A DNA stretch of 38,599 bases from an uncultured Gammaproteobacteria bacterium (GTDB lineage: Bacteria; Pseudomonadota; Gammaproteobacteria; GCA-001735895). A model generated the notes under the pieces. The model was not told where the DNA came from and did not search any database. It was given only the letters and a program-made list of their open reading frames with translations. The translations under genes were made by a program, and so were the position numbers. The first letter of the stretch is position 1, and each line of letters opens with the position of its first letter. Positions 1-38,599 of this stretch are shown one piece after another. The stretch lies in contig CAMYON010000075.1 of the NCBI GenBank assembly GCA_947260025.1, positions 1 to 38,599 on the forward strand, written 5' to 3'.

Positions 1-94
1 CTCGACCGCGGTATCCAGTTTAATTAGTACCCTCGAAACATACTGGATCCCGCGGTCAAGCCGCGGGATGACAGCATTTGCCGCGGGATGACAG
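1..94. repeat. Palindromic REP-like element, cut by the window edge
   Basis: A left arm at 1-18 (CTCGACCGCGGTATCCAG) is followed by a short AT-rich spacer and a right arm at 43-74. The right arm reads CTGGATCCCGCGGTC, then AAGCCGCGGGATGACAG. A further half unit (CCGCGGGATGACAG) lies at 81-94. The arms are reverse complements apart from a few changes, so the transcript could form a strong hairpin. The same family recurs at 2234-2323 and, degenerate, near 2495-2514. Dispersed intergenic palindromes of this type are common in proteobacteria. From 95 to the first gene at 232 I see no further structure. Confidence 0.75.
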
Positions 95-231
95 GGTCTC
101 GGTCATGGCGGCGTCTGCGCGGCTCGCTCCAGACGGCAGCCTGCAATAATTTGACCCTGGTTTTACTCAAGGATTCGGTCAGCCGGCCGATAGCGGGCTA
201 AACTAAGGCTTGAACGATACAGGCTTACCTC

Positions 232-1281
232 ATGAAATCACCCGATACCCCCGCAAACGAAAAGGAACGTCTCAAGGATTTGCGTTCACTGGACGTACTC
301 GATACCAATCCCGAAGAGCGCTTCGACCGGCTCACGCGCATGGCCAAGCGTGTCTTTGGGGTCGATATCGCGCTAGTCAGCCTGGTGGATGAAAACCGCC
401 AGTGGTTCAAGTCCAAGGCAGGACTCGACGCTAGCGAAACCGGACGCGATATCTCGTTTTGCGGGCATGCGATTCTCGGCAATGAAATTTTCGTGATTGA
501 AGACACGCTTAAAGATGAGAGATTCGATGACAATCCGCTGGTTACCGGTCCGCCGAACATTCGCTTTTATGCCGGCGCGCCACTGCGTTACATGAACGGC
601 AACAAACTCGGCACGCTGTGCATCATTGACTCGAAACCACGTGTATTTAGCGAGGAAGACAATGAAATGCTGCGCGACCTGGCCGAGATGGCCGAAAACG
701 AGCTCAACGCAATTCAACTGGCCACGATCGACGAATTGACCAAGATATCCAATCGCAGGGGCTTCGTTGCGCTGGCGCAAAACAGCCTGAGCCTGTGCGT
801 CCGCCAGAATGCGCCGGTTTCGTTGGTTTTTCTCGATCTCGATAAATTCAAACCGATCAATGACAACTACGGGCATGCCGAGGGTGACCGTGCGCTGGTT
901 GCCTTTGCCGGCCTGATGCGTAAAACCTTTCGCGACTCGGACGTCTTTGCGCGCATCGGCGGTGACGAATTCGTGGTGCTGCTGACCAACACCGAAAAGC
1001 AACATGCTACCGAAATCGTCGAGCGATTTCGCGGCCTGCTGGAAATCTTCAATGCCCAGATGGATCGCGGTTACGATATCTCGTTTTCCGACGGTATCGT
1101 CAGCGTCGAACCCGATAACGAGTGCTCGATCGACGACCTGTTGCGCGAGGCCGACGTGCTGATGTACGAGAAAAAACTCGACCAGATGCCGAGGCAGAAC
1201 TGGGAAGGTGCATCTGATCAACAATCAGGTCAGGCCCAGACTATAGACCAGCTTGCTGCTGTATCGCCGCTGTCGGAGTAA
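232..1281 (+). CDS. GAF-GGDEF diguanylate cyclase
   Basis: Predicted soluble diguanylate cyclase that makes c-di-GMP from two GTP, with an N-terminal GAF sensor. Residues about 24-160 form a GAF domain of the type with ISFCGHAI and APLRYMNG motifs. Residues about 165-325 form the GGDEF domain, with LDLDKFKPIND near 201-211. The catalytic GGDEF at 243-247 is intact. An inhibitory I-site RxxD (RDSD, 234-237) sits exactly five residues before it, so product inhibition is expected. There is no signal peptide or membrane segment, so the signal is presumably cytosolic; its identity is unknown. A palindromic repeat lies upstream. The next gene follows after 56 bp on the same strand and is unrelated in function. 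No strong ribosome binding site precedes the ATG. The family call is firm; the ligand is not inferable. Confidence 0.93.
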   Translation: MKSPDTPANEKERLKDLRSLDVLDTNPEERFDRLTRMAKRVFGVDIALVSLVDENRQWFKSKAGLDASETGRDISFCGHAILGNEIFVIEDTLKDERFDDNPLVTGPPNIRFYAGAPLRYMNGNKLGTLCIIDSKPRVFSEEDNEMLRDLAEMAENELNAIQLATIDELTKISNRRGFVALAQNSLSLCVRQNAPVSLVFLDLDKFKPINDNYGHAEGDRALVAFAGLMRKTFRDSDVFARIGGDEFVVLLTNTEKQHATEIVERFRGLLEIFNAQMDRGYDISFSDGIVSVEPDNECSIDDLLREADVLMYEKKLDQMPRQNWEGASDQQSGQAQTIDQLAAVSPLSE

Positions 1282-1337
1282 TCCCGCAAAATGGTAGTAT
1301 CTGATCCTGGCTAACTTTCGGGAGCAGGAAAAATACC

Positions 1338-2195
1338 ATGAATACCCATCCCCGCCGGCAAAAGCTGCGCGACATATTCAACGGCGATCGCTGTGTTCAT
1401 CCCGGGTCGGTTTACGATCCGATTTCCGCCAGAGTTGCCGAAGACCTCGGTTTTGAGGCCGGCATGTTCGCCGGCTCGATTGCCTCTTTAACGGTGCTGG
1501 GCGCGCCCGATATTATCGTATTGACCCTGACCGAGTTTGCTGACCAGGCGCAGCGCATCTGCCGCGCCGGGGAATTGCCGCTAATCGTCGATGCGGATCA
1601 TGGTTACGGCAATGCGCTCAACGTCAAACGCTGCGTCGAGGAACTGGAAACCGCCGGCGTGGCCTGCCTGACGATCGAGGATACGCTGTTGCCGAAGCGC
1701 TTCGGCGCTAAACGCACCGAATTCCTGACGCTCGAAGAAGGTGTCGGCAAGATGCAGGCGGCCCTGGCCGGGCGCCAGGACCCGGACCTGATCGTGCTCG
1801 GCCGTACCAGCGCGGTTGGTGTCAATGGTGTCGAAGACGGTATCCGGCGTGCTCGAGCCTATATCGACGCCGGGGTCGACGGCATCATGTTCGTCGGCGT
1901 CAAGACCCGTCCCGAACTGGATGCGATCGCCGCCGAAATCGACGCGCCGATCATGCTCGGTGGCTCGGGCGCCGAACTGCAGGATCTCGATTACCTGGCG
2001 CAGTGCGGGGTGCGTATCTCGCTGCAGGGCCATCAGCCGTTCATGGCCGCGGTGCAGGCGATGCACGATACGCTGAAGGCACTGCGTGCTGGCACAGCGC
2101 CAGCCGAACTCGAGGGCGTGGCCTCAGCCGAACTGATGGAGCAGGTGACGCGGGACGCGCAGTACCAGGCCTGGCAGGACGAGTTTTTGAACTGA
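1338..2195 (+). CDS. Oxaloacetate decarboxylase-type enzyme of the PEP mutase/isocitrate lyase superfamily
   Basis: A 285-residue TIM-barrel enzyme resembling the Pseudomonas PA4872-type oxaloacetate decarboxylase (oxaloacetate to pyruvate and CO2, Mg-dependent). Visible features are SVYDPISARVAEDLGF near 24-39, the metal-binding DADHGYGNALNV at about 85-96, and TIEDTLLPKRFG at 112-123. The GH pair (H232 in SLQGHQPF) is the position where PA4872-like enzymes carry a His instead of the Ser/Thr/Pro of lyases. The KKCGH signature of isocitrate and methylisocitrate lyases is missing, and so are the usual PEP mutase loop residues. I therefore prefer decarboxylase over lyase or mutase. GGAGCAGG sits 8-15 bp before the ATG. 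The gene stands alone and is followed by a repeat array. Sure of superfamily, fairly sure of subgroup. Confidence 0.82.
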   Translation: MNTHPRRQKLRDIFNGDRCVHPGSVYDPISARVAEDLGFEAGMFAGSIASLTVLGAPDIIVLTLTEFADQAQRICRAGELPLIVDADHGYGNALNVKRCVEELETAGVACLTIEDTLLPKRFGAKRTEFLTLEEGVGKMQAALAGRQDPDLIVLGRTSAVGVNGVEDGIRRARAYIDAGVDGIMFVGVKTRPELDAIAAEIDAPIMLGGSGAELQDLDYLAQCGVRISLQGHQPFMAAVQAMHDTLKALRAGTAPAELEGVASAELMEQVTRDAQYQAWQDEFLN

Positions 2196-2233
2196 TATTT
2201 CTGGGCTCATAACCAACCTGTTTGTCCCTTATT

Positions 2234-2323
2234 GTCATACCGCGGCTTCGACCGCGGTATCCAGTTTTTTAGGGACTGTGCTAGTAACTCTGGATCCCGC
2301 GGTCGAGCCGCGGGAAGACAAAG
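2234..2323. repeat. Palindromic REP/MITE-like element
   Basis: The left arm (2235-2266) reads GTCATACCGCGGC then TTCGACCGCGGTATCCAG. The right arm (2290-2323) reads CTGGATCCCGCGG then TCGAGCCGCGGGAAGACAA. The spacer of about 24 nt contains a run of T. The arms are near-perfect reverse complements, so the element can form a long hairpin. It lies just after the decarboxylase gene and could act as its terminator. It is the same family as the element at 1-94. Its right arm is the first unit of the tandem array that follows. Confidence 0.75.
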
Positions 2324-2463
2324 TTGGAGTCAAGCCGCGGGAAGACAAAGTTGGAGTCAAGCCGCGGGATGACAAAGTTGGAGTCGAGCCGCGGGATGAC
2401 AAAGTTGGAGTCGAGCCGCTGGATGACAAGGTCAGGGTCGAGCTGCGGTATGACAGTAATTAA
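2302..2463. repeat. 27-bp tandem repeat array (six units)
   Basis: Six head-to-tail units start at 2302, 2329, 2356, 2383, 2410 and 2437. Each begins GTCRAGCCGCGGGAWGACAA and ends AGTTGGA. The first four units differ at one or two sites, while the last two are more diverged (CCGCTGG, CTGCGGT). The unit is the right arm of the palindromic element plus a 7-nt linker. The array therefore seems to have grown by duplicating one arm. There is no spacer variation, so it is not CRISPR. A degenerate half unit follows at about 2495-2514, just before the end of gshA. The gap between genes (2196-2543) holds nothing else I can recognise. Confidence 0.85.
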
Positions 2464-2543
2464 CAACTCCGATATGGAACTATAAAAACCTTTCGGTCAA
2501 GCCGAGGTGTGACAGGGGATTATCCCGTGAAAAGGGACCTTGA

Positions 2544-4118
2544 TCAGGCCTGGTCGAAGTAGTTTTGCATGAAGGTTTCGAAGGGGATATCGTCGGCGGC
2601 TTCGATGGCATGCTGTTTTTCGATCGATTGCGCAGCCTCCGCCTCGAATGCCTTGAGTTTGTCGGCAGCGAGCGGCCGTTCGGCAAACCACTGCTGGTGC
2701 TCGCGCGACTTGCGCAGCGCGAAGTGATAGAACTCTTCCTTGTGCTCGGCCATGTCGGCTAGCATTCTGGCCGAAGGAGTCAGGTCGGGATCGACAATTT
2801 TGGCGCGCTGTTTTTGCAGCGCATCGCAATAAGAATGTATTTCGGCGCCTCTGTCTAACAGGTCGCAGCCGGCAGACATGCGGTCGAAAATTTCGTTAGC
2901 CCAGTCGCGCAGCAGTATATCCCCGCCGGCGCGGCGCAATTTCAACTTCGGATCGCGCCCGCGTTCGGCGACCGCGTTGATATTGTGTTTGATCTCGACC
3001 AGTTCGGCATCGGTATAGGGATCGCTCGGCGACAGCAGGCTGAACAGTAAGAACGATTCCAGGAAGCGCATCTGCTCTTCGCTGATGCCGAGCGGCTCGT
3101 AGGCGTTGACGTCGAGCGAGCGCAGCTCGATATAGGCGACGCCGCGCCTGGCCAGCGCCAGCGTCGGTTTTTCCTCGCCCTGCAGAATCTGCTTCGGGCG
3201 TACGCTCGAGTAGTACTCGTTTTCGATCTGCAGGATGTTGGTGTTGAGCTGTTGCCATTCGCCGTTTGCGATCATTTCGATCTTTTCGTATTCGGGGTAG
3301 GGCGTAGAAATCGCGTGCGCCAGGCTGTCGACGTAGCCCTGCAGGCTGTTGTAGTTGACCTTTATACCGGCCTCGCCTTCCTTGTTATTCTGGTAACCGA
3401 TATCGCCCACGCGCAACGACGTGGCGTAGGGTGCATAATAGGAAAATTTTTGCCATTTTTTCAGCGAGGTCGGCGACGCGCCGAGGAACGAAGCGCAGAT
3501 CGCCGGTGAGGCGCCAAACAGGTAGGGCACCAGCCAGCCGTTGCGCTGCAGGTTGCGCACCATGCCGATATAGGATTCGGATACGAATGTCCTGTGATCG
3601 CGCTCATCGCCGAGTATCGACTGGTAAAGTTGCCAGAATTCATCCGGGTACGAGTAGTTGAAATGCACTCCGGCGATGGCCTGCATCATGCGTCCGTAGC
3701 GGTGGCCGAGACCGCGCCGGTAGGCGCTTTTCATCTTCGCCGCATTCGATGAGCCGTATTGCGCGATGGGGATACTGGCATCGCCCTCGACCACGCAGGG
3801 CATGCTCGTGGCCCACAGGATTTCATTATCGAGCTGGCTGTAGACGAAACGCTGGGTATCGTCGAGAAATCCCAGCGTATCGCAGAAATGATTGAATGGT
3901 GGCGTCACCAGTTCGAGCAGCGCCTCCGAGTAGTCGGTGGTGATGCTGGGGTGGGTTAGCGCCGAACCGAGGCTTTGTGGATGCGGGGTCTGGGCGATAC
4001 CCCCCTCGACCGCGACGCGCAGACTTTCCTTTTCGAGCCCGACCTTGCGGTCCTGCAATACTTTTCTGATGTCGCTATTCAGTAAATGCGCGACACGCTG
4101 TTCGATGATGGAGCTCAA
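2544..4118 (-). CDS. gshA: Glutamate-cysteine ligase (gamma-glutamylcysteine synthetase)
   Basis: First step of glutathione synthesis: ATP-dependent joining of Glu and Cys in the cytosol. The 524 residues match the E. coli-type GshA (about 518). Recognisable stretches are VGLEKESLRV near 26-35, TDYSEALLELVTPP near 61-74 and YIELRSLDVNAYEP near 330. The start is TTG at 4118, preceded by AGGGA at 4126-4130 with 7-nt spacing; no in-frame ATG lies nearby upstream. It is the third gene of a minus-strand run after the M20 and DDAH-type genes, with a 79-bp gap, so it may also have its own promoter. gshB is not in the window. The gene ends beside the 27-bp repeat array. Confidence 0.95.
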   Translation of the reverse strand: MSSIIEQRVAHLLNSDIRKVLQDRKVGLEKESLRVAVEGGIAQTPHPQSLGSALTHPSITTDYSEALLELVTPPFNHFCDTLGFLDDTQRFVYSQLDNEILWATSMPCVVEGDASIPIAQYGSSNAAKMKSAYRRGLGHRYGRMMQAIAGVHFNYSYPDEFWQLYQSILGDERDHRTFVSESYIGMVRNLQRNGWLVPYLFGASPAICASFLGASPTSLKKWQKFSYYAPYATSLRVGDIGYQNNKEGEAGIKVNYNSLQGYVDSLAHAISTPYPEYEKIEMIANGEWQQLNTNILQIENEYYSSVRPKQILQGEEKPTLALARRGVAYIELRSLDVNAYEPLGISEEQMRFLESFLLFSLLSPSDPYTDAELVEIKHNINAVAERGRDPKLKLRRAGGDILLRDWANEIFDRMSAGCDLLDRGAEIHSYCDALQKQRAKIVDPDLTPSARMLADMAEHKEEFYHFALRKSREHQQWFAERPLAADKLKAFEAEAAQSIEKQHAIEAADDIPFETFMQNYFDQA

Positions 4119-4197
4119 CTGGCATTCCCTGGTTTAGTTTGAACGTGATTGTGCCTAGGTCGCAGGACGGATGCAAAATTATAAAAAGGGGTCGGTG

Positions 4198-5169
4198 TTA
4201 ACCAGCCTGTTCGCGCTGCAGTATGCCGCTCAGGCAACCGACGTTACCGGCCGCCCTGGTCAATTCTTCGGTCGGCGTGGTCAGGCATTCGACACCCATG
4301 TCCTCGAAGTAAGCCTGCACCCGCGGCAGACCACCTACCATCAGGATACGCCGCGGTCCCAGCGTAACGAAGTTGATGCCGCGGTAGCTTTCCGGGTCGT
4401 CGGCGAAGGGCGGAAACCTGACCTCGTAGCCATGCTCCTGCAGTACCCTGACAGTGCGATGCGGGGTGCGCCGCGGCCAGCAGATCGCGAGATCGTGATC
4501 GACGATGCGCAGCAGGCTCATGAAATGCATGATGCCGAACGGCGAATCCACCGCGATCAGGTCGATGCCGAGTTCCGCCAGCAGGGTTTCGATCTGGGCG
4601 ATGGCGGCGTCATTGGTACGCAGTCCGCGTCCGACCATCGCGGTTTTTTCGTCGATCCACATCAGGTCAGCGCCCTCGAAGGTGCCGCTGCCAGTCAGCG
4701 TTTTCAGGATTGGAATGCCCAGATCAGCGAGCCTGCGCGCGACCCAGCGTTCTTCCGCGGCGCGCACCGTCGAGGCCGGCCGCGCCAGGATCGCGCCCTG
4801 CGGCGTCATGACGAAAAGGTCGGCGCAAAACATCAGGTTCGGCTGGCACGGCAATTCGGGTTCGACGAAATGCACTTCGACACCCTGCGAGCGGTAAACT
4901 TCGACCATGGCGTTGTGCTCATCCCTTGCTTTGGCTACATCGACCGGCGCCAGCATTTGCACGGCTTCGGGGTCGTCCTGGGCCGCGTTCAATTCTTCGC
5001 CGGGGCAGTGCAACAACACCGATTTGAGTTCGCGCCATTCCGAATCGATGCCGCAACCGCCCCAGATTTCACCCAGCTCCTGCTGATGTGTGGCCAGGCG
5101 TTGCGACCAGTTATCGCCGCCGTAAGCCGCGGTACCGAACGTGCTGGCTGATTTTTTGTCAGTCGCCAT
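4198..5169 (-). CDS. DDAH/amidinotransferase-fold guanidino hydrolase
   Basis: A 323-residue member of the amidinotransferase superfamily (dimethylarginine dimethylaminohydrolase, arginine deiminase, glycine amidinotransferase). These enzymes attack a guanidinium carbon with a Cys. Visible are the substrate-side acid region FCADLFVMTP (D117), the guanidinium-binding FEGAD (164-168), the catalytic His in GIMHFMSL (H215) and the nucleophile in GNVGCLSG (C312) near the C-terminus. The usual GG before the Cys region is AAGN here. There is no signal peptide. The gene starts 2 nt after the stop of the M20 hydrolase, so the two are almost certainly co-transcribed. A hydrolase of methylated arginine or another guanidino compound is likely. 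The exact substrate cannot be read from sequence. Confidence 0.85.
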   Translation of the reverse strand: MATDKKSASTFGTAAYGGDNWSQRLATHQQELGEIWGGCGIDSEWRELKSVLLHCPGEELNAAQDDPEAVQMLAPVDVAKARDEHNAMVEVYRSQGVEVHFVEPELPCQPNLMFCADLFVMTPQGAILARPASTVRAAEERWVARRLADLGIPILKTLTGSGTFEGADLMWIDEKTAMVGRGLRTNDAAIAQIETLLAELGIDLIAVDSPFGIMHFMSLLRIVDHDLAICWPRRTPHRTVRVLQEHGYEVRFPPFADDPESYRGINFVTLGPRRILMVGGLPRVQAYFEDMGVECLTTPTEELTRAAGNVGCLSGILQREQAG

Positions 5170-5171
5170 GT

Positions 5172-6257
5172 TTAATCAGCCTGCAATTGCGTTTCGACCA
5201 GCGTCACCCAGAAATCCGCGCCGATACTGAGTATGTCGTCGTTAAAATCATAGGCTGGATTATGCAGGCTGCAGCCGCCAACCCCTTCCTCGCCGTTACC
5301 CAGCAACAGGTATGCGCCGGGGCGGGCCTGCAGCATGTAGCCGAAATCCTCGGAGGCCATGACCGGGCGGCTGTCGCCCACCACGTTTTCCGCGCCGACC
5401 ACCAGGCGCGCCGTCGCCGCCGCGATGTCGGCCTCCGCCGGCGTATTGATCGTAGGCACGAAGTTGCGCCGGTAGCTGAATTCGTAACTCGCGCCGTGCG
5501 CGGCACAGATTCCGCTGACGATGCGCTCCATCGTCGACTCGATCTGATCCTGTACCGCCGTGGTCAGGGAGCGGGTATCGCCTTTTAGAATCACCTGGCC
5601 GGGTACCACGTTGACGGTGCCGTTGGTGACGAACTCGGTGAAGGAAACCACCGCGTTGTCGATCGGATTCATCGTGCGCGATACCAGCGACTGCATCGCG
5701 CTGACGATTTCGGCACCGATGACGATCGCGTCCTTGCCGAGGTGAGGCATGGCCGCGTGGCAGCCGACGCCGTTGACGGTGATTTCGAAGTTGTCCTCGG
5801 CGGCCATGATCGAGCCCGCGCGCACCGCGAATTTGCCGACTGCAAGCGACGGGAAGTTATGGATGGCGTAAACCGCGTCGACCGGGAAACGTTCGAACAA
5901 CCCGTCCTCGATCATCGCCCGGGCGCCGTCGCCATGCTCCTCGGCGGGCTGGAAAATAAACACCGCGGTGCCGTCGAACTCACCCTTGGCGGCGAGGTAT
6001 TGCGCGGCGCCGAGCAGCATCGCGGTATGACCGTCGTGGCCGCAGGCGTGCATCTTGCCCGCGTTGAGGGAACGGTGTTCGAAGCTGTTCTCTTCGTGGA
6101 TCTTGAGCGCATCCATGTCAGCGCGCAGCCCGATGGCGCGCTCGCCGTTGCCTCTCTTCAACACGCCGACGACGCCGGTGTTGCCGACCGAGGTATGCAC
6201 TTCGAGCCCGAACTGCTCGAGCAGGTCAGCCACCTTTTCGGCGGTCAGTTTATTCAT
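5172..6257 (-). CDS. M20-family amidohydrolase, short at the N-terminus
   Basis: A 361-residue metal-dependent amidohydrolase of the aminoacylase/hippurate hydrolase type, which cleaves N-acyl amino acids. It contains LRADMDAL (44-51), the metal-binding HACGHDGHTAML (70-81), QPAEEHGDGA (103-112), the dimerisation-domain region GVGCHAAMPHLGKDA, and the C-terminal ASEDFGYM and GGCSLHNPAYDF. The family normally opens with 30-40 residues bearing RRxxHxxPE, and these are absent. An in-frame TAA lies ten codons upstream of the ATG, so they cannot be added. Metal ligands are nevertheless complete. Only 13 nt (or 37 with the later start) separate it from the divergent M24 gene. It is the first gene of the run with the DDAH-type hydrolase. 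An M20 deacetylase acting in ectoine-type catabolism is possible given the EctC nearby, but this is inference. Confidence 0.88.
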   Translation of the reverse strand: MNKLTAEKVADLLEQFGLEVHTSVGNTGVVGVLKRGNGERAIGLRADMDALKIHEENSFEHRSLNAGKMHACGHDGHTAMLLGAAQYLAAKGEFDGTAVFIFQPAEEHGDGARAMIEDGLFERFPVDAVYAIHNFPSLAVGKFAVRAGSIMAAEDNFEITVNGVGCHAAMPHLGKDAIVIGAEIVSAMQSLVSRTMNPIDNAVVSFTEFVTNGTVNVVPGQVILKGDTRSLTTAVQDQIESTMERIVSGICAAHGASYEFSYRRNFVPTINTPAEADIAAATARLVVGAENVVGDSRPVMASEDFGYMLQARPGAYLLLGNGEEGVGGCSLHNPAYDFNDDILSIGADFWVTLVETQLQAD

Positions 6258-6270
6258 GGTGTAAAGTGCC

Positions 6271-7449
6271 GTGAAAGATTCGCATTATATAACCATGTTC
6301 CGGCAACATTTACAGCAACTCAGGCAAAAGCTTGACGAATTCGACATCGATGTCGCGCTGATCACCGATGATGACTCGGTTTATTACTACAGCGGGTACT
6401 ACGATTACCTGCACATGGAGTTCGGGCGGCCGACGATCCTGCTGGTCCCGCGCGACGGCGAGAGCCTGCTGATAACGCCGTCCATCGACCTGAACATGGC
6501 GCTCGAGAATGCGCAAGTGGATCGGATCGAGGCCTGGAACGACGGCCTTGGTAACGAATGGCGCGAGCACATCCCGGCGCAACTCGAACACGCCGCCCGG
6601 GTTGCGATCGAGCCGCAGCAGATGCCGCCGCCGGTGCGTGCCTATATCGATACGCTGGTCGATGCGGTCAGCCTCGCGGACATCACCCCCATCGTTGCCG
6701 AGATGCGCATGGTCAAGTCGCCCGCGGAACTGCAGCTGGCGCGGCACGCGGGCATGGTGGCCAACGCGATGATGCAGGCGGGACGCGAGGCAATTGCCGC
6801 GGGCGTCGCCGAGTACGAAGTGGCGCTGGCCACTTCGCAGGCGGGTACCCTGAAATCTTCCGAACTGCTGGCGCGGCACTACGGCGACAGCGAGATGTCG
6901 CCCAGTACCCATTTCCTGCAGATCATGGCCTCCGGCGAAGACATCATCAAGACTCACCACCGCGCCTCGAATCGCGTCATGCGTCATGGCGATCCGGTAT
7001 TCCTGTGTTTCTGCGGGATGACAAACTTTCATAAGTTCAAACTCGGTTTCGATCGCACTTTCTGGATCGGAAACGTTCGCGATAAATCCGAGGAGAAGAT
7101 TTATCAAATCGCGCTCGACAGCCAGGCGGCGGCGTTATCGATGCTACGCCCCGGCGTGGTCGCGGAAGAGGTGCATGCTGCCTATGCCGAGGTCATTCAA
7201 TCCGCCGGTTATGACTATCCGTTTCGTTGCGGGCGTGGTACCGGCTTTAGTTTCATGGAAAAGCCGCAGCTGGTGAGCGGTGACCGGACCGTGCTGCAGC
7301 CGTACATGGTGCTGGCGGTGGACGGGTCGGTCAGTACTGACAGGTTCAGGGCGCAGGTGGGCGACAGTTTTATCCTGACCGAAGACGGGTATGAGCCGAT
7401 TACCGCCCATCCCAAATCGATCGACGACGTGATTATTCCGCACGAGTAA
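6271..7449 (+). CDS. M24-fold (creatinase/aminopeptidase-like) hydrolase with degenerate metal site
   Basis: A 392-residue 'pita-bread' protein. An N-terminal creatinase-type domain (to about 145) is followed by an M24 domain (about 155-385). Of the five metal ligands of M24 peptidases, by-eye alignment keeps D261 (GFDRTFWIG) and an Asp for Glu change at D351 (MVLAVDGSV). The first Asp is gone (CGMTNFHK region), GHGIG has become GRGTGF (R322), and the last Glu is G364 (QVGDSFILTEDG). It is therefore unlikely to be a classical Xaa-Pro aminopeptidase. Metal-free relatives such as creatinase and ectoine hydrolase DoeA/EutD cleave C-N bonds in small cyclic or guanidino compounds. H229/H230 in KTHHRAS aligns with the creatinase His region. 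The start is GTG at 6271 or ATG at 6295; neither has a clear ribosome site. EctC follows after 85 bp. Confidence 0.8.
   Translation: MKDSHYITMFRQHLQQLRQKLDEFDIDVALITDDDSVYYYSGYYDYLHMEFGRPTILLVPRDGESLLITPSIDLNMALENAQVDRIEAWNDGLGNEWREHIPAQLEHAARVAIEPQQMPPPVRAYIDTLVDAVSLADITPIVAEMRMVKSPAELQLARHAGMVANAMMQAGREAIAAGVAEYEVALATSQAGTLKSSELLARHYGDSEMSPSTHFLQIMASGEDIIKTHHRASNRVMRHGDPVFLCFCGMTNFHKFKLGFDRTFWIGNVRDKSEEKIYQIALDSQAAALSMLRPGVVAEEVHAAYAEVIQSAGYDYPFRCGRGTGFSFMEKPQLVSGDRTVLQPYMVLAVDGSVSTDRFRAQVGDSFILTEDGYEPITAHPKSIDDVIIPHE
6284..6289 (-). promoter_or_regulatory. Perfect TATAAT -10 box ahead of the M20 gene
   Basis: On the minus strand the sequence reads GGTTATATAATGCG, giving an exact TATAAT about 26 nt before the M20 start codon. 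No convincing -35 box lies 16-18 nt further upstream (TAAATG at best). The box overlaps the start region of the divergent M24 gene. It suggests that M20 translation really begins at 6257, with a leader of about 20 nt. Confidence 0.35.
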
Positions 7450-7523
7450 AGCCTGGCGGTAAACACGGTGTTTGCGCGTTCTGGCAGCTGATTGTTCGGT
7501 GTTATCATGGCGCCTGGATTAGC

Positions 7524-7528
7524 GGGAG
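7524..7528 (+). promoter_or_regulatory. Ribosome binding site that decides the ectC start
   Basis: GGGAG lies 6 nt before the second of two adjacent ATG codons (7535) and only 3 nt before the first (7532). Spacing favours 7535. The EctC residue numbering then matches the family exactly. Confidence 0.6.
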
Positions 7529-7534
7529 CAAATG

Positions 7535-7921
7535 ATGATCGTAAGAAGCCTGGATGACCTGATCGATACCGAGCGCGACGTACGCGGCCCGGTGTGGGCG
7601 AGCCGACGTTTCCTGTTGGCCGAGGACGGGGTCGGTTTCACGCTGACCGAAACCACCACCGAGGCCGGTGCCGAACAGATTCTGTGGTACAAGCACCACG
7701 TCGAGGCGAACTACGTCATCGAGGGCCGGGGTGAAGTCGAAAACCTCGCTACCGGCGAAGTCTTCGAGCTCGGGCCGGGATCGATGTATGCCCTCGACCA
7801 GAACGAAAAGCACTGCCTCAGGTCGTTCACGCGCATGCGCCTGGTCTGCGTGTTTACGCCGGCGCTGACCGGGCGCGAAACCCACGATGAAGACGGCGCC
7901 TATGCGCCCCCGGCCAAGTGA
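7535..7921 (+). CDS. ectC: L-ectoine synthase (solitary EctC)
   Basis: A 128-residue cupin of the EctC family, which cyclises N-gamma-acetyl-diaminobutyrate to ectoine with loss of water. Counting from the ATG at 7535, the iron ligands described for EctC are all present at the expected numbers (E57, Y85, H93). So are the substrate-contact residues W21, R25, T40, Y52, H55, E115 and H117; only position 38 (often Asn) is Thr. The conserved end LTGRETHDEDGAY is intact. ectA, ectB and ectD are not in the window, so this is an orphan copy beside M24, M20 and DDAH-type hydrolases. Solitary EctC proteins are known in bacteria that do not make ectoine, and EctC can make side products such as the cyclic amidine ADPC from glutamine. 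The physiological role here is therefore open. Confidence 0.93.
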   Translation: MIVRSLDDLIDTERDVRGPVWASRRFLLAEDGVGFTLTETTTEAGAEQILWYKHHVEANYVIEGRGEVENLATGEVFELGPGSMYALDQNEKHCLRSFTRMRLVCVFTPALTGRETHDEDGAYAPPAK

Positions 7922-7950
7922 TCTTTAAGCAAGGCGCTCGGAGGTAGGTT

Positions 7951-9249
7951 GTGAACGCTATCGTATCGGGAGATGGTGGTAGCCATGAGGCTCCCACCCG
8001 CGCGCAGGCGTTTCGCGTCTGGTTACGCATCGGGCTTTTATCGTTCGGTGGTCCCGCGGCGCAGATTGCGCTGATGCATCGCGAAGTGGTCGATATCAAA
8101 AACTGGCTCAGCGAGAAACAGTTTCTGAATGCGCTGAGTTTTTGCATGCTGTTGCCGGGACCGGAGGCGATGCAGCTGGCCACCTATGCCGGCTGGCGCC
8201 TGCACGGGGTTAGCGGCGGGCTGATCGCCGGCCTGTTGTTCGTATTGCCCGGGGCAATCGTAATTTTCGCGCTGGCATTGATCTACGGACTCTATGGCGA
8301 TGTTTCGCTGGTCAGCGCCCTGTTTCTCGGCGTCAAGGCGGCGGTGATCGTTATCGTTATCGAAGCCCTGCTGAAGGTTTCGCGCCGAGCGCTGCACCTG
8401 ACCGAGCACTGGGTTATCGCCGCGCTCGCTTTCGTCGGGATCTTCTTCCTGGCGCTGCCGTTTCCGTTGATCATCATCGCCGCCGCGGCCTTCGGTTTCC
8501 TGCGCGCGACCGCGCAGGCCGCCGACGAGCAGCCCGTTCGGGTAAAGGTATCGCCGCTCGGCAGCCTGGGCACCGCGATGATCTGGCTGGCGCTCTGGGG
8601 CGCGCCGATGGCGGCTCTCGCCGTGCTCGATGACAACGGGCTGCTGCTCGAGATTGGCATCTTCTTCTCCAAGCTTGCGGTGGTTACCTTCGGCGGCGCC
8701 TACGCCGTGCTGGCTTACCTCGGACAGGATGTCGTGGTGCATTTCGGCTGGCTTACCGCCGGTGAAATGATGGACGGGCTCGGACTGGCCGAGACCACAC
8801 CCGGGCCGCTGATCCTGGTGAACGAGTTTGTCGGTTTCCTGGCCGCGTTTCGTGACGGCGGTATCTGGTATGGACTGGCGGGCGCCGTGGTGACGCTTTG
8901 GGCAACCTTTGTGCCCTGTTTCCTGTGGATTTTCGTCGGCGCGCCCTATATCGACTGGATCGGATCGCAGGCGCGCCTGCGCGGCGCCCTGACCGCGATT
9001 ACGGCGGCGGTGGTCGGGGTAATCCTGAACCTTTCGATCTGGTTCGCGCTGCACGTGTTTTTTGCGCGGGTTCAGCTGCAGGATTACGGGCCGTTGGTGC
9101 TGTGGCGTCCCGAGTTGGCGTCGCTGGACTGGCGCGTCATCGCGCTCTCGCTATTGTCCGCGCTGTTGCTGTTCAGGTTTCACTGGGGTGTATCGCGCGT
9201 GCTGATCGTGTCCTCGATCTGCGGCGTTCTGCTGACTGGCCTGGCGTAA
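7951..9249 (+). CDS. chrA: Chromate-transporter family (ChrA) membrane protein
   Basis: A 432-residue inner-membrane protein with two homologous CHR halves, the long form of ChrA that exports chromate by proton antiport. The first half carries LSFGGPAAQIALMHRE and LNALSFCMLLPGPEAMQLA (about 29-75). The second carries VVTFGGAYAVLAYL and GLGLAETTPGPLILVNEFVGF (about 245-295). Ten to twelve hydrophobic segments are visible. The start is GTG at 7951 with GGAGG at 7940-7944, 6 nt upstream, so the start is well supported. It follows ectC by 29 bp on the same strand and could be co-transcribed. In marine bacteria lacking chromate stress the true substrate may be another oxyanion. Confidence 0.92.
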   Translation: MNAIVSGDGGSHEAPTRAQAFRVWLRIGLLSFGGPAAQIALMHREVVDIKNWLSEKQFLNALSFCMLLPGPEAMQLATYAGWRLHGVSGGLIAGLLFVLPGAIVIFALALIYGLYGDVSLVSALFLGVKAAVIVIVIEALLKVSRRALHLTEHWVIAALAFVGIFFLALPFPLIIIAAAAFGFLRATAQAADEQPVRVKVSPLGSLGTAMIWLALWGAPMAALAVLDDNGLLLEIGIFFSKLAVVTFGGAYAVLAYLGQDVVVHFGWLTAGEMMDGLGLAETTPGPLILVNEFVGFLAAFRDGGIWYGLAGAVVTLWATFVPCFLWIFVGAPYIDWIGSQARLRGALTAITAAVVGVILNLSIWFALHVFFARVQLQDYGPLVLWRPELASLDWRVIALSLLSALLLFRFHWGVSRVLIVSSICGVLLTGLA

Positions 9250-9404
9250 TCCCGCCGGCCGTTAGTTTGGTGCAGGTCAGACGATGGATTCTACCGCGGT
9301 TTGCGACCGGGAACGGAATACCGGCGCCATGGCAACCAGAGCCTCAAAATAGTCTATAAATATACAAATAGTCGAAAGCGTCATGGAGCGCTGTTGCAGA
9401 CGGT

Positions 9405-10481
9405 ATGAAAAATTATTTACTCGTTATTGTGATTGCCGTGTTTCACCTGGTTGCGATGCCGGCGGCCGCCGACGTTTACAAGTACCAGGACAAGAACGGC
9501 AAGTGGCATTTCACCGACAAGCCGCCGAAAGATAAAAAGACCAGCGCGGTTACCGCTGGGGCCAGCAACCAGGCCGCCAGGGCCGATCTGGGCTCCGATT
9601 TACAGCAGAGATTCAAGCCCGCGTCAAAGACCGACGAGGCTTCGCTTGCGGTGGTTACCGTGCAAACCGCCACCGGCTCCGGATCGGGGTTTTTCGTCAC
9701 CGGGGATGGCTATATCATCACCAATCGTCACGTGGTCAGGCCGGCGACGACCAACCAGTGGAAGGAAACCGAAAGCAAGCTCGAGGATTACGAACAGCGG
9801 CTCGCCGAGTTCAAGGCCGATATCGACGATGACGAGGAACGGCTCAACGATAACGAGCGCACCATCGATGACAACCGCGAGTACATGGAGTCGAGCCAGG
9901 CGTCGGATTCGGAGCGAAAGAGCTATAAACGTTACGTCAAGCGTTACAAGAAGAACAAGCGGCGTCATGATGCCAATGTCGCCCAGTACAAAAAGCTGGA
10001 GCGCGAGTACCGCGAGAAAAAATCGAACTTCGGCTTTAACAGCAGCATGAGCAACTTCTCCAAGAAGTTCACCATTATTCTGAAAGGCGGTAAAAAACTG
10101 AAAGCGAGGCTGGTCAAGATCAGCAAGGACCACGACCTGGCGTTGCTCAAGCTCGATAACTACAGCACACCTTTTCTAACCCTGTCGAATCAGAAGTATC
10201 CGCGCCAGGGTACCCAGGTGTTTGCCATCGGCAGCCCGCTCGGCATCACCGATTCGCTGACCGCCGGGATTATTACCAAGTCCAGCCGTGACCACCTGTT
10301 TACCGATACCCAGATCCTGCCGGGCAATAGCGGCGGGCCGTTGATCGATGCCGACGGCAAGGTGCTGGGTGTCAATACCGCGGTGGTGGCACAGAACCGT
10401 AATGCGGACGGGCTCGGCGTGGCGATCTACGTGTCGCGCATTCGCAGCGAGTTTGCGCGCGAACTGGGCGGCAAGCTCTAG
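9405..10481 (+). CDS. Exported DUF4124 / trypsin-like serine protease with coiled-coil insert
   Basis: A 358-residue periplasmic protein. It has a signal peptide (to about residue 22, PAAA-DVYKY), a DUF4124 domain (YKYQDKNGKWHFTDKPP, 25-41) and a trypsin/HtrA-type protease domain. The triad is visible: H109 (TNRHVV), D244 (DHDLALLKL) and S309 (LPGNSGGPL). Between His and Asp an insert of about 90 charged residues (118-208, rich in E, D, K and R) is predicted to be a coiled coil; it is absent from ordinary HtrA proteases. There is no PDZ domain. A second protein with the same DUF4124 plus protease idea lies at 32254-33741 but without this insert. The substrate is unknown. The flanking gap 9250-9404 contains no clear terminator. 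Confidence 0.88.
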   Translation: MKNYLLVIVIAVFHLVAMPAAADVYKYQDKNGKWHFTDKPPKDKKTSAVTAGASNQAARADLGSDLQQRFKPASKTDEASLAVVTVQTATGSGSGFFVTGDGYIITNRHVVRPATTNQWKETESKLEDYEQRLAEFKADIDDDEERLNDNERTIDDNREYMESSQASDSERKSYKRYVKRYKKNKRRHDANVAQYKKLEREYREKKSNFGFNSSMSNFSKKFTIILKGGKKLKARLVKISKDHDLALLKLDNYSTPFLTLSNQKYPRQGTQVFAIGSPLGITDSLTAGIITKSSRDHLFTDTQILPGNSGGPLIDADGKVLGVNTAVVAQNRNADGLGVAIYVSRIRSEFARELGGKL

Positions 10482-10511
10482 CCGATAAAGTATTAGTCCC
10501 GACGGTATCGC

Positions 10512-11177
10512 TCAGGCCAGCAGAACGGCGACGATACCGGTTAGAAAAATCCCGTCGAAAGTTCCGGCGCCGCCGATCGACGCTACCGGCGTACCGATCT
10601 TCCGAATATCGTTCAGGCGCAGCAAATCCGCTCCCAGCAGCACTCCCATCGTACCGCAGATATAAGCCAGCGGTGCGCTGCTGTCGGGTGCTATCAGCAG
10701 CGCCGTCAGCGCCGCGGTAAACGGTGCGACAAACAGCGGCATGCCGATGCCGATGCCGCGCACCGGGCGGCTGGCAAGGTAACAAACCGCCGCCACGATG
10801 GCGATTGCCAATAGAATCTGGGTCAATGCCAGTTCGTTGATACTGGCGAGGTAAACCGAAAAGCCGATCGGAATCAGTGCGCCGCCGACGTTGATCGCGA
10901 TGATGGTCTTGCCGGTGAACGGCAGGGGCCGCCCGAACAGGAGGCCGTGTAGCGCCTGTGACGCTTCGTCCGGCGGTGCTTCCGCCGTGATTTGAAACAG
11001 CGGCAGGTTGATGCCGCTGCCGACCAGGGTGCAGGCGAGCAGCAGCATCGCCGAGTGGGTCGACAGGCCGAGCTTGTCGAGCGCGATGGTGAAGACGCCC
11101 AGGTAGAGGATAATCACCGCCAGCACGAAGATGAATATCAGCAGCATGAACTGCGCGGCGGGGGGTGAAGGGCGCAC
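10512..11177 (-). CDS. DUF1614 integral membrane protein
   Basis: A 221-residue protein with six to seven hydrophobic segments and the DUF1614 pattern. This includes GVFTIALDKLGLS and GSGINLPLF in the first third, INVGGALIPIGFSVYL in the middle, and ICGTMGVLLGADLLRLNDI plus SIGGAGTFDGIFLTGI at the end. The start is GTG at 11177 with a GGAG about 10-13 nt upstream. An ATG at 11147 is the alternative and would remove ten non-hydrophobic residues. The function of the family is unknown. It is convergent with the preceding protease gene (30-bp gap) and follows ytoQ on the same strand after 51 bp. Confidence 0.82.
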   Translation of the reverse strand: MRPSPPAAQFMLLIFIFVLAVIILYLGVFTIALDKLGLSTHSAMLLLACTLVGSGINLPLFQITAEAPPDEASQALHGLLFGRPLPFTGKTIIAINVGGALIPIGFSVYLASINELALTQILLAIAIVAAVCYLASRPVRGIGIGMPLFVAPFTAALTALLIAPDSSAPLAYICGTMGVLLGADLLRLNDIRKIGTPVASIGGAGTFDGIFLTGIVAVLLA

Positions 11178-11228
11178 GATAAGCCGGCTCCGAATTAAAA
11201 CCTGGCGGGAAGCAGGCGCCTGACGGCG

Positions 11229-11648
11229 TCAGGCGTTAATCACGTAGTTCAGGATTTCGACCACCTGTGCAGGGGTCTCCGCCCAGGCCATCGCGGCGGC
11301 GTCGACCTCTTTCAGCGGATGCACGATATCGTCGGCGTGCAGCGTGATATAGGGCTTGCCGAGCGCCGCACAGTAGCCGGCGTCGAAAGCCGCGTTCCAC
11401 TGCTTGTACTTGTCGCCGAAACGCACCACCGCGGTTTTGGTTCGTATGCCGTTGACCTTCGACGATTTGTGGTCGCGCCAGTAGCCATCCACCTGCGGGC
11501 CCAGCATGTCACCGGCGGCGTCGCTGGCCTCGTGATCGGTAACTGGCGAGGTAAACTTGACCGGCAAATCCAGCTTGCCGGCGCCATCGATAATCTGCTC
11601 ACGCCAGTCGCTGTGTATTTCTCCCGAGAGGTAAACGATCCAGGTCAT
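11229..11648 (-). CDS. ytoQ: YtoQ family protein
   Basis: A 139-residue cytosolic protein of the YtoQ family, distantly related to nucleoside 2-deoxyribosyltransferases; its reaction is not established. The N-terminus MTWIVYLSGEIHSDWRE and the middle segments SPVTDHEASD and DGYWRDHKSSKVNGIR are typical. AFDAGYCAALGKPYITLH resembles the nucleotide-fold part of deoxyribosyltransferases. I chose the ATG at 11648 because AGGAG (11655-11659) lies 6 nt upstream. An earlier in-frame start at 11684 would add twelve residues that do not look like the family. It is divergent from the MscK-like gene, with 142 bp between the two starts. Confidence 0.9.
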   Translation of the reverse strand: MTWIVYLSGEIHSDWREQIIDGAGKLDLPVKFTSPVTDHEASDAAGDMLGPQVDGYWRDHKSSKVNGIRTKTAVVRFGDKYKQWNAAFDAGYCAALGKPYITLHADDIVHPLKEVDAAAMAWAETPAQVVEILNYVINA

Positions 11649-11790
11649 TGGTTTCTCCTGTTTGAATTTAATTTCCGATGACACTATACCTGCGTCAGGG
11701 ATCCTTTACACAAGCATATTATTTACTCATTCAACAAACAAAGACAATGTTAAGATGGCGCCAGATAAACGGATCATCGATTGAATTAAA

Positions 11791-14700
11791 TTGTTTTACC
11801 CACGAAAGACAGTACCTTTTCTGCTCCTGTTTGCCTGCTGCTGTTTGTTACCGCCGCTGGCGCAGGCACAAGACCCGATATCGCTGGAATCGGGTACCAG
11901 GGTAGAGTTGCTCGAAAGCCGTATCCAGGAGATCGAGGCCTCCAGCGAGCTGGAGGACGAAAACAAGAAAACCTTACTCGATCTCTATCGCAAGACTATC
12001 AGCCTGATCGAGCAGCGACGAACCTATGAAGCTGCTACCGGTGATTTCGTCGAGGCGCTCGAGTCGGCACCGCAACAATCTGCAGAGCTGCGACAGCAAT
12101 TGGAGAACCTCGAAACCACGGCCGAGCAGCAGCTTCCGGATGAGTTGTTGCGTCAACCGTTGCCGCAACTCGAGCAACAGCTGCTCAGCGAAAAGGCGAA
12201 CCTGTCAGGCCTGTCTTCCAGTCTTGCGGAAATAGAGGCTTCGCTGGAATCACAAACCCAGCGTTCGCAGCAGGTGCGCGAGCAGACGACAGAGGCCAGG
12301 CAGCGCCAATCCGAAATCGCGGAAGCCCTGCAATTGCCGCCGGCCGAGGGTCAGTTGCCTCGCCTGGTCGAGGCTCGGCGCCTGTCACTGGAGCAAGAGT
12401 CCGCGGCGCTTGGTGCCAGGATCGAGATGTTAAACCAGGAGTTGCTGAGCCAACCGATGCGCATCGAATTGCTCGGGGTTCAGCGCGACAAGACGACGCT
12501 GGAGTTGAGTCGGCAGCTTAACTATATCGAGCTGCTTGAAAAGCTGGTTGCCGAGCGGCGCCTCAGCGACGCCGAAACGGTAAAAGAGGAAACCAGGGAA
12601 ACAGAACGGCAGGCTTTCGGCAAACACCAGCTGTTGCAGGAAATAGCGCAGAACAATACGCAACTGAGTGATGAATTAAACCAGCTGGTGGTAGGGCTGG
12701 AGAATATTTACAACGAGGAGAATATTGCCGCCAGCAGGGTCAAGCGTATCACCGATAACTTTAGCCTGGCGCGCCAGAAGCTCGAAATCGCCGGCTTGAG
12801 CGAGGCGCTCGGACAGGTATTACTGGAGCAGCGCCGAAGCCTGCCGGATGCCAAGGATTTTAATGCCGACGAAGAGCTGCGCCAACGCCTGGTAATCGAC
12901 TCCAGCCTGCGGCAGATTCGTAATCAGCAGGAGCGGACCCGGTTGCGGGATATCAATCTCTATGTCGATGATTTGATGGCAGATCTGTCGGAGACCTGGA
13001 AGAACCTGTTGCGTACTGACACATTGGCGCTTGCCGAACAACGCCGTGATTTGCTCGACAAGGCCATTGCCGCGGATGACACCTATTTGCAGGCGCTAAG
13101 TGAACTCGATTTTACCCAGCGGCAATTGGCGGAAACGGTTACGGCCTATCGGAACTATCTCGATGAGCGCCTGCTGTGGATTCGCACCGGCAAGCCGCCT
13201 ACATGGCAAACGATTAAAACCGCCGGTGAGAATATTGCTGCCTTTGTTTCCCCTCAGAATTGGCTGCAGCTGGGACGGGCACTGGTGTTGCCGGGCTCGT
13301 TCCCGTGGGTTTTATTAATGGGTTTGGTATTGTTTGCCGTGTTGATGAAAACAAGGGGCACACTGCGGTCATCGCTTGAACGCAGTGGCCGCAACGTGGG
13401 GCAGATGCGTCATGATCGCTACGTTGCAACGGTGAGGGCGTTGATGCTAACCCTGGTGCTGGCATTGCCGTGGCCGGTACTGTTTACGGCACTCGGTTTA
13501 CACTTCCAGTTCGTACAGAGTATCGACTCGCTCGATGTAGAAACACACATCTACCAGACTGGCGAATGGATCGGGCAGTTCGTGCCGGCGATAGGCGTCG
13601 CATTCTACAAAATCGCGCTTCACAGCTTTTACTTTATTGCGTTTCTTGTTTTCTGTGAGCCCGGCGGCCTCGCTGTCACCCATTTTCGCTGGAACCCGGC
13701 AACCGCCAAACACTTGCGTCACGAAACACGTCGCCTGATGTGGATCTTTCTGCCGACAGTTTTTCTGATGATTGCGCTGATTACCTACGATCCTGCCGCT
13801 TTGTCCAGCGGCTTTAGCCGGCTGTGTTTTGTCATCGTTATGGCGGCGCTGGCCTGGTACTTCGTTCGCATCCTGACGCCACATCAGGGAGCGAAGCGCG
13901 ATAATTATGCGGCCAGTCGCGACAATCCAATAGTGTTGTTACGCTACCTCTGGGTTGCGCTCGGATTTGCCTTACCGGCCATGCTGGCAGTGCTGGCAAC
14001 GGTGGGATATACCTATACCGCGGTAGAGTTAGGCGCCCGCATGCTGGATACCTTTTGGTTGATCGTTGCGATGATCCTTATTCACCAGCTCGTGGTGCGC
14101 GGTTTGTTGTTGACCGAGCGCCGACTGGCGTTTAACGCTGCGCTCGAACGGCATCGCGCGCAGCGTGCCGCGCAAGCAGAGGCAGAAGACGAGACTGCCT
14201 CCGTCGAGACTGACCACTTTCAACCGCCTGAAGAGCCGGGGATCGATTTCGCGGCGCTCAGTGACGATACTTCCAAGCTGATCAATACAGCGCTGGTGCT
14301 GATTGGTGCGGTTGGCCTGTTAATCATCTGGTCTGACGTCTTCCCGGCCCTGAGCATTCTTGACCGGGTTTCGCTGTGGCAGTACAGCTCGGTGGTCGAC
14401 GATGTGGAGCAGTTGGTTCCGGTCACGTTGAAGGACGTGATTTTCGGTGTACTGGCGATCCTGATCATTATCGCCGGTGCACGTCGTCTGCCAGCGCTGC
14501 TCGAGTTTGTACTGCTGGCGCGCCTCAATATTACCGCGGGCAGTCGCTACGCGGCCGCAACCTTGACTCAGTACGCCATTGTTGCGCTCGGAATCGTGTT
14601 CGTGTTTAACCTGCTGGGTGGCAGCTGGTCGGAAATCCAGTGGCTGATCGCCGCCCTTGGTGTCGGTATCGGATTCGGCTTACAGGAGATCGTGGCTAAT

Positions 14701-15240
14701 TTCATTTGCGGCTTGATCCTGCTGTTCGAACGCCCGATCCGTATCGGTGACGTCGTCACGGTGGGTGATACCGATGGGGTTGTAACCGGGATTCGCATCC
14801 GGTCCACGACGATTCGTAACTGGGACCGGCAAGAACTGCTGGTACCCAACAAGGAGTTCGTCACCGGTCGCTTGCTTAACTGGACGCTGTCGGACCCGGT
14901 GACGCGTATCGTGATTCCGGTCGGTATCGCCTACGGCAGTGATGTTGCCCGGGCGATCCAGCTCGTTCAGGAAGTCGCCGACGAACATGAACGCGTGCTC
15001 GATGAACCGGCGACCTTGGTAACCTTCGACAGCTTTGGCGATAATTCGCTGACGATTGTATTGCGCTGTTTTATCGGCTCGATGGATTACTGGCGCCAGA
15101 CCATCAGCGAACTTCACCAGGCGATTAACGACAAGTTCAATGATGCGGGAATTGTCGTCGCATTTCCGCAACGCGATATTCACCTCGACACGTCGAAACC
15201 GCTCGATTTGCGTATTCACCAGGTGCAAACCGAAACCTAG
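11791..15240 (+). CDS. MscK/MscM-type large mechanosensitive channel
   Basis: An 1149-residue inner-membrane protein comparable to E. coli MscK (1120) and MscM (1107), which release solutes on hypo-osmotic shock. It has a signal peptide (cut after about residue 27, PLAQAQ-DP) and a long periplasmic coiled-coil region rich in E, Q and L (about 30-480). Many membrane segments follow from about 500, and the C-terminal MscS domain has the pore helix GVGIGFGLQEIVANFICG near 957-975. Next come RPIRIGDVV, TTIRNWDRQELLVPNKEF and the cytosolic beta/alpha-beta cage. The start is TTG at 11791: the in-frame TGA at 11782 rules out earlier starts, and the signal peptide begins immediately. No good Shine-Dalgarno sequence is visible. 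It is transcribed alone and followed by inverted repeats. Confidence 0.93.
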   Translation: MFYPRKTVPFLLLFACCCLLPPLAQAQDPISLESGTRVELLESRIQEIEASSELEDENKKTLLDLYRKTISLIEQRRTYEAATGDFVEALESAPQQSAELRQQLENLETTAEQQLPDELLRQPLPQLEQQLLSEKANLSGLSSSLAEIEASLESQTQRSQQVREQTTEARQRQSEIAEALQLPPAEGQLPRLVEARRLSLEQESAALGARIEMLNQELLSQPMRIELLGVQRDKTTLELSRQLNYIELLEKLVAERRLSDAETVKEETRETERQAFGKHQLLQEIAQNNTQLSDELNQLVVGLENIYNEENIAASRVKRITDNFSLARQKLEIAGLSEALGQVLLEQRRSLPDAKDFNADEELRQRLVIDSSLRQIRNQQERTRLRDINLYVDDLMADLSETWKNLLRTDTLALAEQRRDLLDKAIAADDTYLQALSELDFTQRQLAETVTAYRNYLDERLLWIRTGKPPTWQTIKTAGENIAAFVSPQNWLQLGRALVLPGSFPWVLLMGLVLFAVLMKTRGTLRSSLERSGRNVGQMRHDRYVATVRALMLTLVLALPWPVLFTALGLHFQFVQSIDSLDVETHIYQTGEWIGQFVPAIGVAFYKIALHSFYFIAFLVFCEPGGLAVTHFRWNPATAKHLRHETRRLMWIFLPTVFLMIALITYDPAALSSGFSRLCFVIVMAALAWYFVRILTPHQGAKRDNYAASRDNPIVLLRYLWVALGFALPAMLAVLATVGYTYTAVELGARMLDTFWLIVAMILIHQLVVRGLLLTERRLAFNAALERHRAQRAAQAEAEDETASVETDHFQPPEEPGIDFAALSDDTSKLINTALVLIGAVGLLIIWSDVFPALSILDRVSLWQYSSVVDDVEQLVPVTLKDVIFGVLAILIIIAGARRLPALLEFVLLARLNITAGSRYAAATLTQYAIVALGIVFVFNLLGGSWSEIQWLIAALGVGIGFGLQEIVANFICGLILLFERPIRIGDVVTVGDTDGVVTGIRIRSTTIRNWDRQELLVPNKEFVTGRLLNWTLSDPVTRIVIPVGIAYGSDVARAIQLVQEVADEHERVLDEPATLVTFDSFGDNSLTIVLRCFIGSMDYWRQTISELHQAINDKFNDAGIVVAFPQRDIHLDTSKPLDLRIHQVQTET

Positions 15241-15278
15241 GCGGTTGCGGGCTCATGATGAATTTTCAGGGTCTCGAA

Positions 15279-15339
15279 AGATACCCGCTTGCGCGGGTAT
15301 GACGGGAAAAACTAGATACCCGCTTGCGCGGGTATGACG
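15279..15339. repeat. Pair of identical hairpin repeats after the channel gene
   Basis: Two copies of a 26-nt unit (15279-15304 and 15314-15339) each hold the palindrome ATACCCGCTTGCGCGGGTAT followed by GACG. Each can form a stem of six to seven GC-rich pairs. They lie 39 bp after the stop of the MscK-like gene and could terminate it, although no T-run follows. They differ in sequence from the CCGCGG repeats at 1-94 and 2234-2463 but share the layout. The rest of 15241-15503 holds only the possible FNR site noted separately. Confidence 0.7.
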
Positions 15340-15407
15340 ATTTGAGCTCGGGTAAGGCCTACGATATTTTCCGACATCGATAAAGAAGGCCTGGCCTGGT
15401 GCAGCTC

Positions 15408-15421
15408 TTGATCCAGATCAT
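15408..15421. promoter_or_regulatory. FNR/ANR-like box upstream of slp
   Basis: TTGAT-CCAG-ATCAT matches the FNR/ANR consensus TTGAT-N4-ATCAA at 9 of 10 positions. It lies 82 bp before the slp ATG. A TAATAT at 15453-15458 could be the -10 box, placing the site roughly 50 bp before transcription start, near the usual activator position. The same half-sites with the same single mismatch occur at 18477-18490. Confidence 0.4.
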
Positions 15422-15503
15422 TGCTGCACTATCGCGCGCACGGCATTGTGATTAATATTGTCGTGCGTGCGAACTTAACTGGGTTGATTCGATACTAAGG
15501 ACC

Positions 15504-16046
15504 ATGAAGCAAATTTCACTCGTTTTACTGATAGCGCTAGTGTCGGCTTGCGCCAGCAAGCCACCGGAGGCAATCAGCAAGGATCCGCCCGCAAACCTGA
15601 CCCTGACGCGGGTGCGCATGGATATCGACCGTTATATCGGCTCCGAGGTGCGCTGGGGCGGGGTAATCAGCAAGGTCGAGAACAAGACCGACCGGACCTG
15701 GGTCGAGATTATCCGGCTTAACCTGCGGGATAACGGCAGGCCAAATACGAGCGGCAAAAGCGATGGGCGCTTTATCGCCAGTTTCGATAAATTCGTCGAT
15801 CCCGTGGTTTACGAGGCCGGGCGTTTTTTAACCGTGGTAGGCGCCATCGACGGCAAGGTCAGCCAACCGATCGGCGAATACGACTACATGTTTCCGATCG
15901 TTGTGGTCGAGGGTTCTTTCCTGTGGAAGAGACGGGCAGCCACGCCTGTTTATCCTTATCCGCCGCCGTGGTACTACGACCCGTGGTACTACGATCCCTG
16001 GTATCCTCACCCCTGGCACCGTCACCGCCATCCGCACTATTGGTAA
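15504..16046 (+). CDS. slp: Slp-family outer membrane lipoprotein
   Basis: A 180-residue lipoprotein. The short signal ends in the lipobox LVSAC, with the lipidated Cys at 16. Slp-family motifs follow: VRWGGVISKVENK near 49-61, TWVEIIRLNLRDNGRP, and GRFIASFDKFVDPVVYEAGRFLTVVG near 88-113, then IGEYDYMFPIVVVEG. E. coli Slp is an outer-membrane lipoprotein linked to starvation and acid stress. The C-terminus is unusual: after RRAATPVYPYPP come near-repeats PWYYDP, PWYYDP, PWYPHP and a His/Arg-rich end. This aromatic tail is presumably surface or periplasm facing. The gene stands alone, convergent with the beta-propeller gene 33 bp away, and has an FNR-like box upstream. Confidence 0.9.
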   Translation: MKQISLVLLIALVSACASKPPEAISKDPPANLTLTRVRMDIDRYIGSEVRWGGVISKVENKTDRTWVEIIRLNLRDNGRPNTSGKSDGRFIASFDKFVDPVVYEAGRFLTVVGAIDGKVSQPIGEYDYMFPIVVVEGSFLWKRRAATPVYPYPPPWYYDPWYYDPWYPHPWHRHRHPHYW

Positions 16047-16079
16047 GCAGCACGTTGTCGCTGAGAAGCCTGGCAGGTT

Positions 16080-17288
16080 TCAGCGCGGCATAGCGCGGCC
16101 GTACCAGAGTCGGCCCGGTGCATCTATGTCGCCGCGTTCCATCCACAGCAGGTGTAATCGGCCCTGGTCGTCGAGCGCGATGGCGGGGTGCGACTGTTCG
16201 CCGGCACCGCTGGCGATCGCCGGGCTGAAATCCTGGCTCCATTCGTCGTCCTCGTTGTAGGCGCTGAGCCAGATATCCGAGTCGCCGCGCCTGAAATCGT
16301 CCCAGGCGACGACGAAATCACCGTTCGGGTTGCCCGAGACCGCGGGATTGTAATGCGGTTGCCTGTCGCCTGCCTCGCCGTGGACTTTTTCGTTGGGTCC
16401 GAAGATTGCCCCGCCGTCGGAGCCGAGCGCGGCGAAGATGCCGTAACCCAGGCCGCCGCGGCGCTTGTCCATCCAGGCCGCCAGAATTTCATCCTGCGCG
16501 AAAGGCGCCAGTGACACCCGGGTGACGCCGTTGCCCTGATCATACTGGTTGCGGTTCGATAAAAATTCGTTCAGATGCTGTGGCTCGCCGAAGCTTTGCG
16601 CCTGGTCCGGCGACTGGCTGACCAGCAGGCGGGTATGACCGGCGCGACGATCCTCCCAGGCAACGCAGAGGCCGGCGTCGTTGACCGCGATCGACGGAAA
16701 CAGCACCTGTGTCTCGAGGCCGGCCACCTCGACCGGGACTATCGATTCGACTCCCAGTTTACCGGCGGCGGTAACGCTTAATGCCGCCACCTTGACGAAC
16801 CATAGACGGTTCTGCTGTTCGCGCCAGCTGGCAAAAATCCGCTCACCGAAGCTCGCCAGGCTGACGTGGCTGGCGCCCATTGAAGCGAGCTCGACGGGCA
16901 TGCCGAGTCCGCTATCGGTCAGGATCCGGGCGTGGATGGCGCCATCCTGTTCCCAGGCCAGCACGAAACGGTTTTGCGGCAGGCTGGCGATCGCGGGTTC
17001 ATAGGCCTCGCCGCGGCTGACCTGCATGGCCGTCGAAAACCGGTCTCGGTCATTGGCCTTGCGTGCGACGTAAACCTGTGGCTTCCCGGAGCGATTGTCT
17101 TCCCAGATCGCGGCCACCGACTGCGACGTCACCGCGAGATGTTTGCGGCCGGCGCCATCGAGGTGCGGATAGACGCCGCTCACCGGATCACCGGTGACGG
17201 CTAGTTTGGTGTCGAATTTCCATCGCTCGGTGGCCTGTGACGGCAGCGCCACCAGTACCAGGCAGAGTGCCGCAACTCGAAACTTCAC
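16080..17288 (-). CDS. Exported beta-propeller (sialidase/BNR-like) protein
   Basis: A 402-residue protein with a signal peptide (about 1-19, VALPSQA-TE). It has at least four copies of a W-[ED]-D-x-R pattern: IWEDNRSGKPQVYVA, AWEDRRAGHTRLLVS, AWMDKRRGGLGYGIF and AWDDFRRGDSDIWLS, plus the weaker AWEQDGAIH and SWREQQNRLWF. Such regular W/D/R repeats point to a six- or seven-bladed propeller like sialidase/BNR proteins. I see no complete sialidase active-site set (Arg triad, Tyr, Glu), so enzymatic function is not claimed. The GTG start overlaps the stop of the upstream thioredoxin-like gene by 4 nt (GTGA), so translation is probably coupled. It is likely periplasmic or secreted. Confidence 0.8.
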   Translation of the reverse strand: MKFRVAALCLVLVALPSQATERWKFDTKLAVTGDPVSGVYPHLDGAGRKHLAVTSQSVAAIWEDNRSGKPQVYVARKANDRDRFSTAMQVSRGEAYEPAIASLPQNRFVLAWEQDGAIHARILTDSGLGMPVELASMGASHVSLASFGERIFASWREQQNRLWFVKVAALSVTAAGKLGVESIVPVEVAGLETQVLFPSIAVNDAGLCVAWEDRRAGHTRLLVSQSPDQAQSFGEPQHLNEFLSNRNQYDQGNGVTRVSLAPFAQDEILAAWMDKRRGGLGYGIFAALGSDGGAIFGPNEKVHGEAGDRQPHYNPAVSGNPNGDFVVAWDDFRRGDSDIWLSAYNEDDEWSQDFSPAIASGAGEQSHPAIALDDQGRLHLLWMERGDIDAPGRLWYGRAMPR

Positions 17289-17800
17289 AGGCTGGCCAGG
17301 TAATCCTGCAGCGACATCGTGCGGTAATGGCCCTGCGCGACGAAGTCGCCGTAGTGATTCATTTGCTCGATGCTCTGAAAACCGGCCTTTTTGAACAGGG
17401 GCTTCTGTTCGGCTGAGAAATAGATAAAGGTCGGGGTGCCGAGAATTCGGCTGCGCGAGGCAAACTGCATCTCGGTCGTGGTTTCGCCGTTGGCGAGCCT
17501 GATCCGGTTACCGCTTTCGGTATCCACGTAGGCCAGCACGAATTCGTTGTTGTACTGTTTATTGACCGCGGCGTCGCTGAATACTTCCGCGTGCATTTTG
17601 CGGCAGGTGCTGCAACCGTAGCGACCGAAATACAGCAGCATCGGCTTGTTGTTGGCGCTCGACTGCTCGGATGCCGCGGTCAGCGGCAGGAAATTGTAAC
17701 CCTCGGGGGGTGCTGCCAATACGCTCCCGGAGGACAGGGTCAGCAGGCAAAGCAGGACTGAACACAGGCGAGTTATGGTTAATCTAGACATCTGCAGCAT
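17285..17800 (-). CDS. Exported thioredoxin-fold protein (CSTC)
   Basis: A 171-residue periplasmic protein with a signal peptide (LCSVLLCLLTLSSGSVLA) and a thioredoxin-like domain. It resembles the SoxW/DUF255-like group: MLLYFGRYGCSTCRKMHAEV carries the redox pair CSTC, followed by FVLAYVDTESGN and the cis-Pro segment ILGTPTFIYFSAEQ. The C-terminus ends HYRTMSLQDYLASL. I place the start at ATG 17800 (or ATG 17791), because longer readings add a Pro/Ala-rich stretch unlike a signal peptide. The stop overlaps the propeller gene by 4 nt, and the cytochrome gene lies 94 bp upstream on the same strand. It probably reduces a disulfide in an exported partner; the partner is unknown. Confidence 0.85.
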   Translation of the reverse strand: MLQMSRLTITRLCSVLLCLLTLSSGSVLAAPPEGYNFLPLTAASEQSSANNKPMLLYFGRYGCSTCRKMHAEVFSDAAVNKQYNNEFVLAYVDTESGNRIRLANGETTTEMQFASRSRILGTPTFIYFSAEQKPLFKKAGFQSIEQMNHYGDFVAQGHYRTMSLQDYLASL

Positions 17801-17894
17801 GATCCACGAATCCGATTCGGTAGTCGGTGCAAAAATAACGATATCCGCGAAAAACTTCAATGCCTTGCATAACGCTAGCGCAGGGCGGCCAGGA

Positions 17895-18410
17895 CTAGCG
17901 AAACTTGTGGCAGCCGGCGCAGCTACCCGAGAGCCTGCCCAGGGCAAAATAGTTCGGAGGGTCGGCGCGGGCATTACGAATCGCGGTATCGACGTCGAGC
18001 CTGAACTGGTCGATATGATCGTCGATCAGCAGGTGATTGGTCCTGACATCGTCGGAGCCGAGCCTGGTTGCACTGGCGTCGATGCTGGACAGGACGGCAA
18101 GGATTTGTTGCTGTTGCTCGCTGCTGACGGTCGCGTCGTCCAGCATAATCTGGTCGAGTTGACTCATGTACGAGCCGAGCAGCGCCATTTCACCGGTAAC
18201 CTTTTTTTGTTTCAGGTAAACGAAATCGCCGGGATAGGTGCTCTTGCGAAACTGGTCGCAGCCAACGACGAGGGAAGCACCCAGAACTAGCAACCATAGC
18301 AGCCGCAATGGCGTGGAGCCGCGCTGGCATGTAAAAATCCCTCTTTCAAGGTGAATATTCCCGGCCGCTGTTAACGCTAGCGTCGAATTAGTCGCTTGTG
18401 TCTGCTTCAT
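17895..18410 (-). CDS. c'-type monohaem cytochrome lipoprotein
   Basis: A protein with a hydrophobic segment ending in the lipobox LVVGC. About 120 mostly helical residues follow, and a haem-binding CAGCH lies five residues or so from the C-terminus (GSCAGCHKFR). A single C-terminal CxxCH after a helical domain is the layout of cytochrome c' and c-556, four-helix-bundle proteins that bind NO or carry electrons. Membrane anchoring by lipidation is unusual for them. The start is uncertain. ATG 18410 gives a long 33-residue leader before the hydrophobic part, whereas TTG 18308 gives a compact lipoprotein signal (MRLLWLLVLGASLVVGC) but no clear ribosome site. An FNR-like box lies upstream, and the thioredoxin-like and propeller genes follow. 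Confidence 0.78.
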   Translation of the reverse strand: MKQTQATNSTLALTAAGNIHLERGIFTCQRGSTPLRLLWLLVLGASLVVGCDQFRKSTYPGDFVYLKQKKVTGEMALLGSYMSQLDQIMLDDATVSSEQQQQILAVLSSIDASATRLGSDDVRTNHLLIDDHIDQFRLDVDTAIRNARADPPNYFALGRLSGSCAGCHKFR

Positions 18411-18476
18411 GGCTACCGCTTTACTTGATCAGTTGCTTGATTCGATCCAGTAAATCACCTGCGACGGGCCGGGGCA

Positions 18477-18490
18477 TTGATCTAAATCAT
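18477..18490. promoter_or_regulatory. FNR/ANR-like box between cytochrome and esterase genes
   Basis: TTGAT-CTAA-ATCAT matches TTGAT-N4-ATCAA at 9 of 10 positions. It lies 66 bp before the ATG at 18410 of the minus-strand cytochrome gene and more than 220 bp before the plus-strand esterase. Control of the cytochrome is therefore more likely. In the 302-bp divergent gap (18411-18712) I see no other structured element. Confidence 0.45.
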
Positions 18491-18712
18491 GATCACCGGC
18501 TTTCTTTCGGCTCCAGCAAACGCCGGGTTCGAATGGCACATTCTGGCGTCTCAAAAACAGAAATAGCGCCCTGGTCGGCAATGCGAAATAGTCATCAATT
18601 TTCAACGCCCGAGAAGTTGTAGGCTATGATCTGCATTAGTCATTACCAGTGGCCGCCAGGCTAGGCTTCAATTTGGTGAATCGGCAGTTAACCTGACAGG
18701 GAAAGCTATCAA

Positions 18713-19765
18713 GTGTTAAGCGACTCATTGCACAAGATTCGTGCGATTTTTCGATGGGCCAATTTAAAGAAACTGGTGCGGGCACCGTTTCGGGGCGGCA
18801 TCCAGGCGGCGTTTATCGCCTGGCGCGAACGCAGACGCGAAGCGCTGCCGAACGACGTCACGCATACCTTCGAGGCAAGGTCTTACCCGGGATCGAGGAC
18901 GCGTCGCTACCTGGTTCACGTGCCGCGCGGCGATGCGGGCAGGCGGCCGCGCTCGCTGGTGGTGGTGCTGCACGGTTGCCGACAGGACAATCGCGATATC
19001 GAGAAAATAACCGGGTTCAATGAACTGGCGGATCGGCACGGCTTCCTGGTCGCTTATCCGTTCGTTACCAGCTACCGGGGAATGCGCAACCGGAACTGCT
19101 GGGGCTGGTGGTTCGATCGCGAAATACACGCGGGCGCCGGCGAGGTCGAAGACCTGTGGCAGATTATCGAGGAGATCAAGCTTCATTACCCGGTTGATCC
19201 GCACCGGATTCACGTTTGCGGCCTGTCGTCCGGCGCGGGCATGGCCGTGGCGATGATGGTGGCGCACGCCGACAAGATAGCCTCGGGCGCGGCGGTTGCC
19301 GGGGTGCCCTACGCGGAAAAGGCCGATGCCGTGCGGCATGAACTCAACCCGGAGCCACGTAACCGGCCGGTGGTTGCGATTGTATCCGCGATGCAGGACG
19401 AGATGGGTGCAGCCGCACGGGCGGTGCCGATTCAGATCGTGCATTCGAAAAATGACGACAGGGTCGACGTCAAATCCGCCAAAGTGCTGCGAGATAGCTG
19501 GGGACACTGTTTCGGTATCGATACGCGCCGCGCGTTCAGAAAATACGCAGGGCAGGAAAAGGGCACCCGCTGGGAGCACAGCGAATATCGTAACGATGGC
19601 GGTAAATCGGTGATCGAAACGCTGTTCCTGCAGGGCCCGGGCCATGGCTGGTACGGCGGCAATCCCGGAGATTTCAGTTTTCCCGATGCCCCCGACATCA
19701 AGCGCGGCCTCTGGAAATTCTTCGCATCTCACCCGTTGAAACAAGCGGTCAGGGACAGGCCGTAA
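18713..19765 (+). CDS. PHB depolymerase-type esterase
   Basis: A 350-residue alpha/beta hydrolase of the esterase PHB depolymerase family. It has the oxyanion-hole motif VVVLHGCRQD (83-92), the nucleophile in CGLSSGAGMA (S172), an acid in HSKNDDRVD near 248, and the His in GPGHGWYGG (H311). RNCWGWWFD (127-135) is typical of the family. There is no obvious N-terminal signal peptide, so a cytosolic or non-classically exported esterase is likely. The substrate may be short polyhydroxyalkanoate or another ester. The start is GTG at 18713, with ACAGGGAAAG about 9-18 nt upstream. No phaC or phasin is in the window. It is divergent from the cytochrome gene. Confidence 0.87.
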   Translation: MLSDSLHKIRAIFRWANLKKLVRAPFRGGIQAAFIAWRERRREALPNDVTHTFEARSYPGSRTRRYLVHVPRGDAGRRPRSLVVVLHGCRQDNRDIEKITGFNELADRHGFLVAYPFVTSYRGMRNRNCWGWWFDREIHAGAGEVEDLWQIIEEIKLHYPVDPHRIHVCGLSSGAGMAVAMMVAHADKIASGAAVAGVPYAEKADAVRHELNPEPRNRPVVAIVSAMQDEMGAAARAVPIQIVHSKNDDRVDVKSAKVLRDSWGHCFGIDTRRAFRKYAGQEKGTRWEHSEYRNDGGKSVIETLFLQGPGHGWYGGNPGDFSFPDAPDIKRGLWKFFASHPLKQAVRDRP

Positions 19766-19794
19766 TCAGTCAGGCGCTGAACTGGTAGGTCCCT

Positions 19795-20565
19795 TCAGGA
19801 GACTGCGAGCGCGGTAGCCACCATCGCCGCCAGGTTTATCGCGGCGTGCAGGGCGAAAGTCAGCAGGATGGAGCCGGTTTTGTAGCGCACCATCCCGAGC
19901 GAGAGGCCAATAATGAAAATACTCAGCATCCAGAAGTAGTCGTACTGGACATGAATGACCGCCCACAGCAGTGATGTCGTTACGATGGCACCGGAAGGTC
20001 CCGCAAACGAGGTCGCGATTCCGGAAAACAGGAAGCCCCTGAATAACATTTCTTCGAGCAGCGGTGCGGCCAGTACTATTGCCAGCCATAGTATCCACGA
20101 ACCCTGGGCAGATTCGTAAATGGCGATCGAAAAGTCCGGAACGATCTCGATACCCAGCAAAAATGCGAGGCCGTCGTAAGCCAGCAGGCAGGCAAATACA
20201 ATCAGAAACCAGTAACCGAAAGCGCGCAGTTCGAACCAGCGGAGACCCAGGTAGCGTTTAACGCTCGCGCCCCTTTTCAGTATTATCGCGCTGAGCAGAA
20301 CCGGCAGGCAGAATATAACCGAGCAATAAACGCCGAGCGATATTCCAATGCCATGAAGCTGGTGCTCACGCATCAACTGCCCGATGCTGGATTCGTCGAC
20401 ACCTGGTTGGCTCAAGCCGATGAACAGCCCCATGCCGAATACCTGGGCGAATACAAAAACTACGCCAATAACCAGGCCCCATAGAATGGTTCCCGGCAGT
20501 CCCCAGACGGGACCGGTGTCGGTTACGCTATTGTCGCGGGATTCCATGGACTCTGGTTGCTGCAT
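19795..20565 (-). CDS. CPBP-family intramembrane metalloprotease
   Basis: A 256-residue membrane protein with about seven hydrophobic helices and the CPBP (Rce1-like) motifs. These are EEMLFRGFLFSG near 170-181, with the catalytic Glu pair, and the following conserved His in WAVIHVQYDYFW near 205. A C-terminal helix carries the last polar ligand (ALHAAINLAAM). Such proteins cleave membrane substrates or act in peptide maturation. The substrate here is unknown. The start codon is 14 nt after the stop of the TAP-like hydrolase upstream, so the pair forms an operon. It is convergent with the PHB-type esterase. Confidence 0.88.
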   Translation of the reverse strand: MQQPESMESRDNSVTDTGPVWGLPGTILWGLVIGVVFVFAQVFGMGLFIGLSQPGVDESSIGQLMREHQLHGIGISLGVYCSVIFCLPVLLSAIILKRGASVKRYLGLRWFELRAFGYWFLIVFACLLAYDGLAFLLGIEIVPDFSIAIYESAQGSWILWLAIVLAAPLLEEMLFRGFLFSGIATSFAGPSGAIVTTSLLWAVIHVQYDYFWMLSIFIIGLSLGMVRYKTGSILLTFALHAAINLAAMVATALAVS

Positions 20566-20579
20566 GTCTGGATGACTCG

Positions 20580-22100
20580 TTAACAGCGCAATCGGCTTTC
20601 GGGGCTGAGCGGATTTTCGATGAACGCCGCGCTACGCTCGCGCGCGCACCGTGAGCTCGAGAGGATACTATGCGATAACTCGAAGCTTAACAGTTGGTGA
20701 TTTGCGAAAAATGATCGAATGGCTGTTACGTCGCCCAGCGGGGTAACCGTATCCAGTCGTCCATGTAAAAAAAGCGTCGGGATCGCTATCGGCTGCGAGG
20801 GTATTACCCTGTCGGCAGTTTCGAGAACCTGCATTCGCTCGCAGTAGTCGGGCCAGTCATACATCAGTCGGGCGGAGTCCTGCAGGTAACCGGGCGGGAG
20901 CTCTTCGATCAGGCCCTTTACACGCTCGAAATCGATAAACGGTTTTTCCTCGTAGCAGTAATGCGCCGTTGCGCTGACGTCGCCGTAACTTCGGTCGAGC
21001 ATGTAATCGACGTGCAGCCACAAATAGGGGCGTATGCTGGTGTACTCTCCCGCTTCGAGTTCGGTAACGATGTCTGGTAAATCGCGAAAGATCTCGACGC
21101 CGTAGACCCCTTCCAGAACGGCTGCCAGGAATCGCTCGCCGTTAAGGGCCAGCGTAATTCCCCCGGGCTGACTCGGGTGGCTGATTCGAACCGGCAGCGG
21201 GTTAGCGTTCAGCTCCTGGTGAAGCGCCCAGAACCGTGCCTCGAGGTCGTCGATCGGCTGCGCGCAATCCTGGTCGTAGTCGCAATACCGAAACAGTTGC
21301 CGGTAGGGCCCCGTAATCGTTTCGATATAGTTCTGGTGCAATCCGACCCGCAATACCCGTGTGCTGTCCAGCACCATCGATTCGATCGATTCCGGGTATT
21401 CGCTGGCGATCGTTATGGCATAGTTAGCCGCGTAGGACACACCCAGCAAAACCCATTGATCGATTACGGCTGCCCGGCGCATGGCCTCCACGTCGCGCGC
21501 CACCGCAATGCTGTTGTAGGCAGCGAGGTCGACGCCCTGCGCGATAAATGCGTCGATGCAGTGATGGTAGTCTTCGTCGATAGCGCGCATTTCCTGCTCG
21601 AGCGTCAGGTTCTCTCGAAAACGCAGCAGCTCGTTATCGACAAATTGCTGGCAGGTCAGCAGCGGTCGCGCCAGGCCGGTACCTCGCGGGTCCATTACGA
21701 CCAGGTCTCGCCCCCGGTAAATCGACATGTCTCCCAGCGATCGCCACAGATCCTCCACCACAACCTCGTTGTCGAGGTACATCGGCGCGCCGGGCCCGCC
21801 TGCGCCGAGATGCAACACCGGGGCAAGCGTCCGGGTCGCGGGTGGAGCGCGAAACACCACTACCGGAAAACGGATGTAATTCGAGCTCGGCGCCGCGTGC
21901 CGCTCCGGTACCTGCATGTAGTAGCATTCGACCGGCGGCCAGCCGGGGCCTTTTTCAAACCAGCAGTCGACCGCTCGAAATCCGGTTTCGTTGTGACTGG
22001 CGGCCAGCGGCAAGGATTGCCTGGACTGAAACCCGTCCCAGGCCTGAAAACAGGCCAGTATGCCAAGCAACAAAAACAGGCCGAGGAACAGGTATTTCAA
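20580..22100 (-). CDS. Membrane-anchored or exported TAP-like alpha/beta hydrolase
   Basis: A serine hydrolase of the tripeptidyl-aminopeptidase/proline iminopeptidase type, about 506 residues. Visible are HLGAGGPGAP (oxyanion region), LVVMDPRGTGLARP, the nucleophile elbow LLGVSYAANYA (usually GxSYGG), VLDSTRV, and a C-terminal TAP-like part. There the acid in LHGRLDTVTP and the His in ELSHSIL complete the triad. I set the start at TTG 22100: AAAAGGAG (22106-22113) lies 5 nt upstream and the protein then begins with a clean hydrophobic leader, KYLFLGLFLLLGILAC. That leader could be a lipoprotein signal ending at the Cys. A longer reading to 22220 adds 40 residues that do not look like protein. 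It probably cleaves peptides or esters in the periplasm, and is in an operon with the CPBP protease. Confidence 0.85.
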   Translation of the reverse strand: MKYLFLGLFLLLGILACFQAWDGFQSRQSLPLAASHNETGFRAVDCWFEKGPGWPPVECYYMQVPERHAAPSSNYIRFPVVVFRAPPATRTLAPVLHLGAGGPGAPMYLDNEVVVEDLWRSLGDMSIYRGRDLVVMDPRGTGLARPLLTCQQFVDNELLRFRENLTLEQEMRAIDEDYHHCIDAFIAQGVDLAAYNSIAVARDVEAMRRAAVIDQWVLLGVSYAANYAITIASEYPESIESMVLDSTRVLRVGLHQNYIETITGPYRQLFRYCDYDQDCAQPIDDLEARFWALHQELNANPLPVRISHPSQPGGITLALNGERFLAAVLEGVYGVEIFRDLPDIVTELEAGEYTSIRPYLWLHVDYMLDRSYGDVSATAHYCYEEKPFIDFERVKGLIEELPPGYLQDSARLMYDWPDYCERMQVLETADRVIPSQPIAIPTLFLHGRLDTVTPLGDVTAIRSFFANHQLLSFELSHSILSSSRCARERSAAFIENPLSPESRLRC

Positions 22101-22105
22101 TAGCG

Positions 22106-22113
22106 CTCCTTTT
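22106..22113 (-). promoter_or_regulatory. Strong ribosome binding site fixing a TTG start
   Basis: On the minus strand AAAAGGAG lies 5 nt before TTG 22100. It is among the best Shine-Dalgarno matches in the window and argues for this start of the TAP-like hydrolase over the longer reading. Confidence 0.6.
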
Positions 22114-22312
22114 TGGTACGGGTGAGCGGAAAGTCTATCGGCTTTAACCTGACGGTAAAAAAACCGCCGCCGCTCACCTCGAGCAGGGTAAACCAGTAAA
22201 CGATAAGTGGGTGCGGGCAATTAATCCAGCCCCGTGTAGTGGCCATAGAGCCCGATAATCACGATAATCGTTACCGATCCAAATTCAGAACCGACGCCGA
22301 GGCGCTTTATCC

Positions 22313-22507
22313 ATGTTTTTTCTCGTGACCGGGCTCATTATGCTGGCGCTCATCATCGGTCTTTTCTGGCTCAAGGACCGTCTGGCAAGCCCGCTGCTCG
22401 CGCGTATCGCCTATTCCGGGCTCATCGCTCGGCTGGCCCTGGTAGGCGGGGCCTTCTCGGTGATCGGAGTGCTACTGATACTGGCCAATTTTGTCCGGGA
22501 TTGGTAA
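22313..22507 (+). CDS. Small two-helix membrane protein
   Basis: A 64-residue hypothetical protein with two hydrophobic segments (about 2-20 and 36-60) joined by a short charged loop (WLKDRLASPLLARIA). No family recognised. It lies between the divergently transcribed hydrolase and the TPP operon. Its codon pattern is like that of its neighbours, and it overlaps no other likely gene. No strong ribosome site is visible. It may be real, but evidence is limited to length, hydrophobicity and position. Confidence 0.5.
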   Translation: MFFLVTGLIMLALIIGLFWLKDRLASPLLARIAYSGLIARLALVGGAFSVIGVLLILANFVRDW

Positions 22508-22628
22508 GTCCGAGGATTGGGGTGACTGTGGCAGGCTGGGGTCTACGGCGATGGTGCGGTTATACTACTCCCGATCCGGGTGGAATGAGATAAAGTTAGT
22601 TGCCACCATAATTACCAAAGGGCTGTTC

Positions 22629-23156
22629 ATGACTCAAACAGATATAGCAACCTGGTCTGGAGAAATTTACCAGAAGCTGTTACGGCACCGGGTCCGTCAG
22701 GTTGCCTACGTGCCGGACGCCGGGCATCTGCACCTGATCGAGCGCTGTATCGAGAGTCGCGAAATGGTTTCGGTGCCGTTGACGACGGAGGAGGAAGGTG
22801 TGGCACTACTTGCCGGGGCCTGGTTGGGCGGAGACCGCGGCGTATTGTTGATGCAAAGCAGCGGCGTCGGCAATTGCCTCAATATGCTTTCATTGCCGCG
22901 GGTATGCGAAATGCCGTTGGTGATGCTGGTGACGATGCGAGGCGAATGCGGGGAATTCAATCCCTGGCAGATCCCGATGGGACGGAACACCGAAAAACTG
23001 TTGACGACTGCCGGTGTCCTGACTTTTCCGGTCGACGAAAGCGGTCGGCTCGAGGAAGTGGTTGACTCAGCGATGCGCAAGGCCTTCGAAGGACCGTCCG
23101 CCGTCGCCGTCCTGATATCGCAGCGCATTCTCGGCGTAAAAAACTTCGGCAAGTAA
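22629..23156 (+). CDS. TPP-dependent decarboxylase, alpha (PYR) subunit
   Basis: A 175-residue subunit carrying the pyrimidine-binding domain of a split thiamine-diphosphate decarboxylase of the sulfopyruvate/phosphonopyruvate type (ComD-like). The TPP-activating Glu is in PLTTEEEGVALLAGAWLGG. LLMQSSGVGNCLNMLSLP matches the LMQNSGLGN signature of this group. MLVTMRGECGEFNPWQ follows the family pattern. I use the ATG at 22629, preceded by AAAGGG at a 7-nt spacing; an earlier reading from 22491 has no support. The partner subunit starts 2 nt after the stop. Substrate is probably a 2-oxo acid carrying an acidic group. Neither comA-C, suyAB nor phosphonate genes are nearby, so the pathway is unknown. 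Confidence 0.85.
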   Translation: MTQTDIATWSGEIYQKLLRHRVRQVAYVPDAGHLHLIERCIESREMVSVPLTTEEEGVALLAGAWLGGDRGVLLMQSSGVGNCLNMLSLPRVCEMPLVMLVTMRGECGEFNPWQIPMGRNTEKLLTTAGVLTFPVDESGRLEEVVDSAMRKAFEGPSAVAVLISQRILGVKNFGK

Positions 23157-23158
23157 GC

Positions 23159-23758
23159 ATGGATTCAGAGCGCAGCAAACACTACCCGCTGTATCGCCGG
23201 CAAGTTGTCGCAAGATTACTCCGTGATCGCGGCGACATGCTGGTCGTGGCCGGGCTTGGCGCTTCGGCCTGGGATATTACCGCCGCCGGTGACGATCCGC
23301 TCAATTTTCCCCTGTGGGGAGCAATGGGCGGCGCGGTGCCGATGGGGCTGGGCCTGGCCCTGTCGCAACCTGGGCGCAGGGTGCTGGTCGTGACCGGCGA
23401 CGGTGAAATGTTGATGGGGCTGGGGTCGCTCGCAACGGTCGCCCTCCAATCGCCGGCCAATCTCGGCATTGTGGTACTCGACAACGAGCATTACGGGGAG
23501 ACCGGGATGCAATCGACCCATACGGCGGGAAATGCCGATTTAGCAGCAATGGCGATTGCTGCCGGATTCCCGGTTTGTGATACCGTGTGGGACGATGCCG
23601 GACTCGAGGCGGCGCTGCCCCTGATTCGAAATGGAAAAGCCCCGGTATTCCTGAATATCAAGATCCGCGCGGAAACTCCGCCACTGGTGTTACCGCCGAA
23701 GCAGGGCGTCGTGCTCAAGAACCGTTTTCGGCTGGCTTTGCTGGGGGCTGAAGAATGA
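23159..23758 (+). CDS. TPP-dependent decarboxylase, beta (PP) subunit
   Basis: A 199-residue partner of the previous gene with the diphosphate-binding domain. The TPP/Mg motif runs from VTGDGEMLMGLGSLATVA to IVVLDNEHYGETG (GDG to DN, 26 residues apart). It is preceded by NFPLWGAMGGAVPMGLGLAL, the family's glycine-rich segment. ComE of sulfopyruvate decarboxylase and the C-terminal half of phosphonopyruvate decarboxylase look like this. Start ATG at 23159, 2 nt after the alpha stop. The stop overlaps the next gene (ATGA), so the three genes should be translated together. Family is clear; the substrate acid is not. Confidence 0.87.
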   Translation: MDSERSKHYPLYRRQVVARLLRDRGDMLVVAGLGASAWDITAAGDDPLNFPLWGAMGGAVPMGLGLALSQPGRRVLVVTGDGEMLMGLGSLATVALQSPANLGIVVLDNEHYGETGMQSTHTAGNADLAAMAIAAGFPVCDTVWDDAGLEAALPLIRNGKAPVFLNIKIRAETPPLVLPPKQGVVLKNRFRLALLGAEE

Positions 23759-24294
23759 CCGGCGACTCGATCCCTGTAGCATTCGCCGCGGTGGTTTATT
23801 CCCCGGGCAGCGGTGACCGAAAGGCGTTGCAGCGGTTCGTCGAACGCCTCAAGGCGCGTAATGTGTCTGTTGCGCGTAATGTGTCTGTTGCGGGCCTGCT
23901 GCAGGAAATTGTTGTCGATTCCGAGGGTGTCGTCACCGGCTTTTGCGCGGTGGACGTGTCCACCGGTTGCCGTTTCCCGATAACCCGCCCGGTGACACGC
24001 GACGACGAGTGCGGACTCGACGTTTCAGCCCTGGTCGAAACCACCGGGATTATTCGAAACGCGATTGGTGAGCGCCCGGAGCTGATCGTGGTGGAAAAAT
24101 TCGGTGACCAGGAGCAAAACGGCAAGGGTTTGAGTGACGAGATAATGCAAACGATTGCCGCCGGAATTCCGCTGCTGGTAGCGGTGCCCGAAGCGGCGCT
24201 AGCGGTCTGGCAGGAACGCACCGGCGAACTCGGAAGCGTTCTCGAATGCAGCGAGGAAACCCTCGAACAATGGTGGCATGGCCTGGCGCAGTAA
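23755..24294 (+). CDS. DUF2478 protein in the TPP decarboxylase operon
   Basis: A 179-residue protein with the DUF2478 pattern. It opens AAVVYSPGSGDRKALQRFVERL, in place of a P-loop-like start, then has GLLQEIV, a middle part with CRFPITRPVTRDDECGLDV, and the strongly conserved ELIVVEKFGDQEQNGKGLSD plus IAAGIPLLVAVPEAALAVW. The family is thought to be NTPase-like and is sometimes found near molybdenum-transport or decarboxylase genes; no function is proven. The start codon overlaps the stop of the beta subunit (ATGA). An in-frame 18-bp tandem duplication at 23855-23890 repeats NVSVAR near residues 35-46, just before the GLLQE element. Confidence 0.8.
   Translation: MTGDSIPVAFAAVVYSPGSGDRKALQRFVERLKARNVSVARNVSVAGLLQEIVVDSEGVVTGFCAVDVSTGCRFPITRPVTRDDECGLDVSALVETTGIIRNAIGERPELIVVEKFGDQEQNGKGLSDEIMQTIAAGIPLLVAVPEAALAVWQERTGELGSVLECSEETLEQWWHGLAQ
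23855..23890. repeat. 18-bp in-frame tandem duplication inside the DUF2478 gene
   Basis: Two adjacent identical copies of CGCGTAATGTGTCTGTTG, at 23855-23872 and 23873-23890. The duplication keeps the frame and doubles the hexapeptide NVSVAR. Relatives would be expected to have one copy, as in the usual V-R/S-VAGLLQE pattern. Confidence 0.9.
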
Positions 24295-24405
24295 ACCGAT
24301 GTTGCGGTTCGAACCTGCCGCAGGGGTCGTCCTGCATTATCCAGGAAGGGAATTTTATCGGCAGTTTACTGTCCTAGTAATCGAATTCTTAGAGGAGAGC
24401 TTCTT

Positions 24406-24927
24406 ATGGACAGGCGACTGTTTATCGCCGGTGCGATTACTGCGGTTTCCACGTTTGCGGCGGGCAGGGGCATTACCGCGGCCACGGATTCTTCCCCGAT
24501 GAAGGGCGATTTCCCAGCCATCGAAAAAACCCGCGAGGAGTGGCGCCAACTGCTGCAAGCGCAGCAATACCAGGTGTTGTTCGAAGAGGCGACAGAGCGT
24601 CCCTGGACCAGCCCGCTGAACGACGAGAAGCGCGACGGCACCTACGTTTGCGCCGCCTGTTATTTGCCACTGTTTCTGGCCGAAACCAAGTTCGATAGCG
24701 GCACCGGCTGGCCGAGTTTCTACCAGGCAATCGAAGGCAATACCGGTACCAAACGCGACTGGAAGCTGCTTATTCCCCGCACCGAGTACCATTGCGCCCG
24801 CTGTGGTGGCCACCAGGGACACGTGTTCGACGACGGTCCGCGGCCTACCGGGCAACGCTGGTGCAACAACGGTGTGGCACTGCGATTTATCCCGTCCGAA
24901 GAAGAATTGCCGGCGTTGCGGATGTAG
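24406..24927 (+). CDS. msrB: Exported peptide-methionine (R)-S-oxide reductase
   Basis: A 173-residue MsrB that repairs methionine-R-sulfoxide in proteins. The N-terminus MDRRLFIAGAITAVSTFAAG is a twin-arginine-type signal, so the enzyme probably works in the periplasm after folding. Structural zinc Cys pairs are C82/C85 (CAAC) and C130/C133 (CARC), and the catalytic Cys is in RWCNNGVALRF (C153). FDSGTGWPSF and GGHQGHVFDDGPRPTGQRW are classic MsrB motifs. The start is ATG at 24406 with GAGGAG at 24392-24397, 8 nt upstream. No msrA is present. The electron donor is unknown; the exported thioredoxin-like protein at 17285-17800 is not adjacent. The gene is 112 bp after the DUF2478 gene. Confidence 0.94.
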   Translation: MDRRLFIAGAITAVSTFAAGRGITAATDSSPMKGDFPAIEKTREEWRQLLQAQQYQVLFEEATERPWTSPLNDEKRDGTYVCAACYLPLFLAETKFDSGTGWPSFYQAIEGNTGTKRDWKLLIPRTEYHCARCGGHQGHVFDDGPRPTGQRWCNNGVALRFIPSEEELPALRM

Positions 24928-25217
24928 GCTGCTGGCCATAGTGGCCTTGCCCCGGCCGGCCATGTTTTTGTTAGTGTAAATGTCGCATGGCCGTCATTCG
25001 ACCGTTGGACGCATTGGGCAGGCAGGCTCGAAACCCGCCTCGATAGCATCGCCAACGACAAAAACATGCGTTAAACTCAACTATTTCACTATAAAAATAA
25101 TCGGGCCTGGATTAATCTTATCGATTACCTGGCTAATGGAATTGGTCGAGTTACGTACCCGCCACGGTCAGGGCGGGGCGATTACGAGGCCCAGTCGACA
25201 CAGCGAGCGCAGTAAAA

Positions 25218-25583
25218 ATGAGAACCAATCTGAGCGTGAACATCGAACAGATGGAAGGTCGTGCCTTTGTCATTGGGCGTGAAGGGCATATTTATATCGA
25301 TTCGCCGACCTCCAGCAAGCATCACGCCGAAATCAGTATCCGTGATGGAAAAATTTACCTGCGTGACCTCGATTCCACCAACGGCACCTTTTTATTGAAG
25401 AACAGAATGAGGGTGCGGTTCGAAGCGGGTTTCGTGAACCTGCTGCAACCTGTCGTCATCGGCGGCAAAATTTTTGTTATCAAGGATCTGCTTGCAATCG
25501 CCAACGACTTTGTAGCGCTGGACGAAGGCGAAACCGAAATCGAGTCGGTGGTCGATCCGGGGCGACGCACGGCGAACGGCTAG
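25218..25583 (+). CDS. Stand-alone FHA domain protein
   Basis: A 121-residue protein made almost only of a forkhead-associated domain, which binds phosphothreonine peptides. The signature runs FVIGREGHIYIDSP, then SSKHHAEISI, then YLRDLDSTNGTFLLKNRMRV, with the conserved G-R, S-x-x-H and N-G positions present. An acidic tail (ALDEGETEIE) follows. There is no membrane segment or signal. No Ser/Thr kinase or phosphatase is in the window, so its partner must be elsewhere. The gene lies between msrB (290-bp gap, no feature seen) and tRNA-Gly. The start is ATG at 25218 with AGCGAGCG upstream; the ribosome site is weak. Confidence 0.88.
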   Translation: MRTNLSVNIEQMEGRAFVIGREGHIYIDSPTSSKHHAEISIRDGKIYLRDLDSTNGTFLLKNRMRVRFEAGFVNLLQPVVIGGKIFVIKDLLAIANDFVALDEGETEIESVVDPGRRTANG

Positions 25584-25693
25584 TCTTGACCGGATAACAG
25601 GGCTGCTGCACGAGTATTTACGCGTTCGACGAGTCGAGCGTATGCGCGACGATTGAACTCATAGTTGCTGTCTTTCGCAATTGATGGCTCGAC

Positions 25694-25769
<76 letters not shown>

Positions 25770-25801
25770 ATCTTGACGATTATTCCAGGGATTTATTCCG
25801 C

Positions 25802-28363
25802 TTATCCTCGACGCTTTGTCTTGCGGGTCGCAATCGCGATTAACGGGTCGTCGGGCCAGGGGTGCTTCGGATAGCGCCCCTTCATTTCTTTTTTAACGTC
25901 TTGATAAGAGGAGCGCCAGAAGCCGGCGAGATCCTGCGTAATTTGCAGTGGCCGGCCTGCGGGAGATAGCAGGTGCACGACGAGGGGGACTTTCCCGGCG
26001 GCCACGCTCGGGGTTTGCTCGCAACCGAACATTTCCTGCAGCTTAACCGCCAGTACCGGAGGGGTTTGCGTGTAATCGATCGCGATGGACGAGCCGGATG
26101 GCACGGTTAAACGCACCGGTGCCAGTTGGTTTAATCTCTGCTGCTGATCCCAGGGCAGCAATGCCAGGAGGATTGCATTCAGGTCGAGCTTCTTGAAATC
26201 CTGCAGCGAATTGACGTCGTCGAGATAGGGCGCTAACCAGTCGTCGAGCGTGTCTAGCAAAGCCTGCTGGCTAACGTCGGGCCAGCCCTGTTCCGTTTCG
26301 ATCGATCGCAGCAGTTCTACCCGGGCGCACCATTGGCGCAGCCCGGGCGTCCAGGGCAGGGGCTGCAGCGCGTCGCCGCGGAGATATTGAATCAATGCCC
26401 TTGCTTTTACCTCCGTAGGAATCTTTTCGAGAATCTTCTTTTGTAATACCAGGGCCCCGATTTTTTGCCGCTCTTCGGCAACGAATCGTTTGTTTTTCTT
26501 ATCCCATTCGGCAACGGTTTCGAGCCGAACGAAATCTTGCAGGGCCGTGGCAAACAGCTTTTCGTCGAGCGCCGCCGCGGACCGGATAACATCGCCCTTG
26601 CCGCCGGCGATGCCGCTGATCTCGGCGACGGCGAGCCAGCGGTTCTGGCCCAGACGGTGAGTGCCTGCGATATTGGCGCTGCGGCCATTGGCCAGCTGGT
26701 AGCCACCCGAGTGACGACTGCGGGCAATTCGATCGGGGTATGCGCAGGCGAGTAAAAACCCCGGCACCTCGGCTTCTCCCAGTAAATAGCTCACGCCGGG
26801 CTTTTGGATTTTCAGTTTTTCAACCTGCTGCTCCAACTGCCGCGCCAGCTGGCGGGTTCGGTTTAACCACCCCCGATGCCGTGGCGGGCAAGAAGTTTCG
26901 CCCGTCAGAACATCGAGTCGATAGCCGATATCCGGGGTTTCCTGGCTCAAGGGGTCGCGATCGGACAGCAGGCTTGCCAGCAGCGATGCGGGTTGGGTGA
27001 AGCCGGTTTCGGCGCCGCGCAACAGCAAATGCGCTAGCCTGGGGTGGACGGGCAGCGCGGTCATCGCCTGGCCATGGGCCGTGAGTACCAGCGCATTTTT
27101 TTTGTGCTCCAGTGCGCCGAGCGATTCGAGCAGGTCGATTGCCTGTTGCCAGTGCCCTGCCGGCGGCGGGTCCAGCCAGCTTAACTCGGTCGGATTGTCC
27201 ACGCCCCACTGCAGTAATTGCAGCGCCAGCGGCGCCAGGTCTGCCTTCAATATCTCTGGCGCGGCGTGTGCCGTGAGTTGCCGCTGCTGTTCGGCCGACC
27301 AGAGCCGATAACACTTGCCAGGCCCAAGCCGGCCTGCCCGCCCCGCGCGCTGCTCGCTGGAAGCGTTTGAAATCTTGACCGTATGTAATCCGGACATGCC
27401 GGTCGTCGGGTCGAAATGGGCTTCCCTTGCGAGGCCGGAATCGACGACAACATCGACGCCTTCGATGGTGAGGCTGGTTTCTGCAATATTCGTTGCTAGC
27501 ACCACCTTCTGATCGTGGGACCGCTTGCCGGACAGCGGCGCGATCGCAAGTTGCTGGTCTGCTATCGATAAATTACCGTACAGCGGGTGCAGGTGGACGC
27601 GCTCGATTTTCCTCTCCAGCAGCCAGTCCGACAGGGCTTCGGCAGCGCGGTGAATCTCCCCCTGGCCGGGCAGGAAAGCGAGCACACTGCTCGCCGGATT
27701 GTCCTGCTGCGCCTGCTTGATCGTGTCGACCACGCGATCGACCATTCTATCCTGTGGTTTTCGGGCGCGGCCGTAAACGATATCCACGGGAAACAGCTTG
27801 CCTGTGCTCGTCACGACAGGGGCGTTATCCAGCAATTCCGCGATCCGCTCGCTATCGAGCGTGGCCGACATGACGAGGATTTTCAAACAGGAAGTTTCAT
27901 CCCCGGTCTGGCTTCTGAACAACGCGCGGCCTTTGAGGCACAGCGCCAGCGCCAGATCGGAATCGAGATTGCGTTCGTGGAACTCGTCGAATATCACCAG
28001 GCCGACGTCGGCCAGCGATGGGTCCTGTTGCAGCATTCTGACCAGGATGCCCTCGGTAATGATTTCGATTCTGCCTTGCCTGCCGATTTTCGATTCGAGG
28101 CGCATGCGATAGCCGACGGTTTGACCAGGGTCCTGGTGCAGCAGGCCGGCCATGCGAAAGGCGGCGGTTCTGGTCGCTATTCGCCGCGGTTCCAGCATCA
28201 GAATCTTTTTGCCCCGAAGCCACTGCTCGTCCAGCAGCGCCAGCGGAACCACCGTCGTTTTGCCGGCGCCGGGCGGTGCCTGCAGCACCACCTCGTCACG
28301 CTCGCACAGGCGCTGTTTGAGCGTATCCAGGCAATCTTCGATGGGGAGGTTATAGCGGGACAA
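25802..28363 (-). CDS. hrpB: ATP-dependent helicase HrpB
   Basis: An 853-residue DEAH-box RNA helicase of the HrpB type. It has Walker A APPGAGKTTVVP near 30-41, VIFDEFHERNLDSDLAL (DEFH box) near 122-138, VMSATLDSERIAELL, the FLPGQGEI region, ATNIAETSLTIEGVDVVVDSG, and QRAGRAGRLGPGKCYRLW (motif VI). The HrpB-specific C-terminal domain ends RYPKHPWPDDP. HrpB is widespread in Gammaproteobacteria; its cellular role is still poorly defined. The start is TTG at 28363 with AAAGG about 10-14 nt upstream, and no in-frame ATG precedes it. It follows the MscS-like gene on the same strand after a 149-bp gap in which I see no signal. Confidence 0.95.
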   Translation of the reverse strand: MSRYNLPIEDCLDTLKQRLCERDEVVLQAPPGAGKTTVVPLALLDEQWLRGKKILMLEPRRIATRTAAFRMAGLLHQDPGQTVGYRMRLESKIGRQGRIEIITEGILVRMLQQDPSLADVGLVIFDEFHERNLDSDLALALCLKGRALFRSQTGDETSCLKILVMSATLDSERIAELLDNAPVVTSTGKLFPVDIVYGRARKPQDRMVDRVVDTIKQAQQDNPASSVLAFLPGQGEIHRAAEALSDWLLERKIERVHLHPLYGNLSIADQQLAIAPLSGKRSHDQKVVLATNIAETSLTIEGVDVVVDSGLAREAHFDPTTGMSGLHTVKISNASSEQRAGRAGRLGPGKCYRLWSAEQQRQLTAHAAPEILKADLAPLALQLLQWGVDNPTELSWLDPPPAGHWQQAIDLLESLGALEHKKNALVLTAHGQAMTALPVHPRLAHLLLRGAETGFTQPASLLASLLSDRDPLSQETPDIGYRLDVLTGETSCPPRHRGWLNRTRQLARQLEQQVEKLKIQKPGVSYLLGEAEVPGFLLACAYPDRIARSRHSGGYQLANGRSANIAGTHRLGQNRWLAVAEISGIAGGKGDVIRSAAALDEKLFATALQDFVRLETVAEWDKKNKRFVAEERQKIGALVLQKKILEKIPTEVKARALIQYLRGDALQPLPWTPGLRQWCARVELLRSIETEQGWPDVSQQALLDTLDDWLAPYLDDVNSLQDFKKLDLNAILLALLPWDQQQRLNQLAPVRLTVPSGSSIAIDYTQTPPVLAVKLQEMFGCEQTPSVAAGKVPLVVHLLSPAGRPLQITQDLAGFWRSSYQDVKKEMKGRYPKHPWPDDPLIAIATRKTKRRG

Positions 28364-28512
28364 GTAACGTTGCCTTTGGCCAGGTTGACAGGGGACTAAA
28401 ATCTTAACCCGAGTCCGAGTGTATTTATAAGTAATTCAATACAGCCTGGTCCGGGCTGCGGGACTGGCGTGGGCATGGCAAGCGAGCGTCTAACACAATA
28501 TTCCCCCTGGCG

Positions 28513-30210
28513 TTATTCGCCCTGGTGGATGGTGACCTGCGCAAACGGGATGGTCCAGTTTTCCCGGTTGCAGATCTCCACGCAGGTTTGCTGGATCATG
28601 CGTTGAATCGCAAAGTACGAAGACGCGCAGCGCCCGTCCATCGTCGCGTAAATCAGGTAGTCCAGAGAATTGGTGGCCGCGGCACTGAAATCTACGACCA
28701 GGTTTTTGAGGTCGTCCTCGAGTTCGGCCTCCCGGAAGGCATCGATCAGACCCGATTTCAGGCGCTCGGGTACCTGATCGAGTGCAATCGACTGGTGCTG
28801 ATAGTCGATGCCGAAGTTGGCGATGATGCCAAATCCCTCACGCGTCAGGTTGCGCATGTTGAGTTGTAAAAAATCCGCGCTGGCATATTGCACGATGCTG
28901 CCGACCACCTTGAGCTGGACTCGTTCGACGCTCTGTTGCAGAACCTGGGCGAGACTACCGTCCGGCAATAACAGGTAGTCTCCGACGCTGCAGGGAAACC
29001 AGTCCTCGTCACCGGGATAACGGGAAATCAACTCGGAAAGTGTCGCTAAGGGCAGGCGAACGGTGCCTTCCAGCTCGGGATTGCGCAACTCGGAATAGAG
29101 GTTCAGCGAGGCGATGCGAAACGGCAGACCGTTGTAAATAACGCGTTCGCCTTCGCGCGCGGCGCCCGCGTTCAACAGCAGGCGGGCCTCGCGGACGTAG
29201 CCCGGCAGGAATCGCCAGACGCCCAGCGCCAGCATCACCAGGGCGATAATCGCCAGCGACAGCAGCAGTACGTCACCGCGCAGGTAGAATACCGACAGCA
29301 CGGCGAAGGCAACCAGCACGATCGTTAGCAAATGGTAGCCGTAAGCCAGCAGCCGAATTCTCGCCGCCTGCTCCCGGTCGGGAACCGATTGTCGCCTGCT
29401 GCGAACCAGCCGGCGCAGTGCGCGCATCAGGTACCACAGGACGATACCGGCGACCAGCGCCAGCACCAGCGTAAGCCCCCGGCCGAGGATGAACTCGTAC
29501 ACCGCGCTGCCGACAGTCTCCAGCATCCGGCTTTCAGCGGCCTCGAGAAACTTCAGCTCGTCTTGCGCTGCGACCAGCGATTGCTCGATTTCTGCGTTAC
29601 GCTGACGCCAGGCGTTCTCGACTTCGGCGATGCTATCGGCGACCTCCGCCGGAATCTCCTGCTGCTCCAGCCGGGACAGAGCCTCGAGCGCCTTGCGCGT
29701 CGCTTCGACTTGTTGCTGGTACAGGTTGATCGAGGTTTGCAGCTCCGCAATCCTGCGGGGTTTTTCGGTCGCGCTCTTGAGGCCATCGATGACCGGCCGG
29801 GCGATCAGGGCGAGTTCCTGGTGCCAGTCGAATTTCTCATCCTGCGAGTCGTCCAGGTTGCCCAGGTTAACGCCGTTACTCGCGGTGCGCTCGAACGAAT
29901 CGGTTAGCTCGCGAATTCTCTGCTGCAGCTCAGTGATCTGTTCGCGAATCTTTGGCTTGCTTAGTTCATCCGCATCGGCGAGTTGCTCGAGCAGGTCTCT
30001 GACCTGCTGGCGCCTGTTTTCGAGCACTGATTTAATGGTCTGGAGCCGGCGGATCGTCTGCTCTGCCTGCTCCGCGGACGGCTGCGAGGCATCGGTTTCC
30101 TCGGCCTGGGTGCCTGATGCTGGCTCGCTGGTCTGCGCGAGGGCAACCGGTAGCCCCGTCGACGCGGAAAATACCATTGCCAACAGAACTGAGCGGATGC
30201 GTTGTTTCAA
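28513..30210 (-). CDS. Atypical MscS-like membrane protein with coiled-coil periplasmic domain
   Basis: A 565-residue protein. It has a signal peptide (about 1-26, PVALAQ) and a periplasmic coiled coil rich in E, Q and R (about 40-230). Three to four membrane segments follow (about 240-335), then a C-terminal domain resembling the MscS beta and alpha/beta parts. That part includes GERVIYNGLPFRIASLNLYSEL, GDYLLLPDGSLAQVLQQS and a last segment FAIQRMIQQTCVEIC. The glycine/alanine-rich pore helix and GLQ motif of real MscS channels, obvious in the protein at 11791-15240, cannot be found here. It may be a regulator or a diverged channel. The start is TTG at 30210 with AGGT 6 nt upstream. It is divergent from yjgR. 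Confidence 0.75.
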   Translation of the reverse strand: MKQRIRSVLLAMVFSASTGLPVALAQTSEPASGTQAEETDASQPSAEQAEQTIRRLQTIKSVLENRRQQVRDLLEQLADADELSKPKIREQITELQQRIRELTDSFERTASNGVNLGNLDDSQDEKFDWHQELALIARPVIDGLKSATEKPRRIAELQTSINLYQQQVEATRKALEALSRLEQQEIPAEVADSIAEVENAWRQRNAEIEQSLVAAQDELKFLEAAESRMLETVGSAVYEFILGRGLTLVLALVAGIVLWYLMRALRRLVRSRRQSVPDREQAARIRLLAYGYHLLTIVLVAFAVLSVFYLRGDVLLLSLAIIALVMLALGVWRFLPGYVREARLLLNAGAAREGERVIYNGLPFRIASLNLYSELRNPELEGTVRLPLATLSELISRYPGDEDWFPCSVGDYLLLPDGSLAQVLQQSVERVQLKVVGSIVQYASADFLQLNMRNLTREGFGIIANFGIDYQHQSIALDQVPERLKSGLIDAFREAELEDDLKNLVVDFSAAATNSLDYLIYATMDGRCASSYFAIQRMIQQTCVEICNRENWTIPFAQVTIHQGE

Positions 30211-30491
30211 AGGTTTACCTCGCCGATAATTACCAGGATTCGGAGCGCTATAGTATCAATAAATGTTTGTATTTAGGGGAGAGTTTAATTGGCATTCCAG
30301 GAACTCGAATAAACGAGGTTCGAAGTTCTGTCTATCGTGGCTGTCGCTCGAGACACCTGCCCGCATTTCAGATTACATTGGTTGCAATGCGATATGCGAT
30401 AGAGGATGATCGCTGCCCCAACTATCTGGAGATGGCATGCCCGACCCGGAGGTTTGTTAATTTTTCAGGATGAACGAGACAGGCTGAAACG

Positions 30492-31985
30492 ATGGTAGAA
30501 AAAAATATACTGCTGGGATATGCGACACAGGATAAAGCTCGTACGGAAGGAGTTTATCCGGTATGCCTTGATCTTAAACGCGCGAACCGACACGGTCTTA
30601 TCGCCGGCGCGACCGGTACCGGCAAAACCGTCACCTTGCAGGCTCTCGCAGAGAGTTTCTCGCAGCAGGGAGTGCCGGTGTTTCTGGCCGACGTCAAGGG
30701 CGATATTTCAGGTATCAGCCAGCCAGGTAAACCCCACCCAAAGGTTAACGAAAGGTTGCAGGCTCTTGGACTGCCGGTGGACCAATGGCGCGGGTGTCCT
30801 ACCGTATTCTGGGACCTTTATGGCAAGCAGGGGCATCCCATACGAGCCACCATATCCGATATGGGGCCGGTGTTGTTATCGCGTCTGATGGGTCTGAACG
30901 AAATCCAGGAAGGGGTGTTGAATATCGCCTTCGCGGTAGCCGATGATAACGGTATGCTGTTGCTGGATCTGAAGGACCTGCGCGCCATGTTACGGCATGT
31001 CGCGGAAGCTTCGGCCGAGCTCAGCAGTTTGTACGGCAACGTCTCGTCGAGTTCGGTCGGCGCCATACAACGACGGCTGCTGGTGCTCGAAAGAAGCGGC
31101 GCTAAAAAGTTTTTTGGTGAACCCATGCTCGAACTGGAAGACCTGATGCAGGTCGACGACCAGGGTGTCGGTTACGTTAACGTGCTGGTGGCGAATAAAC
31201 TGATTCATGAACCCGCCGTTTATTCGACCTTGCTGTTATGGCTAATGTCTGAATTGTTCGAAAACCTGCCCGAAGTCGGTGATCCCGAAAAACCGAAACT
31301 GGTAGTATTTTTTGATGAAGCGCACCTGATGTTCAAGAATACACCGAGATCACTGATCGACAAGATCGAGCAGGTGGTTCGGTTGATCCGATCCAAGGGA
31401 GTCGGGATTTATTTCATTAGCCAGAGCCCAGGAGATATCCCGGATTCCGTGTTGGGCCAACTGGGAAATCGTGTGCAGCATGCGCTGCGCGCCTTTACAC
31501 CGAGAGAGCAAAAAGCGGTGAAAACTGCAGCGCAAACCTTTCGTAGCGATAAGAGCTTCTCGGTACAGGATGCAATCGGTGAAATGGGAGTGGGCGAAGC
31601 GCTTGTTTCAACCTTAATGGCAAATGGTTCGCCTTCATTCGTAAAGCGGGCTCTGGTAAAGCCCCCGGTTTCGAGAATAGGTGCGGCCCGCAAGGCAGAA
31701 ATCTCGGCGGTCATGATGGAGAGCCCGCATGGTGACAAATACGATACCGCCGTCGATCGCGAATCGGCGTTCGAGAAGCTCGCAAGTCGTGCCGAAGCTG
31801 CGGCCAGGGCCGCCGCAGAAAAAAAACTGCCCCGAAAGCGAACACCTGCCGCACCGAAACCCCGAGGTCGTCCGCGACAAGGTTTGGTAGAAACCTTTGC
31901 CAAGAGTGTTGTACGCAGTCTCGGCGGCAGAGCGGGCAGGGCGCTCGTGCGCGGCATACTTGGCTCGCTTTTTAAAGGCCGCTGA
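30492..31985 (+). CDS. yjgR: DUF853/HerA-like ATPase (YjgR)
   Basis: A 497-residue P-loop ATPase of the YjgR family (E. coli about 500), related to HerA/FtsK-type DNA pumps. Walker A is IAGATGTGKTVTLQ near 36-49. Walker B is LVVFFDEAHLMF near 272-283, followed by YFISQSPGDIPDSVLGQLGNRVQHALRAF, which holds sensor-like Gln/Arg residues. The C-terminus is basic (KKLPRKRTPAAPKPRGRPRQ) and could bind nucleic acid. Cellular role is unknown in E. coli too. No NurA nuclease or other HerA partner is adjacent. The start is ATG at 30492. The 281-bp divergent gap upstream and the 268-bp gap downstream show no recognised features. Confidence 0.92.
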   Translation: MVEKNILLGYATQDKARTEGVYPVCLDLKRANRHGLIAGATGTGKTVTLQALAESFSQQGVPVFLADVKGDISGISQPGKPHPKVNERLQALGLPVDQWRGCPTVFWDLYGKQGHPIRATISDMGPVLLSRLMGLNEIQEGVLNIAFAVADDNGMLLLDLKDLRAMLRHVAEASAELSSLYGNVSSSSVGAIQRRLLVLERSGAKKFFGEPMLELEDLMQVDDQGVGYVNVLVANKLIHEPAVYSTLLLWLMSELFENLPEVGDPEKPKLVVFFDEAHLMFKNTPRSLIDKIEQVVRLIRSKGVGIYFISQSPGDIPDSVLGQLGNRVQHALRAFTPREQKAVKTAAQTFRSDKSFSVQDAIGEMGVGEALVSTLMANGSPSFVKRALVKPPVSRIGAARKAEISAVMMESPHGDKYDTAVDRESAFEKLASRAEAAARAAAEKKLPRKRTPAAPKPRGRPRQGLVETFAKSVVRSLGGRAGRALVRGILGSLFKGR

Positions 31986-32253
31986 GTATCGGCTACATCT
32001 CTCGCTCCATGCTCGAATCAAGACCACTGTGCACTTTTCACCTCTCAACGATGAGCTGAGTTATACGTTACGTTAATCTCGCTGAACGGAGGCGTGTAGG
32101 CCGGATCCGGCTTCATGCTCCTCTGTTTGGCCTGTGCCGGTGGAAAACCAAAAAATTCGCTGTATTAACTATAATCGTAACAGTGCTCAGTCAATCTCGG
32201 AGCCATTTGCAGGTTGTCCTGCTACGAATCACCCAGGCGAGGAATGGTTGGTT

Positions 32254-33741
32254 ATGAATAAGATATTGCGTCATTCGTTGGTTACGTCGATCATCGCGAC
32301 GCTGTTTGCGGCACAGGGTATTCAGGCCCAGGTGTATAAATGGACTGACGAGAATGGCGAGGTGCATTTCACCGATAAACCGCCCAAGCAACTGCAGGTG
32401 GAGCCTGAAGTCGTCAAGATCAAGCCGAAGAAAACTACCTCAACCGCCAGGTTTCCGACGATAGCGAAACTGGAGCCGATCAAGAATGCTTCGGCCGGCG
32501 CGGCCAAGACCGTACTGCTCGAGCATCTATCGCTTGAATACGAGGGAGATTCCGAAGTCGAAAATGGACTCGGCAAGACCTACAAGTACACGCGCGAAGC
32601 CGGCATAAAGGCGGCTAAATTGCGTCAAAGCGACAAAGCTCCGGCTTCGGCTTTTCCCTGCCTGCTGCAGGGTAACCTGACGCTCAACAACGCGAAGTAT
32701 ATTATCAAGCAGGTCGATTTCGCTAAGCCCTTTGGCGCAGTGTTTGAAGACAACGGTTATGCCATTGCCGGCGATAAAACATTCGCCATGCAGCAAAGTT
32801 CGGGTAGCGACTTAAGCCTTGCCGCCGTCGTTACGGATATTCGGCTATTGCATTGCGGCAGTCGCAGCGCGTCGAACTTGCGCACCTTTACGCAAAACTC
32901 GACCTACCTGAAGATCGAATGGACGGTGTTCGATAACCTTGCCCGCCAGATTGTTTTCAAGACCACCTCGGAAGGCATAGACGATCAATTCAAAAAATCG
33001 GCGAGATACAAGGGCGCTGCCGTCAGCATGTCACTGGCCTTTCGGCAGGCCACCGAGAACTTGCTTGCGCAACAGGCTTTCGTAGATATCCTGCTGGCAA
33101 GCCCGACACTCGAGACGGGATTTACGGAAAACGAGGACCAGATAAAGGACATCAATATTGTTCATGGAGATCCGAATACGAAATTTGTCAGCAAGACCGG
33201 TGAAATAGAAAAGGCGTCGGTAACCATCAGAACCGCGGGAGGGCACGGCAGCGGTTTCGTCATTTCCGCGCCCGGTTATGTTTTGACCAATCAGCACGTG
33301 GTTGGACAGAACCGGGAAGTGATTGTCATTATGAACGGCAGGGAACAGCGAGCAGTGGTTGTACGAAGCCATCCCGGCAGGGATGTGGCATTACTGAAAC
33401 TCGAGCAACCCTTCGAAGCCGAACCCATGCAGATCGACGCCAACGGCGTTGCACTCGGTGAAGAGATTTACGTGGTGGGTACCCCACTGGATGAACGACT
33501 CGATTTTTCCATCAGCCGTGGCATCATTTCCGCCAGGCGAGTGCTCGATCAGCGCAATTACTACCAGACCGATGCCGCGGTCAATCCCGGTAATTCCGGA
33601 GGCCCGGTTTTCAATGGTTCTGGTAACGTTATTGGAATTACGGTGGCAGGTTTGTTTACCAGGGATGGTAGCTCCATGAATATAAACTACGTGATACCGA
33701 TTCTCGATGCGCTCGAGGCATTACAGATCGCGGCGAAGTAA
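32254..33741 (+). CDS. Exported DUF4124 / trypsin-like serine protease (second copy)
   Basis: A 495-residue periplasmic protein. It has a signal peptide (about 1-25, AAQGIQA-QVYKW), a DUF4124 domain (VYKWTDENGEVHFTDKPP, 27-44), and a middle domain of about 230 residues of unknown family. The C-terminal HtrA-like protease domain has triad H348 (TNQHVVG), D377 (GRDVALLKL) and S448 (NPGNSGGPVF). No PDZ domain. I start at ATG 32254, preceded by GAGGAA, because the signal peptide begins there; a reading from 32134 adds 40 unlikely residues. It shares domain order with the protein at 9405-10481, but here the extra region precedes the protease rather than interrupting it. Substrate unknown. Confidence 0.88.
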   Translation: MNKILRHSLVTSIIATLFAAQGIQAQVYKWTDENGEVHFTDKPPKQLQVEPEVVKIKPKKTTSTARFPTIAKLEPIKNASAGAAKTVLLEHLSLEYEGDSEVENGLGKTYKYTREAGIKAAKLRQSDKAPASAFPCLLQGNLTLNNAKYIIKQVDFAKPFGAVFEDNGYAIAGDKTFAMQQSSGSDLSLAAVVTDIRLLHCGSRSASNLRTFTQNSTYLKIEWTVFDNLARQIVFKTTSEGIDDQFKKSARYKGAAVSMSLAFRQATENLLAQQAFVDILLASPTLETGFTENEDQIKDINIVHGDPNTKFVSKTGEIEKASVTIRTAGGHGSGFVISAPGYVLTNQHVVGQNREVIVIMNGREQRAVVVRSHPGRDVALLKLEQPFEAEPMQIDANGVALGEEIYVVGTPLDERLDFSISRGIISARRVLDQRNYYQTDAAVNPGNSGGPVFNGSGNVIGITVAGLFTRDGSSMNINYVIPILDALEALQIAAK

Positions 33742-33874
33742 CTCCGATATCAGTCGGCCTTCCGTTTACCCAAGCGGTCCGTTCAAGTGGGCCAGCGTTG
33801 CAACGAAGGGCAGCTAGCTTGACTAGTAATACAATTCCCTGAACCAGTGACCACTGTGCCGACGGTGGAATCTC

Positions 33875-35736
33875 TTATCGATTACGAGGCGATTCCGACG
33901 AGGACAGGGGCTGGAAGAATCGCCCATCTGCGCGCAGGAACTGCGTAAAGAATTCGAACAACACCAGGCGAGAGGTTTGTACAAACACTATCAGTCCTTC
34001 CAGGGCGATGACAATCGCATGACCAATGATAAAGAGCAATGCCGACAGGACCGGTGTCTCCACCGCTTCGATCAGAGTGACTACCACCAGGGACAGTCCG
34101 CCATGGGCCAGGGCAAAGGCACCGACCCTTGCAAATGAAATCGTATTCAGGATCAGTGTCAAGGTGCTGTGCGCCAGTTCAGCGACTGCCATGGCGGTCC
34201 GTGACGCCCGGCGATGCGAACCCCTCAGCGCTGAGCCGGCCAGGTACCAGAGTAATGCAAGCGCCGTCGCGAGCAGTGCTTCGGCGTACAGCAGGCTCGA
34301 TAGAAGACTGACATAGATCGCCAGCACCGCAGCGTCTCGCAACAACCATTGCCGCAGCTGGCCACGCCAGTAAAGTTCAATTCCGTTGAAAACCAGGCCC
34401 AGCAACAGCAGTCCCACACCGAAGAACATGGGGATTATCAAGACCAGAATCGGGTTGTCCAGGGCGTGAATCTGCCAGGGTTGACTCAGCATTGGGCGTG
34501 AATCTGCCAGGGTTGACTCAGCATTCGATAACCGAAGAAATCGTCGAACACGATGCCCATTAATGCTGAAACCAGTCCACAACTTATCAGGAAACGAGCC
34601 TTGGAGTTGTAGCGTGAAAGCAGCAGCCCGGCGGCGGCAATAATCAACCCGTGACCGGTATCGGGAAACATATATCCGAATAGCAAGGGCACCACGATGG
34701 CCAGCAGGCCGGTGGGATCAATTTCGTCCGGCGATGGTGCGCCCGACATCATGGTGAATATCTGAAATGGTTGGCGCCACCAGCTGGTTGCACTGGCGAC
34801 TGGCTCTTTTGCACCTGCTGGTGGCCGGGCAAATCGAATCTCCGCCTCGACATGTGCTTTACTCAACACCGTCTTGAGCCGTTCGGGGTCGCTTTCGCTG
34901 GTCCAGCCGGTGATGCGACAGAAGCTGGTATCCTTGACGCCCACATGGTGCGCCGCCCCTGTGAACCAGCGTAAGGTTTCCATGTTGGCCAGTGCCTCGG
35001 CGACCTGCGAATCGTTGCGCAGCGCCCGGATCCAGGCCTCGGTGTGCTCGAGGTCTGCCTGGGCTTTTTCCAAGCGCCGACGAATGTCCTGTAACTGTTG
35101 TTCGGGTTGCTCGGCAAGATCCGGCGGGATTACCACCGCTTCACAATCGGCCCGGGATAAAAGGCGGGTGACCTCGTCGCGCTGCTGGGGCAGGCATGCG
35201 ATCATCACGAAGCAATGGTCCTCTCCAACAAAGGTTTGCTCGAGGTGACTATTGAGTACCTCGCTTGCGACCTGGTGGGGTGCACAGCGATAAAGTTGTT
35301 TGAACAACAGATCGGTGGTATGGGCGATGTGGGGTAATTGACTGGCGGATTCGCCCATCGCATTCGAGGCTTCCTCCACCACTTGCAGTCTATCCCGCTT
35401 TGCATTTAATTCATCGGCTTCAGCGAGCAGCGACTCGAGCCGGTCGCACCAGCGCCGCAATCGACGCAGCATTCGAGCTACCTGCTTTTCCGGCGGACCG
35501 ACGAGACGGGTCGACTTGTGGGCGCTGTCGGGTAGCAGATCCCGGTACGAATCAGCCAGTTGGTCGAATTCCCGCACTTGCTGCTTAAGTTCCTTGATAT
35601 TCAGCGAACCGCTGAAGCGCGGGTCCAGTTCCAGCTGGACTGAATGGGTGCCAGCCAGCGCTTCGAGCGCATAGACTACCTGTTCGCGGCGCACGAAGAC
35701 TTCGAACCATCGGGTCTGACGTGAACGCAGGGTCAT
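33875..35736 (-). pseudogene. V-type ATPase subunit I, frameshifted by a 32-bp tandem duplication
   Basis: The two halves of a V/A-type ATPase subunit I (the a-subunit of the membrane rotor) lie in different frames. The upstream part (from ATG 35736) has the coiled-coil stalk and TGWTSES, then membrane helices beginning PTGLLAIVVPLLFGYMFPDTGHG. It runs into stop soon after FFGYRMLSQPWQIHA, near 34486. The downstream part resumes at the same MLSQPWQIHA and continues DNPILVLIIPMFFGVGL through the remaining helices to a stop at 33875. Removing one copy of the 32-bp duplication (34463-34526) restores a single frame of 609 residues, the normal family size. No other V-ATPase subunit is in the window. 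It is either a recent loss of function or an assembly artefact. Confidence 0.9.
34463..34526. repeat. 32-bp tandem duplication causing a frameshift
   Basis: Two perfect adjacent copies, 34463-34494 and 34495-34526, each starting GGGCGTGAATCTGCCAGG and ending GACTCAGCATT. The length 32 is not a multiple of three, so the copy breaks the subunit I frame. Identity of the copies indicates a very recent event. Confidence 0.95.
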
Positions 35737-36007
35737 GCAGGACAATAAGAAAGCTGAAAATCCATAAGCCAAGTGTACCAACTTAGCCCGTGGTCGCGGC
35801 AGTCGGGCTATCATGGATTCCGTTTTGGAAGCATGCTGCCCGCGGCATCACAGCTGTTTTGGTAACAATGTACCTACTGCGGGCTACCAGTTGCGCGTAG
35901 ATAAATGAGTATACTGACCCCGGAGCTGCCCTTTATCCTGCTTTGTTCTGTATTTCAGAAAACAGATATACTGCTGTTGCAACAGCAAAGGACCTCTGCG
36001 AATCAAA

Positions 36008-36307
36008 TTGAGATTACCGATCGTTTTTATAGCTTCGTTACTGTTTGGTGCCGGATCGGTTTTAGTGAGTGATATCAGCCGGGCCGGATGCACCTGTGTC
36101 TGCGTCGATGGGTTGAATCGGCCGCTTTGCGCCAGCATTATGGACATCAAGCCACTGTGCCCGCCGAGGGTGTGCCCCAGAGAGCCGCAGGTGACTCGCC
36201 CGTTAGACCAGTCAGCGATACCGCCCAGGCAGGCGCGGCCCTGTTCGAAGGAGTATATCTACAATAAGTATTCGCGCCGCTACGAGTGGTGGTCATTGTG
36301 TCGATGA
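36008..36307 (+). CDS. Small exported Cys-rich protein
   Basis: A 99-residue hypothetical protein. A hydrophobic leader (PIVFIASLLFGAGSVLVS) is followed by a mature part with eight Cys: GCTCVC, LC, LC, VC, PC and LC near the end. There are many Pro and Arg but no CxxCH, so it is not a cytochrome. An even number of Cys after a signal peptide suggests disulfides or metal binding in the periplasm. I know no family. The start is TTG at 36008 with only AGGA some 14 nt away, so it is unsure. It ends 21 bp before the TonB receptor on the same strand and is probably in its operon. Confidence 0.6.
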   Translation: MRLPIVFIASLLFGAGSVLVSDISRAGCTCVCVDGLNRPLCASIMDIKPLCPPRVCPREPQVTRPLDQSAIPPRQARPCSKEYIYNKYSRRYEWWSLCR

Positions 36308-36328
36308 GGCACGGAACGCTGCCGACGC

Positions 36329-38407
36329 ATGCAAGCAAATAAAATTTCAATAGCAGCTTTGCTGCTGGCTTCGTCGACGCTCATGGCCCAGGACAAGGGC
36401 ATGGGGCCCATCGAGATAACGGCGACCAGGGTAGAGAAAGATCCCATGGATATCCCTGCGGCAATCAGCATCGTAGGACAGGATCAGATACAACTCGGCG
36501 CCGAGCAGCTCGGACTGGATGAGTCCCTGAGACAGGTCCCGGGTCTGTTTATGCTCAACCGGTATAATTTTGCCCAGGATTTGCGAGCGTCCATCAGGGG
36601 TTTCGGTGCCCGTTCGAGTTTTGGTATTCGCGGGATCAAGATTATCGTCGATGGAATTCCCGAAACCCTGCCGGACGGTCAGGGGTCGGTCGATGGCATC
36701 GACATCGGATCGGCCGCCAGTATCAGCGTCATTCGCGGCCCGTCATCCTCGTTGTACGGCAACGCCTCGGGCGGGGCAATCCTGGTCGAGTCGGAGCAGG
36801 GAACGGCGATACCTTTCTTCGAAGTCCGCGGCACTACCGGAGATTTTGGATTCGACAAGTCGCAGCTGAAACTGGGTGGCGATACGGGCAAGCTGAACTA
36901 CCTGGTTAACCTGTCGGATACTTCGATAGATGGTTATCGCGATCACAGTGAGTTCGAAAATACGCAGCTCAACACGCGTCTGGAAACCACGCTGTCGGCA
37001 TCCTCGAGCTTGCTAACCACGGTTCATCATACCGACCAGCCTGTCGCCAAGGATCCCGGCAGCCTCACCGCGGAGGATGCCGAAGCCGATCCGACCCAGG
37101 CGCGGGCGGCAAACCTGGCCTTCGATGCCGGGGAGGCGCTGGAACAAACCCGTATCGGTTTGCTGTATCAAACGGATTTTAGCGAAGGCCGGGAACTGAG
37201 CGCGCGTGTCTACAGTAGCGATCGAGATTTCAGTAACAGGCTCCCGTTCCAGGATGGCGGCATTGTGAAGCTAGACCGGAGATTTTCCGGGGCCGGCCTG
37301 ACATATACCGTCGAAGGTGACCTGGGCGGCAAGTCGAATCGGCTCTTGCTGGGCGGCGATTTCGATCGCCAGGACGATGATCGCAGTCGATTCGATAACC
37401 TGCAGGGCGCGACCGGTGCGCAAACGTTCGAGCAAGACGAACTGGTGACCTCCGTCGGAATTTTTTTGCAGAACGAAACCAGGCTAAACGAAGTTGCCGA
37501 ACTCACCGTCGGGATTCGCTATGACGAGGTAGACTTCGATGTCGATGATCGGTTTCTCTCCGATGGTGACGATTCTGGCGAAATCGACTTCGACCAGTTC
37601 AGCCCAATGGCCGGCATCAGCGTCAGGCGCGGCAATGACACCCGGCTTTATGCAACGATTTCGACCGCGTTCGAAACACCGACGACCACCGAGTTCGCCA
37701 ATCCTGACGGCGGCGGATTTAACCAGTCGCTCGAACCGCAGGAATCCACCAATTACGAAGTGGGCATTAAAACCCGGGGCGATCGCTATCGCTTCGAAGC
37801 CGCCCTGTTCCATATCGATATCGAAAACGAGTTAACGCCCTTCGAACTTCCGTCCCAGCCCGGCCGAACTTTCTATGAAAATGCCGGCGAGTCCAGCCGT
37901 GACGGGCTGGAGCTGTCGTATAGTCGTTCACTCTTGCCGCAGCTGCGTTTTGCCTTGGCTTATACCTATTCGGATTTCGTGTTCGATCGTTTTACCGACG
38001 CCAACGGTAACGTGTTCGACGGCAATCGAATTCCCGGGATTCCTCGAAACCTGCTGAACCTGGACTTTTCCTGGTTTGGAGATTCAGGCTTATACGCGAA
38101 ATGGGATACGACCTACACCGGTGAGCTCTATGCCGACAATGCGAATCGAACCAGCGTCGGCTCCAGCAATGTGTCGAACCTTCGCGTTGGGTATAACGGA
38201 ATTTTCGATGACTGGGAGCTTGCTTCCTTTCTGGGAGTCAACAACGTTTTCGACGAGGATTACAATAACAACATTCGGATCAACGCCTTTGGCGGGCGGT
38301 ATTTCGAACCGGCACCGGGGCGCAATGGCTACATCGGGATAACGCTGCGCCGTCGCTTTTTCGGAAGGAATGCCGACAGGAGTCAGGACGCCCCGTTTAG
38401 CGGGTAA
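36329..38407 (+). CDS. TonB-dependent outer membrane receptor
   Basis: A 692-residue receptor. It has a signal peptide (about 1-20, STLMA-Q), a TonB box IEITATR (28-34), and a plug domain with the signatures RGFGARSSFGIRGIK, VDGIPETLPDGQGSVDGID and VIRGPSSSLYGNASGGAI. A 22-strand barrel ending in aromatic FFGRN-type residues follows. The RGFGARSxFGIRGI and DGIP-LPDGQG plug pattern recalls the YncD/PqqU group rather than classic siderophore receptors. Hence a small redox cofactor, a metal complex or a metallophore is possible; this is a guess. The start ATG is 21 bp after the Cys-rich gene. No TonB, ExbB or ABC transporter is in the window. Confidence 0.9.
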   Translation: MQANKISIAALLLASSTLMAQDKGMGPIEITATRVEKDPMDIPAAISIVGQDQIQLGAEQLGLDESLRQVPGLFMLNRYNFAQDLRASIRGFGARSSFGIRGIKIIVDGIPETLPDGQGSVDGIDIGSAASISVIRGPSSSLYGNASGGAILVESEQGTAIPFFEVRGTTGDFGFDKSQLKLGGDTGKLNYLVNLSDTSIDGYRDHSEFENTQLNTRLETTLSASSSLLTTVHHTDQPVAKDPGSLTAEDAEADPTQARAANLAFDAGEALEQTRIGLLYQTDFSEGRELSARVYSSDRDFSNRLPFQDGGIVKLDRRFSGAGLTYTVEGDLGGKSNRLLLGGDFDRQDDDRSRFDNLQGATGAQTFEQDELVTSVGIFLQNETRLNEVAELTVGIRYDEVDFDVDDRFLSDGDDSGEIDFDQFSPMAGISVRRGNDTRLYATISTAFETPTTTEFANPDGGGFNQSLEPQESTNYEVGIKTRGDRYRFEAALFHIDIENELTPFELPSQPGRTFYENAGESSRDGLELSYSRSLLPQLRFALAYTYSDFVFDRFTDANGNVFDGNRIPGIPRNLLNLDFSWFGDSGLYAKWDTTYTGELYADNANRTSVGSSNVSNLRVGYNGIFDDWELASFLGVNNVFDEDYNNNIRINAFGGRYFEPAPGRNGYIGITLRRRFFGRNADRSQDAPFSG

Positions 38408-38487
38408 ACGTCGAATGCTCTGTGCCGGTCGACAGGAGACCTCATCCGCAGCCCAGGATTTTATAGGCAGGTAAAACGGGCGGGGCG

Positions 38488-38599
38488 TCAGCTACCCCCG
38501 TTACCGACCGGGCGACCTTCGCTTATCCATTCTGTGATACCGTCCTTGACGTTTACCACGTTGCGGTATCCGCCGCGGGTTGCCAGCCAGTTGGATAGC
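38488..38599 (-). CDS. Rhodanese-like domain protein, C-terminal end only
   Basis: Minus-strand frame open from the window edge to a TGA at 38488-38490. The 36 visible residues read LSNWLATRGGYRNVVNV, then KDGITEWISEGRPVGN. This is the typical end of a rhodanese domain (VxNVxGGIxxWxxxGxPV). The active-site Cys loop lies outside the window, so catalytic ability cannot be judged. It is convergent with the TonB receptor gene. Confidence 0.75.
   Translation of the reverse strand, partial: LSNWLATRGGYRNVVNVKDGITEWISEGRPVGNGGS

Follow-up and report, generated by a model that had tools for sequence, protein, structure and literature searches.

A solitary ectoine synthase gene in a conserved four-gene unit: a possible module for the turnover of a small cyclic amidine or guanidine

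Four neighbouring genes in the window (the whole stretch of 38,599 nucleotides that was analysed, from an uncultured gammaproteobacterium) are best explained as one co-regulated module for the catabolism or turnover of a small cyclic amidine or guanidine that carries a carboxylate and is not ectoine itself, a reading to which we give a probability of about 0.36. They encode a DDAH-type protein, an M20 amidohydrolase, a creatinase-type M24 protein and a protein of the ectoine synthase family (EctC) that stands apart from ectA and ectB. The view of an earlier note on this DNA that the four act as a unit is upheld by a short divergent gap, nearly overlapping gene pairs, conservation among congeners, and co-occurrence of the genes where the unit is split. 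It is possible, if doubtful, that the module represents a catabolic pathway, so far undescribed, by which a cyclic amidine or guanidine serves as a nutrient and in which the lone EctC closes (or opens) a ring beside the M24 hydrolase; the latter, metal-less and carrying a Cys-x-Cys motif at the place of the first metal-binding Asp of the peptidases, would be a thiol-based variant of its fold.

The unit is arranged head to head, with M20 and DDAH running leftward and M24 and EctC rightward, and the family proposed earlier for each of the four genes was confirmed by profile matches. The leftward pair begins with the M20 gene (5172..6257, minus strand), whose product, a predicted deacylase, scores 325.9 bits against TIGR01891 (cut-off 153.75). 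It is followed by the DDAH-type gene (4198..5169, minus strand) of the DDAH/arginine deiminase family, within the guanidine-modifying superfamily, with 42.6 bits against PF02274 (cut-off 22.8) and 41.1 bits, also above the Pfam cut-off, against PF19420. The rightward pair consists of the M24 gene (6295..7449, plus strand; PF00557 and PF01321) and the EctC gene (7532..7921, plus strand), which reaches 175.6 bits against NF009806 (cut-off 128) and 177.2 bits against PF06339 (cut-off 27) and is the single PF06339 match in the source genome. An alternative start for M24 is the GTG at 6271, the ATG at 6295 being the one common to relatives, and EctC may start at the ATG at 7532 or at 7535. The start codons of M20 and M24 are separated by 37 nucleotides (6258..6294), presumably a shared control region. 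A pattern scan of 14 loci recovered both starts in 10 of them (L124, L153, L154 and L155 yielded none), at a distance of 37 nucleotides in seven, 38 in two and 52 in one. The DDAH start lies 2–3 nucleotides past M20 in seven distinct loci, while the spacing between M24 and EctC, 82 nucleotides in the window, ranges from −4 to 227 nucleotides across 10 distinct loci, the two genes overlapping or lying 4 nucleotides apart in L033, L035 and L037.

The same neighbourhood was looked for in other genomes, as the earlier note had advised, and the four genes were found together in 10 of 31 congeneric genomes. Three of these (G001, G003 and G006) carry the M20–M24 half and the DDAH–EctC half at separate loci and have kept both halves; in G004 the M24 gene is interrupted by stop codons and only a fragment of EctC is left, M20 and DDAH being intact. 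An EctC of the window's clade occurs without M24 or M20 orthologues in G014, G016, G021 and G022, M24 without M20 in G011, G012, G024 and G027, and no DDAH gene was found in G002, G019 and G030. Fisher tests, which ignore shared ancestry, gave p = 0.003 for EctC with M20 and p = 0.0008 for M20 with M24; the broken M24 of G004 and the broken DDAH of G011 were excluded, and the EctC of G022, clipped by a contig end, was included. The conserved gene order extends to GshA and a PEP-mutase-family gene that have no evident link with the unit, so part of the synteny reflects simple descent. These counts come from incomplete genomes (completeness of the source genome is 94.45%), and at some loci from a simple gene caller that missed EctC in several. 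One locus with the four-gene unit (L034) belongs to a public genome of the Gamma 3 symbiont of the worm Olavius algarvensis, to which the marine bacteria that carry the unit are related.

The widest association is that of M24 with M20. Of 30 other loci with this M24, 14 also have an M20 gene, among them those on plasmids of Roseovarius pelagicus and Aminobacter; by gene context, M24 and M20 are partners in two bacterial classes. EctC and DDAH are outside this core, each being found in 0 of 18 alphaproteobacterial M24 loci. The recurrent M24–M20 pair agrees with the earlier proposal of a route that opens a ring and then deacylates the product. It had also been remarked that no transporter or regulator is visible; this holds for the window's cluster, but such genes do adjoin related M24–M20 genes, and the alphaproteobacterial plasmid clusters contain EutA-like, Ehu-annotated transporter and Lrp genes. 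In R. pelagicus, a EutA-like gene comes after M24, together with an operon for sarcosine oxidase whose alpha and beta subunits exceed their cut-offs, and the Aminobacter plasmid has only annotated beta and delta subunits within the stretch. Sarcosine oxidase was considered as a core neighbour of M24 on account of these two plasmids and was rejected, since soxA and soxB occur in 0 of 18 further alphaproteobacterial M24 loci.

The description of the M24 protein as creatinase-like was well founded. The best fold match of its structure model (pLDDT 80.1) is the creatinase 1kp0 (TM 0.83, about 22% identity in the fold alignment), followed by DoeA 6twk with a TM of 0.76. All 17 aligned M24 rows keep Arg64, His232 and Arg263 of creatinase, acids at its positions 262 and 358, and Phe at position 62 (Tyr in one row). 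We take Phe62, Arg64, His232, Glu262, Arg335 and Glu358 to be the landmark residues of creatinase; at Arg335, MAFFT pairs an Arg of M24, while HMMER places the spot in a gap region. At creatinase positions 249, 64, 262 and 358 the same 17 rows have Cys, Arg, Asp and Asp, whereas the four DoeA rows all lack Arg64 and both acids and have Glu in the 249 column. EutD probably works through a covalent Glu intermediate. Neither His324 nor His376 of creatinase is conserved in M24, and Asn249 is replaced by the first Cys of a Cys-x-Cys motif (Cys238 and Cys240) that, like His221, is invariant in 18 of 18 rows. In the tree, M24 joins creatinase weakly, at 89/86, on long branches. By its residues, this is a creatinase-type M24 protein that has lost the usual metal ligands. 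Ectoine hydrolase, another candidate for M24, was ruled out by the scores (67.3 bits against TIGR02993, cut-off 613; 69.3 bits against NF038259, cut-off 575), by the residues and by the canonical eutD elsewhere in the genome.

EctC had been credited with a full iron and substrate site, and, numbered from the ATG at 7535, all the residues named there are indeed present (W21, R25, T40, Y52, H55, E57, Y85, H93, E115 and H117), as is S23; the one departure in the site is at position 38. In the Paenibacillus lautus enzyme, the iron ligands are described as Glu57, Tyr84 and His92 and the substrate residues as Trp21, Arg25, Asn38, Thr40 and Tyr52 (PMC6344544, in the part available). Position 38 is His in 37 of 39 ectAB-linked rows, a label given by a BLAST match to ectA or ectB in the locus and wrong at least for L048, which was counted in the window's clade; in that clade, which forms its own branch in the tree (SH-aLRT 96), the residue is Thr in 17 of 19 rows, including the window's protein. 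Proteins shorter than 100 amino acids, with stops, or identical to others were left out of this comparison. The reported absence of ectA and ectB is borne out, as EctA (TIGR02406) and EctB (TIGR02407) stay below their curated cut-offs throughout the 31 congeneric genomes, incomplete as they are. Hence a complete ectABC elsewhere, the finding that the earlier note had set against its own reading, did not turn up in the 31 genomes. Other members of the EctC clade have as neighbours genes for HyuA and HyuB (L038), for metallo-beta-lactamase and MttB-type proteins (L048 and L043), or for a 2OG oxygenase and an amidase (L041). No C–N hydrolase is among the 25 neighbour families listed, of 76, for the ectAB-linked control loci, which are mostly Bacillota and not matched in lineage; for lone EctC, 25 of 88 and 25 of 77 families were listed.

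Ectoine breakdown has its own canonical genes in the source genome. EutB, EutC, EutD and EutE exceed their cut-offs on another contig (C10), and EutD does so in 27 of the 31 congeners, while no eutD–eutE pair lies side by side in the window. The four-gene module is therefore probably not for ectoine itself. In G027, a second EctC-type gene is placed directly upstream of a eutC fragment and a eutD above cut-off.

The window's M20 protein, which is shortened, scores 303.2 bits against the DoeB2 model NF038260, below the cut-off of 550, and the alphaproteobacterial partners of M24 behave likewise (321.1 and 319.6 bits). An in-frame deletion has removed 30 N-terminal codons, a stretch kept in all eight other rows (six gamma- and two alphaproteobacterial), which may mean an impaired module in the source genome or a faulty assembly at this place. 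The DDAH-type protein reaches none of the NCBIfam equivalog cut-offs (NF045660, 95.2 of 340 bits; NF045658, 51.1 of 450; NF045659, 44.1 of 300). Asp117, Glu165, His215 and Cys312, presumably its catalytic residues, are invariant in nine of nine aligned orthologues, and Asn and Ala are aligned with what we take to be Asp60 and Glu65 of PaDDAH. Its structure model is poor (pLDDT 58.1), with low-confidence fold matches among which DDAH is first, and a plasmid search with the protein returned five records, all below 60% identity.

According to the preferred reading, M24 would grip its substrate at both ends: the carboxylate through Arg45, probably aided by another Arg, and the amidinium or guanidinium group through Asp253 and Asp343. 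Hydrolysis of the central carbon with the help of His221, and perhaps of the Cys pair, would yield an N-acyl or N-carbamoyl amine, from which M20 would strip the N-acyl or N-carbamoyl group. EctC may be the ring-closing counterpart: if ring opening also gave the regioisomer that M20 is unable to use, EctC would condense it back to the ring, and by this recycling all the material would leave through M20. For the DDAH-type protein, the target might be the substrate or the product in a guanidino form, which is the weakest step of the scheme.

The creatinase features also suit a somewhat unlikely guanidino-acid route, in which M24 would act on creatine or a related linear guanidino acid and the DDAH-type protein on the same guanidine, EctC would interconvert a creatinine-like cyclic guanidine and its open form, and M20 would cut an N-carbamoyl product. 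The retention of Arg64 and the acids at 262 and 358, the best fold match, the DDAH-family gene within the unit and the sarcosine oxidase operon behind the EutA-like gene of R. pelagicus point in this direction, as do EctC-type genes near a creatininase-family gene (L093) and near the hydantoinase A/B genes of L038. However, soxA and soxB were found in none of the 18 other alphaproteobacterial M24 loci, His324, His376 and Asn249 of creatinase are not conserved, the long-branched tree join reaches only 89/86, and the conversion of a guanidine to urea requires no deacylase.

The recurrence of M24–M20 in loci that lack EctC and DDAH suggests another explanation, which is unlikely: that only M24 and M20 work together, and that EctC and DDAH are neighbours by descent in the genus. 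The four congeners with a clade EctC but neither M24 nor M20, and the extension of the conserved order to unrelated genes such as GshA, are in agreement with it; against it stand the overlap or 4-nucleotide spacing of M24 and EctC in three loci, the three genomes that keep both halves apart, and the joint decay of M24 and EctC in G004. It is still less probable that EctC has its place in canonical ectoine breakdown, or that it makes ectoine from scavenged N-gamma-acetyl-diaminobutyrate, its neighbours mattering little. The eut genes of the source genome and the EutD of the congeners would give it a place, its active-site residues are kept, and such scavenging has been proposed for Pseudomonas syringae B728a, though on data called "not yet conclusive" in the available text of the same review (PMC5924519). 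Nevertheless, this EctC lies outside its own eut cluster and is linked to M24 and M20 instead, and Thr38 replaces the His or Asn of the substrate site in 17 of 19 clade rows.

If the module does represent an undescribed pathway of this kind, many solitary EctC proteins may be parts of C–N bond breakdown rather than of osmolyte synthesis. The role of solitary EctC is called unresolved in the available part of a review in whose set 76 genomes have solitary ectC genes only (PMC5924519); a compact conserved unit brings that role within reach of tests on four proteins. A second enzyme problem is posed by the M24 clade, widespread beside M20 and with its odd invariant Cys pair. If marine animals or sediments supplied the substrate, as a guanidino or amidino compound, an additional nitrogen nutrient might be involved, which is speculation.

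Among known systems, the proposed module copies the DoeA/DoeB/EctC loop of Halomonas elongata, but without EctA and EctB. There, DoeA yields both N-acetyl isomers, and the N-gamma isomer, which is no substrate of DoeB, is returned to ectoine by EctC (PMC3187862, in the part available). As in EutD/EutE (DoeA/DoeB), an M24-fold protein stands beside a deacylase, and the alphaproteobacterial plasmid clusters have the EutA-like, transporter and Lrp genes in common with that system too; the window's M24, however, lacks the DoeA residues and the score of that family, and its deacylase is of the M20 and not the EutE family. This M20 belongs with the M20 amidohydrolases and has DoeB2 among its best NCBIfam matches, but falls short of the DoeB2 cut-off. 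M24 resembles creatinase (1CHM/1KP0) in fold, in the creatinase residues that all 17 rows keep and in a weak tree join, and differs in its low identity, its Cys-x-Cys and the missing histidines. The DDAH-type protein shares the Pfam families and the conserved Cys, His, Glu and Asp of dimethylargininases and arginine deiminases, but not their equivalog scores or the acids at PaDDAH positions 60 and 65. EctC is of the same family as the enzymes of ectABC operons and shares their iron and substrate residues except at position 38, where Thr stands; it differs also in forming its own clade and in the lack of ectA and ectB. This last feature recalls solitary EctC proteins such as that of P. syringae B728a, a likeness judged from gene context; what sets the window's EctC apart from them is the conserved unit that it forms together with M24, M20 and a DDAH-type protein.

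The four genes under study, coding for a DDAH-type enzyme (4198-5169, minus strand), an M20 amidohydrolase (5172-6257, minus), an M24 protein (6295-7449, plus) and the ectoine synthase family protein EctC (7532/7535-7921, plus), sit in the window between GshA (2544-4118, minus), beyond the DDAH-type gene, and a chromate-transporter gene (7951-9249, plus), beyond EctC. M20 and DDAH run leftward with a spacing of 2 nt, M24 and EctC rightward with a spacing of 82 nt. The source assembly comprises 170 contigs (94.45% complete), and, among named relatives, the window stands closest to uncultured Gammaproteobacteria and to the Olavius algarvensis Gamma 3 endosymbiont. This arrangement recurs in other loci (L-numbers). 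M20 and M24 are divergent, and in the 10 of 14 scanned loci in which both start codons were located, these are 37 nt (seven loci), 38 nt (two) or 52 nt (one) apart. The M20-DDAH gap is 2-3 nt in seven distinct loci, and the M24-EctC gap ranges from -4 to 227 nt across 10 distinct loci (-4 in L037, 4 in L033 and L035). Such conserved short spacing suggests that the four genes may share their control. Two-part TPP-enzyme-like genes (likeness by eye) were also noticed at 22491-23758 of the window and at L137:9869-10971 in the congeneric genome G011, where they adjoin an EctC and an amidase.

Among 31 congeneric genomes (G-numbers), EctC of the window clade (at least 75% identity) was found in 17, one copy being ended by a contig edge, and the M20 orthologue (at least 78%) in 16. 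Intact M24 orthologues (at least 69%) number 18, with a broken one in G004; for DDAH (at least 69%), 14 genomes have an intact copy and G011 a stop-interrupted one. With ancestry ignored, Fisher tests gave p values of 0.003 for EctC-M20, 0.027 for EctC-M24, 0.019 for EctC-DDAH, 0.0008 for M20-M24 and 0.00003 for M20-DDAH. The set is not always contiguous: in G001, G003 and G006 the M20-M24 pair stands at L153, L154 and L155, and DDAH accompanies EctC at another locus. A PF04072 methyltransferase-family gene lies between the latter two in G006 (L046:7023-7880; family tested in L046), and a same-looking gene, judged by its sequence start, does so in G001 (the observation covers loci L039 and L009 as well as L046). 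Against a strict unit speak EctC without M24 and M20 orthologues (G014, G016, G021, G022), M24 without M20 (G011, G012, G024, G027) and a DDAH orthologue not found in G002, G019 and G030 in the 31-genome search. An earlier note had tentatively linked the four neighbours, and the search for the same neighbourhood that it proposed supports this: all four genes are present in 10 of the 31 genomes. They form a real, conserved unit, which makes the role of the lone EctC testable.

The unit decays in places, as seen in the window M20 and in G004. The window M20 reads MNKLT-AEKVADLL where its closest relative, G017 (L164), has 30 more residues including HRHPELAFEE; these 30 conserved N-terminal codons are gone in frame, a loss seen in none of eight other rows compared, and the start and intergenic stretch are otherwise conserved. 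It may be a real deletion or an assembly fault. In G004 (L124, contig G004:C232) M24 is split in two and carries stops, M20 and DDAH stay open, and the window-clade EctC was found as a 40-residue piece only.

Farther afield, a phylum sample of 398 genomes yielded window-clade M24 in 3, the own genome counted, and family f223 did so in 17 of 198, this family being taken as alphaproteobacterial-looking from similar genes on Roseovarius plasmids. In 18 M24 stretches from these searches, M20 was present in 10 and an EutA-like gene in three; soxA plus soxB, DDAH and EctC were each found in none. At 30 M24 loci outside window-type clusters, no neighbour group except M20 (14 loci) occurred at more than five. 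M24-M20 is thus the broadest partnership, to which the gammaproteobacterial genus adds EctC and DDAH. In Roseovarius pelagicus and Aminobacter sp. SR38 the M24 (69-70% identity) is plasmid-borne and neighbours an EutA-like gene, Lrp and LysR regulators, ehuA-, ehuC- and ehuD-annotated genes and sarcosine oxidase subunits, and an M20 adjoining diaminopropionate ammonia-lyase lies in these surroundings. An approximately 40% identical M24 paralogue of the own genome (L128:6384-8465, G000:C100) adjoins an Asp/Glu-racemase-like gene, an arrangement also seen on Rhizobium and Paraburkholderia plasmids.

The window EctC falls in a separate clade of 19 rows (SH-aLRT 96), divided from the ectAB-linked group by a branch of SH-aLRT 80 in a tree of few columns. 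The iron and substrate residues of Paenibacillus lautus EctC (PMC6344544) are kept except Asn38. Position 38 is Thr in 17 and Asn in two of the 19 clade rows, and His in 37 of 39 ectAB-linked rows. Three close relatives (L038, L043, L048; 79-83% identity) come from assemblies labelled Alphaproteobacteria or Hyphomicrobiales and neighbour hydantoinase A/B genes, or a metallo-beta-lactamase and an MttB-type gene; either transfer or a binning error would account for them. Other contexts were observed as well. EctC-type domains occur in tandem and in double-domain ORFs (265-348 aa) at L092:6704-10347, with nine EctC-like blocks, and in L087, L088, L091, L093, L094, L097 and L098, AstE/AspA-type deacylase genes being close by in L087, L092 and L094. 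In L147:3452-7399 (a Rhizobium gallicum plasmid) and L052, EctC adjoins an alanine-racemase-annotated gene, an adenylating enzyme and a carrier protein, which looks like carrier-bound, natural-product use. An M24 gene scoring 143 bits with DoeA_2 (cut-off 575) is preceded, at L138:8629-10562, by an EctC-type gene that is divergent and falls slightly short of its cut-off (124.6 of 128 bits).

EctA and EctB, read earlier as absent, reach their cut-offs in none of the 31 genomes, own included. EutD exceeds its cut-off in 27, again with the own genome among them, whose contig C10 carries in a row EutB (462 of 413 bits), EutC (528 of 471.65), EutD (624 of 613) and EutE (498.5 of 402.7). With these four, ectoine can probably be degraded in this organism through the established route, and the window module probably serves something else. 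EctC-type genes also enter true ectoine-utilisation clusters, as G027 (L143:77-2258) has another one, 44% identical, immediately upstream of a eutC fragment and a eutD above cut-off (634.7 bits).

The window M24 scores 67 and 69 bits with the DoeA/EutD models (cut-offs 613 and 575). Structure prediction from 12 sequences (mean pLDDT 80.1) gave a model whose best fold match is creatinase 1kp0 (TM 0.83, rmsd 3.3), prolidases coming next, and which matches DoeA 6twk with a TM of 0.76. Aligned with 1CHM, the window clade and its approximately 40%-identical sister clade (17 rows in all) keep creatinase Arg64, His232 and Arg263 and have Asp for Glu262 and Glu358 in every row; position 62 is Phe, once Tyr. 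Arg64 and the two acids are missing from the four DoeA-type rows. For Arg335 the match is uncertain, since MAFFT aligns an Arg of M24 where HMMER has a gap region. Of the prolidase metal ligands, the first Asp is Cys and the last Glu Gly (1CHM alignment), the second Asp is Gly and the His Arg (HMMER), and Asp replaces the remaining Glu. All 18 rows compared share Cys238 and Cys240, and the tree groups the M24 rows with creatinase at 89/86, not starred and on long branches. As the site is creatinase-like, we infer a substrate that carries a carboxylate together with an amidinium or guanidinium group.

In Halomonas elongata, according to PMC3187862, both N-alpha- and N-gamma-acetyl-diaminobutyrate are formed on DoeA expression; DoeB takes the N-alpha isomer only and EctC returns the N-gamma isomer to ectoine, a specificity that the authors call ambiguous. 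EctC also forms ADPC, reversibly, and hydrolyzes homoectoine and DHMICA, according to a review (PMC5924519). By analogy with this loop and these side reactions, M24 might open a ring-shaped compound and M20 deacylate it, with EctC continually re-closing the ring or opening it itself; a DDAH step is the least supported part of this putative mechanism. As a candidate module read from sequence, the unit would belong with the hydrolase-deacylase catabolism of cyclic amidines, a known kind.
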